A stretch of 38,714 nucleotides of DNA from positions 1 to 38,714 of IMG/VR virus record IMGVR_UViG_3300020419_000888; one strand, 5' to 3'. The translations under genes were made by a program, and so were the position numbers. This document shows, in pieces, positions 1 through 38,714 of the stretch. The notes below the pieces were generated by a model. That model made no database searches, had not been told where the DNA came from, and was given only the letters and a program-made list of their open reading frames with translations. Origin of the DNA: a virus. Position 1 is the first letter of the stretch, and each line of letters begins with the position of its first letter.

Positions 1-771
1 GAACACGAAGTACAAAAACTTATGGACAGTGGTTCTGCTAGTTGGACAGATATTCACTTGTATCAACCTAGTGACCATGCTTGGCCAAAAGTACTTGCTG
101 ACAAACTTGGTGTTTCTGTAAATAATTATGCACGTCGAGGAGCATGTTTTCATCAAATATCAAGACAATGTGCTGTTGCTAAAGACATAAGACCAGATGA
201 TATAGCAATAGTAATGTGGACCTATCTAAGTAGACTATCGTTACAGTGGCCTGCTAGAACGTCGGTACCATTCAATAACATAACAGGTCCTGGATCGGGT
301 TGGAAATCTATAATAACAGGATTCAATAATTTCTTTGGACTAGAACCTTCAAAAGAAAGTGACCAAGATTCTGACGAGTATATTCAACAATATATAGAAG
401 ATAGTACAAAAATTACATATTTAAATCCTATGGGAATATATGATAGATATTACAATAATCTAATATTACAAAAAATGACTGACGGATTTCTTAAATCTAC
501 AGGGGCTAGAGTAATACATCTTAGCGTAGAAGCTGAACCCTCTCTTCAACAACTTGAAGAAGCAAGACAAGATCTTAGTGAGTCTTTGAAAGAGCCCTAT
601 AGTATACCAAATCCAGCAGACTGGTACGACATTGATGTAGATCATACCAGCTGTTTGACAATACTAGATCCTAGTATACCGCCAGCAGAAAACGATGAGC
701 ATCCTAGTGTAACACATCATAGTAATTTTGCTGAACGCATTTATAATCAATATTTTAAAGAAGTTTTATAA
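1..771 (+). CDS. SGNH/GDSL-like hydrolase-family protein, 5' partial
   Basis: The reading frame is open from base 1, so the true start lies upstream; the ATG at 22 is probably internal. The C-terminus carries a D-x-H-type end (DEHPSVTHHSNFAERIY), like the last catalytic block of SGNH hydrolases, and the early part (YARRGACFHQISRQC) resembles the Gly-containing block that follows the nucleophile in the phage SGNH-like family. The GDS/GCS nucleophile block would lie before the window. It shares a layout with the genes at 2118 and 28457. The stop overlaps the next start (TAATG), so it is cotranscribed with the glycan cluster. A role in deacylating or acylating surface sugars is inference from context. 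Confidence 0.6.
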   Translation, partial: EHEVQKLMDSGSASWTDIHLYQPSDHAWPKVLADKLGVSVNNYARRGACFHQISRQCAVAKDIRPDDIAIVMWTYLSRLSLQWPARTSVPFNNITGPGSGWKSIITGFNNFFGLEPSKESDQDSDEYIQQYIEDSTKITYLNPMGIYDRYYNNLILQKMTDGFLKSTGARVIHLSVEAEPSLQQLEEARQDLSESLKEPYSIPNPADWYDIDVDHTSCLTILDPSIPPAENDEHPSVTHHSNFAERIYNQYFKEVL

Positions 772-1106
772 TGAAAGTTGAAATAAACATAAGCATTGCA
801 GAATACATAGATAGATATTCTATATTGTTAATTAAAAAAGCACAGGGTTTAGATGTAGATAAAGAAATTGAACAATATGATGATTTAGAATATCCAGGCT
901 TTGATTATTATTTGAGTATTATGAAAGCAATAAATTGGCAGTTATGGGACCTAGAAGATATAAAAAGAAAAGGTGTAGAACGATATAGTAAACAAGAATC
1001 AGATACAGCATTCCTAATAACACAAATAAACGATCTACGGCACGAAACTAAAAAACGTATAGACGTTTTTTTTGGAAGTGAATTTACAGAAATGAAAAGT
1101 CATTAA
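771..1106 (+). CDS. DUF6165-like small protein
   Basis: A 111-residue protein. Its opening (EINISIAEYIDRYSILLIK), middle (AINWQLWDLEDIKR) and charged end (TQINDLRHETKKRID) match my recollection of DUF6165. That family is of unknown biochemistry and is often encoded among lipopolysaccharide and glycosyltransferase genes. No signal peptide or membrane segment is visible and the protein looks helical. It starts on the stop of the gene upstream (TAATG) and ends on the start of the thioesterase (TAATG). The family call is from memory and moderate; the location in a sugar cluster fits. Confidence 0.55.
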   Translation: MKVEINISIAEYIDRYSILLIKKAQGLDVDKEIEQYDDLEYPGFDYYLSIMKAINWQLWDLEDIKRKGVERYSKQESDTAFLITQINDLRHETKKRIDVFFGSEFTEMKSH

Positions 1107-1465
1107 TGAAATACTTTACTCGTAAGATGATAGCTCATAAGGATCTAAACAGTAACGGTACATTATTCGGTGGTCGTGTGTTGGACTGGATAGACGAAGA
1201 GGCATATATCTACTGTAGTTGTCAGTTAGAAAATGATAGGGTTGTTACAAGAGCAATGAGTAATATTGACTTCCATAGTAGTGCTATGCGTGGTGATATT
1301 ATTGAAATTGGTATGGAAACTGTTACGTTAGGTAAAACTAGTATTACTATAAAATGTGACGTAAGAAACAAGAGAACAGAAAAAACAATAACAAGTGTTG
1401 ATAAGATTACATTTGTAAATCTTGGAAAAGACGGAAAGCCAGCACCACACGGAGTAACTAAATGA
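1106..1465 (+). CDS. Acyl-CoA thioesterase, hotdog fold (YciA-like)
   Basis: A 119-residue single hotdog domain, the usual size for a YciA/BACH-type acyl-CoA thioester hydrolase. Visible family features are N-terminal HKDLNSNGTLFGGRVLDWID (the GTLFGG turn and the central helix with its acidic WIDE end), VVTRAMSNIDFHSSAMRGD (the VxFxxP/RxGD strand region) and LGKTSITIKCDV. It would cleave CoA thioesters in the cytosol. Why a phage carries it is unclear; supplying or removing acyl groups for lipid A or glycan acylation is inference from neighbours. It overlaps both neighbours by 1-4 bases. Confidence 0.8.
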   Translation: MKYFTRKMIAHKDLNSNGTLFGGRVLDWIDEEAYIYCSCQLENDRVVTRAMSNIDFHSSAMRGDIIEIGMETVTLGKTSITIKCDVRNKRTEKTITSVDKITFVNLGKDGKPAPHGVTK

Positions 1466-2142
1466 AAAAACTTTTTATTCATATACCAAAAAATGGAGGT
1501 ATGACAATACGTGATAGTGAAATTTTTGAAGATAAAATTGTACCAGTAAACAAAAAATGGATCCGAGATTATAAAGGATTTAGACATACAATGAAACAAT
1601 ATGGAGAACGTGATACCAAAGGTGTTGAACATGCACGTTGGATAGATGTTGACCCTAATATTACAAGTACACATCAAGCATTTGCTATTGTTAGAAATCC
1701 TTGGAGCAAGGTAGTAAGCAGATTTGCATTTGCCAAACAGGCAATTGAAAGAGGACATGTATCTGAAACTTATGCCGACACACGATCATTAGAACATTTT
1801 ATACAAGGTAGATACGATTGGGGATTAAAACCTTTAACTTGGTATAGAGCAATACGAGGATGGTGGCCACAAAGGCATCATGTAAAAGATCATCAGAACA
1901 ATGTTGTATGCGACATACTAACATTAGAAAATCTTAATATCGAAGCACCTAAGTATCTTGGCATCGAAACTATGCCACGTGCTAGGAACGTAACCAGTAT
2001 TAAACAGGATTACAAAGAACTATATAATACTAAGACAATACAAGAAATTGCAGACTGGTATAAAGAAGATATAGACTATTGGGGTTTTGATTTTGATACA
2101 ACAGCAAGGAAAAACACATGGACTGCTCAAAACATGATTTAG
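1462..2142 (+). CDS. Sulfotransferase family protein
   Basis: A 226-residue protein. The N-terminal LFIHIPKNGG at about residues 4-13 is the PAPS 5'-phosphosulfate loop of sulfotransferase family 2 (usual form HIPKTGGT). AIVRNPWSKVVSRF at about residues 75-88 is the 3'-phosphate-binding Arg/Ser block. The family moves sulfate from PAPS to carbohydrate or other acceptors. The acceptor is unknown; surface glycan is inferred from the surrounding glycosyltransferases. The start overlaps the thioesterase stop (ATGA), and the end overlaps the next gene by 25 bases. Confidence 0.8.
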   Translation: MKKLFIHIPKNGGMTIRDSEIFEDKIVPVNKKWIRDYKGFRHTMKQYGERDTKGVEHARWIDVDPNITSTHQAFAIVRNPWSKVVSRFAFAKQAIERGHVSETYADTRSLEHFIQGRYDWGLKPLTWYRAIRGWWPQRHHVKDHQNNVVCDILTLENLNIEAPKYLGIETMPRARNVTSIKQDYKELYNTKTIQEIADWYKEDIDYWGFDFDTTARKNTWTAQNMI

Positions 2143-2864
2143 TAACCTTCGGTTGTAGTTTTACATATGGACACGGTCTAAAAGATTGTTTAGCTGAAGA
2201 CGGAATAGGAAATGGTCCTAAGCCTAGTGTGTTAGCATGGCCTAATCATTTAAAATCAATGTGTAATTTTAGGACAGTAGACAATCAAGCTGAACCTGGT
2301 GCAAGTAATAAAATTATTACAAAACTGATTATGGATTATAAAAAGTTTTCCAGAAAAAGTTTTGTAGTTATTTTTTGGACAAACTTTGATAGGCAAACTG
2401 TTTTTTACAGTAAAGACTATGGAGATTATCTTCATATGATGCCAGGGTTTCTCAAAGATAGAATGCCTAAAAAATTTTTTGAGTATCATGGCGGAGGCAT
2501 CAAAGAAAATAGACCATCACCAATGAAAATGAGAGAAATGGTAGAAACATACTATATGGATTATCACAGCGATTTTGATGTATACTTTGATAATATTATT
2601 AGAATAAACTATGTAAATTCTTGGCTGAAAGAAAAAGGTATAGAATCTAGACACGTATTCATGGAGCATGAATGGAATAGACCAGCTGTATTTGAAAACA
2701 AAAGATACTTCAACAGATTTATGATGCCTGACTTGAAAGTTAAAACTTTCTGTTATAAAAAAGATTTTCACATAGATGATGCATTAGACAGACCTAAACC
2801 TCATCCAGGAATGTCTAGTCATAGATTCTTTGCACATAATATTAAAAATTGGTTCAAAATATAA
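2118..2864 (+). CDS. SGNH-like hydrolase-family phage protein
   Basis: A 248-residue protein. LVTFGCSFTYGHGL near residues 8-21 is the nucleophile block (GCSF in place of GDSF, Ser kept). NQAEPGASNKIITK is the Gly/Asn block, and KPHPGMSSHRFFAHNI near the end gives the catalytic-type His. It resembles marine phage SGNH proteins found beside glycosyltransferases. The substrate is unknown; an acetyl or other acyl group on a sugar is a reasonable guess. It is cotranscribed, and its stop TAA shares an A with the next ATG. Confidence 0.65.
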   Translation: MDCSKHDLVTFGCSFTYGHGLKDCLAEDGIGNGPKPSVLAWPNHLKSMCNFRTVDNQAEPGASNKIITKLIMDYKKFSRKSFVVIFWTNFDRQTVFYSKDYGDYLHMMPGFLKDRMPKKFFEYHGGGIKENRPSPMKMREMVETYYMDYHSDFDVYFDNIIRINYVNSWLKEKGIESRHVFMEHEWNRPAVFENKRYFNRFMMPDLKVKTFCYKKDFHIDDALDRPKPHPGMSSHRFFAHNIKNWFKI

Positions 2865-3562
2865 TGCAAATGGCAGTTTGTATAAGCGGAGTTAACAATA
2901 AAAAGTCTAATATTGTTGAACAGATAACCAAGATATTTCCTGGTAGTAATATTTACTATCATACCTATACTAATAAAACTAATCTTGTTCCTGCAATTTA
3001 TCATGACAACCTTTTTACAATGCATTACCCTAAATGGCATTACCATCCTATGGAGGCAAATAGACTAATAGGTATAAAGCACGGAAAATTTCAAAAATAT
3101 GTAGATAAGAAATTATTATGGGATGAGCTATATTTTGGTATTGCTCCTATCATAGCACATAGTGACTTAGTAAAAAAGATTCCACAGCGATTTGATTTGA
3201 TAGTAAGAGTAGACTGGAATACAAAACTAGACCCGCAAGTTAACTTACAACACTGGATACGAAAGGCTTACGAAAAAGGACCAGTAGGATTTATGATAAG
3301 AGAAAATAGAGGACCAGAATTTGGTAAAGGATTGGTTGAAGAAGTTGATAAAATAAATCCAAATCCTGAAGATGATTGGTATGGATTTCTACCAAGTTCA
3401 TTAATAATTCACCATAGAAAACATCTAGATCACAGTTTAGTTAGAAAATTTGTTAGAGAATATAGGCTTGCGCCTGCACAATGGGGCTGGTATCAGATGT
3501 TATCAGAACCATATAATGATATTCATACGAGTGTACATGGCTTTGCCCAAGAGATTAAATAG
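2864..3562 (+). CDS. Putative glycosyltransferase-like protein
   Basis: I start it at the ATG at 2864, which overlaps the previous stop (TAATG), rather than at an upstream TTG at 2849. The 232-residue protein opens with AVCISGVNNKKSN and has FPGSNIYYHTY and FDLIVRVDWNTKLDP. These resemble phage and capsule glycosyltransferase-like proteins in which a VIR-D-D type motif binds the sugar nucleotide and metal. No membrane segment is seen. Family assignment is by pattern only; the donor and acceptor are unknown. Confidence 0.5.
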   Translation: MQMAVCISGVNNKKSNIVEQITKIFPGSNIYYHTYTNKTNLVPAIYHDNLFTMHYPKWHYHPMEANRLIGIKHGKFQKYVDKKLLWDELYFGIAPIIAHSDLVKKIPQRFDLIVRVDWNTKLDPQVNLQHWIRKAYEKGPVGFMIRENRGPEFGKGLVEEVDKINPNPEDDWYGFLPSSLIIHHRKHLDHSLVRKFVREYRLAPAQWGWYQMLSEPYNDIHTSVHGFAQEIK

Positions 3563-3586
3563 TACTATAACAAGGGATAAAACATA

Positions 3587-4211
3587 ATGAACCTTAAAGA
3601 CATATTTGTAAAACACAACTGTGACAAAGGTATTAAACACGACTATTGGAAGTTGGAAGTTATATCAAGAAGACTTTGAACCAGTAAGAAACAATTCAAT
3701 TAATATTTTAGAAATTGGAACTTTCAAAGGAGAAAGTACAAATGCATGGTTAGAATATTTTCCACAAGCAAACATTTACACTATTGATACATTTGAAAGA
3801 GTAGATGCAGTAGATTTACCTATGTTGCAAGATTCAAGAGTAACCTATGCAAAACTAGATAGTACTGCTTTAGAATGTAATAAACACTTTCAAGAACTAG
3901 GACAGAAGTTTGATTTTATTATAGATGACGGATTACATACTCCGGAAGCACAGCGTCTAACATTCGAAAATTTAATTCAATTTACAAACACATATTACAT
4001 AGAAGATGTTTGGAACTTAGATAAGGTAAAAATGAATGACCCTTGGATACAGAGTCATGCAAATGACTTTACACAAGATAAATGGCAGAAACTTTTAGAG
4101 TCAACAGGAAAATATAGTGTTACACATCACGACTGGCGTTCTAAAAAGAAACAAGATAGTTATATTTTAAAAGTAAAAAATTCTTTAGATATACAATGGA
4201 AGCATACGTAA
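3587..4211 (+). CDS. Class I SAM-dependent methyltransferase, frame interrupted by a 7-bp duplication
   Basis: From the ATG at 3587 the frame reads MNLKDIFVKHNCDKGIKHDYWK and then stops at 3677-3679. The remaining 190 or so residues continue in another frame (LYQEDFEPVRNNS, then NILEIGTFKGEST, the SAM-binding loop, and YTIDTF, the acidic second strand). The break is at a perfect tandem TTGGAAG TTGGAAG (3646-3659); removing one copy joins both parts into a protein of about 205 residues. The only in-frame start left for the long part is a GTG at 3621 that would add unrelated residues. Either a real mutation or phase variant, or a sequencing or assembly error. Methyl acceptor unknown. Confidence 0.7.
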
Positions 4212-4870
4212 TATACATTCAAGGACATGAAGATAGTGAAAAGTTTTCTGACCGTTGCGTTCAAAGTATTATAGATACCGAATCAGAATTAACAGTAGAA
4301 AAGTTTCCTGCTATAACTCCTTCAAACATGTGGAAAATAAATTACACATGGCCTTTGAAAAAAAAGTCTACATGTCCTAAAACAGGATTAAGACTTTCAG
4401 CATATAAAACTTACGATAACGACAAACGTATAGCGGCGGCACAAAGTCATTATATGTTATGGCGTAAATGTGCAACACTAAACAAACCTATATTAATTTT
4501 GGAACACGATGCAATCTTTACAAATAAATTTGATTCAAAGATATTAGATTGGTGGCCTGAAAATGGAGCAGTAAGTATAAACAACCCCATAGGTGCAACC
4601 TTTTCTGCAAAGGAGTATGACAGCAAACTTGCTAACGGAATAAATGAAGTTCCGTGGTTAACTGATAATGACGTACCGCAAGGTTTACCAGGACACAGTG
4701 CGTATGTAATTTACCCAGATGCGGCTAGAGAAGTTATGCGACTGCAAGATGAAATAGGTTGGTGGCCTAATGATGCAATCATGTGTAAACAACTTTGTCC
4801 TTGGATCAGATGCTACAAGCCATACATCACAAAATGTCAAGGCATAAAATCAACTACGAGTAAAGAATGA
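4196..4870 (+). CDS. Glycosyltransferase family 25-like protein
   Basis: A 224-residue protein with the GT25 (LPS glycosyltransferase) layout. It has an N-terminal strand AYVIYIQGHED, the AAAQSHYMLWRKC block (equivalent of the G-C-x-x-S-H region) and PILILEHDAIF, the acidic E-x-D motif expected to hold the metal and nucleotide sugar. GLPGHSAYVIYPDAAREVM follows. It likely adds a hexose to a surface or lipopolysaccharide glycan; the acceptor is unknown. It overlaps the preceding methyltransferase by 16 bases and the next gene by 4. Confidence 0.7.
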   Translation: MEAYVIYIQGHEDSEKFSDRCVQSIIDTESELTVEKFPAITPSNMWKINYTWPLKKKSTCPKTGLRLSAYKTYDNDKRIAAAQSHYMLWRKCATLNKPILILEHDAIFTNKFDSKILDWWPENGAVSINNPIGATFSAKEYDSKLANGINEVPWLTDNDVPQGLPGHSAYVIYPDAAREVMRLQDEIGWWPNDAIMCKQLCPWIRCYKPYITKCQGIKSTTSKE

Positions 4871-5532
4871 TAAACTTACCAGAATATAGAAGTAACAGAA
4901 GTAAACAGAACTGTACTGGAGGAGAACTAGAATGGGGTAGATCCATTTTGTTTGACGAGGTTACAGAACAATGGTGTAGCGAACATAGTGATACTGTATA
5001 TGCTATGGAAGGTTATTTTCCTCCTAAGGATCGTAAAACAGCAGAAAAAATTGCATTTATGAACTACTTAAATTTATTTAAAAAAGATAAACGTAAAATA
5101 TTAGATATAGGTACAGGTGCAGGACAGTTTATGAAGTTGTGTATGTCTTTAGGACACAATGTATCTGGTACAGAAGTGCAAAAACGTTTAGACGATCCTG
5201 TATATAAAATACATCAGCACTATGGTTTAGAGTTGTTTGAATTAAAACTAATGCCTAGCAAGTATGTATTCTTACCACAATCCTATGATGTAATTACTTT
5301 ATTACGAACACAATTTAATGACATACGCAATCGAGAATTTACAGAAAAAGATTGGCACTATTGGAAAGATAACATGTTTGATCACCTTAACGCTGGCGGA
5401 CAATTATTTTTAAAAACAAATCTTAAATTCCAAAAAAAAGTTATAGGCGGAATGCAAACTGAAATTATGAAAGCATTTGGCCTACCTATTAAAGGCTTTA
5501 ACAGCTTTACCTACCATTTCACTAAACCCTAG
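4867..5532 (+). CDS. Class I SAM-dependent methyltransferase
   Basis: A 221-residue protein. KILDIGTGAGQFMKLCM at about residues 77-93 is the glycine-rich SAM loop (motif I), followed by VSGTEVQ, the acidic motif II. YDVITLLRTQFNDI and LNAGGQLFLKTN correspond to motif IV/post-motif and the strand after the D-P-P position. Lack of a DPPY motif argues against DNA adenine methylation. Small-molecule or sugar methylation is the likely role given the cluster. ATGA overlap with the gene upstream; followed by a 24-bp gap with a late-promoter-like box. Confidence 0.7.
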   Translation: MINLPEYRSNRSKQNCTGGELEWGRSILFDEVTEQWCSEHSDTVYAMEGYFPPKDRKTAEKIAFMNYLNLFKKDKRKILDIGTGAGQFMKLCMSLGHNVSGTEVQKRLDDPVYKIHQHYGLELFELKLMPSKYVFLPQSYDVITLLRTQFNDIRNREFTEKDWHYWKDNMFDHLNAGGQLFLKTNLKFQKKVIGGMQTEIMKAFGLPIKGFNSFTYHFTKP

Positions 5533-5543
5533 TTATATACTAA

Positions 5544-5551
5544 TATAAATA
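5544..5551 (+). promoter_or_regulatory. Late-promoter-like TATAAATA box
   Basis: An exact TATAAATA, the T4 late promoter -10 consensus, lies in the only gap in the 771-10473 run besides 3563-3586. It is only 5 bases before the ATG at 5557, so a transcript from it would be leaderless or nearly so for that gene, though useful for those downstream. Confidence 0.4.
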
Positions 5552-5556
5552 TCTAT

Positions 5557-6327
5557 ATGGAACGTATAGTATTGGTTACTGGGGGGTTTGATCCCCTCCA
5601 TTCAGGACATATAGACTTATTTAATGAAGCAAAAAAGCTAGGTGATAAACTTGTAGTAGGCGTAAATTCAGACGAATGGTTAGCTAGAAAAAAAGGTAGA
5701 CCTTTTATGCCTTTTTTTGAAAGACACAAGATTGTTGAAAATCTTAAAATGGTAGATGACACGATATCTTTTGATGACAATGATGACTCTGCCAGTGGTG
5801 CAATTTTTAAATTACAATGTACAATAGCACATAACAAAAAAATTATTTTCGCCAATGGCGGAGATAGAAGCGAGAAAAACATACCCGAATTGAAGCTGTA
5901 TGGAGATCATCCTCTTGTCGAATTTGCATTTGGTGTTGGAGGTGACTTTAAACAAAATTCATCTAGCTGGATATTGCAGGAATGGAAAGAGCCCAAAACT
6001 ACAAGAGATTGGGGATATTATAGAGTGTTGCATGAATACGGTCCGCATGTAAAAGTAAAAGAACTTACTGTAGAACCAGGTAAAAAATTAAGTATGCAAC
6101 GCCACAAACATAGAGCAGAACATTGGTTTGTATCAGAGGGAGAAGCATCAGTCTATGGATTAGATGTAGCTACAGATTTGACACTGCAAAAGTATACAAA
6201 GCATAAGTCATTACATATTTTAAAAGAACAGTGGCACATGCTGGCAAATGAAACAGGTAAACCGTTAAAGGTAGTTGAGATACAATATGGTGAAAACTGT
6301 GTGGAGGAAGACATTGAGAGAAGATAG
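5557..6327 (+). CDS. Bifunctional protein: HldE/RfaE-type nucleotidyltransferase fused to a cupin
   Basis: A 256-residue two-domain protein. Residues 1-130 are a cytidylyltransferase-like domain: VTGGFDPLHSGH (HxGH nucleotide-binding motif at 15-18), VVGVNSDEW and RPFMPFFERHKIVENL, as in ADP-heptose synthase C-domains and glycerol-3-phosphate cytidylyltransferases. The ISSTS-type end seems replaced by NSSSWIL. Residues 151-256 are a cupin like the C-terminus of type II mannose-6-phosphate isomerase: SMQRHKHRAEHWFVSEGEA with metal-site H183, H185, E188. It probably makes a nucleotide-activated sugar. Coupling these two domains is unusual. Confidence 0.75.
   Translation: MERIVLVTGGFDPLHSGHIDLFNEAKKLGDKLVVGVNSDEWLARKKGRPFMPFFERHKIVENLKMVDDTISFDDNDDSASGAIFKLQCTIAHNKKIIFANGGDRSEKNIPELKLYGDHPLVEFAFGVGGDFKQNSSSWILQEWKEPKTTRDWGYYRVLHEYGPHVKVKELTVEPGKKLSMQRHKHRAEHWFVSEGEASVYGLDVATDLTLQKYTKHKSLHILKEQWHMLANETGKPLKVVEIQYGENCVEEDIERR
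6303..6316 (+). promoter_or_regulatory. Ribosome binding site deciding a TTG start
   Basis: GGAGG at 6303-6307 lies 6 bases before TTG at 6314-6316. This is far better placed than any signal before the upstream TTG (6275) or ATG (6287) in the same frame, so the glycosyltransferase downstream is taken to start at 6314. Confidence 0.6.
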
Positions 6328-7018
6328 ATTAAAAGTATTTGTAGGTTACGACACTAGAGAAGATATAGCATACCAAGTATGTAAGCACAGCATTATTACT
6401 AGAAACAAGGACATTGATGTGCGTCCACTTAAACAACAAGAGCTAAGAGATACGGGATGGTATACACGACCAATTGATAAACTAGCATCAACAGAATTTA
6501 CTTTTACAAGATTTTTAATACCGGAACTTACTAATTATGATGGCTGGGCTGTATTCATGGACAGTGACATGATTCTTACCACAGACATAAAAGAACTGTT
6601 TGATCAAGCAGATGATCAATACGCAGTGATGTGCGTTCAGCATGATTACAAAGTAACTGAGAGTACAAAGATGGACGGTCAAAAACAAACAATCTATCCA
6701 AGAAAGAATTGGTCAAGTATGGTCCTATGGAATTGTGGACACCCTAGTAATAAGACAGTAACAAAAGATTTTGTTAACAATCCTGAAATTACAGGAGCAT
6801 ATCTACATAGATTTAGTTGGCTAAAGGATGAAGAAATTGGTAGCCTTAATCATACATGGAATTATTTGATGGGAGTATACAGCGATATAGAAAAACCAAA
6901 ATTGATACATTATACAGAAGGTGGTCCTTGGTTTGAAAATTATAGATACTGTGATTATCACCAACTTTGGAAGAACGAATTACACAATATGATGCACGGA
7001 GCAGATAATGGAAATTAA
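6314..7018 (+). CDS. Glycosyltransferase, GT8-like (DxD)
   Basis: Begins at a TTG with a strong GGAGG, giving (M)REDRLKVFVGYDTRED. This YDTRE opening is typical of phage GT8-like transferases. FTFTRFLIPELTNYDGWAVFMDSDMIL holds the DSD metal and nucleotide-sugar motif (about residues 77-79). KLIHYTEGGPWF supplies the H-x-x-G-x-x-(K)PW end motif of GT8. A retaining glycosyltransferase using a nucleotide sugar is expected; acceptor unknown. It overlaps the cupin fusion by 14 bases and the next gene by 11. Confidence 0.75.
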   Translation: MREDRLKVFVGYDTREDIAYQVCKHSIITRNKDIDVRPLKQQELRDTGWYTRPIDKLASTEFTFTRFLIPELTNYDGWAVFMDSDMILTTDIKELFDQADDQYAVMCVQHDYKVTESTKMDGQKQTIYPRKNWSSMVLWNCGHPSNKTVTKDFVNNPEITGAYLHRFSWLKDEEIGSLNHTWNYLMGVYSDIEKPKLIHYTEGGPWFENYRYCDYHQLWKNELHNMMHGADNGN

Positions 7019-7850
7019 ACCAAAGATGCTTATGATCGATGGTTCGGACGAAATACTTAAACATTGGCAACTAGGAACCAATGCAGTAGTAATTGATAGG
7101 AAAGATATATCCAGTAAACTGCATGAATCACCTTGGCCTATTGATATACCTGTAACTTTTAGAAGCATGACTAAGCGTAAAGAAATTTGGAAATGCTGGG
7201 ATAGTGGTAGACCTTTCTATTATGTAGATAATGGTTACATGGGTAATCTAATGAAAAAGAAGATATGGTATAGGGTTGTAAAAAATAATATACAACACAC
7301 AAAGATTCGTTCTAACATGCCGCCGGATAGATTCAATTTGCTTTTAGGAAGAGCTCCTTATATGAGTTACATGGGCAGGAAAAATCCTAGAGAACAAAAC
7401 GGTCCAATACTGCTTGTTACACCATCTGAAAAGCCTTGTCAATTTTATAAAGTTGATAAAGATACATGGGTTAAAGATACTATTGCAGAGCTACGAAAAT
7501 ATACTAATAGAGAAATTATTATAAGAGAAAAAGGGCTGAGACCAGATCGAATAAAAGATAATAGTGTTGCACATGAATGTTTCAAAAAACAAATTTATGC
7601 AGTTGTAACATATCAAAGTATGGCGGCATTAGAGGCAATGCACTTTGGTATTCCTGCATTTACAATGGCTCCTTCTTGTGTTGATTCAGTATCTAATAAA
7701 AATTTAGCTGACATAGAAAAACCGTTTTATCCACAAGCAGAAGTGTTCCAAAACTTATTGAACTATCTAGCATACTGTCAATATACTGTTCAAGAGTTTC
7801 ATGCCGGACATGCCTATAGAATGATAGAAGAGATGAAGTTATATGATTAA
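7008..7850 (+). CDS. KpsC/KpsS-like glycan synthesis protein, paralogue 1
   Basis: A 280-residue protein. The C-terminal half has REIIIREKGLRPDR, YAVVTYQSMAALEAMHFGIPAF and SVSNKNLADIEKPF. These correspond to the conserved blocks (RPHP, a T/S-containing loop, G-I-P, and a 'diff N-L-x-x-I-E-x-P' end) of capsule polysaccharide proteins of the KpsC/KpsS type. It has two paralogues downstream (7843 and 9622); this copy has the least canonical RPHP block (REKG). A glycosyltransferase acting on capsule or LPS is expected but not shown. Confidence 0.6.
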   Translation: MEIKPKMLMIDGSDEILKHWQLGTNAVVIDRKDISSKLHESPWPIDIPVTFRSMTKRKEIWKCWDSGRPFYYVDNGYMGNLMKKKIWYRVVKNNIQHTKIRSNMPPDRFNLLLGRAPYMSYMGRKNPREQNGPILLVTPSEKPCQFYKVDKDTWVKDTIAELRKYTNREIIIREKGLRPDRIKDNSVAHECFKKQIYAVVTYQSMAALEAMHFGIPAFTMAPSCVDSVSNKNLADIEKPFYPQAEVFQNLLNYLAYCQYTVQEFHAGHAYRMIEEMKLYD

Positions 7851-8790
7851 TAAACCATTAAAAGTTAATGCATATATGGCGGCTATTCCTCCAGGAAATA
7901 AAAATCCTGAAAAGCCGAAGCTAATAGAATACTTCATACAAGGTGTTCAGAAGGCAGGCGATAAAGGACAGATTATCAATAGTTTTACGTTTGAACCTGC
8001 AGACGTTGGTGTATTACAAGGATACGTTCATCCTGCAAGTAAACATGTTCCTCATTTAAATTTACGTAGATCTGTTTTAGCAGGACAAAAAGAACTACGC
8101 AGACGAACAGTTATAGCTGATGCAAATTTATTCCTAGCCTACGATCCAGGAAATAGTAATACATATTTAAGGTACAGTTACGATGGCATTTTTCCTAATG
8201 AAGGAGAATACTGCGACAATAGGATAGATCCAAATAGATGGGCAACGTTACGTGACAAACTTAACATACAGATAAAGCCGTGGAAAAGGTATGGGGATTA
8301 TATTTTAATTACATGTCAAAGAGACATGGGTTGGAGTATGCAAGGAACACCTGTAATAGAATGGTTACATAAAGTATTACAACAGTTAAGAAAAGTTACA
8401 GATAGACCAATACAGGTAAGATTTCATCCAGGAGATAAAAAGAATCACAAACATATGATGCAACTACAAGCTATAGGGCATAAGGTAAGATACAGCAGTC
8501 CTAGTGTAAGTTTATTAAAAGACTTACATGATGCATATTGCGTTATAAGTCATAATAGTAGTCCAGGAGTTGTTTCTGCTATAGAAGGCGTTCCTATTTT
8601 TGTATTAAATCCTGAAAGAAGTCAAGCGGCAGAAGTAGCAAATAAAGATTTGAATACTATAGAAAATCCTAGCTTTGAATATGATAGAGAGTCTTGGCTA
8701 CGAAGATTAGCAATGAGTCATTGGAGGTTAGACGAGTTACAGTCAGGTGACTGTTGGAAACATATGAGGAACTGGGCATGGACAGATTAG
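7843..8790 (+). CDS. KpsC/KpsS-like glycan synthesis protein, paralogue 2
   Basis: A 315-residue protein with the same C-terminal order as its paralogues: RPIQVRFHPGDKK (the RPHP-like block), YCVISHNSSPGVVSAIEGVPIF and ANKDLNTIENPSF, then a W-x-x-x-L-A-x-x-x-W-x-x-D-E-L tail. The N-terminal part (YFIQGVQKAGDKGQIINSF) is its own. The serine-rich loop and following helix are typical of the nucleotide-sugar-binding half of a GT-B-like fold. Overlaps both neighbours. Product glycan unknown. Confidence 0.65.
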   Translation: MINKPLKVNAYMAAIPPGNKNPEKPKLIEYFIQGVQKAGDKGQIINSFTFEPADVGVLQGYVHPASKHVPHLNLRRSVLAGQKELRRRTVIADANLFLAYDPGNSNTYLRYSYDGIFPNEGEYCDNRIDPNRWATLRDKLNIQIKPWKRYGDYILITCQRDMGWSMQGTPVIEWLHKVLQQLRKVTDRPIQVRFHPGDKKNHKHMMQLQAIGHKVRYSSPSVSLLKDLHDAYCVISHNSSPGVVSAIEGVPIFVLNPERSQAAEVANKDLNTIENPSFEYDRESWLRRLAMSHWRLDELQSGDCWKHMRNWAWTD

Positions 8791-9632
8791 ATATAAAGAT
8801 AGTAACAACATTTCATAAAGAAGGATATGATTTATACGGAAAAAAGTTTTTAGAATCTTTTGCAAAGAATGTAGATAAGAATATACAGTTGTATTGTTTT
8901 ACTGAAAACTGTGATCCTGTTAATCCAGATCCTAAACAAATAATTATTGAAAAACAAGAAGAAGCGTTACCTAAGTTAATGGCTTTTAAAAATAAATGGA
9001 GAAGTGTACCAAAAGCAAATGGTATTCCACCAGCAGATATACAAGCCAAAAGACCAAGGGATCATCATAAGAAGTTTAAATGGGATGCCGTTAGATTTGC
9101 AAACAAAGTATATTCAGTATTTGAAGCATGTGAAAGAAGTAAAGACTGGTGTGTTTGGATGGATGCTGACAGTTACATTCATACATCTTGGAGTTACGAT
9201 CAGTTTATAGAACTGTTACCAAAGAACAAATGGATTACATACGTAGGAAGAGGCAAAGGATCGCAAACATGGCCAGAGTGTGGGTTTTACGGACTTAACC
9301 TAAATGATATTATTTGTAGAGATTTCTTAAAAGAATTTGAGCGAGTATATCAAGATCCAGACAACGGAATATTCTTATTAGAAGAATGGCATGACAGTTA
9401 TGTGTTTGGAGACATACTAAACAAAATGCAAGAATATCATCCACAAGTTTTAGACTACAGTGCAGAAATGTATGTAAGAACAGCTAAGACAGGAGGCGGA
9501 GGTCATCCGTTAATTAATTCAGTATTAGGCAACTGGATAGATCATCTTAAGGGTGATAGAAAGAATGTGGGTCATAGTTTGAAGAAAGATTTAATCCAAG
9601 ATAGGAACGAAGCGTACTGGAATGAAATTTAG
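8778..9632 (+). CDS. Putative glycosyltransferase
   Basis: I start at ATG 8778, which has GAGGA 7 bases upstream, rather than at TTG 8754; the protein then begins MDRLDIKIVTTFHKEGYDLY. About 284 residues. DWCVWMDADSYIHTSW carries a D-A-D metal-binding motif. GGGGHPLINS and a C-terminal region with WEHDSY-like residues (EEWHDSYVF) fit a phage GT-A family protein. It sits between two KpsC-like paralogues, so it likely belongs to the same glycan pathway. Confidence 0.6.
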   Translation: MDRLDIKIVTTFHKEGYDLYGKKFLESFAKNVDKNIQLYCFTENCDPVNPDPKQIIIEKQEEALPKLMAFKNKWRSVPKANGIPPADIQAKRPRDHHKKFKWDAVRFANKVYSVFEACERSKDWCVWMDADSYIHTSWSYDQFIELLPKNKWITYVGRGKGSQTWPECGFYGLNLNDIICRDFLKEFERVYQDPDNGIFLLEEWHDSYVFGDILNKMQEYHPQVLDYSAEMYVRTAKTGGGGHPLINSVLGNWIDHLKGDRKNVGHSLKKDLIQDRNEAYWNEI

Positions 9633-10473
9633 TTTATGGACGGACAATGGTGCACTTAATTCTAAACCTATTTTTAGTGCCTTTGCTACTTGTCTTCACA
9701 ATCACGGTCACGATGTTTTGTATAATGATATGGATGGGGATATCCATGTTATTTGGAGCGTACTATGGTATGGTCGAATGGCTCCGAACAAGATTGTTTG
9801 GGACGAAGCTAAGAGACAAGGAAAAAGAGTAATTGTATTAGAAGTAGGTGGTATAAAAAGAGGTACTACTTGGAAGGTCGGGCTTGACGGAATCAATAGA
9901 GAAGCAATCTTCGGATCCACTGGTAACGACAGCAGAAGGGCTGATAAGCTAGGACTTAAACTCAAACACTGGCAATTAAATAATGAATATGGTGATATTA
10001 TAATTGCCTGCCAACATGCAAAAAGCCATCAATGGCGTAATCAAAAGAGTGTGCAAACATGGGTATTTAATTCTATTGAATTATTAAGACAACATACAAA
10101 TAGGAAAATAATTGTAAGGCCGCACCCGAGAGATCCTGTTCAAGGTATACAGCATGAATTTAAAAATGTTATTTTACAAATACCCTCACATGTTCCAAAC
10201 ACATATGACGATTTTGATTTTAATCCTTCTAATGCATACGCAGTGGTTAACTGGTCAAGTAACCCAGCAACACAGGCAGTTATGCAAGGGATACCTGTAT
10301 TCGTAGGTCCTGATAGCTTGGCGTTTGATGTAGGTAACACAAATCTTGCAAGTATCAATGCTCCGCTGATGCCTGACAGAACACAATGGTTAAATGATAT
10401 TGCATATACAGAGTGGACTTTGGATGAAATAGAACAAGGAATACCCTTTAATCGCTTGACAAAATACCTATAA
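9622..10473 (+). CDS. KpsC/KpsS-like glycan synthesis protein, paralogue 3
   Basis: A 283-residue protein and the most canonical of the three. RKIIVRPHPRDPVQ has the full RPHPR block, followed by YAVVNWSSNPATQAVMQGIPVFVGPDS and NTNLASINAPLM, then WLNDIAYTEWTLDEIEQG. The N-terminal WSVLWYGRMAPNKIVWDEAKRQGKRVIVLEVGG resembles the first Rossmann half of KpsC-type proteins. Last gene of the glycan run; 17 bases of AT-rich DNA separate it from the next gene. Confidence 0.65.
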   Translation: MKFSLWTDNGALNSKPIFSAFATCLHNHGHDVLYNDMDGDIHVIWSVLWYGRMAPNKIVWDEAKRQGKRVIVLEVGGIKRGTTWKVGLDGINREAIFGSTGNDSRRADKLGLKLKHWQLNNEYGDIIIACQHAKSHQWRNQKSVQTWVFNSIELLRQHTNRKIIVRPHPRDPVQGIQHEFKNVILQIPSHVPNTYDDFDFNPSNAYAVVNWSSNPATQAVMQGIPVFVGPDSLAFDVGNTNLASINAPLMPDRTQWLNDIAYTEWTLDEIEQGIPFNRLTKYL

Positions 10474-10490
10474 TCAAGTATAATAACATT

Positions 10491-11768
10491 ATGAATAAGA
10501 ACGATTTCACTACATGCGAAGATTGTCTTTCCTTGCTCACAGGTATTATGATACCAAGACCTCCTATGGCAACAGAACAAGATTTTGGTTATACAATCAA
10601 AACTGAAGATGCTGGAATACTTAAAAGTATAGCAAAGCAGTTATCAAAAAATATAGGAATGACTGATAGGCAGTATGCATTAGTAAAACGTAAATTACCA
10701 ACCTATAAAGATCAATTTGATAGTAAAGGTGTCGACTTAGACACTTGTATAGATAATTTAAAAATTCCATTAAGAGAAATTGACAGATCACATTGGTTAA
10801 GAATACTAACTTACAATGAGGAAGATTTTTTAGCAATAAGGTTTCCTTTTAGTAAGAAAATTATAGATAGAATACAAGAATTACAATCGTTACAAGATAT
10901 AAGGCACAATACTCAAAAGCCACAGTATAAAGATCATACGCATTACTTTACCTTTACACCTAAGAACGTTTATTCATTAGTTAGTATTGCAAATAGATTT
11001 GAACAAAAGTTTTTTATTCACGAAGAAATAAAAACTATCTATAATGATTTAAAAGAATATGAAAATAATAGAGAAGATTATGTTCCTGGAATATTTAATT
11101 TTGAAATTAAAAATTTACCTGAAAAAGCAATTTTAAAATTAGAAGAAGAACTAGGTAAGCCTAGTGCAGAAAATTTGTGTCTTTATTATGATAGACACCA
11201 ATTATACGGAATTAAAGACTTTGACAAAGAAGTATTAGAACAGTCTATTTTAAAACGTTCACCCTTTACCCAAAAAATTATTAAGAGGAAAGGACCTACT
11301 ATGTTGGTAGGAATGAATAATCAGCCAATAAATGATATTATTGATTCGTTATTTGATTTAAATAGATTACCAATACTAGTAGTTTTGGATACAAAAAAAG
11401 CACATGATAGCTTAACCATTATGCATAATGCATTAAGAAACGTGATTAAAAACGAAGATATGAGTGTGCTTTTTAGGCTTGATTCAACAGGAAAAGAATT
11501 TAATGAGTATATTCAACAAAATAAACTTAATAATCAGGTTGCAAAAAATACAAAAGTAGTGTATATTAGTAACAATAAATTACCAAAGCCGTTACTGAAA
11601 TCTGGTTTTATACCTAACGTGGTTTTTAGTTATGGAGGAAAAGGATTGAGTTTTAATAACGTTACGCAATACGTTCAGCAATTTGATTTGCAAATAGTTT
11701 ATGAAGATTCTACTGCAAGTACATATTGGAATAAGACTGAAGGAAAGATAATACATGGCAACGTGTAA
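10491..11768 (+). CDS. Conserved phage protein of unknown function, partner of the UvsW-like helicase
   Basis: A 425-residue protein I do not recognise firmly. Visible are a CxxC pair near the start (TTCEDC), a long charged helical middle, and a C-terminal part with alternating strands (ILVVLDTKKAH, TKVVYISNNKLP, NVVFSYGGKGL) that looks like a RecA-like half without a Walker A motif. It ends 14 bases inside the helicase gene, so the two are translationally coupled. A helicase cofactor or inactive helicase-like protein is a guess from this arrangement. Confidence 0.6.
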   Translation: MNKNDFTTCEDCLSLLTGIMIPRPPMATEQDFGYTIKTEDAGILKSIAKQLSKNIGMTDRQYALVKRKLPTYKDQFDSKGVDLDTCIDNLKIPLREIDRSHWLRILTYNEEDFLAIRFPFSKKIIDRIQELQSLQDIRHNTQKPQYKDHTHYFTFTPKNVYSLVSIANRFEQKFFIHEEIKTIYNDLKEYENNREDYVPGIFNFEIKNLPEKAILKLEEELGKPSAENLCLYYDRHQLYGIKDFDKEVLEQSILKRSPFTQKIIKRKGPTMLVGMNNQPINDIIDSLFDLNRLPILVVLDTKKAHDSLTIMHNALRNVIKNEDMSVLFRLDSTGKEFNEYIQQNKLNNQVAKNTKVVYISNNKLPKPLLKSGFIPNVVFSYGGKGLSFNNVTQYVQQFDLQIVYEDSTASTYWNKTEGKIIHGNV

Positions 11769-13212
11769 ATTAATTATTGAAGATGAAGTAAACATTAAGT
11801 TAGAAGGACTTGCTGTTGATATACGTAGAAAGGTTGCAAATGCACTGAAGTTTGAAGTGCCTTATGCACGTTACATGCCACAGTATAAACTAGGCCGTTG
11901 GGACGGTAAAGTAGGGTTCTTTGGTCTTGGTGGTTCAGGATATGTTAATCATCTTAACACAATAAGTGATATACTTTCTAAATACAATGTTGAAATAGTT
12001 GACATCATCGATAGAAGGCATCCTATAGATTTAAATTTTAAAACAATTAAGGAAGACTTTTGGGGAGACAAGACTTGGCCAAAAGGACATCCTGCCGAGG
12101 GGGAAACAATTCGGTTGCGGGACTATCAAGTTGAGGTAGTCAATAATTTCCTGTTAAACCCCCAAGCATTACAGGAAGTTGCAACCGGGGCAGGAAAAAC
12201 TATCATAACTGCGACACTGAGTCAGTTGACAGAAACTTATGGGCGTAGCCTAGTAATTGTTCCCAATAAGAGTTTGGTCACGCAAACAGAGGAAGATTAT
12301 ATTAACTGTGGACTTGATGTAGGTGTGTATTTTGGTGATAGGAAAGAACTAGGCAAGACTCATACAATCTGTACTTGGCAATCTTTGAATATCTTAGACA
12401 AGCGAAGTAAGTACGGAGATGCTGTTTTGAGTCTTGCTGAATTCTTAGAAGGCGTTTCTACAGTAATTGTTGACGAAGTACACCAAGCAAAAGCAGAAGT
12501 ATTGAAAAAATTACTTACACAAAATCTACGTAATGCTCCTATACGTTGGGGTCTTACAGGAACAATACCAAAAGAAAAGTTTGAATTTGAAGCCATACAT
12601 GCAGGCATTGGGCCTGTCATAGGACAGATTAGTGCAAAAGAATTGCAGGACAAAGGAGTGTTGAGTCAATGTCATGTTAACGTTGTGCAACTAATTGATA
12701 CTCCTGTGCATTCAAACTATCAAGAAGAATTAAAATACTTGGTAACAAATGATTCACGTGTAGAATATTTAGGCAAGTTAATAAACAAGATTAAAGGCTC
12801 AGGCAACACATTAATACTAGTAGATAGAATAACAGCAGGCGAAAAATTACAGGAAATAATAGAAGGATCAACCTTTGTAAAAGGTGACGTAAAACTTAAA
12901 GACAGAAAAGAAGCATATGATGAAATCAATGAAGGAACTAATCACGTGGTTATCGCAACATATGGTGTTGCCGCAGTAGGTATTAATATACCCCGTATTT
13001 TTAATCTTGTTCTCATTGAGCCAGGAAAGAGTTTTGTAAGAGTGATCCAATCAATAGGCAGAGGCGTTCGTAAGGCAAAAGATAAAGACTTCGTACAGAT
13101 ATGGGATCTTACATCATCATGTAAGTTTGCGAAGCGCCACTTAACACAAAGAAAAAAGTTTTATAAGGAGGCTCAATACCCATTTACGATTGAAAAAATA
13201 GAATGGAATTAA
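11755..13212 (+). CDS. uvsW: UvsW-like SF2 DNA helicase
   Basis: A 485-residue superfamily 2 helicase, near the size of T4 UvsW (about 500). An N-terminal substrate-binding region (PYARYMPQYKLGRWDGKVGF) is followed by LRDYQ (Q motif, 121-125), ATGAGKT (Walker A, 143-149), VDEVHQAK (motif II), GLTGTIP (motif III) and IQSIGRGVRK (motif VI). In T4 the enzyme unwinds branched DNA and R-loops and helps switch from origin-dependent to recombination-dependent replication. Start ATG at 11755 overlaps the preceding stop. Confidence 0.85.
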   Translation: MATCKLIIEDEVNIKLEGLAVDIRRKVANALKFEVPYARYMPQYKLGRWDGKVGFFGLGGSGYVNHLNTISDILSKYNVEIVDIIDRRHPIDLNFKTIKEDFWGDKTWPKGHPAEGETIRLRDYQVEVVNNFLLNPQALQEVATGAGKTIITATLSQLTETYGRSLVIVPNKSLVTQTEEDYINCGLDVGVYFGDRKELGKTHTICTWQSLNILDKRSKYGDAVLSLAEFLEGVSTVIVDEVHQAKAEVLKKLLTQNLRNAPIRWGLTGTIPKEKFEFEAIHAGIGPVIGQISAKELQDKGVLSQCHVNVVQLIDTPVHSNYQEELKYLVTNDSRVEYLGKLINKIKGSGNTLILVDRITAGEKLQEIIEGSTFVKGDVKLKDRKEAYDEINEGTNHVVIATYGVAAVGINIPRIFNLVLIEPGKSFVRVIQSIGRGVRKAKDKDFVQIWDLTSSCKFAKRHLTQRKKFYKEAQYPFTIEKIEWN

Positions 13213-13213
13213 A

Positions 13214-13723
13214 ATGAAAATACTAACACTAGAAGATCAAGCACTTGATCTGAATACCCTGCCAGAACAGATAGAAGAGGATATTAGATTCAGTGTGCTT
13301 GATAATTCAGACCCTAGTAATCCAGATTTCTTTTTTATACCTTTAATATTCTTGGAATCATTTAGTTCTCCAAGTGTTGTTTTAGATATAGGTGGATATG
13401 AATTACAAATGCCGATAGACTGGAACATCGCTGTAGGGTGTAGCGACAGTGGTAACGACATAGAAGTACTACCATTGACAAGTATTGGGGACAGAGGATT
13501 TGAAACTTTTTTGTTTAACCCACACACCAGTTTCAAACCTGACTTTACTCCTGTAAAGGTAATTAATTATTATAATGATGTTAAATGGTACTTTCCTAAA
13601 GTACGAAATGGTCAGCTGTTAAGTGTGCCTATTCAAGAAAAGAAGAAGTCACCGCTTTGTGCTTATTTTATTAAAGACGTAACAAGGCAAACAGAAATAA
13701 TAAAGTATGGAGAATTATTTTAA
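13214..13723 (+). CDS. Conserved phage protein, unknown function
   Basis: A 169-residue acidic protein directly after the UvsW-like gene (one base gap). It opens MKILTLEDQALDLNTLPEQI and contains a duplicated hydrophobic core (VVLDIGGYELQMPIDWNI, WYFPKVRNGQLLSVPI). I recall similar proteins, annotated hypothetical, beside replication genes in marine T4-like phages. There are no catalytic motifs, signal peptide or membrane segment. It ends ATTTTAATG, sharing a base with the cupin start. Confidence 0.6.
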   Translation: MKILTLEDQALDLNTLPEQIEEDIRFSVLDNSDPSNPDFFFIPLIFLESFSSPSVVLDIGGYELQMPIDWNIAVGCSDSGNDIEVLPLTSIGDRGFETFLFNPHTSFKPDFTPVKVINYYNDVKWYFPKVRNGQLLSVPIQEKKKSPLCAYFIKDVTRQTEIIKYGELF

Positions 13724-14079
13724 TGAAAGCTGGAAAAATTTGGGGACAGACAGAACTCATACATGCAAACGGAGTACTGGAGTTTCATAGAATAGAATTT
13801 AAAAAAGGTTTCAAATGTTCGGAACACGAGCATAAATTCAAATGGAATGGATTTTTTGTTGAATCCGGAAAGATGATTGTAAGAGTTTGGCAGGACGATC
13901 AAGAAGGTCTTGTTGATGAAACCATACTCAACGCAGGAGATTTTACACAAGTAAAGCCAGGAAAGATACATCAATTCGAAGGTGTAGAGGATGGTGTTGC
14001 TTTCGAACTGTATTGGGCAGAGTTCAATCATAATGATATTGTAAGACGCACAGTAGGAACAAAGGTGAAAAATGGATGA
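13723..14079 (+). CDS. Small cupin-domain protein
   Basis: A 118-residue single cupin domain. CSEHEHKFKWNGFFVESGKMIV gives the first cupin motif (His, His, later Glu), and GDFTQVKPGKIHQFEG the second (GDxxxxPxxxxHxF). Single cupins near sugar genes often act as sugar-phosphate isomerases or epimerases, but binding-only roles are equally possible. It lies just upstream of the Kdo genes, separated by one small gene. Confidence 0.7.
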   Translation: MKAGKIWGQTELIHANGVLEFHRIEFKKGFKCSEHEHKFKWNGFFVESGKMIVRVWQDDQEGLVDETILNAGDFTQVKPGKIHQFEGVEDGVAFELYWAEFNHNDIVRRTVGTKVKNG

Positions 14080-14354
14080 GTCGATCTCTTGTAAAACAAG
14101 GACTCATACCAGGACAAGCACTAATCTACGAAAGAGCTAACGGAGTCACTTATGCTCGTTATCGCGATCCACCACACAACATGATCGAACGATGGGTAGT
14201 TGGCGGCGAACCTAAAGCCGTTGCAGAAGCAATGGGAATTATAGATTACGACGAATGGAAAGATATAATGATGACTTCTGAGAAGAGTGTTACTTTACAA
14301 AAACTAATTGAAAAATTAAGAACGACTTATCATCTTGTAAGGACAAAAGAATGA
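14076..14354 (+). CDS. Small conserved phage protein, unknown function
   Basis: A 92-residue basic protein beginning MSRSLVKQGLIPGQALIYER with ARYRDPPHNMIERWVVGGEP. I recall near-identical openings in hypothetical proteins of marine T4-like phages. It overlaps the cupin by 4 bases and kdsA by 4, so it is tightly embedded. No enzymatic motif is seen; the Arg/Lys-rich strand region could bind nucleic acid, but this is speculation. Confidence 0.6.
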   Translation: MSRSLVKQGLIPGQALIYERANGVTYARYRDPPHNMIERWVVGGEPKAVAEAMGIIDYDEWKDIMMTSEKSVTLQKLIEKLRTTYHLVRTKE

Positions 14355-15136
14355 GAATAATAGCAGGACCATGTCAACATGAAAGTGTTTTAGAATCTTT
14401 TGAGATAGCTTCCTATTGTAGAAATGTATGTAAAGAATTAGGTATAGAATATATTTTTAAAGCAAGTTTTGATAAAGCTAATAGAAGTAGTAAAGATGGA
14501 ATAAGAGGCATTGGTTTAGAAAAAACAATGCGAGACTTTAGTCTAGTAAAAAATAAGCACGGCGGAAAATTAGACATATTAACTGATGTACATACTATCG
14601 AACAGGTAGAGCTAATTAATTCTAATTACTCTGACATCGTTGATGTATTACAAATTCCTGCATTTTTATGCAGACAAACTGATTTGATAAAGGCCGCTTG
14701 TGCTACAGGCAAGATAGTAAATATTAAAAAAGGCCAGTTCCTTGCACCCTGGGACGTAAAAGGTATACTGTCAAAGACAGCAGGTGCCAAGGAAGTTTGG
14801 ATAACAGAGAGAGGAACAAGTTTTGGTTACAATACCCTTGTTGTTGACTTTACTGGCTTGGATTACATGCTTAATAACTACGATAATCCTATTGTGCTTG
14901 ATGCCACACACTCCGTACAGAAGCCAGGCGGTAATGGAGACAGTAGCGGCGGCAATCGCGATTACGTTCCTGGTTTATGCAGGGCCGGCAGTGCTTTGGG
15001 GATTACAAACTTCTTTTTAGAAGTTCACCGTGATCCTGATAACGCACCTAGTGATGGACCTAACATGGTACACTTAAAAGACTTTTATAACATAGTTAAG
15101 GACATACATGCGTACAGCTATACTAATACCGGCTAG
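14351..15136 (+). CDS. kdsA: KdsA, 3-deoxy-D-manno-octulosonate-8-phosphate synthase
   Basis: A 261-residue enzyme joining arabinose-5-phosphate and phosphoenolpyruvate into Kdo-8-phosphate for the lipopolysaccharide core. Conserved blocks appear in order: IAGPCQHES, FKASFDKANRSS, LCRQTDL, NIKKGQFLAPWD, ERGTSFGYN, DATHSVQKPGG and the SDGPNM end. The Cys in AGPC, His in ATHS, Glu in FLEVH and Asp in SDGP match the four metal ligands of the metal-dependent class (as in Aquifex KdsA). It overlaps kdsB by 29 bases. Confidence 0.9.
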   Translation: MRIIAGPCQHESVLESFEIASYCRNVCKELGIEYIFKASFDKANRSSKDGIRGIGLEKTMRDFSLVKNKHGGKLDILTDVHTIEQVELINSNYSDIVDVLQIPAFLCRQTDLIKAACATGKIVNIKKGQFLAPWDVKGILSKTAGAKEVWITERGTSFGYNTLVVDFTGLDYMLNNYDNPIVLDATHSVQKPGGNGDSSGGNRDYVPGLCRAGSALGITNFFLEVHRDPDNAPSDGPNMVHLKDFYNIVKDIHAYSYTNTG

Positions 15137-15794
15137 ATATGCTAGTACAAGATATCCAGGCAAACCTTTAGTTAAACTGGACGGCGTACCTATGATTAAA
15201 CGTGTAGCAGATGCGGCTCGTGAGTCAGGGTTGCCAGTATATGTTTTAACTGATGATGTGCGTGTTGCAAATTGTGTTAACACTGAGTATACCGTTTTAA
15301 TAGAAGATGCAGAATACGAAAACGGTACTGAAAGGTGTGCCGGAGCTCTAAGCCAAGACTACTTAGACAAGTACGATCAGTTTGTAAATGTACAAGGCGA
15401 CATGCCCGATGTAACTGTAGAAATGATTGAGAGATGTGTCCAGTGGCTAAAGTATTATCCCATTAGTACAGTATGGACTGACATGCCAAAAGAAATGCAA
15501 GATAATCCTAGCTCTGTTAAAATGGTAACAGCAGGCGATAAAGCACTATGGTTTGGCAGAGGTATGACAGGATACGGAAACTGGCACTTAGGTATATATG
15601 GATACCAACGTAGTCCGTTAGAATTGTATTCAACATTAGAACTTACTACAGAAGAGAAAGTTGAAAAGCTAGAACAACTACGATGGCTTAAGGCAGGTTG
15701 GGATATAGGTTGTTCAAGGGTAGAATTTAACGGAGTAGAAATAAACACTCAAGAAGATATCCATTTATGGAATTATAAGAATGAGCGAATATAA
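15108..15794 (+). CDS. kdsB: KdsB-like CMP-Kdo synthetase
   Basis: A 228-residue protein that would activate Kdo with CTP. ILIPARYASTRYPGKPL is the KdsB signature loop, followed by YVLTDD, ENGTERCAGAL and QFVNVQGDMP. Bacterial KdsB usually has NVQGDEP, so the Glu is replaced by Met here. It is slightly shorter than the usual 245-250 residues. With KdsA it gives two of the three dedicated steps from arabinose-5-phosphate to CMP-Kdo; the phosphatase KdsC is not clearly present. Confidence 0.85.
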   Translation: MRTAILIPARYASTRYPGKPLVKLDGVPMIKRVADAARESGLPVYVLTDDVRVANCVNTEYTVLIEDAEYENGTERCAGALSQDYLDKYDQFVNVQGDMPDVTVEMIERCVQWLKYYPISTVWTDMPKEMQDNPSSVKMVTAGDKALWFGRGMTGYGNWHLGIYGYQRSPLELYSTLELTTEEKVEKLEQLRWLKAGWDIGCSRVEFNGVEINTQEDIHLWNYKNERI

Positions 15795-16251
15795 AATAAA
15801 TGAATGGGCTCTACCCAAATTAAAAAGATATCATACGTGTATTGATATAGGTGCCGGTAATGGTGCTAAAACTTTACCCTATGTTGAGGTATTCAAAAGG
15901 GTATATGCTTTTGAACCTAATCCAAAAACTAATCAACTGATACCAAATTCAATGAAGATGTTTCCTTATAAGTTAGGAGATATTGAAAAAGAAACTATAT
16001 TATACACAAAAGATAAGCAACAATTTAGTGTAACACAAAAAACTTTAGATAGTTTTGTTTTTGTTTATATTGATTTAATAAAAGTAGATGTTGGTAATGA
16101 TGAATTGGATGTTTTGATGGGATCAGTAAATACAATAGTAAAATGGCACCCTGTTATCATATTTAAGAATGATTTAGTGGTTGACTTTTTTAAAGAATTG
16201 CGTTATAATATAAAGAAACATGATAGTGATTGGATAGCTTGGTATGAATAA
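15781..16251 (+). CDS. FkbM-like methyltransferase, short and divergent
   Basis: A 156-residue protein. CIDIGAGNGAKTLPYV is the SAM loop and YAFEPNPKTNQL the motif II acidic residue with the FkbM-type E-P-N-P signature. DLIKVDVGNDELDVLMG is the FkbM 'D-x-I-K-x-D-x-E-G' block with GN where EG is usual, and PVIIFKND has Lys where the family has Glu. It is about 100 residues shorter than typical FkbM proteins, so activity is uncertain. It overlaps kdsB by 14 bases, pointing to sugar O-methylation. Confidence 0.6.
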   Translation: MSEYKINEWALPKLKRYHTCIDIGAGNGAKTLPYVEVFKRVYAFEPNPKTNQLIPNSMKMFPYKLGDIEKETILYTKDKQQFSVTQKTLDSFVFVYIDLIKVDVGNDELDVLMGSVNTIVKWHPVIIFKNDLVVDFFKELRYNIKKHDSDWIAWYE

Positions 16252-16699
16252 ACTGCCTTTGAAAGACGTACTAGCGGCCATTGATATGGGTGCAAAAGAA
16301 GTATGGGACGAACTATCTGTAGATGAAAAGAAACAAGTTAGTTTTTATCTATTGAATAGATATGTTAGTTCACAAAAAGGTGTAAGAGATAATCAAGAAC
16401 TTGCAGTATTTAAAACCAACGAGTATTACAACAAAAACTTTTTTAATATACAAAAACATAAGAAGTTACTATGGCAATTACTGTGCATTGCAGGTAATAC
16501 AAAAAGTATACAGTATCACGAATGGATAGGGTACAAACATAGGACAAAGTCTAACAGTAAAGTAATCAAGTTTATACAGAAGATTTATCCTAACATGAAA
16601 CAAGATGAGGTAGAATTAATTGCTAGAATATCTACAAAAAAAGAATTATACGCACTTGGCGAAGACTACGGGATGGATAAGAAAAGTGTCGACATCTAA
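16244..16699 (+). CDS. Possible gp62-like clamp-loader small subunit
   Basis: A 151-residue helical protein. LKDVLAAIDMGAKEVWDEL, VSFYLLNRYVSSQKG and KLLWQLLCIAGNTKSIQYHEWI resemble the small clamp-loader subunit (gp62) of marine T4-like phages as I recall it. Gp62 and gp44 load the sliding clamp for the replicative polymerase. Gp44 is not visible here. It overlaps the methyltransferase by 8 bases and the zinc-finger gene by 14. Identity is from memory, so moderate. Confidence 0.5.
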   Translation: MNKLPLKDVLAAIDMGAKEVWDELSVDEKKQVSFYLLNRYVSSQKGVRDNQELAVFKTNEYYNKNFFNIQKHKKLLWQLLCIAGNTKSIQYHEWIGYKHRTKSNSKVIKFIQKIYPNMKQDEVELIARISTKKELYALGEDYGMDKKSVDI

Positions 16700-17372
16700 G
16701 CCGTACGTTTGCCAATACTGTGGATCAAGTTTTACAAGAGAGAAAACTTTGGCAGTCCATATGTGTGAGAAAAAACGGAGACACATGCAAAAAAATGAGA
16801 AGCATGTACAATTAGGATATTATGCTTTTACAAGATTTTATAAATTAAGTGCAGGTGTTAAAACAGAAAAAACTTATAAAGATTTTTGTGATAGTCCTTA
16901 CTATAATGCCTTTGTAAAGTTCGGTAGTTGGTTGAACAATGTAGGGCCAATGTATATGGAAAATTATATCGATTGGGTAGTGAAGAGTGGAGTGAAACTT
17001 GATCACTGGTGTAGAGACGAACTATATGAAAAATATGTAAATGAATATGTACTAAAAGAAAGTATGGAGACAGCAGTAGAAAGAAGTATTGATACTATGA
17101 TGTCTTGGGGTGAAGAAAAGGAGGCACCTTGGAATGATTATTTTAGACATGCATCTTTGAATAGAGCAACAAGAGATATCAAGGATGGAAAAATAAGCCC
17201 TTGGCTAATGCTAAACTGCGGATCAGGAAAAGAAATGTTAGCTAAGTTTAATGACGAACAATTAGAGTTTGTATATACTGTTATAGACCCAAAGCATTGG
17301 GCAATGAAGTTTAGGAAGAAGCCTGCAGATGTCGAAGTTGTGAAAGAAGTTGCAAAGGAAAGTAAATTATGA
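16686..17372 (+). CDS. Phage protein with an N-terminal C2H2-like zinc finger
   Basis: I place the start at GTG 16686, giving (M)STSKPYVCQYCGSSF; a TTG at 16620 is possible but lies deep inside the previous gene. Residues 8-29 form CQYCGSSFTREKTLAVHMCE, a CxxC...H-x-C zinc-finger-like module. The remaining 200 residues are helical and uncharacterised (WLNNVGPMYMENYIDWVVKSG). A nucleic-acid-binding role next to the possible clamp loader is inference. About 228 residues. Confidence 0.6.
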   Translation: MSTSKPYVCQYCGSSFTREKTLAVHMCEKKRRHMQKNEKHVQLGYYAFTRFYKLSAGVKTEKTYKDFCDSPYYNAFVKFGSWLNNVGPMYMENYIDWVVKSGVKLDHWCRDELYEKYVNEYVLKESMETAVERSIDTMMSWGEEKEAPWNDYFRHASLNRATRDIKDGKISPWLMLNCGSGKEMLAKFNDEQLEFVYTVIDPKHWAMKFRKKPADVEVVKEVAKESKL

Positions 17373-17731
17373 AAACAATAATATGTGACATCGACGGGAC
17401 TATATTTGAATATGTTAAGGGCGGACATTATGATTTGATACACACAGAAGCTAAGATATTACCAGGCGTTAAAGAAAAGTTTCAGGCATGGGAAGTAAAA
17501 GGTTGTAGGATTGTTCTTATGACCGGTAGACGTGAAAGCGTGAGAGAAGTAACAGAAACAGCTTTGAGAAAAGCAGGTATTCCTTTCGATATGTTGATTA
17601 TGGGATTCGCAGATACAGGTAGAGTACTGATCAATGATATCAATTGGAAGGGCAAGGTAAAAGCTCATGCAGTAAATATGAAGCGAGATGAAGGCTTCGA
17701 AAACATTGATTGGGAAGAATACGAACTATGA
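17369..17731 (+). CDS. HAD-superfamily phosphatase
   Basis: A 120-residue cap-less HAD protein. ICDIDGTIF (catalytic DxDGT at residues 7-11), LMTGRRES (motif II Thr), a Lys in the helix after it (RKAGIPF), and LINDIN (acidic motif IV). Small phage HAD enzymes act as nucleotide or sugar phosphatases. It could supply the KdsC step for the KdsA/KdsB pair, but it is shorter than KdsC (about 180 residues). Stop overlaps the next ATG. Confidence 0.75.
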   Translation: MKTIICDIDGTIFEYVKGGHYDLIHTEAKILPGVKEKFQAWEVKGCRIVLMTGRRESVREVTETALRKAGIPFDMLIMGFADTGRVLINDINWKGKVKAHAVNMKRDEGFENIDWEEYEL

Positions 17732-18306
17732 TGAAAACACACTTACTTGGTAATGAGCATCAATGGATAATTGAAACACACTATCCTGACATGGAAGAAT
17801 TTGACTTTCATTGGGATAAAAAAGTATTTCCGGAAGAGACACGTGAAGATGTAAGTGATCAAACAAGCACGTATAGAGGTAAGCAATGGAACATACACCC
17901 ACAAGCATTTTTAAATGAATGGAAGTATAAACCATATCTACAGGAAAAGATAGATGAAGTAGGACTACCTATTACACTAACAGATCTTTGTGCTTTGTGG
18001 ACAGTTGAATATAGAAAAGGTGGTTGGCAGAAAGCTCACAGACACGGCGATCAAACAGTAAAAAAGATTAGTGCAGTATGCTATCTTACACCTCCTGATG
18101 AAGATGACAGTGCATTCCACGGTGGTACGTTTGCTTATCTATATGATGGACAGGGTAATACACATGATCTTTGTTATAAACCAGATCGTGGAGATATTTT
18201 AATATTTAAAAGTACGGTATTACATGGATGCTATCCTGTACGGGAAAACAAGAGAGTATTCGTAGTTGATTACTTTTACGAGGACAAAAATGATACAAAC
18301 AATTAA
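17728..18306 (+). CDS. 2-oxoglutarate/Fe(II)-dependent oxygenase
   Basis: Start taken at the tandem ATGATG (17728), overlapping the HAD stop. About 192 residues. KAHRHGDQTVKKISAVCYLTPP gives the His...Asp part of the HxD iron site. GGTFAYLYDG is the strand between, GDILIFKSTVLHGCYPV the distal His, and NKRVFVVDYFY the Arg that binds 2-oxoglutarate. It resembles the 2OG-FeII_Oxy_5 group common in marine phages. Substrate unknown. Confidence 0.8.
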   Translation: MMKTHLLGNEHQWIIETHYPDMEEFDFHWDKKVFPEETREDVSDQTSTYRGKQWNIHPQAFLNEWKYKPYLQEKIDEVGLPITLTDLCALWTVEYRKGGWQKAHRHGDQTVKKISAVCYLTPPDEDDSAFHGGTFAYLYDGQGNTHDLCYKPDRGDILIFKSTVLHGCYPVRENKRVFVVDYFYEDKNDTNN

Positions 18307-18568
18307 ACAATTTGTTAAAGAAAGTTATAATAATAGCAAAGTAGCTTTCTTTTGCGAAATGGCTGAAGCTACGTTATTGATAAGTGCAAGTGCAGTATTA
18401 ACTTACACTGTATTAAATCCAGCCACAAAAATCTTTATCCCTTTATACCTAGTTGGAAGTATGCTAGGGATAATTAGTGCTATAATAAGAAGAGCGGCAT
18501 TTGTAATCGTGCTATGTAGCTGGTTTACAATTATGAATGTTATCGCATTATGGAGGTTATTTTTATGA
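18290..18568 (+). CDS. Small membrane protein, three predicted segments
   Basis: Starts at ATG 18290, with GAGG about 7 bases upstream; a TTG-type start at 18266 is less likely. About 92 residues with hydrophobic stretches AEATLLISASAVLTYTVL, IFIPLYLVGSMLGIISAI and AAFVIVLCSWFTIMNVIALW. No known family. It overlaps the oxygenase by 17 bases and the deformylase by 4. An inner-membrane location is likely. Confidence 0.65.
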   Translation: MIQTIKQFVKESYNNSKVAFFCEMAEATLLISASAVLTYTVLNPATKIFIPLYLVGSMLGIISAIIRRAAFVIVLCSWFTIMNVIALWRLFL

Positions 18569-19083
18569 AACTAGAACTTATTAAACATCCAAGTGAATGG
18601 TTGTCAAAGAAACTAGATCCATGGGACTTTGACAACCCTCCAATGGATCCAGCAGATATGAAACAACAGATGCTGAGAATTATGAAGGCAAATCTTGGTA
18701 TTGGACTATCAGCTAATCAAGTTGGAATCAATGCAAGAGCATTTGTTATGGTCAGCAACAATGCAACAAACAATCAGATGGATAGAGAACTACTTTGTAT
18801 TAATCCTGAAGTGGTTGAGAAAATAGGTGAAGATGTTCCTATGTGGGAAGGTTGTTTAAGTTTTCCCGGAGTAAATGTACAAGTAGTACGTAACCATAAG
18901 ATCAAAGCTAAATGGCATCTACCTAACGGAACAGTAAAGGAAGACATTTATGTAGGTTATGATGCAGTATGTTTTCAACATGAATTAGATCATCTAGACG
19001 GTGTTACATTTGATCAACATGTTGCTCCTGTAACTTGGAGACAGGCAGTAGAAGATGCAAAAAAGAAATTAGACAATGCCTGA
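18565..19083 (+). CDS. def: Peptide deformylase
   Basis: A 172-residue enzyme that removes the formyl group from new polypeptides. ATG 18565 has GGAGG 8 bases upstream, so I prefer it to ATG 18550. All three motifs are present: GLSANQVG (residues 48-54, motif I GxGxAAxQ variant with Ser for Ala), EGCLSFPG (95-102, metal Cys97) and QHELDHLDG (138-146, metal His139 and His143). Phage deformylases are known from marine phages and are usually core-only, as here. It overlaps the next gene by 8 bases. Confidence 0.9.
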   Translation: MKLELIKHPSEWLSKKLDPWDFDNPPMDPADMKQQMLRIMKANLGIGLSANQVGINARAFVMVSNNATNNQMDRELLCINPEVVEKIGEDVPMWEGCLSFPGVNVQVVRNHKIKAKWHLPNGTVKEDIYVGYDAVCFQHELDHLDGVTFDQHVAPVTWRQAVEDAKKKLDNA

Positions 19084-19639
19084 TATAGATATAGACTTTG
19101 CCGATAGAGATGATGTATTAGCAAGACTAAAACATAGAGTAGCTAAACTGGACTCAGGCAAAAAACATAACACAGGAATCTATGTGACAGAAGTGCCACA
19201 TAATCCTGTGGATATGATATCTACTATTGATTATAAAACTGCTGAAGATAGAGGCTACTTCAAATTAGATTTTCTAAACGTTAGCATCTATGATAAAGTA
19301 AAAGACGAACAACATCTAAAAGAACTTATGAGTAAAGAACCAATGTGGGAGTTACTCGAACACAAAGACTTCAGTGACAAGCTCTTTCATGTTTCGGGAC
19401 ATGAACAAGTGCTTAACAAAACAAAACCAGATAGCATAGAAAAACTTGCGGCGGTATTGGCAATGATTAGGCCAGCGAAAAGATATCTTATAGGCAAACC
19501 TTGGCAAGACATATTATCAGAAGTATGGGTAAAACCAACAGACGGATCCTACTATTTTAAAAAGGCACATGCTATGAGTTATGCAGTAGCAGTAGCAGTA
19601 CACATGAATTTAATATGCGAGGAAGTAAATGCAGTATGA
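19076..19639 (+). CDS. Miniature DNA polymerase III alpha-like protein
   Basis: A 187-residue protein that begins exactly at the DnaE active-site motif: MPDIDIDFADRDD (Asp5 and Asp7 would be the two catalytic acids), then YFKLDFLNVSIYD with Asp65 as third acid. LFHVSGHEQVLNK...LAAVLAMIRPAKRY and FKKAHAMSYAVAVAVHM match later DnaE blocks. The PHP domain, the GRGS block and the tau-binding region are absent. Whether it polymerises DNA is unknown; marine phages carry similar proteins. Overlaps the deformylase by 8 bases. Confidence 0.75.
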   Translation: MPDIDIDFADRDDVLARLKHRVAKLDSGKKHNTGIYVTEVPHNPVDMISTIDYKTAEDRGYFKLDFLNVSIYDKVKDEQHLKELMSKEPMWELLEHKDFSDKLFHVSGHEQVLNKTKPDSIEKLAAVLAMIRPAKRYLIGKPWQDILSEVWVKPTDGSYYFKKAHAMSYAVAVAVHMNLICEEVNAV

Positions 19640-19859
19640 AGTTGAAGATTACAGAAAGAAACCACCTACACCATCTTGGATTGATTGGCAAGTACCAAAA
19701 GATAAAGGACTTGATTATATAGGCAGACTGGCTTTCTGGACAGTATTGATTCCTGTTGTATTGTTTGGTTATATACTTGCACCTTTGCCCTTCTTTATAC
19801 AGTTGGTGCTATTAGATTTTTTTATATATTTGCAGTATAAGAATAGAGGTGATATTTAA
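19629..19859 (+). CDS. Small membrane protein
   Basis: A 76-residue protein with a polar, proline-rich N-terminus (KKPPTPSWIDWQVPKD) and two hydrophobic segments (LAFWTVLIPVVLFGYILAPL and FFIQLVLLDFFIYLQY). The start has GAGGAAGT 5 bases upstream. No known family. It ends 7 bases from the stop of the minus-strand gene that follows, so the two are convergent. Confidence 0.55.
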   Translation: MQYEVEDYRKKPPTPSWIDWQVPKDKGLDYIGRLAFWTVLIPVVLFGYILAPLPFFIQLVLLDFFIYLQYKNRGDI

Positions 19860-19866
19860 TTGCGTT

Positions 19867-20238
19867 CTATCTCGAAGGCTTTTTCACTAACTGTACTGAT
19901 TTACGTTTCACTCTTTTTATTGCTAATTTATTTAAATTAACAGTAGGTCCTAAACTTACTTTAACGTCTTTACTATTCATTGTCATTAATACATACTTGA
20001 AAGGTATCATATCCTTTTGTAAGAATATATTGATAGGTATCATTCTATTAGATTCCCACCACCATACTTCACCTAGTTCTATAAATCTAGCTTTCTCTTC
20101 CTCAGAGTGAATATTTGTAAAAATGTACATGCTTGTAATAAACGTATCTTGATTGTTTATAATGCCCACATATTCTTGTCCCCCGTAGGTAACTACGCTT
20201 AAAAACGGGAACTTTTCTTCTATATCTTTTCTTAACAT
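19867..20238 (-). CDS. Unrecognised phage protein on the minus strand
   Basis: A 123-residue protein, the only minus-strand gene in the first 31 kb. It starts MLRKDIEEKFPFLSVVTYGG and has a C-terminal half rich in Lys/Arg (KRVKRKSVQLVKKPSR), suggesting nucleic-acid binding. YVGIINNQDTFITSMYIF and EVWWWESNRMIPINIFL look like a mixed alpha/beta core. I cannot name the family. It is divergent from the 20281 gene (43 bp gap) and convergent with 19629. The orientation suggests separate timing of expression. Confidence 0.6.
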   Translation of the reverse strand: MLRKDIEEKFPFLSVVTYGGQEYVGIINNQDTFITSMYIFTNIHSEEEKARFIELGEVWWWESNRMIPINIFLQKDMIPFKYVLMTMNSKDVKVSLGPTVNLNKLAIKRVKRKSVQLVKKPSR

Positions 20239-20244
20239 AATATC

Positions 20245-20252
20245 AATAAATA
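20245..20252 (+). promoter_or_regulatory. Late-promoter-like AATAAATA box
   Basis: AATAAATA lies 28 bases before the probable virion gene at 20281, in the 42-bp divergent gap. This matches the NATAAATA late-promoter pattern of T4-like phages and fits a structural gene downstream. A weak call because the region is AT-rich. Confidence 0.35.
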
Positions 20253-20280
20253 CACTAGTAATAACCTATGGATTTGTACA

Positions 20281-21048
20281 ATGCAACTAGTACCAAGATA
20301 TTTAGTTTCAAATAACACCGTAGTCGTCTCAGATGGCTTTGCGGCTAACAAGGAGTATAGAAAAGTGTATCAGAGAAATATAAAAATAGTGAAAGGAATA
20401 GACAACACCATTACTTTCGAGGTCAAAAACAGCGATCAAAAGCCTGTATCAATACTAAACACCTACACACCTTTTGTAGAAATTTTTACAGAAGATGATG
20501 TATTATTTAAAAAATACACAGGAACAATAAAAGAAACTTCTACTCCTTTATACAAAGGTCAGTTTACAATCAATGTGTCTGATAACGATACTATGAACAT
20601 TGACGGACAATATCTATCATATACTGTATACCTTACAAAGGCATCAGATAATACAAATACAATTACATACGCAGATAGTCAGTTTGGTGCTACAGGTACT
20701 ATAGAACTTATAAGCGAAGCATTTCCAGGTCCACATGACAGTAAAACAATAACAACTTTTTTGGATAGTATTAGTTCGGTAGTCAACGGTGAACCGCATA
20801 CCAATTCAAATACAGCCTTGCACACGGCGGCAATATACTCTACAGGATTCGCAGGAACTGTAAAGATACAAGGAACATTAGAAGACAACACAACCAATAA
20901 TTGGTTTGATATAAACACCGTGACAATGTCTAGTCCTACACAACCAACTTACCAAAACTTTAACGGTGTGTTTAGTAATATCCGTTTTACTGTTGCAAAT
21001 GATAGTGGTAATACTGGAACAATTGATAAAATTTTATTAAGAAACTAG
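20281..21048 (+). CDS. Probable virion structural protein
   Basis: A 255-residue beta-rich protein, low in Cys and rich in Thr, Asn and Ser, typical of tail-fibre, baseplate or head-decoration proteins. It opens MQLVPRYLVSNNTVVVS and has repeated short strands (TITFEVKNSDQKP, YLSYTVYLTKAS, FSNIRFTVANDSGN). The first half resembles BppU-like Ig modules. The C-terminal segment (FAGTVKIQGTLEDNTTNNWFDI) resembles a jelly-roll/carbohydrate-binding-like strand pattern. No enzymatic motif. A late-promoter-like box sits upstream. Structural role is inference. Confidence 0.5.
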   Translation: MQLVPRYLVSNNTVVVSDGFAANKEYRKVYQRNIKIVKGIDNTITFEVKNSDQKPVSILNTYTPFVEIFTEDDVLFKKYTGTIKETSTPLYKGQFTINVSDNDTMNIDGQYLSYTVYLTKASDNTNTITYADSQFGATGTIELISEAFPGPHDSKTITTFLDSISSVVNGEPHTNSNTALHTAAIYSTGFAGTVKIQGTLEDNTTNNWFDINTVTMSSPTQPTYQNFNGVFSNIRFTVANDSGNTGTIDKILLRN

Positions 21049-21077
21049 TTGACATAACTAGCTTTTGAAGTTATACT
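21045..21077 (+). promoter_or_regulatory. Sigma70-type promoter with dyad, for the primase
   Basis: TTGACA at 21049-21054 and TATACT at 21072-21077, exactly 17 bases apart. A CTAGTT...AACTAG inverted repeat (21045-21050 and 21056-21061) straddles the -35, a plausible operator. Transcription would begin near 21084, the A of the primase ATG, implying a leaderless message. Confidence 0.6.
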
Positions 21078-21083
21078 AAAAGC

Positions 21084-22082
21084 ATGAGTATAGTATATGA
21101 AGCCTTGACAGGACATTTGCCAGCAAAAAGAAAGACTACTCCTAGTGGATGGACTAGTTTTAATGCTCCTTGTTGCGTTCATAATGGTACGAGTGCTGAC
21201 ACAAGACAACGCGGAGGAATCATAAACAACGAACAAGATGGAACAAGTTACCATTGTTTCAATTGTGGTTTCAAAGCAAGTTGGCAACCAGGGCGTAGAA
21301 TTACATATAAGATGAAAAGACTTATGCAATGGTTAAACATTCCAGACGAAACCATTACTAAAATAAGTCTTGCAGTATTAGAGACAGAACAAAATGATTT
21401 CACGGAAAGTTTACAACTTCCTAAGTTTGATATAAAAAAATTACCGGAAGGTGCTAAACCTTTACAAGAATGGGCAGACTATTGTGCATTGGAACCAACT
21501 GGCGTAGATGAAAATCTGTATAAGGTATTTGCTTACTTACAAAGCAGACAACTATATTTTGACGATTACAACTTCCATTGGTCACCATTACTTGGCTATA
21601 GAGATAGACTAATTGTTCCGTTCTATCATAATAAACAAATTGTAGGATACACTGCTAGAAAAATTACAGACGGTGCACCTAAGTACATAAGTGATCAACA
21701 ACCTGGTTATGTTTTTAATCTAGATAATCAAACATATGGCAGGATATACACTGTAGTTGTCGAAGGTCCATTTGATGCAATAGCAGTAGAAGGTGTTGCA
21801 TTACTAGGCAGTGAAATCAAAGATCAACAGAGCTTGTTAATTAATACATTAAATACAAAAGTAATTATTGTCCCTGATAGAGATGATGCAGGAAAACATA
21901 TGGTTGAACAAGCAATAGATCTTAAATGGGGAGTTAGTATGCCTGTATGGGATAAGGATATAAAAGATGTTAATGAAGCAGTGCAAAAATATGGAAAGAT
22001 ATACACACTACATTCTATAATTGCAAGTGCAGAGTTCAACGAATTAAAAATTAAACTAGGAGCAAAGAAATGGTTTGGTTAA
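21084..22082 (+). CDS. DNA primase, gp61-like (zinc ribbon plus toprim)
   Basis: A 332-residue protein. The N-terminal zinc-binding module has Cys30/Cys31, His33, Cys58 and Cys61 (APCCVHNGTS ... YHCFNCG). The C-terminal toprim core has VVEGPFDAIAVEG (catalytic Glu, about residue 226) and IIVPDRDDAG (Asp-x-Asp). It would make RNA primers with the gp41-like helicase encoded at 23870. T4 gp61 is about 342 residues, so length fits. It starts directly at the end of a sigma70-type promoter and overlaps the next small gene by 13 bases. Confidence 0.8.
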   Translation: MSIVYEALTGHLPAKRKTTPSGWTSFNAPCCVHNGTSADTRQRGGIINNEQDGTSYHCFNCGFKASWQPGRRITYKMKRLMQWLNIPDETITKISLAVLETEQNDFTESLQLPKFDIKKLPEGAKPLQEWADYCALEPTGVDENLYKVFAYLQSRQLYFDDYNFHWSPLLGYRDRLIVPFYHNKQIVGYTARKITDGAPKYISDQQPGYVFNLDNQTYGRIYTVVVEGPFDAIAVEGVALLGSEIKDQQSLLINTLNTKVIIVPDRDDAGKHMVEQAIDLKWGVSMPVWDKDIKDVNEAVQKYGKIYTLHSIIASAEFNELKIKLGAKKWFG

Positions 22083-22213
22083 AAGACCTTTGGTATAGCA
22101 TGACATTTCCTGTCAGATATTATCTAATGAAATATGACGACTGGAAACGTAACAAACGCCTAAAGAAGAAAATAGAAAAGTTACAAAAGCAAGACCCGTT
22201 TATATACAAATAG
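22070..22213 (+). CDS. Small protein of 47 residues, overlapping the primase end
   Basis: ATG at 22070 has AGGAG 7 bases upstream and the frame runs to TAG at 22211-22213, overlapping the primase stop by 13 bases. The product is MVWLKDLWYSMTFPVRYYLM followed by a very basic region with KRNKRLKKKIEKLQKQ. No family known. The strong ribosome site and Lys-rich helix make it a credible small gene; it may bind nucleic acid or a membrane surface. Confidence 0.6.
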   Translation: MVWLKDLWYSMTFPVRYYLMKYDDWKRNKRLKKKIEKLQKQDPFIYK

Positions 22214-22229
22214 AAAGGAGGGATGACAA

Positions 22230-22460
22230 TTGATGACTGAAATAACAAAAGGCATTGTTAACGCAGTGAAAGATAAGATGGACGAAAGTCTATTACTTGC
22301 AATCATATTCTTTATAGGACATATTATAATTGCAATGACAGTTGTAAGTTTAGTGACAGGTGCAAGTATTTGGGAAGCTGGTGTAGTAGCCATAATAGAA
22401 CCAGCAGTGAACTCAGTATGGTTTTACGTACTACACAAGCTATGGAAGAAATATAAATGA
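22230..22460 (+). CDS. DUF2061-like small membrane protein
   Basis: A 76-residue membrane protein. LLLAIIFFIGHIIIAMTVVSLVTG and EAGVVAIIEPAVNSVWFYVLHKLWKK match the shape of DUF2061 proteins, including the Glu and the conserved aromatic tail. An AAAGGAGG at 22215-22222 gives 8 bases to TTG 22230 and 11 to ATG 22233; either could start it. Its stop overlaps the carbamoyltransferase ATG (ATGA). Function unknown. Confidence 0.65.
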   Translation: MMTEITKGIVNAVKDKMDESLLLAIIFFIGHIIIAMTVVSLVTGASIWEAGVVAIIEPAVNSVWFYVLHKLWKKYK

Positions 22461-23422
22461 TAACCTGGGGAATGGTAGGCAACAGCCACGATGCTAGTTT
22501 AGCCTGTTTCATAGACGACAAACCTTGGTGGGCCTGTATGGCAAAAGACTTCAGCAAAGTTGATAACGATCCGGACTTCAACTGGACTATGATAGAAGCG
22601 GCCAATCAAGCCTATGGCAAACCAGATAGAATAGTCTGGTATGAAAAGCCTTTATTGAAAACTACTAGACAATGGTGGGCAGGACAAGGCTGGTTAGCCA
22701 AAGAGAATAATATAAAAAATTATCTCTCCCAGTGGGATATTACTGCTCCTATAGAGTATGCACCACATCATCATGCACATGCGGCATATGGTTATTATAC
22801 AAGCGGATTAGATAATGCTTCTATACTAGTAATGGATAGTATAGGAGAATGGGAATGCCTTACTATATGGAAAGGTCAAGGCAATAAACTAAAAAAAGTT
22901 TTCACACAAAGATATCCACATAGTGTTGGATTGTTCTATAGTGCAATGACACAGAGATGCGGACTAACAGCAAACAAAGACGAATACAAGATTGCAGAAA
23001 TGGCCAAGAAAGGCAATGACAGTTTAGTAGGACTAGTACATAAACACTTATTACATAACGACTTAGACGGAAGGATGCCAGGCGTCTTTTTCAAACAGAA
23101 TTTACACAAAGGTTGTAACTGGTTACTGCCTGACATGACAACAAAGAAACACATGAATAACCTAGCTTATGCTACACAGTTCTTATATGAAAAAATTTTA
23201 AAGTCCAATGCAGATTGGTGTAAAAAGAATTTGCCAAGTAAAAATTTAATTATTACTGGTGGATGTGCATTGAATAAACAAGCTAATCAAAAGATTGAAG
23301 AAGATTGGAAGAAAATATACGTTCCAAAGAATCCAGGTGATCCAGGCAGTTGTATTGGAGCAGTGTTAACTAAAATCAAAAAACAGGTTGACTACAATGA
23401 CAAAATATGGTATACTCGTTGA
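22457..23422 (+). CDS. Carbamoyltransferase, N-terminal Kae1-like domain only
   Basis: A 321-residue protein of the NodU/CmcH/TobZ family. GMVGNSHDASLA and APHHHAHAAYGYYTSG (HHHAHA at 104-109) are the metal and nucleotide motifs that activate carbamoyl phosphate. SILVMDSIGEWE and YPHSVGLFYSAMTQRCGL follow, then NLIITGGCALN. Family members are about 550-600 residues; the C-terminal carbamoyl-transfer domain is absent. It could be a carbamoyladenylate-making domain or a divergent enzyme modifying surface sugars. Confidence 0.8.
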   Translation: MITWGMVGNSHDASLACFIDDKPWWACMAKDFSKVDNDPDFNWTMIEAANQAYGKPDRIVWYEKPLLKTTRQWWAGQGWLAKENNIKNYLSQWDITAPIEYAPHHHAHAAYGYYTSGLDNASILVMDSIGEWECLTIWKGQGNKLKKVFTQRYPHSVGLFYSAMTQRCGLTANKDEYKIAEMAKKGNDSLVGLVHKHLLHNDLDGRMPGVFFKQNLHKGCNWLLPDMTTKKHMNNLAYATQFLYEKILKSNADWCKKNLPSKNLIITGGCALNKQANQKIEEDWKKIYVPKNPGDPGSCIGAVLTKIKKQVDYNDKIWYTR

Positions 23423-23423
23423 T

Positions 23424-23732
23424 ATGAATAAGGTTTATAAAAAGTTAGATGAAAAGATAAAAGAATTGAATTCTAGTAGAGTGTACAAAAAAATTACACC
23501 AATGCACGATCTAAGTTGGTATGTAAAATGGACTGCCAGCTTCTTTATACTTACTGCCGTTGCGGCTAGGAGTGTAGGTACTATTCCACTTATTGACTTG
23601 TGGTTTAGTTTGGTAGGTACATTAGGTTGGCTTTGGGTAGGTATGTTATGGCATGATAGAGCTTTGACTATGTTGAACGGTGCTTTAGCAACTGTATTAT
23701 TAATGGGGTTAATGAATCATTATTTTGGATGA
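23424..23732 (+). CDS. DUF6552-like small membrane protein
   Basis: Start taken at ATG 23424 (MNKVYKKLDEKI), right after the carbamoyltransferase stop; an upstream TTG at 23388 lies inside that gene. About 102 residues. YVKWTASFFILTAVAARSVG, PLIDLWFSLVGTLGWLWVG and MLWHDRALTMLNGALATVLL match the W-K-W and G-W...W-x-D-R-A-L pattern common in marine T4-like phages. Two or three membrane segments; role unknown. Confidence 0.65.
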   Translation: MNKVYKKLDEKIKELNSSRVYKKITPMHDLSWYVKWTASFFILTAVAARSVGTIPLIDLWFSLVGTLGWLWVGMLWHDRALTMLNGALATVLLMGLMNHYFG

Positions 23733-23886
23733 AGTAAACAAAAAATTAAATAAGGAATACCCAAAACTGTTACATGCTGTAAGGTTTGGTTCAGATCTGC
23801 CAGAAGCAACCAAGAAGGCAGTGGTATATAAATTTATAGAAACATTAGAAGAATTAGTAAAGGCATTAGATGAAGCAAAACGTTGA
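23725..23886 (+). CDS. Small protein of 53 residues with a TTG start
   Basis: A frame from TTG 23725 to TGA 23884-23886 that fills the gap between the membrane protein and dnaB, overlapping both (8 and 17 bases). The product, starting MDEVNKKLNKEYPKLL and ending ALDEAKR, has amphipathic helices and a clear coding look. There is no good Shine-Dalgarno; coupling to the upstream stop could serve. No family recognised. A helicase-accessory role is only suggested by position. Confidence 0.5.
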   Translation: MDEVNKKLNKEYPKLLHAVRFGSDLPEATKKAVVYKFIETLEELVKALDEAKR

Positions 23887-25303
23887 TTATGGATATGATA
23901 TACAAAAAGTATATCTCGAGATGATGCTGAGTGATGCAGAAAGTTTTGTAAGATGTCAGGGCATATTTGACAGCAGTTTATTCGATAGAAAGCTACAGAA
24001 AGCCGCACAGTTTCTTTATGACTATGTTGGTGAACACAACGTTCTTCCTACACAGGAAATGGTAAATGCCGCGGCACAAACTAATTTAGAAGTCCCAACA
24101 GGTTTACAAGAAAGCCATTATGATTGGTTACTATCTGACTTTGAAACATTCAGCAGACATAAAAGTTTAGAACGTGCGATACTTGAAAGTGCTGACTTGC
24201 TTGAAAAAGGTGAGTATGGTCCTGTAGAATCTAAAATTAAAAATGCAGTACAAATAGGATTACAAAAAGACTTAGGTACAGACTATTGGAAAGATCCTAA
24301 GCAAAGATTATTAGCAATTAAAGATAACAATGGACAGGTAAAAACAGGTTGGGAGAGTCTTGATAGAAAACTATTTGGAGGATTCAATCGAGGAGAGCTT
24401 AATATATTTGCTGGTGGATCAGGTGCAGGTAAGAGTTTGTTCTTAGCAAACTTAGGTGTGAACTGGGCAATGGCAGGTATGAATGCATTGTATCTTACTT
24501 TTGAATTGAGTGAGAACTTAGTTAGTATGAGAATAGACAGTATGGTTACTGACATTCCAAGTAGAGATATTTTTAAAGACGTCGATGACGTTGAAATGAA
24601 AGTTAAGATGATTGGTAAAAAGGCTGGAGCATTCCAAGTCAAATACATGCCAAGTGGTAAGACTCCTAATGACATTAGAGCTTACTTAAAAGAATATGAG
24701 ATCAAGATGAATAGAAAGGTTGACGTGTTATTAGTTGACTATCTTGATTTGATGATGCCTAACGGTGCTAGAGTAAGTGCTGAAAATTTGTTTATCAAAG
24801 ATAAGTTTGTATCTGAAGAACTACGTAACTTGGCTATGGAACTTAACTGTGTGTTCGTTACAGCATCGCAGTTGAACAGAGCAAGTGTTGAAGAGATTGA
24901 ATTTGATCATTCGCACATCAGTGGTGGTTTAAGTAAGATACAAACTGCTGACAATGTGATTGGTATCTTTACAAGTAGAGCAATGCGTGAACGTGGTAGA
25001 TATCAGATACAACTTATGAAAACTAGAAGTTCTAGTGGCGTTGGTAGTAAGGTAGATTTAGAATTTGATGTGGATAGCTTACGTATCAGAGATCTTGCAG
25101 ATGACGATGAGTATCAAGAATTTGATAAACGTAAGTCAACAATCTATGAAGGATTGAAACGTAATACTATGACAGGCACTACTGATACTGAACAAGCAGA
25201 TGCTAATCCAAAGGTAGGCGACTCAGTAGGTAAAATTAAAGCCGAAGCCGATTCAACAAAGCTAAGATCATTCCTAGCCAATTTAGGTCAAGACGAAGAA
25301 TAG
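23870..25303 (+). CDS. gp41-like replicative DNA helicase (DnaB family)
   Basis: A 477-residue RecA-fold hexameric helicase, close to T4 gp41 (475). AGGSGAGKSLFLANLG (Walker A at 182-189), LYLTFELSE (H1a), VDVLLVDYLDLM (Walker B) and FVTASQLNR (H3) are all present. An arginine finger region follows at ISGGLSKIQTADNVIGI. The N-terminal 130 residues are the collar/primase-binding helices. It would unwind DNA ahead of the replicative polymerase with the primase at 21084. Confidence 0.9.
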   Translation: MKQNVDYGYDIQKVYLEMMLSDAESFVRCQGIFDSSLFDRKLQKAAQFLYDYVGEHNVLPTQEMVNAAAQTNLEVPTGLQESHYDWLLSDFETFSRHKSLERAILESADLLEKGEYGPVESKIKNAVQIGLQKDLGTDYWKDPKQRLLAIKDNNGQVKTGWESLDRKLFGGFNRGELNIFAGGSGAGKSLFLANLGVNWAMAGMNALYLTFELSENLVSMRIDSMVTDIPSRDIFKDVDDVEMKVKMIGKKAGAFQVKYMPSGKTPNDIRAYLKEYEIKMNRKVDVLLVDYLDLMMPNGARVSAENLFIKDKFVSEELRNLAMELNCVFVTASQLNRASVEEIEFDHSHISGGLSKIQTADNVIGIFTSRAMRERGRYQIQLMKTRSSSGVGSKVDLEFDVDSLRIRDLADDDEYQEFDKRKSTIYEGLKRNTMTGTTDTEQADANPKVGDSVGKIKAEADSTKLRSFLANLGQDEE

Positions 25304-25318
25304 CCAATTATACTAGCA

Positions 25319-25326
25319 TATAAATA
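25319..25326 (+). promoter_or_regulatory. Late-promoter-like TATAAATA box
   Basis: An exact TATAAATA in the 57-bp gap between the DnaB-like helicase and the PolIII-alpha-like gene. A start about 7 bases later leaves a leader with GGAGG (25351-25355). The gap is one of the few without gene overlap in this part, which supports a real promoter. Confidence 0.4.
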
Positions 25327-25360
25327 CTTTGCTTAGGCACATAGGCAATTGGAGGCTATT

Positions 25361-26989
25361 ATGAAAACAGACTTAGAAAATATACAATTACTCTTGGACC
25401 GAGTTAAACGTCCAATACCAGATACAGAAGAATACAAAACAAGACTAGCAGAAGAATTTGAACTCATTCTTAATCAAAGATTTACTGATTACTTTCTACA
25501 AATTTGCGACATCATCGATATAACCGAAGACCTTACACACATGACAAGAGGGTCTGCAGGCAGTAGCTTGGTATGTTATCTATTAGGTATAACTGATGTT
25601 GATCCTATCAAGTGGAACATTCCTGTTGCACGATTTATGAATCCATTACGTGATGACTTACCAGATGTTGATATAGATTTTCAACATTGGAAACAACATG
25701 AAGTTATGAATAGAATATTTAAAAGATGGCCAGGAAAAACTGCACGACTATCTAACTATGTTATGTTTAGAGAAAAGAGTGCAAAGAAAGAAGCGGCTAA
25801 ACGTTTAGGAGCAAAAGGAAATTTACCAAGAAACTTTACGTATGAATCAGTAGGTGTTGATCCTAAAGAAGCAAAACGTTTAGAAAGAAAACTGATAGGA
25901 AAGAAACGTGCTATATCAAAACATTGTGGAGGTATAGTTATGTTTACAAGACAGTTACCTAAAAGTTTAATATCACAGGATAATCAAATACTGCTAGACA
26001 AATATGAAGTAGAAGACTTAGAACATCTTAAAGTTGATGTGTTAGCTAACAGAGGACTGTCACAACTATTAGAGATTGATGAAATAACACAACTAAGACA
26101 CTATCCTGAAACAGATGAAGCTACTAGCGAACTGTTGTGTAGAGGAGATGTGCTAGGTGTTACACAAGGTGAGTCGCCAGCTATGCGAAGATTGTTTAGA
26201 GCACTGCAACCAAAGTCAGTAAATGATTGTGTGTTTGCTACTGCTATGATACGTCCTGTAGCAATGTCGGGTAGACAGAAAGCGGCCATGTTTCAAAACT
26301 GGAGTCAAGAAGCTGTACAAGATGCCATTGTGTTTGAAGATGATGCCATTGATATTATTTCAAACATTATAGGTGTTGACATGTACGAAGCAGATATGTA
26401 TCGAAGAGCATTTGCTAAAAAGAACGATGAAAAGATTTTAGAATTTATAGAACGTATGGGCGGACATCCAAATAAGAATGAAGCAATGCAGGCTTTACAG
26501 AGTTTATCAGGATTTGGTTTATGTAGAGCTCACGCAGTTAACTTAGGCAGATTGATTTGGGCGTTAGCATATCAAAAAGCACATAACACAAAAGAGTTTT
26601 GGCAAGCAAATATTAAACATTGTCAAGGCTCATATCGTTCTTGGGTATATCAATGTGAAGCACATAGACTAAACATTCCAACCAAAAGTGGTTGGTGGTG
26701 GCATGGCTTTCCAAAACGGTTGGGTGTAAGACAACAATGGATGGATCGTGTTGAGTTTGCAGGAGTTATTGCTAACGGTAGATGTTATAGAGGTAATAAA
26801 GGTAGATGGATTACTTTCTTAACATTAGGCACAGACTACGGAGAATACATTGATGTAGTTGTACAAAAACCCTTTTCATATAGAGATGGAGATATTGTAC
26901 ATGGTTCAGGAAGAGTGAAACACTCTAACAACTCAGACTATATAGATAGTAATGATGTTAAAAGTTATACGTTTGCGGAGTGGCGATGA
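25361..26989 (+). CDS. DNA polymerase III alpha-like protein without PHP domain
   Basis: Start at ATG 25361, 5 bases after GGAGG. The protein has 542 residues, half the size of DnaE. Key blocks in order: MTRGSAGSSLVCYLLGITDVDP (61-82, GRGSxAGS), PDVDIDF (101-107, catalytic D104 and D106), LEHLKVDVLANRG (third Asp226), PKSVNDCVFATAMIRP, RAHAVNLGRLIWALAYQKAH and a C-terminal OB-like module (VEFAGVIANGRCYRGNKG). The PHP domain and tau-binding region are missing. Either a trimmed polymerase or a relic accessory; a second, smaller homologue lies at 19076. Confidence 0.8.
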   Translation: MKTDLENIQLLLDRVKRPIPDTEEYKTRLAEEFELILNQRFTDYFLQICDIIDITEDLTHMTRGSAGSSLVCYLLGITDVDPIKWNIPVARFMNPLRDDLPDVDIDFQHWKQHEVMNRIFKRWPGKTARLSNYVMFREKSAKKEAAKRLGAKGNLPRNFTYESVGVDPKEAKRLERKLIGKKRAISKHCGGIVMFTRQLPKSLISQDNQILLDKYEVEDLEHLKVDVLANRGLSQLLEIDEITQLRHYPETDEATSELLCRGDVLGVTQGESPAMRRLFRALQPKSVNDCVFATAMIRPVAMSGRQKAAMFQNWSQEAVQDAIVFEDDAIDIISNIIGVDMYEADMYRRAFAKKNDEKILEFIERMGGHPNKNEAMQALQSLSGFGLCRAHAVNLGRLIWALAYQKAHNTKEFWQANIKHCQGSYRSWVYQCEAHRLNIPTKSGWWWHGFPKRLGVRQQWMDRVEFAGVIANGRCYRGNKGRWITFLTLGTDYGEYIDVVVQKPFSYRDGDIVHGSGRVKHSNNSDYIDSNDVKSYTFAEWR

Positions 26990-27690
26990 AAATTAAATTT
27001 ATATGTGGTGACAGGCACGTTGCTAAACACTTTCCACCTAAGCCTTCTTCAAAAGAAAGACCAGATTGGTATAATAAGATGCCAGGATGGTTAGGAGACC
27101 CTCAGTCTAGTCCACCTACACTTAAAAAATGTATGCCTGTATATGATCATATGACATCAGGATATACTGTATACAATCCTGTTGAACAGGAAATTACATG
27201 TGGTGGTAGAATGGACAATGATGAGATTGTAGCATTTCAAAGAAGATTTCCACAAGCATGGACTAATCAAGATCCTCAAGAAGGACACATGCATGAACAA
27301 TGTCCTATACATGTCAATCAAGAAGAAAAAAGAGACTGGATAACTTTTAGTGTTCCGTGGCGTATAGAAACTCCGCCAGGATATTCTTGTTTAATACAAC
27401 CTCCTTACTTTCATTTTGAAAAGCGATTTACACTATGGCCAGGAATAGTTGATACAGATACAATTGATGTACCTTGGTCTAATTGGCCAGGTCACATGAA
27501 CATTGCAAAAGGTGAAACAGTTATAATACAACCAGGAACTCCTTTGATGCAAGTGTTTCCTTTTAAAAGAGAAGATTGGGAAATGGAAGTAGAAGTTGAT
27601 GAAGGCGGTGTTGCACGTGACACTTCATTAAAGTTTTTTCTTACAAATGCATACGCAAGGATATTCCATAGAAAGAAAAAATACAAATGA
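26986..27690 (+). CDS. Conserved phage protein, DUF6065-like
   Basis: Start ATG 26986 overlaps the preceding stop (ATGA); a GTG six bases upstream is possible. About 234 residues. RPDWYNKMPGWLGD, IETPPGYSCLIQPPYFHFE, WPGIVDTDTIDVPWS and ETVIIQPGTPLMQVFPFKRE recall DUF6065, a protein family of unknown chemistry frequent in marine phages and bacteria. No signal peptide. Its role is unknown; the tentative family name is from memory. Confidence 0.55.
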   Translation: MKIKFICGDRHVAKHFPPKPSSKERPDWYNKMPGWLGDPQSSPPTLKKCMPVYDHMTSGYTVYNPVEQEITCGGRMDNDEIVAFQRRFPQAWTNQDPQEGHMHEQCPIHVNQEEKRDWITFSVPWRIETPPGYSCLIQPPYFHFEKRFTLWPGIVDTDTIDVPWSNWPGHMNIAKGETVIIQPGTPLMQVFPFKREDWEMEVEVDEGGVARDTSLKFFLTNAYARIFHRKKKYK

Positions 27691-28460
27691 TAATATCAAC
27701 AAGCCAACAACCTGTGTTTAAAGAAATAAAAGAAAACAAAGAATGCATTCTTGACGTATTAGATCAAACCAAAGACAGTGATTGGGTACTTACTCCAGAA
27801 GGTAGTTTAAGTGGTTATTGTAAAAACCAAATACATGAAAAGAATAGTAGTGAATATGGTCCTGCGTTACAAGAGGTAGAAAATTATTTAATTAAGAACA
27901 AAAGAAATATGTTATTAGCAACAGGACATGTAGAGTCAAACGGACTACCTTATAATCAAATAAGGGTTTACAAAGAAGGACAGTTCCAAGGAGCATACGC
28001 AAAACAACTATTAACAAATGATTTAGATGCCGCAGGTGAACTATTTTATTATGTTGCAGGAAACGAACCACACTATTATTACCTAGACAGCGATCAAAAG
28101 GTAATTGCATCTAGTTTAATCTGTAATGATATATGGGCATTTCCTAGAATGAGCCCTAAAGGTAATCCATACTTTTATAGAGATTTTAGAAAATACAACG
28201 TAAAGGTTGTCTTTTGTTCTGTAAACTGTAACATTGATTATCTAGATCCTTTGGTATACGATTGGCATGAAACACATCTAAGATTGTTTAGTAGAGAGTT
28301 TGAAATGTATACAGTAGTTAGTGGAGCGGCTACAGATATGCGAGGTGAACCTGTAAACCATATTCAATGCCCAAGTGGCATCATAGGACCAGACGGTGAA
28401 TGGATTACAAAGTGCAAAGACACTGGTATGGATATAGCAACTGCTGATTTAAAATTATGA
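27687..28460 (+). CDS. Nitrilase-superfamily carbon-nitrogen hydrolase
   Basis: A 257-residue protein with the three catalytic residues visible: Glu38 in TPEGSLSGY, Lys at about 110 in GAYAKQLL and Cys at about 148 in SSLICNDIWAFP. GIIGPDGEWITK near the end is the usual closing block. These enzymes cleave amides or nitriles, but some transfer ammonia. Substrate cannot be read from sequence. It sits between the DUF6065-like gene and an SGNH gene, both by 4-base overlaps. Confidence 0.85.
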   Translation: MIISTSQQPVFKEIKENKECILDVLDQTKDSDWVLTPEGSLSGYCKNQIHEKNSSEYGPALQEVENYLIKNKRNMLLATGHVESNGLPYNQIRVYKEGQFQGAYAKQLLTNDLDAAGELFYYVAGNEPHYYYLDSDQKVIASSLICNDIWAFPRMSPKGNPYFYRDFRKYNVKVVFCSVNCNIDYLDPLVYDWHETHLRLFSREFEMYTVVSGAATDMRGEPVNHIQCPSGIIGPDGEWITKCKDTGMDIATADLKL

Positions 28461-29233
28461 AAACACTTTGGATATACGGAGACAGCTTTGGTGTTGATTG
28501 GAAGGTTGATTGGGGTTGGCAACGACAACTAACACAAAAATTAAATGTAGACAAGGTTGTAAATCAAGCATGTAGTGGTAGTGCTAACGAATGGGGAGCA
28601 AAACTTTTCAAGAGTGATCAGCAGAAGAAAGGTGACATTGTAATTTTCTTTCTGACTCAAACTGCTAGGCAATGGTTTTGGGAAGACCGACCATACCTAT
28701 CTAACCTAACAAGCATTATGAATACTAAAGATGCAAGTGAACTAAAACAAAAAGAACAAGACAAATATGATGCGGCTATGAGCTATTGGTTACATCTACA
28801 GAGAGATGATATTGATCAATTGAGATTTGAACACATGCTTGACAGTATACGTGTGCAGATGATAGAACGTGAATTACATTTACAAGTTATTCCTAGTTTC
28901 AATCTAAATATCAATTGGACTGATTTGGTTCCTTGTCACGGATCAATGACCTTTTCAGTAGGAGATGCAGAGTTTACTGCTGATTCTGAAATGGAAAAAT
29001 GGTACAATGAAAGTATAGACACAAGAGCTAATCACATGACCTTGGCTAACCATTTAGTGTTTGCTGACAAGCTATACAGACGTTTTACTAACAACGAACC
29101 TATTAATTTGGAAACTGAATTTGAAACAGGTTTCCTAAAAAACACAGACAAGATTAAACATCCAGGACTATGTCCTGAACTAATTGAATTGGCAAAACAA
29201 CCTGGTAATAAAATATCATTTCCGATTGACTAA
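28457..29233 (+). CDS. SGNH-like hydrolase-family protein
   Basis: A 258-residue protein. LWIYGDSFGVDW is the GDSF nucleophile block (Ser at residue 10) and VNQACSGSANEWG the Gly/Asn block. An Asn-x-Asp-like stretch follows in the middle. The closing His-type block is less clear (ANHMTLANHLVFADKLY is the best candidate). Third member of the SGNH-like group in this window. Cytosolic; role unknown. It is followed by a hairpin and a promoter. Confidence 0.7.
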   Translation: MKTLWIYGDSFGVDWKVDWGWQRQLTQKLNVDKVVNQACSGSANEWGAKLFKSDQQKKGDIVIFFLTQTARQWFWEDRPYLSNLTSIMNTKDASELKQKEQDKYDAAMSYWLHLQRDDIDQLRFEHMLDSIRVQMIERELHLQVIPSFNLNINWTDLVPCHGSMTFSVGDAEFTADSEMEKWYNESIDTRANHMTLANHLVFADKLYRRFTNNEPINLETEFETGFLKNTDKIKHPGLCPELIELAKQPGNKISFPID

Positions 29234-29254
29234 ACCTAAGGTTTAGTATAAAAT
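29226..29254 (+). promoter_or_regulatory. Sigma70-like promoter with a hairpin in the spacer, for the DUF6580/TonB pair
   Basis: TTGACT (29226-29231, overlapping the SGNH stop) and TAAAAT (29249-29254) are 17 bases apart. The spacer holds a 7-bp inverted repeat CTAAACC-TAA-GGTTTAG (29230-29246). The transcript would start about 3 bases before ATG 29264, almost leaderless. The hairpin could also be a weak terminator for the gene upstream. Confidence 0.45.
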
Positions 29255-29263
29255 ACTATACAC

Positions 29264-29737
29264 ATGAAATCCAACATATTTTATTTTATTCTGTTTGTTT
29301 GCAGTATAGCGGCCAGCAGGATAATTCCACACCCTCCAAACTTTACTCCAATACTTGCTATAGCAGTAATGGCTCCTTTACTGACAGGCAATGTCATGTT
29401 AGGAATAGTTTTATCATTAAGTTCTATGATACTATCAGATTTATATTGGGGATATCACAACACAATTGGATGGGTTTATTTTTCCATAGCATTAAGTAGT
29501 TTGCTAACAAGGTATATTAACAATGCATACTTGGCTGGTATAGGTGCCAGTATACTATTCTTTGTTGTAACAAACTTTGCAGTTTGGCTATCAGGATATT
29601 ATGGATTTACTATGGAAGGATTATTAGCTTGTTACATAGCGGCTATACCTTTCTTCCAAAACACAATAGCAGGCACATTAATTTACATTATGATTATAAA
29701 GAGTATTGTGTCTGTACAAAGGAGGATATATGCGTAA
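29264..29737 (+). CDS. DUF6580-like integral membrane protein
   Basis: A 157-residue protein with five or six hydrophobic segments. RIIPHPPNFTPILAIAVMAPLL, ILSDLYWGYHNTIGWVY, FFVVTNFAVWLSG and EGLLACYIAAIPFFQNTIAGTL match the DUF6580 pattern (P-N-F-T-P, S-D, N-F-A-V-W, C-Y-x-A-x-P-F-F). The shape recalls ECF-transporter substrate-binding (S) components, a comparison I make from topology only. It is upstream of and overlaps by 8 bases the TonB receptor, so it may help take the receptor's ligand across the inner membrane. Confidence 0.65.
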   Translation: MKSNIFYFILFVCSIAASRIIPHPPNFTPILAIAVMAPLLTGNVMLGIVLSLSSMILSDLYWGYHNTIGWVYFSIALSSLLTRYINNAYLAGIGASILFFVVTNFAVWLSGYYGFTMEGLLACYIAAIPFFQNTIAGTLIYIMIIKSIVSVQRRIYA

Positions 29738-31526
29738 ATTATTTTTTGCGTTTCTTTTACTTGCTACCACACTAGGTACAATGTATACAACCACAGCAAT
29801 GGCGGCGATGGAGATAACGATTTATCTTACTCGTAGTAATACGGATCAAGCTACTGCTACAACTACATACGATACAGTTAGTTCTTACACAATGAGAGCT
29901 ACGAACGTGCAGGACTTTGTAAGTTCAGTTAACAATATAACCGGACTGTCATTAGTCCAGAGCGGACCAACAGGACAAAACGTAAGCCTGTTTATGCGTG
30001 GTGGTGATAGCAATCACACATTAGTTACTATGAATGGCATACCTATCAAGGATGCTTCTACAACCAACGGCCTACATGACTTCGGAAACAACTTCATGGC
30101 ATCAATATCAGCCATTGAGATAATAAAGAATCCCAGTGGGGCTCTTGTAGGACCAAACTCAATAGGTGGAGTAGTTAACTTTATTACAGGTGACTTTTAC
30201 GAAAACAATATAACGTTCAAAGCTGGCTCTAACAATACTAGAGGAGTGTCAGTACAACTAACTGAAACAAAAAACAACACGTCATACAACATAGCAGTTG
30301 ACGGATTAACATCAGACGGAATAAGCATAAAGGACGGTAATGAAAAAGATGGGTACATTGCTAGAGACTTTATGGTAAGCACTAGAACAATAATAGACGG
30401 AGGTTACTTCAAAACAAACTTCATAGCAAAAAACAATGATGTTGATCTTGATGGTACATCAGATGATGCTGATTACACAGCCGAAAATCTAAACCATATC
30501 TATCAGTTCATACTGAAAAAAGATAACAAGTGGGGACATACTGATCTCGCAATAGGACACACTACCTATGATAGAACCTACACCAATGGTAATGAAGTTG
30601 ATACTTACGATAGTGCAACAACAAACTACATACTCAGTCAAACTATAGAAAAGGACAAAATTGATTTTGTGCCTGGCATTGAGTATGAACATTCAGAAGC
30701 CAAGTTCAACAACACAGGATCTTACACAAGTTCAGTTGATGCATATCATTATAACACTGCATACTTTCTAAATTCAAATTGGAAAGCCACAGACAAAACA
30801 ATGATAAGCTCAGGTATCAGACTAGACACATTAGAAGACTATGATGATTATTATACACACAAGTTGGGTGCATACTATCTGCTTACTGATGACATCAAGC
30901 TGAGAACCAATTGGTCCAACTCCGTTAGAACTCCTACACTGTATGAAAAGTATGGTGCAGACAGTTATGGATACTCAGGTAATTCTGCACTGAATGTTGA
31001 AAAGGGAGAAACACTGGACGTTGGAATATCAGTTGGCAAGTTTGATCTTGTTTACTACACAACAGACATAACAGATGCTATCACATATGGTAACTCAACC
31101 TATAGCAATGTCACTGGTACCAGCAATAGAGATGGAATAGAATCTACGTTCAACTATGATATAAATTCCAATTGGAATCACAACATAGGAGCTCACTGGA
31201 GCCAAGCAGAAGATTCAAACGGCACTGAATTACTGCGTAGACCAAAGTGGACAGCTAACCAGAGCCTTACAAGAAACAAGGACAAGTTTACCACAACTGT
31301 GTCACACAGATACACAGGCGAGCATGTTGATTTGGACAGTTCAACCTATGCTAGAAAAGAAATGAACGACCTACATCTGTTTGACTTTCATCACTCAATA
31401 GCAATGAACGAGAACACCAATATCACTGCTAGTATCATGAACATAACTGATGAAGACTACGAAAGACCAGATGGTTATAACCAAAATGGTAGAACGTGGT
31501 TTCTCAGCTATAACATGAAATTTTAA
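29730..31526 (+). CDS. TonB-dependent outer-membrane receptor, BtuB-like
   Basis: Start ATG 29730 has GGAGG 4 bases upstream. The product is about 598 residues, the size of BtuB. A signal peptide (MRKLFFAFLLLATTLGTMYT, cut near AMA-A) is followed by a TonB-box-like EITIYLTR. The plug domain has NITGLSLVQSGPTGQNVSLF, MRGGDSNHTLVTMNGIPI and NPSGALVGPNSIGGVVNF. A barrel follows with the BtuB-like NWSNSVRTPTLYEKYG, ending WFLSYNMKF with the terminal Phe used for barrel insertion. It looks intact. Energised uptake of a ligand such as cobalamin, heme or a siderophore is expected. Confidence 0.85.
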   Translation: MRKLFFAFLLLATTLGTMYTTTAMAAMEITIYLTRSNTDQATATTTYDTVSSYTMRATNVQDFVSSVNNITGLSLVQSGPTGQNVSLFMRGGDSNHTLVTMNGIPIKDASTTNGLHDFGNNFMASISAIEIIKNPSGALVGPNSIGGVVNFITGDFYENNITFKAGSNNTRGVSVQLTETKNNTSYNIAVDGLTSDGISIKDGNEKDGYIARDFMVSTRTIIDGGYFKTNFIAKNNDVDLDGTSDDADYTAENLNHIYQFILKKDNKWGHTDLAIGHTTYDRTYTNGNEVDTYDSATTNYILSQTIEKDKIDFVPGIEYEHSEAKFNNTGSYTSSVDAYHYNTAYFLNSNWKATDKTMISSGIRLDTLEDYDDYYTHKLGAYYLLTDDIKLRTNWSNSVRTPTLYEKYGADSYGYSGNSALNVEKGETLDVGISVGKFDLVYYTTDITDAITYGNSTYSNVTGTSNRDGIESTFNYDINSNWNHNIGAHWSQAEDSNGTELLRRPKWTANQSLTRNKDKFTTTVSHRYTGEHVDLDSSTYARKEMNDLHLFDFHHSIAMNENTNITASIMNITDEDYERPDGYNQNGRTWFLSYNMKF

Positions 31527-31550
31527 ATATCAAGGCTTAATTTTACCCAT

Positions 31551-31570
31551 GGCGACAGACGTCTGTCGCC
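31551..31570. repeat. Perfect 20-bp palindrome after the TonB receptor
   Basis: GGCGACAGAC is followed at once by its reverse complement GTCTGTCGCC with no loop. It lies 25 bp after the receptor stop, in a region shared by convergent transcripts, and is GC-rich against its surroundings. It could be a protein-binding site, a cruciform or part of a bidirectional terminator. Confidence 0.7.
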
Positions 31571-31636
31571 TAGGGTTTTACCCCCTAAATGGCTCTTAAT
31601 CTGTGGTTTTGTGCATTCTTGGTATGTTTGTACACT

Positions 31637-31658
31637 CTAGGTTAAACACCTAGTTTTT
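31637..31658 (+). terminator. Rho-independent terminator after the TonB receptor
   Basis: CTAGGT-TAAAC-ACCTAG forms a 6-bp stem with a 5-base loop, followed by TTTTT. It is on the plus strand after the receptor gene and before the convergent minus-strand operon. The stem is weak, so termination may be partial. The rest of 31527-31693 shows no gene. Confidence 0.5.
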
Positions 31659-31693
31659 AAGGCGTCTATGTGCGTTTTAGAGCTATTTTTTTC

Positions 31694-31912
31694 TTATTGA
31701 TACCAGAGATTATAATGATCATCGAACTGTTCATCTGGCAGTTCCAAGCATACGCCGTCAAACAGTCTTGTAGTTGGTTCCGGGTCTATTGCTTCCAAAC
31801 TGTCCTGCATGGCCCAGAAACAACTCTCTTCTGACTCATACACTCCTTCAACTGCTGACATGACAAAGCCGTTCATCCAGCCTACCAGTATCAGTACGTA
31901 TACAGTGTTCAT
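31694..31912 (-). CDS. Small secreted or membrane-anchored protein with a cysteine pair (paralogue A)
   Basis: A 72-residue protein. The N-terminus MNTVYVLILVGWMNGFVMSA is a signal peptide or anchor. The exported part has VYESEESCFWAMQDS and LFDGVCLELPDE with one Cys each, and a very acidic tail. The upstream neighbour has the same layout, so the two are likely diverged duplicates. A TAGGAG ribosome site overlaps the previous stop. Function unknown; periplasmic location is inferred. Confidence 0.6.
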   Translation of the reverse strand: MNTVYVLILVGWMNGFVMSAVEGVYESEESCFWAMQDSLEAIDPEPTTRLFDGVCLELPDEQFDDHYNLWYQ

Positions 31913-31920
31913 AGTTTCTC

Positions 31921-32094
31921 CTACTCAGCAGTTTCTGGCACACAGGTGTATGCCTTTCCAGGGTCTGCTGTCTCCTGGCTCCACACTGCGTTTTGCCAAC
32001 ACTCGTGTGCATCATAGTAATGGTCTATTGCTTCACCTGTTACAGTTCCATCACCTAGGAACCATACCACTACCAGTATATAGCCCAACTGCAT
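31921..32094 (-). CDS. Small secreted or membrane-anchored protein with a cysteine pair (paralogue B)
   Basis: A 57-residue frame, ATG at 32094 to TAG 31921-31923. It overlaps the heme oxygenase stop by one base (TAATG). It starts MQLGYILVVVWFLGDGTV and continues with HYYDAHECWQNAVWSQ and AYTCVPETAE. The hydrophobic start, an aromatic-Cys-Trp block and a second Cys repeat the plan of the gene downstream. It lies wholly between two clear genes of the same operon, which supports it being real. Confidence 0.6.
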   Translation of the reverse strand: MQLGYILVVVWFLGDGTVTGEAIDHYYDAHECWQNAVWSQETADPGKAYTCVPETAE

Positions 32095-32627
32095 TATTCT
32101 TCCAATTCTTTAAACAGTCGCATGGCATATTCAAAGCAGACATTTGCTTCGGGGGCCATGCCATCATGTAGCTGTGCTCTAACGTCTGCTATCAGCTGTT
32201 TGGCATCATCAAAGTCATACATCTTGCCTGATCCTGGTGCCTTGCGTTTGATCATCTGACCACCATGCAGTTCACCAAAGTGTCTTACGTATAGGTGTGC
32301 CAGTATGCCATCATCGTCCAGTGACTCCACATAGCTGGTGTACTCATGTACCACGGGACACAGTTCGGTTGAGCCTCTGTCATAGCCATGCTGTTGTTCC
32401 AATTCCTTTAGGTCTTCCACCATGCCTGGTACTCTGCATATACCTTCTATGCCTTTGAGTAGTCCTCTTTCACGTGCTTGGTCTTCCAATGCTCCATACT
32501 GTATGCATTGGTTGTATATGAATCTGTGATACTCCTCTGGTTCCATTCCCTTGAGCAGTTTACGAGCATGTCCCATGCGTTCTGCTTTCTTATGGTTTTC
32601 CCAGGTTAGTTCTTTTAGTTTGCTCAT
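32094..32627 (-). CDS. Heme oxygenase
   Basis: A 177-residue protein. KELTWENHKKAERM supplies the proximal heme-binding His (residue 12), equal to the T-x-x-x-H-x-x-A-E signature. HLYVRHFGELHGGQMIKRK is the distal helix, matching GDLSGGQ of HO enzymes with Asp-Leu-Ser replaced by Glu-Leu-His. It would open heme to biliverdin, iron and CO, using ferredoxin. It is shorter than plant and cyanobacterial enzymes (about 230-240). Its place between a secreted metalloprotease-like gene and two small exported proteins, beside a TonB receptor, suggests iron or heme use; a bilin role is the alternative. Confidence 0.85.
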   Translation of the reverse strand: MSKLKELTWENHKKAERMGHARKLLKGMEPEEYHRFIYNQCIQYGALEDQARERGLLKGIEGICRVPGMVEDLKELEQQHGYDRGSTELCPVVHEYTSYVESLDDDGILAHLYVRHFGELHGGQMIKRKAPGSGKMYDFDDAKQLIADVRAQLHDGMAPEANVCFEYAMRLFKELEE

Positions 32628-32636
32628 TGTGTTCTC

Positions 32637-33188
32637 CTAGTGCGTGTTGCCGTGCATTAGATCCTTGCCCGGACACATTGTTGCGAATACCACAAACAGA
32701 GCATCGTTCTTCTGTTCAGGATCAATCCGCTGTTGATCTATCCAAAGGTCCTGCAGTTTGAACGCATCACGTTCCAGTGCGGCCTTGCATTCAGCACGTT
32801 CATACTCACCATCATAGTACTGTACGAAGTGTACCAATTCATGCAGTAGCACCACTTCGGTGAAATGATCCTTGACCATGTGTTCAGTTGGTTGATCAAC
32901 TATCACTATCAAGTTGGCATCATGATCATAGTAGCCTGCTATGTTGCAGTTCTCGTGTGGCTCACTGTCAGGATATGTTGCTGTGCATATCTCAAGCCGT
33001 GTGTGTATTTCAACACGTGGATATGCATCTCCATGATACTGATAACGACTGTTGTCCACTATCCACTCTACCATCTGTTCAACGGGTGTTACACCCTCAA
33101 AGAATATGCTCTGTCCTAGATAGGCAAAAGCATTCACGGGCAGTGTGAACAGCCACAGTACGAAGCTAAGTTTGATCAATCTCTGCAT
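32637..33188 (-). CDS. Secreted HELVH zinc-metalloprotease-like protein
   Basis: A 183-residue protein. The signal peptide MQRLIKLSFVLWLFTLPVNA (cut after AFA at about 22) sends it to the periplasm or outside. VVLLHELVHFVQYYDG holds HELVH (residues 116-120, two His ligands and the catalytic Glu). AECKAALERDAFKLQ contains a Glu that could be the third ligand. Cys at about 68, 81, 134 and 172 could form disulfides. It resembles DUF6647-type small exported zincins. First gene of the operon with heme oxygenase; the promoter is not obvious. Confidence 0.75.
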   Translation of the reverse strand: MQRLIKLSFVLWLFTLPVNAFAYLGQSIFFEGVTPVEQMVEWIVDNSRYQYHGDAYPRVEIHTRLEICTATYPDSEPHENCNIAGYYDHDANLIVIVDQPTEHMVKDHFTEVVLLHELVHFVQYYDGEYERAECKAALERDAFKLQDLWIDQQRIDPEQKNDALFVVFATMCPGKDLMHGNTH

Positions 33189-33206
33189 GTGTGTATTTAA
33201 ACTCGG

Positions 33207-33274
33207 GGCGAAGCCTCCAGCGGTAAAAACGGCCGCGAAGCGGTTAAGCCAGATTTAGATGAACGCGAAGCGTT
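33207..33274. repeat. Three GCGAAGC mini-hairpins in a divergent intergenic region
   Basis: Between the divergent starts at 33188 and 33367 (178 bp, no gene) lie GGC-GAA-GCC (33207-33215), CCGC-GAA-GCGG (33233-33243) and AACGC-GAA-GCGTT (33262-33274), stems of 3, 4 and 5 bp on the same GAA triloop. The core GCGAAGC is known to fold into an exceptionally stable single-strand DNA hairpin. The rest of the region is GC-richer than its neighbours and repeats GTAGCG several times. No sigma70 promoter was found in it. Confidence 0.65.
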
Positions 33275-33366
33275 AGCGATCAGCGTAGATTCGGTAGCGG
33301 AGATTTGGCCAGGATCGTACCCCGTAGACTTCGTCCAGTGTAAATATCGTAGCGAGGAGATGTTCT

Positions 33367-33648
33367 ATGGATGCAAAACAACTAGCACAGTACGAAGACA
33401 GAGAGCTTGAGTATCATGACTATGTACGCATCATCAATGCTAAAAGTGGGCATTGGGAAAAGCGTGACAGCAAAGCTATGAAACAGTTACAGCCATACTT
33501 TGACAAACAGTACTTGCAAACGGATCGTTCGGGTGCTATTTGGCTTACGGAAAAGGGAGTACGCATGTTACAAGCAGTGGGTTGTGATCCTATTGATCCA
33601 AGAGACTTTATACAGAACTACCCGCACATGATGGATCTAATGAAATGA
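33367..33648 (+). CDS. Small phage protein, possible winged-helix type
   Basis: A 93-residue protein with GAGGAG 8 bases before ATG 33367. MDAKQLAQYEDRELEYHDY, a charged helix, and WLTEKGVRMLQAVGC look like a helix-turn-helix or winged-helix end, a guess on pattern alone. It starts a three-gene plus-strand run, divergent from the zincin operon. Confidence 0.55.
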   Translation: MDAKQLAQYEDRELEYHDYVRIINAKSGHWEKRDSKAMKQLQPYFDKQYLQTDRSGAIWLTEKGVRMLQAVGCDPIDPRDFIQNYPHMMDLMK

Positions 33649-33845
33649 TAAGTAATACTATGTTAGACAGATACACTGGTGAACGAGAGTTTTACAATAG
33701 AATGGGTTGGGCTAGTTGTCCTAAGTGTGAAAAGATATGTTACAACTGGGAAGAACTAAAGAAGCACATAGATTGTTGTGTGTACAAGGAACGTGAACAG
33801 GGCATTAACCTAGTGAACAGAAAATTTACATGGAAGATTAAATGA
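33645..33845 (+). CDS. Small zinc-finger-like protein
   Basis: A 66-residue protein with CPKCEKICYNWEELKKHIDC, a CxxC...H-x-x-C pattern close to a C2H2 or C2HC zinc finger, and a basic tail (NRKFTWKIK). It overlaps both neighbours by 4 bases (ATGA). Nucleic-acid or protein binding is plausible. Family not recognised. Confidence 0.6.
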   Translation: MISNTMLDRYTGEREFYNRMGWASCPKCEKICYNWEELKKHIDCCVYKEREQGINLVNRKFTWKIK

Positions 33846-34159
33846 TTGCATTTGCTATAGGATATCTAATAATGTTCTTTAACGAAGGTTTCGTTATACT
33901 TAGACATGTGTCACCTTGGTTTGCTGGTAAACGCAAACAGCTACACGAGAGATTTGGAAGAGAACGCATCAAGCGTATACACGGTTTTACAGATTGGAGT
34001 TGGATAGGATTCATAGCATTGGGTTACTATCTAGACTTTGACAACTGGAAACTGTACACTGTGCTACTAGCAGTGTATTGGGGAACTGTTGTTATGGGAA
34101 TATACTTGCCTATGCTGTATAGGAAACTGCGTAATAGACCAACTGGCTACGTGGACTAA
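33842..34159 (+). CDS. Small integral membrane protein
   Basis: A 105-residue protein. MIAFAIGYLIMFFNEGFVIL at the N-terminus, then a basic loop (KRKQLHERFGRERIKR) and two further hydrophobic stretches (WSWIGFIALGYYLDF and YTVLLAVYWGTVVMGIYLPML). No known family. Last gene of the plus-strand run; its stop overlaps by two bases the stop of a tiny minus-strand frame. Confidence 0.6.
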   Translation: MIAFAIGYLIMFFNEGFVILRHVSPWFAGKRKQLHERFGRERIKRIHGFTDWSWIGFIALGYYLDFDNWKLYTVLLAVYWGTVVMGIYLPMLYRKLRNRPTGYVD

Positions 34160-34251
34160 CTGCGTGGCGGATCAAACCATCCTATCAATATAAGACCTAT
34201 CACTATCATAAGCAGTATTCCTGCTGTGGTCTGTGCATCAATGTTTTCCAC
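34156..34251 (-). CDS. Tiny possible membrane peptide, 31 residues
   Basis: From GTG 34251 to TAG at 34156-34158: (M)ENIDAQTTAGILLMIVIG followed by LILIGWFDPPRS, a polar start, one 15-residue hydrophobic segment and a short polar end. It begins inside the stop of another tiny frame. Typical of single-pass phage miniproteins, but the GTG start and lack of a clear Shine-Dalgarno keep confidence low. Confidence 0.35.
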   Translation of the reverse strand: MENIDAQTTAGILLMIVIGLILIGWFDPPRS

Positions 34252-34321
34252 TTAGTCGTTTCCTAATGTATGCCACTACAGCTATGAGTAAAGCTATGAG
34301 CGGTCCTATTCCTATCTGCAT
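34238..34321 (-). CDS. Tiny possible membrane peptide, 27 residues
   Basis: From ATG 34321 to TGA at 34238-34240: MQIGIGPLIALLIAVVAYIR and a basic end RLSGKH. One hydrophobic segment. It overlaps the 31-residue frame by 14 bases. No good ribosome site. Their similar design as overlapping single-segment peptides is the main reason to list them. Confidence 0.35.
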   Translation of the reverse strand: MQIGIGPLIALLIAVVAYIRKRLSGKH

Positions 34322-34329
34322 GTAGTACT

Positions 34330-34507
34330 TACCCGAAATGGGTCCTGTGTCCAAAAAAATTAGATTACAAAAAATTATAGAGAAGTACTTATAGAAGTGA
34401 GGTGGTGATTTGACACCTACTAGCCGCTAAAAAGCTCACTCAGATTTTTGCATTACTACGCCCCGACCCCGAGAAATTATTTTTTTTTATTACTGCCTCG
34501 AGGTCAT
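34330..34507. other. Non-coding AT-rich interval
   Basis: No gene is seen. The interval holds A/T runs and the 5-bp stem AGGTG...CACCT near 34401-34422, a possible weak terminator for plus-strand transcripts. It separates the plus-strand trio from the minus-strand early block. Confidence 0.5.
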
Positions 34508-34533
34508 AAAAAAAGGCCCCGTCGGACCTTTTT
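34508..34533 (-). terminator. Rho-independent terminator of the minus-strand early block
   Basis: Read on the minus strand, AAAAAGGTCC-GACG-GGGCCTTTTTTT forms a GC-rich stem with one G-U pair and a 4-base loop, followed by a T tract. It lies 24 bases after the stop of the last early gene (34557), where a terminator is expected. The plus-strand reading also has flanking T runs, so it could be bidirectional. Confidence 0.75.
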
Positions 34534-34556
34534 AAATTTCTTGTTTTACTTTCTGT

Positions 34557-34886
34557 TTAGGTTGTGTACTTCTCGCCTGTGAATATGTTTACCATGTCCA
34601 CGCCCGGACCCATAGCCGCCCTAGCTTCGTAACGCTCCTCAGCTATCTGCTCTGCTGTTCTGTTACGCTGTGCCTCTGCATACTCAGCCAGCGTTCGCTG
34701 TGTGTAACGCTCCCTAGCTATACGAGTTGCCTCTACACAGATGCTACTCACCACACCGTAGTCGTGTAGCTCTTGCATTGCATCGCTCATCAAAGGACGG
34801 AACTCTCCATCACTCATAATCCAACCAGCGGCTCCGTCTACGAACTTGACCTCACCAGCCTTGTACTTGTCTATCATGTATGTCAT
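34557..34886 (-). CDS. Early-region protein, unrecognised
   Basis: About 109 residues. Start taken at ATG 34886 (MTYMIDKYKAGEVKFVDG), 4 bases after AGAGGG; an upstream ATG at 34910 would lie before this ribosome site and just after the -10, so it is unlikely. The C-terminal half is a long charged helix (AEYAEAQRNRTAEQIAEERY). Has its own sigma70 promoter and a terminator behind. Family unknown. Confidence 0.6.
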   Translation of the reverse strand: MTYMIDKYKAGEVKFVDGAAGWIMSDGEFRPLMSDAMQELHDYGVVSSICVEATRIARERYTQRTLAEYAEAQRNRTAEQIAEERYEARAAMGPGVDMVNIFTGEKYTT

Positions 34887-34916
34887 TGTGCCCTCTTGCT
34901 TTGTTAACATAATACT

Positions 34917-34945
34917 ATTATATGATCGTTCTGCGGTATTGTCAA
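34917..34945 (-). promoter_or_regulatory. Sigma70 promoter of the 34886 gene
   Basis: TTGACA (complement of 34940-34945), 17-base spacer, TATAAT (complement of 34917-34922): a perfect consensus in both boxes. Transcript would begin about 24 bases before ATG 34886. Confidence 0.8.
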
Positions 34946-34954
34946 CCTATAAGA

Positions 34955-35030
34955 GAACCCGGGCAGGACGAGGGCACATCCAAACCCGGGTTCGGGTGAA
35001 GCAGAGCGTGAGGGCTAGTGACACTCTGCT
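34955..35030. other. GC-rich structured segment after the AAA+ gene
   Basis: GAACCCGGG (34955-34963) pairs with CCCGGGTTC (34985-34993), a perfect 9-bp inverted repeat with a 21-base loop. AGCAGAG (35000-35006) pairs with CTCTGCT (35024-35030), 7 bp. Both lie in the 3' region of the AAA+ message, without an obvious T tract. They could end that transcript, stabilise it or be a small RNA. Confidence 0.45.
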
Positions 35031-35047
35031 TTCGGCCGTGTGCGGAG

Positions 35048-36055
35048 TTAACCTCGACGCATCACGGTGTTCTCGGCCATCGCTTCCCACTTGTCGGGGA
35101 ATGCCTTGGCTAAGTCTGCTACCTTGAGCACTGTCCTAAGACTCAGCTCACGTAATCTCTTCTTGTTAATATCAACGAAGTCCACTATGTCGTCAACAGT
35201 ACCCTCTGGCAGAGCATACTCATTAAGCATGCCATCGCCTGTGATCTGCTTGATTCTCAGCATCTTCTCTCGCTCAGTATCAATTGTAAGATCAATGTAG
35301 TGACAACGTGATTCCAATGCTTCTAGGTGATCACGTAGCTTCTTTGACTTAACGTTATCGAACTTGATGTTGGTAATGAATATCGCACTACCCTTGAACT
35401 CGAATGAATCCGGCACACCTTCGTTACGTAACTTGAACGAGTCAGTGTTCCAATGGATCCGTCTGCTCTTCTTAGAGTCCAAAGCGGCCTTCAATATGTT
35501 CAACGAAAGGTCATCTAACAGTACTGAGTCACAGTCATCAAACACCAACACATTGTCCTTGTCGGAGAAGTTGTACAGTTTACAGTAGAGTCCAATGGCA
35601 CTCATCGCACCCTTGACAACTTCGTATCTGGGAGCTCTCTCACCCAGTGTAGCTATCAGGTCATGTTTACCAAGCACCTTCTCTACTCCGAAACTCTTAC
35701 CAACACCTGGAGGACCTGATACGATCATTGCACGTACATCACCCTTCTTGGATGCCTTGGTCATGTCTTCCAACATGTCGAATCTCTCACGTAGCCTTTC
35801 GATGGTCTCCTCATCGGTCTCTTCTCTCTGGGTGACCTTGGTCTTGCTGTCAACCTTCTCAAAGCTGTCTTCGTCCGGCACCATGATCTTGATGTTACGA
35901 TCTGGGAAACCATTCACGTCCTTGGCATCCACTGTGATGAACGAGCCCTTCGTTCCCCACTTGAAGCCTTCGACCAATGGAAACACCATACCAGCAAGGT
36001 CGACATCCTTGCCTCTGATCTTGTACGTGCCGTTTAGTATTTTTATCTTTTGCAT
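35048..36055 (-). CDS. AAA+ ATPase, phage early gene
   Basis: A 335-residue protein. MIVSGPPGVGKSFGVEKVLG is Walker A (residues 114-121) and NVLVFDDCDSVLLDD Walker B. SAIFITNI is the sensor I strand and ESRCHYIDL is near the arginine-finger region. The N-terminal 80 residues are beta-rich and of unknown role. Similar single AAA+ proteins occur in marine T4-like phages. Remodelling of a protein or DNA complex is likely. Promoter with TTGACA/TATACT just upstream. Confidence 0.8.
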   Translation of the reverse strand: MQKIKILNGTYKIRGKDVDLAGMVFPLVEGFKWGTKGSFITVDAKDVNGFPDRNIKIMVPDEDSFEKVDSKTKVTQREETDEETIERLRERFDMLEDMTKASKKGDVRAMIVSGPPGVGKSFGVEKVLGKHDLIATLGERAPRYEVVKGAMSAIGLYCKLYNFSDKDNVLVFDDCDSVLLDDLSLNILKAALDSKKSRRIHWNTDSFKLRNEGVPDSFEFKGSAIFITNIKFDNVKSKKLRDHLEALESRCHYIDLTIDTEREKMLRIKQITGDGMLNEYALPEGTVDDIVDFVDINKKRLRELSLRTVLKVADLAKAFPDKWEAMAENTVMRRG

Positions 36056-36089
36056 ATTGCCCTCATTTGTTTAATTAATTTATACTTAC

Positions 36090-36119
36090 AGTATACACTC
36101 ACATGCATATACCTGTCAA
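36090..36119 (-). promoter_or_regulatory. Sigma70 promoter of the AAA+ gene
   Basis: TTGACA (complement of 36114-36119), 18-base spacer, TATACT (complement of 36090-36095). The AGGGG before the -35 is shared with most other copies. The downstream GAGGGCAAT precedes ATG 36055. Confidence 0.7.
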
Positions 36120-36132
36120 CCCCTAAGATGGC

Positions 36133-36492
36133 TTACGCCACCTCCTCTTCTTTTATTCCCCTCTTGGAGAAGTCTTTCGGTGCATAAGGCGACACTCGGA
36201 TCACCCTGCTGAGGTAATAGTCCCTACAGCTCTGCACATCACCTGCATCATCAGGCAAGTCTTTTGCCCACTCAGTCACCGTCTGGATGTGACATGGATA
36301 CTCCTTAAAGCCCACGCCGTTCTCCATGCATAGGGCGGCTACGAATGCCATTGCATCCTGCTCCCTGTCTAGGTCCTCAACTAGGTACTCAGACCCAACC
36401 TTGAACTTCCAGTAATGGTTGCCGGAAGCGAACTTGCCGTCTTCTGAGTGTGCGCCGTAGTTCTCTAAAACCTGTGTTGAAACTATAAACAT
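36133..36492 (-). CDS. Early-region protein, unrecognised
   Basis: A 119-residue protein beginning MFIVSTQVLENYGAHSEDGK with WKFKVGSEYLVEDL and an acidic end (KRGIKEEEVA). The same N-terminal style, V-S-T-Q-V-L-E-N-Y-G-A-H, occurs in hypothetical marine phage proteins as I recall. It has its own promoter with a spacer hairpin, and GAGGGCAATC before ATG. Confidence 0.6.
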   Translation of the reverse strand: MFIVSTQVLENYGAHSEDGKFASGNHYWKFKVGSEYLVEDLDREQDAMAFVAALCMENGVGFKEYPCHIQTVTEWAKDLPDDAGDVQSCRDYYLSRVIRVSPYAPKDFSKRGIKEEEVA

Positions 36493-36529
36493 GATTGCCC
36501 TCTTTCTGTTAATTTCTAATTATATAAAC

Positions 36530-36558
36530 AGTATAGCACCGAAGTGCTACACTGTCAA
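36530..36558 (-). promoter_or_regulatory. Sigma70 promoter with spacer hairpin, 36492 gene
   Basis: TTGACA (complement of 36553-36558), 17-base spacer, TATACT (complement of 36530-36535). The spacer contains TAGCAC-CGAA-GTGCTA (plus strand 36534-36549), a 6-bp inverted repeat with a tetraloop. Confidence 0.75.
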
Positions 36559-36568
36559 CCCCTAAATG

Positions 36569-36931
36569 TTAGTCTGCTCTGCTATCCATGTAAGCTCTGA
36601 AGCCGTACTTGTTAAAGACTGCCGCACATGCCTGGGCACCTGCCTCCTTAACATCCATGCTCTGTCCTCCCCATTCACCTGGGTTCCATATGCTGAATGC
36701 TCCGGAGTAGTCCTTCTGGATACCTGCCGCCTTCAATGCTCGGCCCATCTTAGTGCTGGCCTTCACTCCATATATCTTAGTGGAAGCGAAACCGCAGTAC
36801 ATAGGCTCACCGTATTCATTGCCACCAGTCTTGGCCTTCCAATCGTCCACATAAGCCTGGCTGGCATTCTTTGCCGCCTGTCTAGCTTCTGAAACAATGT
36901 CCTGGATTTGGTCTAAAGTAAAGTTTTGCAT
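36569..36931 (-). CDS. Early-region protein, unrecognised
   Basis: A 120-residue protein with a helical N-terminus (MQNFTLDQIQDIVSEARQAA) and an alpha/beta part with GGNEYGEPMYCGFASTKIYG, KMGRALKAAGIQ and WNPGEWGGQSMDVKEAGA. It resembles short phage proteins of unknown role, and no metal or catalytic pattern is clear. AGAGGGCAAAATG ribosome site; near-consensus promoter upstream. Confidence 0.6.
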   Translation of the reverse strand: MQNFTLDQIQDIVSEARQAAKNASQAYVDDWKAKTGGNEYGEPMYCGFASTKIYGVKASTKMGRALKAAGIQKDYSGAFSIWNPGEWGGQSMDVKEAGAQACAAVFNKYGFRAYMDSRAD

Positions 36932-36966
36932 TTTGCCCTCTTTCTGTTTGTTTAACTTATAATATG

Positions 36967-36995
36967 ATTATATGATCTAAACGTGGGTTTGTCAA
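36967..36995 (-). promoter_or_regulatory. Sigma70 promoter of the 36931 gene
   Basis: TTGACA (complement of 36990-36995), 17-base spacer, TATAAT (complement of 36967-36972): full consensus, preceded by AGGGG. Confidence 0.8.
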
Positions 36996-37046
36996 CCCCT
37001 AATGGAAAGATAGTGGGCGAACCTAGCCGCCCACTATACCTATTGG

Positions 37047-37379
37047 TTATTGAGTTTCAAGCTCTACTTGAATTTCTGGAGTTTCGTTGGCTTCGACCTT
37101 TTCGGTGATCTCCTTAGAGATACCCTTATGGTTCCTTACCACGAACTCAGAGATCGCATCCTGTTGCTCTTCTGATTGGAACTTCGGATGATCGATCAAC
37201 ATCTTGCAGATGTCGGCCTTGCTCATCTTCTCACCAAGCTCGATCAACTCAATGTCTGAGTGTCCGTTCTTGTGTAGGATCTTGATCCTTGATACCAAAT
37301 CGTTAGCGAATCTAACCTTGACTGTTCCTGACGGAAGTCTGGTTGTACCTGCGATTTCAAAAGTTTTAGTTGTTGCCAT
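37047..37379 (-). CDS. Early-region protein, unrecognised
   Basis: About 110 residues. I choose ATG 37379 (MATTKTFEIAGTTRLPSG), preceded by GAAGGAGGG, because the upstream ATG 37469 precedes the promoter -35. FEIAGTTRLPSGTVKVRFAND is a beta-rich start, then VEANETPEIQVELETQ is an acidic tail. Family not recognised. Confidence 0.65.
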   Translation of the reverse strand: MATTKTFEIAGTTRLPSGTVKVRFANDLVSRIKILHKNGHSDIELIELGEKMSKADICKMLIDHPKFQSEEQQDAISEFVVRNHKGISKEITEKVEANETPEIQVELETQ

Positions 37380-37424
37380 AGTTTGGAGCCCTCCTTCGGC
37401 TGTTTTATTGTTTATCATATATTG

Positions 37425-37453
37425 ATTATAGCATCTGGATTGGATAGTGTCAA
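37425..37453 (-). promoter_or_regulatory. Sigma70 promoter of the 37379 gene
   Basis: TTGACA (complement of 37448-37453), 17-base spacer, TATAAT (complement of 37425-37430). It lacks the AGGGG found before most copies. Confidence 0.8.
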
Positions 37454-37477
37454 CCACTATCTTATCCAAAATATTCC

Positions 37478-37675
37478 TTACCTTTCCCAGTTCGTTAATA
37501 AAATCATAGCGCCAAATACCATCATTGTCGCTCCTATGCCTGCCACCATAAGCATCTCGCCTAGTGTGTTAGCCTGTTCCATGCACTTGCCGTCGCAGTC
37601 ATTAGCACTACCTGCCATAGCCATCAAGCCACCTGCTACTAAAAATCCTGCTATCGTGTTTATAATTGTTTTCAT
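37478..37675 (-). CDS. Small exported or membrane protein with a cysteine pair
   Basis: A 65-residue protein: MKTIINTIAGFLVAGGLMAM (first hydrophobic segment), GSANDCDGKCMEQANT (two close Cys) and MLMVAGIGATMMVFGAMILL (second hydrophobic segment). A two-segment membrane protein with the Cys pair in the exported loop is likely. Own promoter and GAGGGCAAAATG. Function unknown. Confidence 0.6.
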   Translation of the reverse strand: MKTIINTIAGFLVAGGLMAMAGSANDCDGKCMEQANTLGEMLMVAGIGATMMVFGAMILLTNWER

Positions 37676-37703
37676 TTTGCCCTCAATTTGTTATTATGTT
37701 TAT

Positions 37704-37732
37704 AATATAGCACGGAATTGGATCCGTGTCAA
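37704..37732 (-). promoter_or_regulatory. Sigma70 promoter with spacer hairpin, 37675 gene
   Basis: TTGACA (complement of 37727-37732), 17-base spacer, TATATT (complement of 37704-37709). CACGGA...TCCGTG lies across the spacer as an inverted repeat. Confidence 0.75.
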
Positions 37733-37749
37733 CCCCTAATTTAAGAGTG

Positions 37750-37968
37750 CTATTCGTAGCACTCTCCAAAGTCCTCCCACTCTTGTTCCCAAGTAGGCTG
37801 ACCATCATCCTCATAGTCCTCCTCGAACCTTTCGCTCAATTCGTTAGCATCCAGCATCTCGGCGCAGTCGTCTTCCGACATCCACTTCGCACACATCGTC
37901 ACCATGTCCTTAGCGTCGACCATTCCGTCTTCAACTAACTCGATCATCTTATCTCTGTTAATACCCAT
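37750..37968 (-). CDS. Small acidic early-region protein
   Basis: Start taken at ATG 37968, after AGAGGGCAAG; the protein is 72 residues, beginning MGINRDKMIELVEDGM. A very acidic C-terminal half (ERFEEDYEDDGQPTWEQEWED) suggests a DNA-mimic or regulator-binding protein, but this is only composition. A larger frame from 38091 passes through the promoter and is rejected. Confidence 0.65.
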   Translation of the reverse strand: MGINRDKMIELVEDGMVDAKDMVTMCAKWMSEDDCAEMLDANELSERFEEDYEDDGQPTWEQEWEDFGECYE

Positions 37969-38001
37969 CTTGCCCTCTTTCTGTTTTGTTATTATGTTTA
38001 T

Positions 38002-38030
38002 AATATAGCACAAAGGATTGAACTTGTCAA
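38002..38030 (-). promoter_or_regulatory. Sigma70 promoter of the 37968 gene
   Basis: TTGACA (complement of 38025-38030), 17-base spacer, TATATT (complement of 38002-38007), with AGGGG before the -35. Confidence 0.75.
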
Positions 38031-38033
38031 CCC

Positions 38034-38219
38034 CTAAATGCCCATCAATTGCGTGTTCATGTTGATAGCAATGCTTGCCCCGAATATCCAAAGCAGTCCG
38101 CCTATTAAAAAATACAAGGCGATCACTACCACAACCGCATACACGGTGAACTTTAATATCTCCGGGAAGTATTTCACTACCACATAAATTATTGCTAAGA
38201 ATCCAATTAGTTCTAACAT
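38034..38219 (-). CDS. Small membrane protein
   Basis: Start taken at ATG 38219, preceded by AGAGGGCAAA; 61 residues. MLELIGFLAIIYVVVKYFPE and FTVYAVVVVIALYFLIGGLL are two hydrophobic segments. No family. Promoter upstream; function unknown. Confidence 0.6.
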   Translation of the reverse strand: MLELIGFLAIIYVVVKYFPEILKFTVYAVVVVIALYFLIGGLLWIFGASIAINMNTQLMGI

Positions 38220-38247
38220 TTTGCCCTCTTTCTTTATTGTTATTATT

Positions 38248-38276
38248 ATAGTAGCACCAAAACGTCTAGTTGTCAA
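38248..38276 (-). promoter_or_regulatory. Sigma70 promoter of the 38219 gene
   Basis: TTGACA (complement of 38271-38276) with TACTAT at a 17-base spacing (complement of 38248-38253); a TATAAT at a 20-base spacing is the alternative. Confidence 0.6.
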
Positions 38277-38279
38277 CCC

Positions 38280-38462
38280 CTAATCTAGATCGCATACCCA
38301 TTCGTTATTCTCCCACGAACATCTTAGGGTCTCGCCTGACCACCATGGGTTCTGTATGACCAGCTCAGGTGCTCCGTGGATTGAAAGATCAGTTCTGACC
38401 ACCTCGGCCTCTTTAAGTCCGTCGTCTGTTCCATATCCTCGGTTTACGAATCTAACTAACAT
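38280..38462 (-). CDS. Small early-region protein, unrecognised
   Basis: A 60-residue protein: MLVRFVNRGYGTDDGLKEAE, then VRTDLSIHGAPELVIQNPWW and an end rich in Trp and Cys (CSWENNEWVCDLD). Beta-rich, no family. AGAGGGCAAATC precedes ATG 38462, with a promoter holding a perfect 11-bp dyad just beyond. Confidence 0.6.
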   Translation of the reverse strand: MLVRFVNRGYGTDDGLKEAEVVRTDLSIHGAPELVIQNPWWSGETLRCSWENNEWVCDLD

Positions 38463-38493
38463 GATTTGCCCTCTTCTTTGTTACGTTATAATA

Positions 38494-38524
38494 ACACTAT
38501 AGCACAATTATGCTATAGTGTCAA
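38494..38524 (-). promoter_or_regulatory. Sigma70 promoter with an 11-bp perfect dyad, 38462 gene
   Basis: TTGACA (complement of 38519-38524), 17-base spacer, TATAGT (complement of 38496-38501). ACACTATAGCA (38494-38504) and TGCTATAGTGT (38511-38521) are exact inverted repeats 6 bases apart that cover both boxes, a strong operator candidate. Confidence 0.75.
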
Positions 38525-38533
38525 CCATTTTTT

Positions 38534-38695
38534 TTAATTTGTTATTTTAATACAGTACAAAAATTTAAAACTGTTTAAACTGTTAGTTTCAGTATTAAAA
38601 GCCTCAATTGCAATTTGTTTGTTTGCAACAGGTTTGCTAATAATACTGTGTATTATATTATTTTTACATTTGTAAACTGTAACGTAATTGTGCAT
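38534..38695 (-). CDS. Small protein of 53 residues at the window end
   Basis: ATG 38695 has GAGGGCAAATT upstream (the family ribosome site) and runs to TAA at 38534-38536. MHNYVTVYKCKNNIIHSIIS, then KPVANKQIAIEAFNTET and an end KFLYCIKITN. The standard leader makes a real gene likely, despite its AT-rich DNA. Its promoter would lie beyond base 38714. Family unknown. Confidence 0.55.
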   Translation of the reverse strand: MHNYVTVYKCKNNIIHSIISKPVANKQIAIEAFNTETNSLNSFKFLYCIKITN

Positions 38696-38714
38696 AATTT
38701 GCCCTCATGCTGTT

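Follow-up and report, generated by a model that had tools for sequence, protein, structure and literature searches.

The window examined here, the whole 38,714-nucleotide stretch of the linear IMG/VR virus record IMGVR_UViG_3300020419_000888, contains an intact gene for a TonB-dependent receptor that overlaps, by 8 nt, a gene for a small membrane protein of the family DUF6580; both are preceded by a promoter-like sequence and followed by a terminator-like hairpin. The features of this locus are as follows.

29226 to 29254, plus strand: sigma70-type promoter TTGACT-17-TAAAAT, function inferred; the expected transcript start is at about 29261
29264 to 29737, plus strand: DUF6580 membrane protein of 157 aa with about six membrane helices, proposed as an inner-membrane cobalamin (corrinoid) translocator
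29718 to 29725, plus strand: Shine-Dalgarno sequence AAAGGAGG of the receptor gene, inside the 3' end of the DUF6580 gene
29730 to 31526, plus strand: BtuB-like TonB-dependent receptor of 598 aa
29730 to 29804, plus strand: probable signal peptide MRKLFFAFLLLATTLGTMYTTTAMA
29811 to 29834, plus strand: TonB-box-like segment EITIYLTR
29850 to 30173, plus strand: plug domain (PF07715, residues 41-148)
30396 to 31391, plus strand: the part of the beta-barrel covered by the Pfam match (PF00593, residues 223-554); the barrel itself should run to the terminal Phe
31637 to 31653, plus strand: intrinsic terminator-like hairpin followed by a T run, after the receptor gene

The receptor start codon at 29730 is supported by the Shine-Dalgarno sequence just before it, which is the same in the related viral contig L004. 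The plug and barrel domains score above the Pfam gathering cut-offs (57.1 vs. 23.9 bits, E 2.9e-15, and 79.2 vs. 27 bits, E 7.7e-22), and the partner scores above that of PF20221 (120.4 vs. 27 bits, E 1.2e-34). The N-terminus resembles a signal peptide, as read from the sequence without running a predictor; the EITIYLTR-like segment, assigned as a TonB box by its position and thus by inference, and the terminal Phe598 are conserved in five viral copies. The barrel was to be checked by modeling, but a structure prediction of the receptor from only five sequences reached a pLDDT of just 33; the barrel therefore rests on profile matches. Among curated families, the receptor scores best against the vitamin B12 receptor BtuB (TIGR01779; 175.1 bits over positions 59-611 of 614, compared to 74 for heme receptors), and BtuB is also its best match in the PDB (1NQE and others); yet this score falls well below the equivalog cut-off of 599.7 bits, identity is low (about 23-30% in the stretches aligned), and the receptor is not a BtuB orthologue by this criterion. 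Cobalamin binding and transport were not assayed.

The gene upstream of the pair ends at 29233, and the short gap holds most of the promoter. A plain scan finds no excess of such promoter sites over chance (15 found, 13.9 expected), and matches in the region are no more numerous than in shuffled sequence; however, a TTGAC[A/T]-17-TAxAxT site lies 7-9 nt before the DUF6580 ATG in all five viral contigs of this clade (11 of 12 matches in the four relatives; chance 0.0006-0.03 for each), which makes the promoter credible. Transcripts would therefore start almost at the start codon and be nearly leaderless. Near-perfect sigma70-type promoters also stand 6 nt before an ATG at window positions 10456, 21049, 34945, and 37453; near-leaderless transcription may be a general habit of this phage. 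A perfect inverted repeat, CTAAACC-TAA-GGTTTAG, occupies the promoter spacer (29230-29246) and was not seen in the four relatives.

The surrounding genes are phage replication genes, including DnaB-like and UvsW-like helicases, primase, and pieces of a DNA polymerase of the Pol III alpha type. Four further viral contigs, here termed L002 to L005, carry the same overlapping pair (receptors 59-71% identical) in the same order behind DnaB, DUF6065, nitrilase, and SGNH-like genes. The closely related copies in L002 and L003 have a dN of 0.019 against a dS of 0.090, and other pairs have high or saturated dS with much lower dN; the genes evolve under purifying selection. The preliminary description of this locus, which had been made from sequence alone, reported a full-length BtuB-like receptor in an overlapping pair with a DUF6580-like membrane protein, under a separate sigma70-like promoter in a T4-like phage context; this observation is confirmed, except that the T4-like context is only roughly right. 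The nearest known DnaB helicases come from 286-kb PA5oct-type jumbo phages at 56% identity, and jumbo-phage kin is closer; the Gp23 major capsid gene is absent from the fragments of this clade but present in 21 of 50 viral contigs with related genes, an outcome that leaves a T4-like affiliation undecided. The polymerase III alpha pieces lie 6 kb apart on the plus strand (19076-19639 and 25349-26989); the 546-aa piece is also found in L004 but is missing between DnaB and DUF6065 in L003 and L005.

To place the pair in a wider context, DUF6580 loci were sought in bacterial and viral sequences. Simple peptide scans for DUF6580, and for receptor relatives in genomes, found nothing; a scan with an alignment that included one made-up row, used only to steer it to the PHPPNFT and TNFAVW motifs, found 473 bacterial and 84 viral loci, of which 80 and 79 were kept. 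A receptor lies within 250 bp of DUF6580 in 39 of 80 bacterial and in 42 of 83 viral loci of the working set; the remaining 41 viral DUF6580 genes have no detected receptor beside them. When an alternative partner was looked for at these receptor-less viral loci (L088, L103, L124, L129, L149, and others), the neighbors were replication and other phage genes (primase, clamp loader, DnaB, chaperonin, NAD synthase) and no B12 gene; those of the L088 type overlap a recurring 120-aa ORF of no known identity.

In bacteria, the receptor/DUF6580 unit stands directly behind cobalamin riboswitches, in 8 of 8 loci first tested (SAR11, SAR116, Bacteroidota) and in 29 of 50 others; several of the latter have a longer ORF of roughly 750 aa in the place of the receptor, which in one locus (L020) was confirmed as a receptor. 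Most of the genomes with a hit gave a single cobalamin riboswitch site, so that chance neighborhood is not an explanation. An AdoCbl-II riboswitch is also present in 16 of 50 viral contigs; in the four loci read in detail, it lies just upstream of the DUF6580-receptor pair. In L112, part of a 243-kb contig that also has a Gp23 capsid gene, riboswitch, DUF6580, and receptor lie between a T4-like terminase and gp32-, UvsX-, and UvsW-like genes, identified by reading the translations. In contrast, no riboswitch was found in the window, even at permissive thresholds, or in its four close relatives. On L164, a 20.5-kb contig classed as viral that may be bacterial, an AdoCbl-II riboswitch (9884-9976) directly precedes a lone DUF6580 gene; in a receptor-first phage group (L090, L098, L099, L108), glutamine riboswitches lie about 0.5 kb upstream of the receptor gene.

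In the receptor tree, all 37 viral receptors fall on one side of a branch with 99% support, next to 15 SAR11 receptors, the nearest bacterial receptors; the window falls in a 16-member viral set whose other main branch is the riboswitch-bearing group, and the 16 viral contigs with a riboswitch include 14 of this sister group. The simplest history, inferred and with the position of the root not established, would be one acquisition from a SAR11-like source, spread among phages, and loss of the riboswitch leader in the clade of the window. The SAR11 units behind AdoCbl-II riboswitches (for example L061, L072, and L041) consist of the same two adjacent genes but in the order receptor then DUF6580, whereas DUF6580 comes first here. 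A tree of DUF6580 itself was poorly resolved.

A profile of 114 DUF6580 proteins matches a single entry among 177,635 PDB sequences at E <= 10, chain A of 6FNP, with a weak E-value of 0.08; this entry is the B12 transporter ECF-CbrT (PMC5997447), and the identification of its 182-residue "membrane protein" chain as the S-component CbrT is our reading of the entry. A profile-profile alignment (hhalign) is colinear and near full-length, but also weak. The AlphaFold2 model of the DUF6580 protein is confident (pLDDT 94.3) and all-helical, and its best structural matches by TM-score include ECF S-components (0.66 for 4huq_S, 0.59 for TmRibU), but without significant E-values (E >= 1.4), so that these matches do not decide whether the protein has the six-helix S-component fold. 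A structure search against viral proteins returned nothing. The near-invariant residues include R19, PHPPNFT 22-28, D59, G63, N104, W108, Y113, C123, and P129-F130. No profile match was obtained to BtuM, the small cobalamin transporter (PMC6072759) to which DUF6580 could be compared as a membrane protein linked to a B12 receptor or to B12 uptake; CbrT, in turn, needs an ECF module. With regard to a cysteine acting as cobalt ligand, Cys123 is found in about 95% of DUF6580 but is Thr in L002, L003, and L005, and its position was not shown to be equivalent, which leaves this comparison unsettled. These three contigs have a shortened DUF6580 (L002 3279-3665, L003 9660-10046, L005 9654-10040), kept beside the receptor, that lacks the first helix with its conserved His23; the partner may have lost or changed function there.

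Taken together, the pair is best explained, with fairly good confidence, as a phage-encoded uptake module for vitamin B12 (cobalamin or other corrinoid) that is carried by several lineages of marine phages. In this view, the receptor goes to the outer membrane of the infected Gram-negative cell and, powered by the host's TonB, brings scarce B12 into the periplasm; the DUF6580 protein, an S-component-like membrane protein, then takes it across the inner membrane, alone as BtuM does or together with host parts. The riboswitch of related phages would switch the pair off when B12 is plentiful; in the clade of the window, a sigma70-type promoter right at the start codon would express the pair regardless of B12. 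The analysis itself demonstrates the genes, their pairing, conservation and synteny, the linkage to riboswitches in relatives, and the grouping of the viral receptors; transport, ligand, membrane topology, expression, the loss of riboswitch control, and the benefit to the phage are inferred from these. The interpretation offered in the preliminary description, that the receptor could supply cobalamin, heme, or iron to the infected cell, or replace or occupy a receptor to block rival phages, is thus supported in part: cobalamin is now strongly favored through the riboswitches of bacterial and viral relatives, while the other possibilities have little or no positive evidence and do not explain the partner gene together with the riboswitches.

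The use that the phage makes of B12 was not identified. A viral class II, B12-dependent ribonucleotide reductase was considered as the reason for the module and rejected; where RNR was found in these contigs it is accompanied by NrdB and is therefore class I, and TIGR02505 gave no real hit. No B12-dependent enzyme was found on the fragments of the window's clade, whose complete genome is unknown. Eleven of 33 viral contigs encode proteins matching the B12-binding domain; the two tested in full, and two beside the module in L146 and L153, are radical SAM proteins (L146 7007-8521, L153 8426-9952, L171 1375-3273, L172 1288-3048; most with a B12-binding domain match), so that some of these phages have their own likely B12 demand. 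Among the SAR11 genomes with the unit, 29 of 33 hold B12-binding proteins over the cut-off and 5 of 33 a class II RNR. A more far-reaching possibility, which is tentative and less likely than not, is that marine phages run their own regulated B12 supply line, an outer and inner membrane uptake pair, in one lineage governed by a phage-borne B12 riboswitch, that feeds phage-encoded B12-binding radical SAM enzymes or host B12 enzymes during infection; the lineage of the window would have dropped the switch for a near-leaderless promoter and so import B12 regardless of supply.

Among the alternatives (ALTERNATIVES), heme or iron uptake is the chief rival, although unlikely. A heme oxygenase, which could open imported heme for iron or bilin, is encoded about 570 bp downstream of the receptor on the minus strand (32094-32627; PF01126, E 1.6e-13) and also, by sequence likeness, in L004 (12145-12678); L003 instead has a ferrochelatase-like ORF near the pair (6956-8068), identified by reading only, and B12 and heme receptors share a fold. 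However, the heme oxygenase is convergent, is not in the operon, and is absent at the corresponding place in L003 and L005, while the riboswitch linkage of DUF6580 relatives, the partner gene, and the receptor family scores favor B12. Receptor replacement or superinfection exclusion is improbable; TonB-dependent receptors are common phage receptors, but this reading does not explain the overlapping inner-membrane partner gene, the conserved TonB-box-like segment, or the riboswitches on related viral contigs, and such an effect could be a side effect. Similarly doubtful is that the unit handles corrinoids by scavenging cobinamide or analogs, or as a sensor, rather than by uptake of intact B12; ECF-CbrT transports cobinamide as well as cobalamin (PMC5997447), and S-component folds also occur in receptors (PMC11109136), but no cobinamide-salvage gene was noticed next to the viral pairs inspected, which were not searched systematically for such genes. 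Misassembly with host DNA, named in advance as the finding that would overturn the observation, or host contamination, is excluded by the five contigs that keep the pair between the same phage genes and by the separate grouping of the viral receptors, even though their closest non-viral relatives are bacterial.

A search of phage genomes for the receptor had likewise been proposed as a check. Among 50,697 phage records, three queries found no DUF6580, and no close receptor was found; of the btuB hits, two Salmonella records are annotated with 16S rRNA beside btuB and so are host DNA, and the rest are distant (about 21-30% identity). A known TonB-dependent receptor in a marine phage, in the megaphage Mar_Mega_1 (PMC9723777), is annotated as a SusC-type carbohydrate receptor, with no DUF6580 partner or riboswitch mentioned. 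Riboswitches are stated to be rare in phages (PMC9004378), and B12-dependent marine phages with class II RNR have been suggested, as a speculation, to enhance B12 uptake, although a text search of that paper showed no uptake genes (PMC10547690); the open-access literature searched contained nothing on a phage B12 uptake operon or on DUF6580, a family of unknown function in Pfam. No such phage system was found in these phage records or in the open literature searched; its kind, an auxiliary metabolic module, is known. B12 is scarce in much of the surface ocean, and phages have been tied to it mainly through B12-dependent enzymes; a phage that carries the import machinery, and in relatives the B12 sensor too, would show that viruses regulate the vitamin acquisition of infected cells, and would put a proposed function on DUF6580. 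It also bears directly on the suggestion that marine viruses may enhance B12 uptake (PMC10547690), but in phages whose detected RNR is class I.

Elsewhere in the window, a secreted metallopeptidase-like protein (DUF6647, HELVH motif) is encoded beside the heme oxygenase on the minus strand (32637-33188), and homologues of KdsA and KdsB, for KDO synthesis, follow a long run of glycosyltransferase/SGNH-like genes on the plus strand (14351-15794), forming a surface-sugar cluster.
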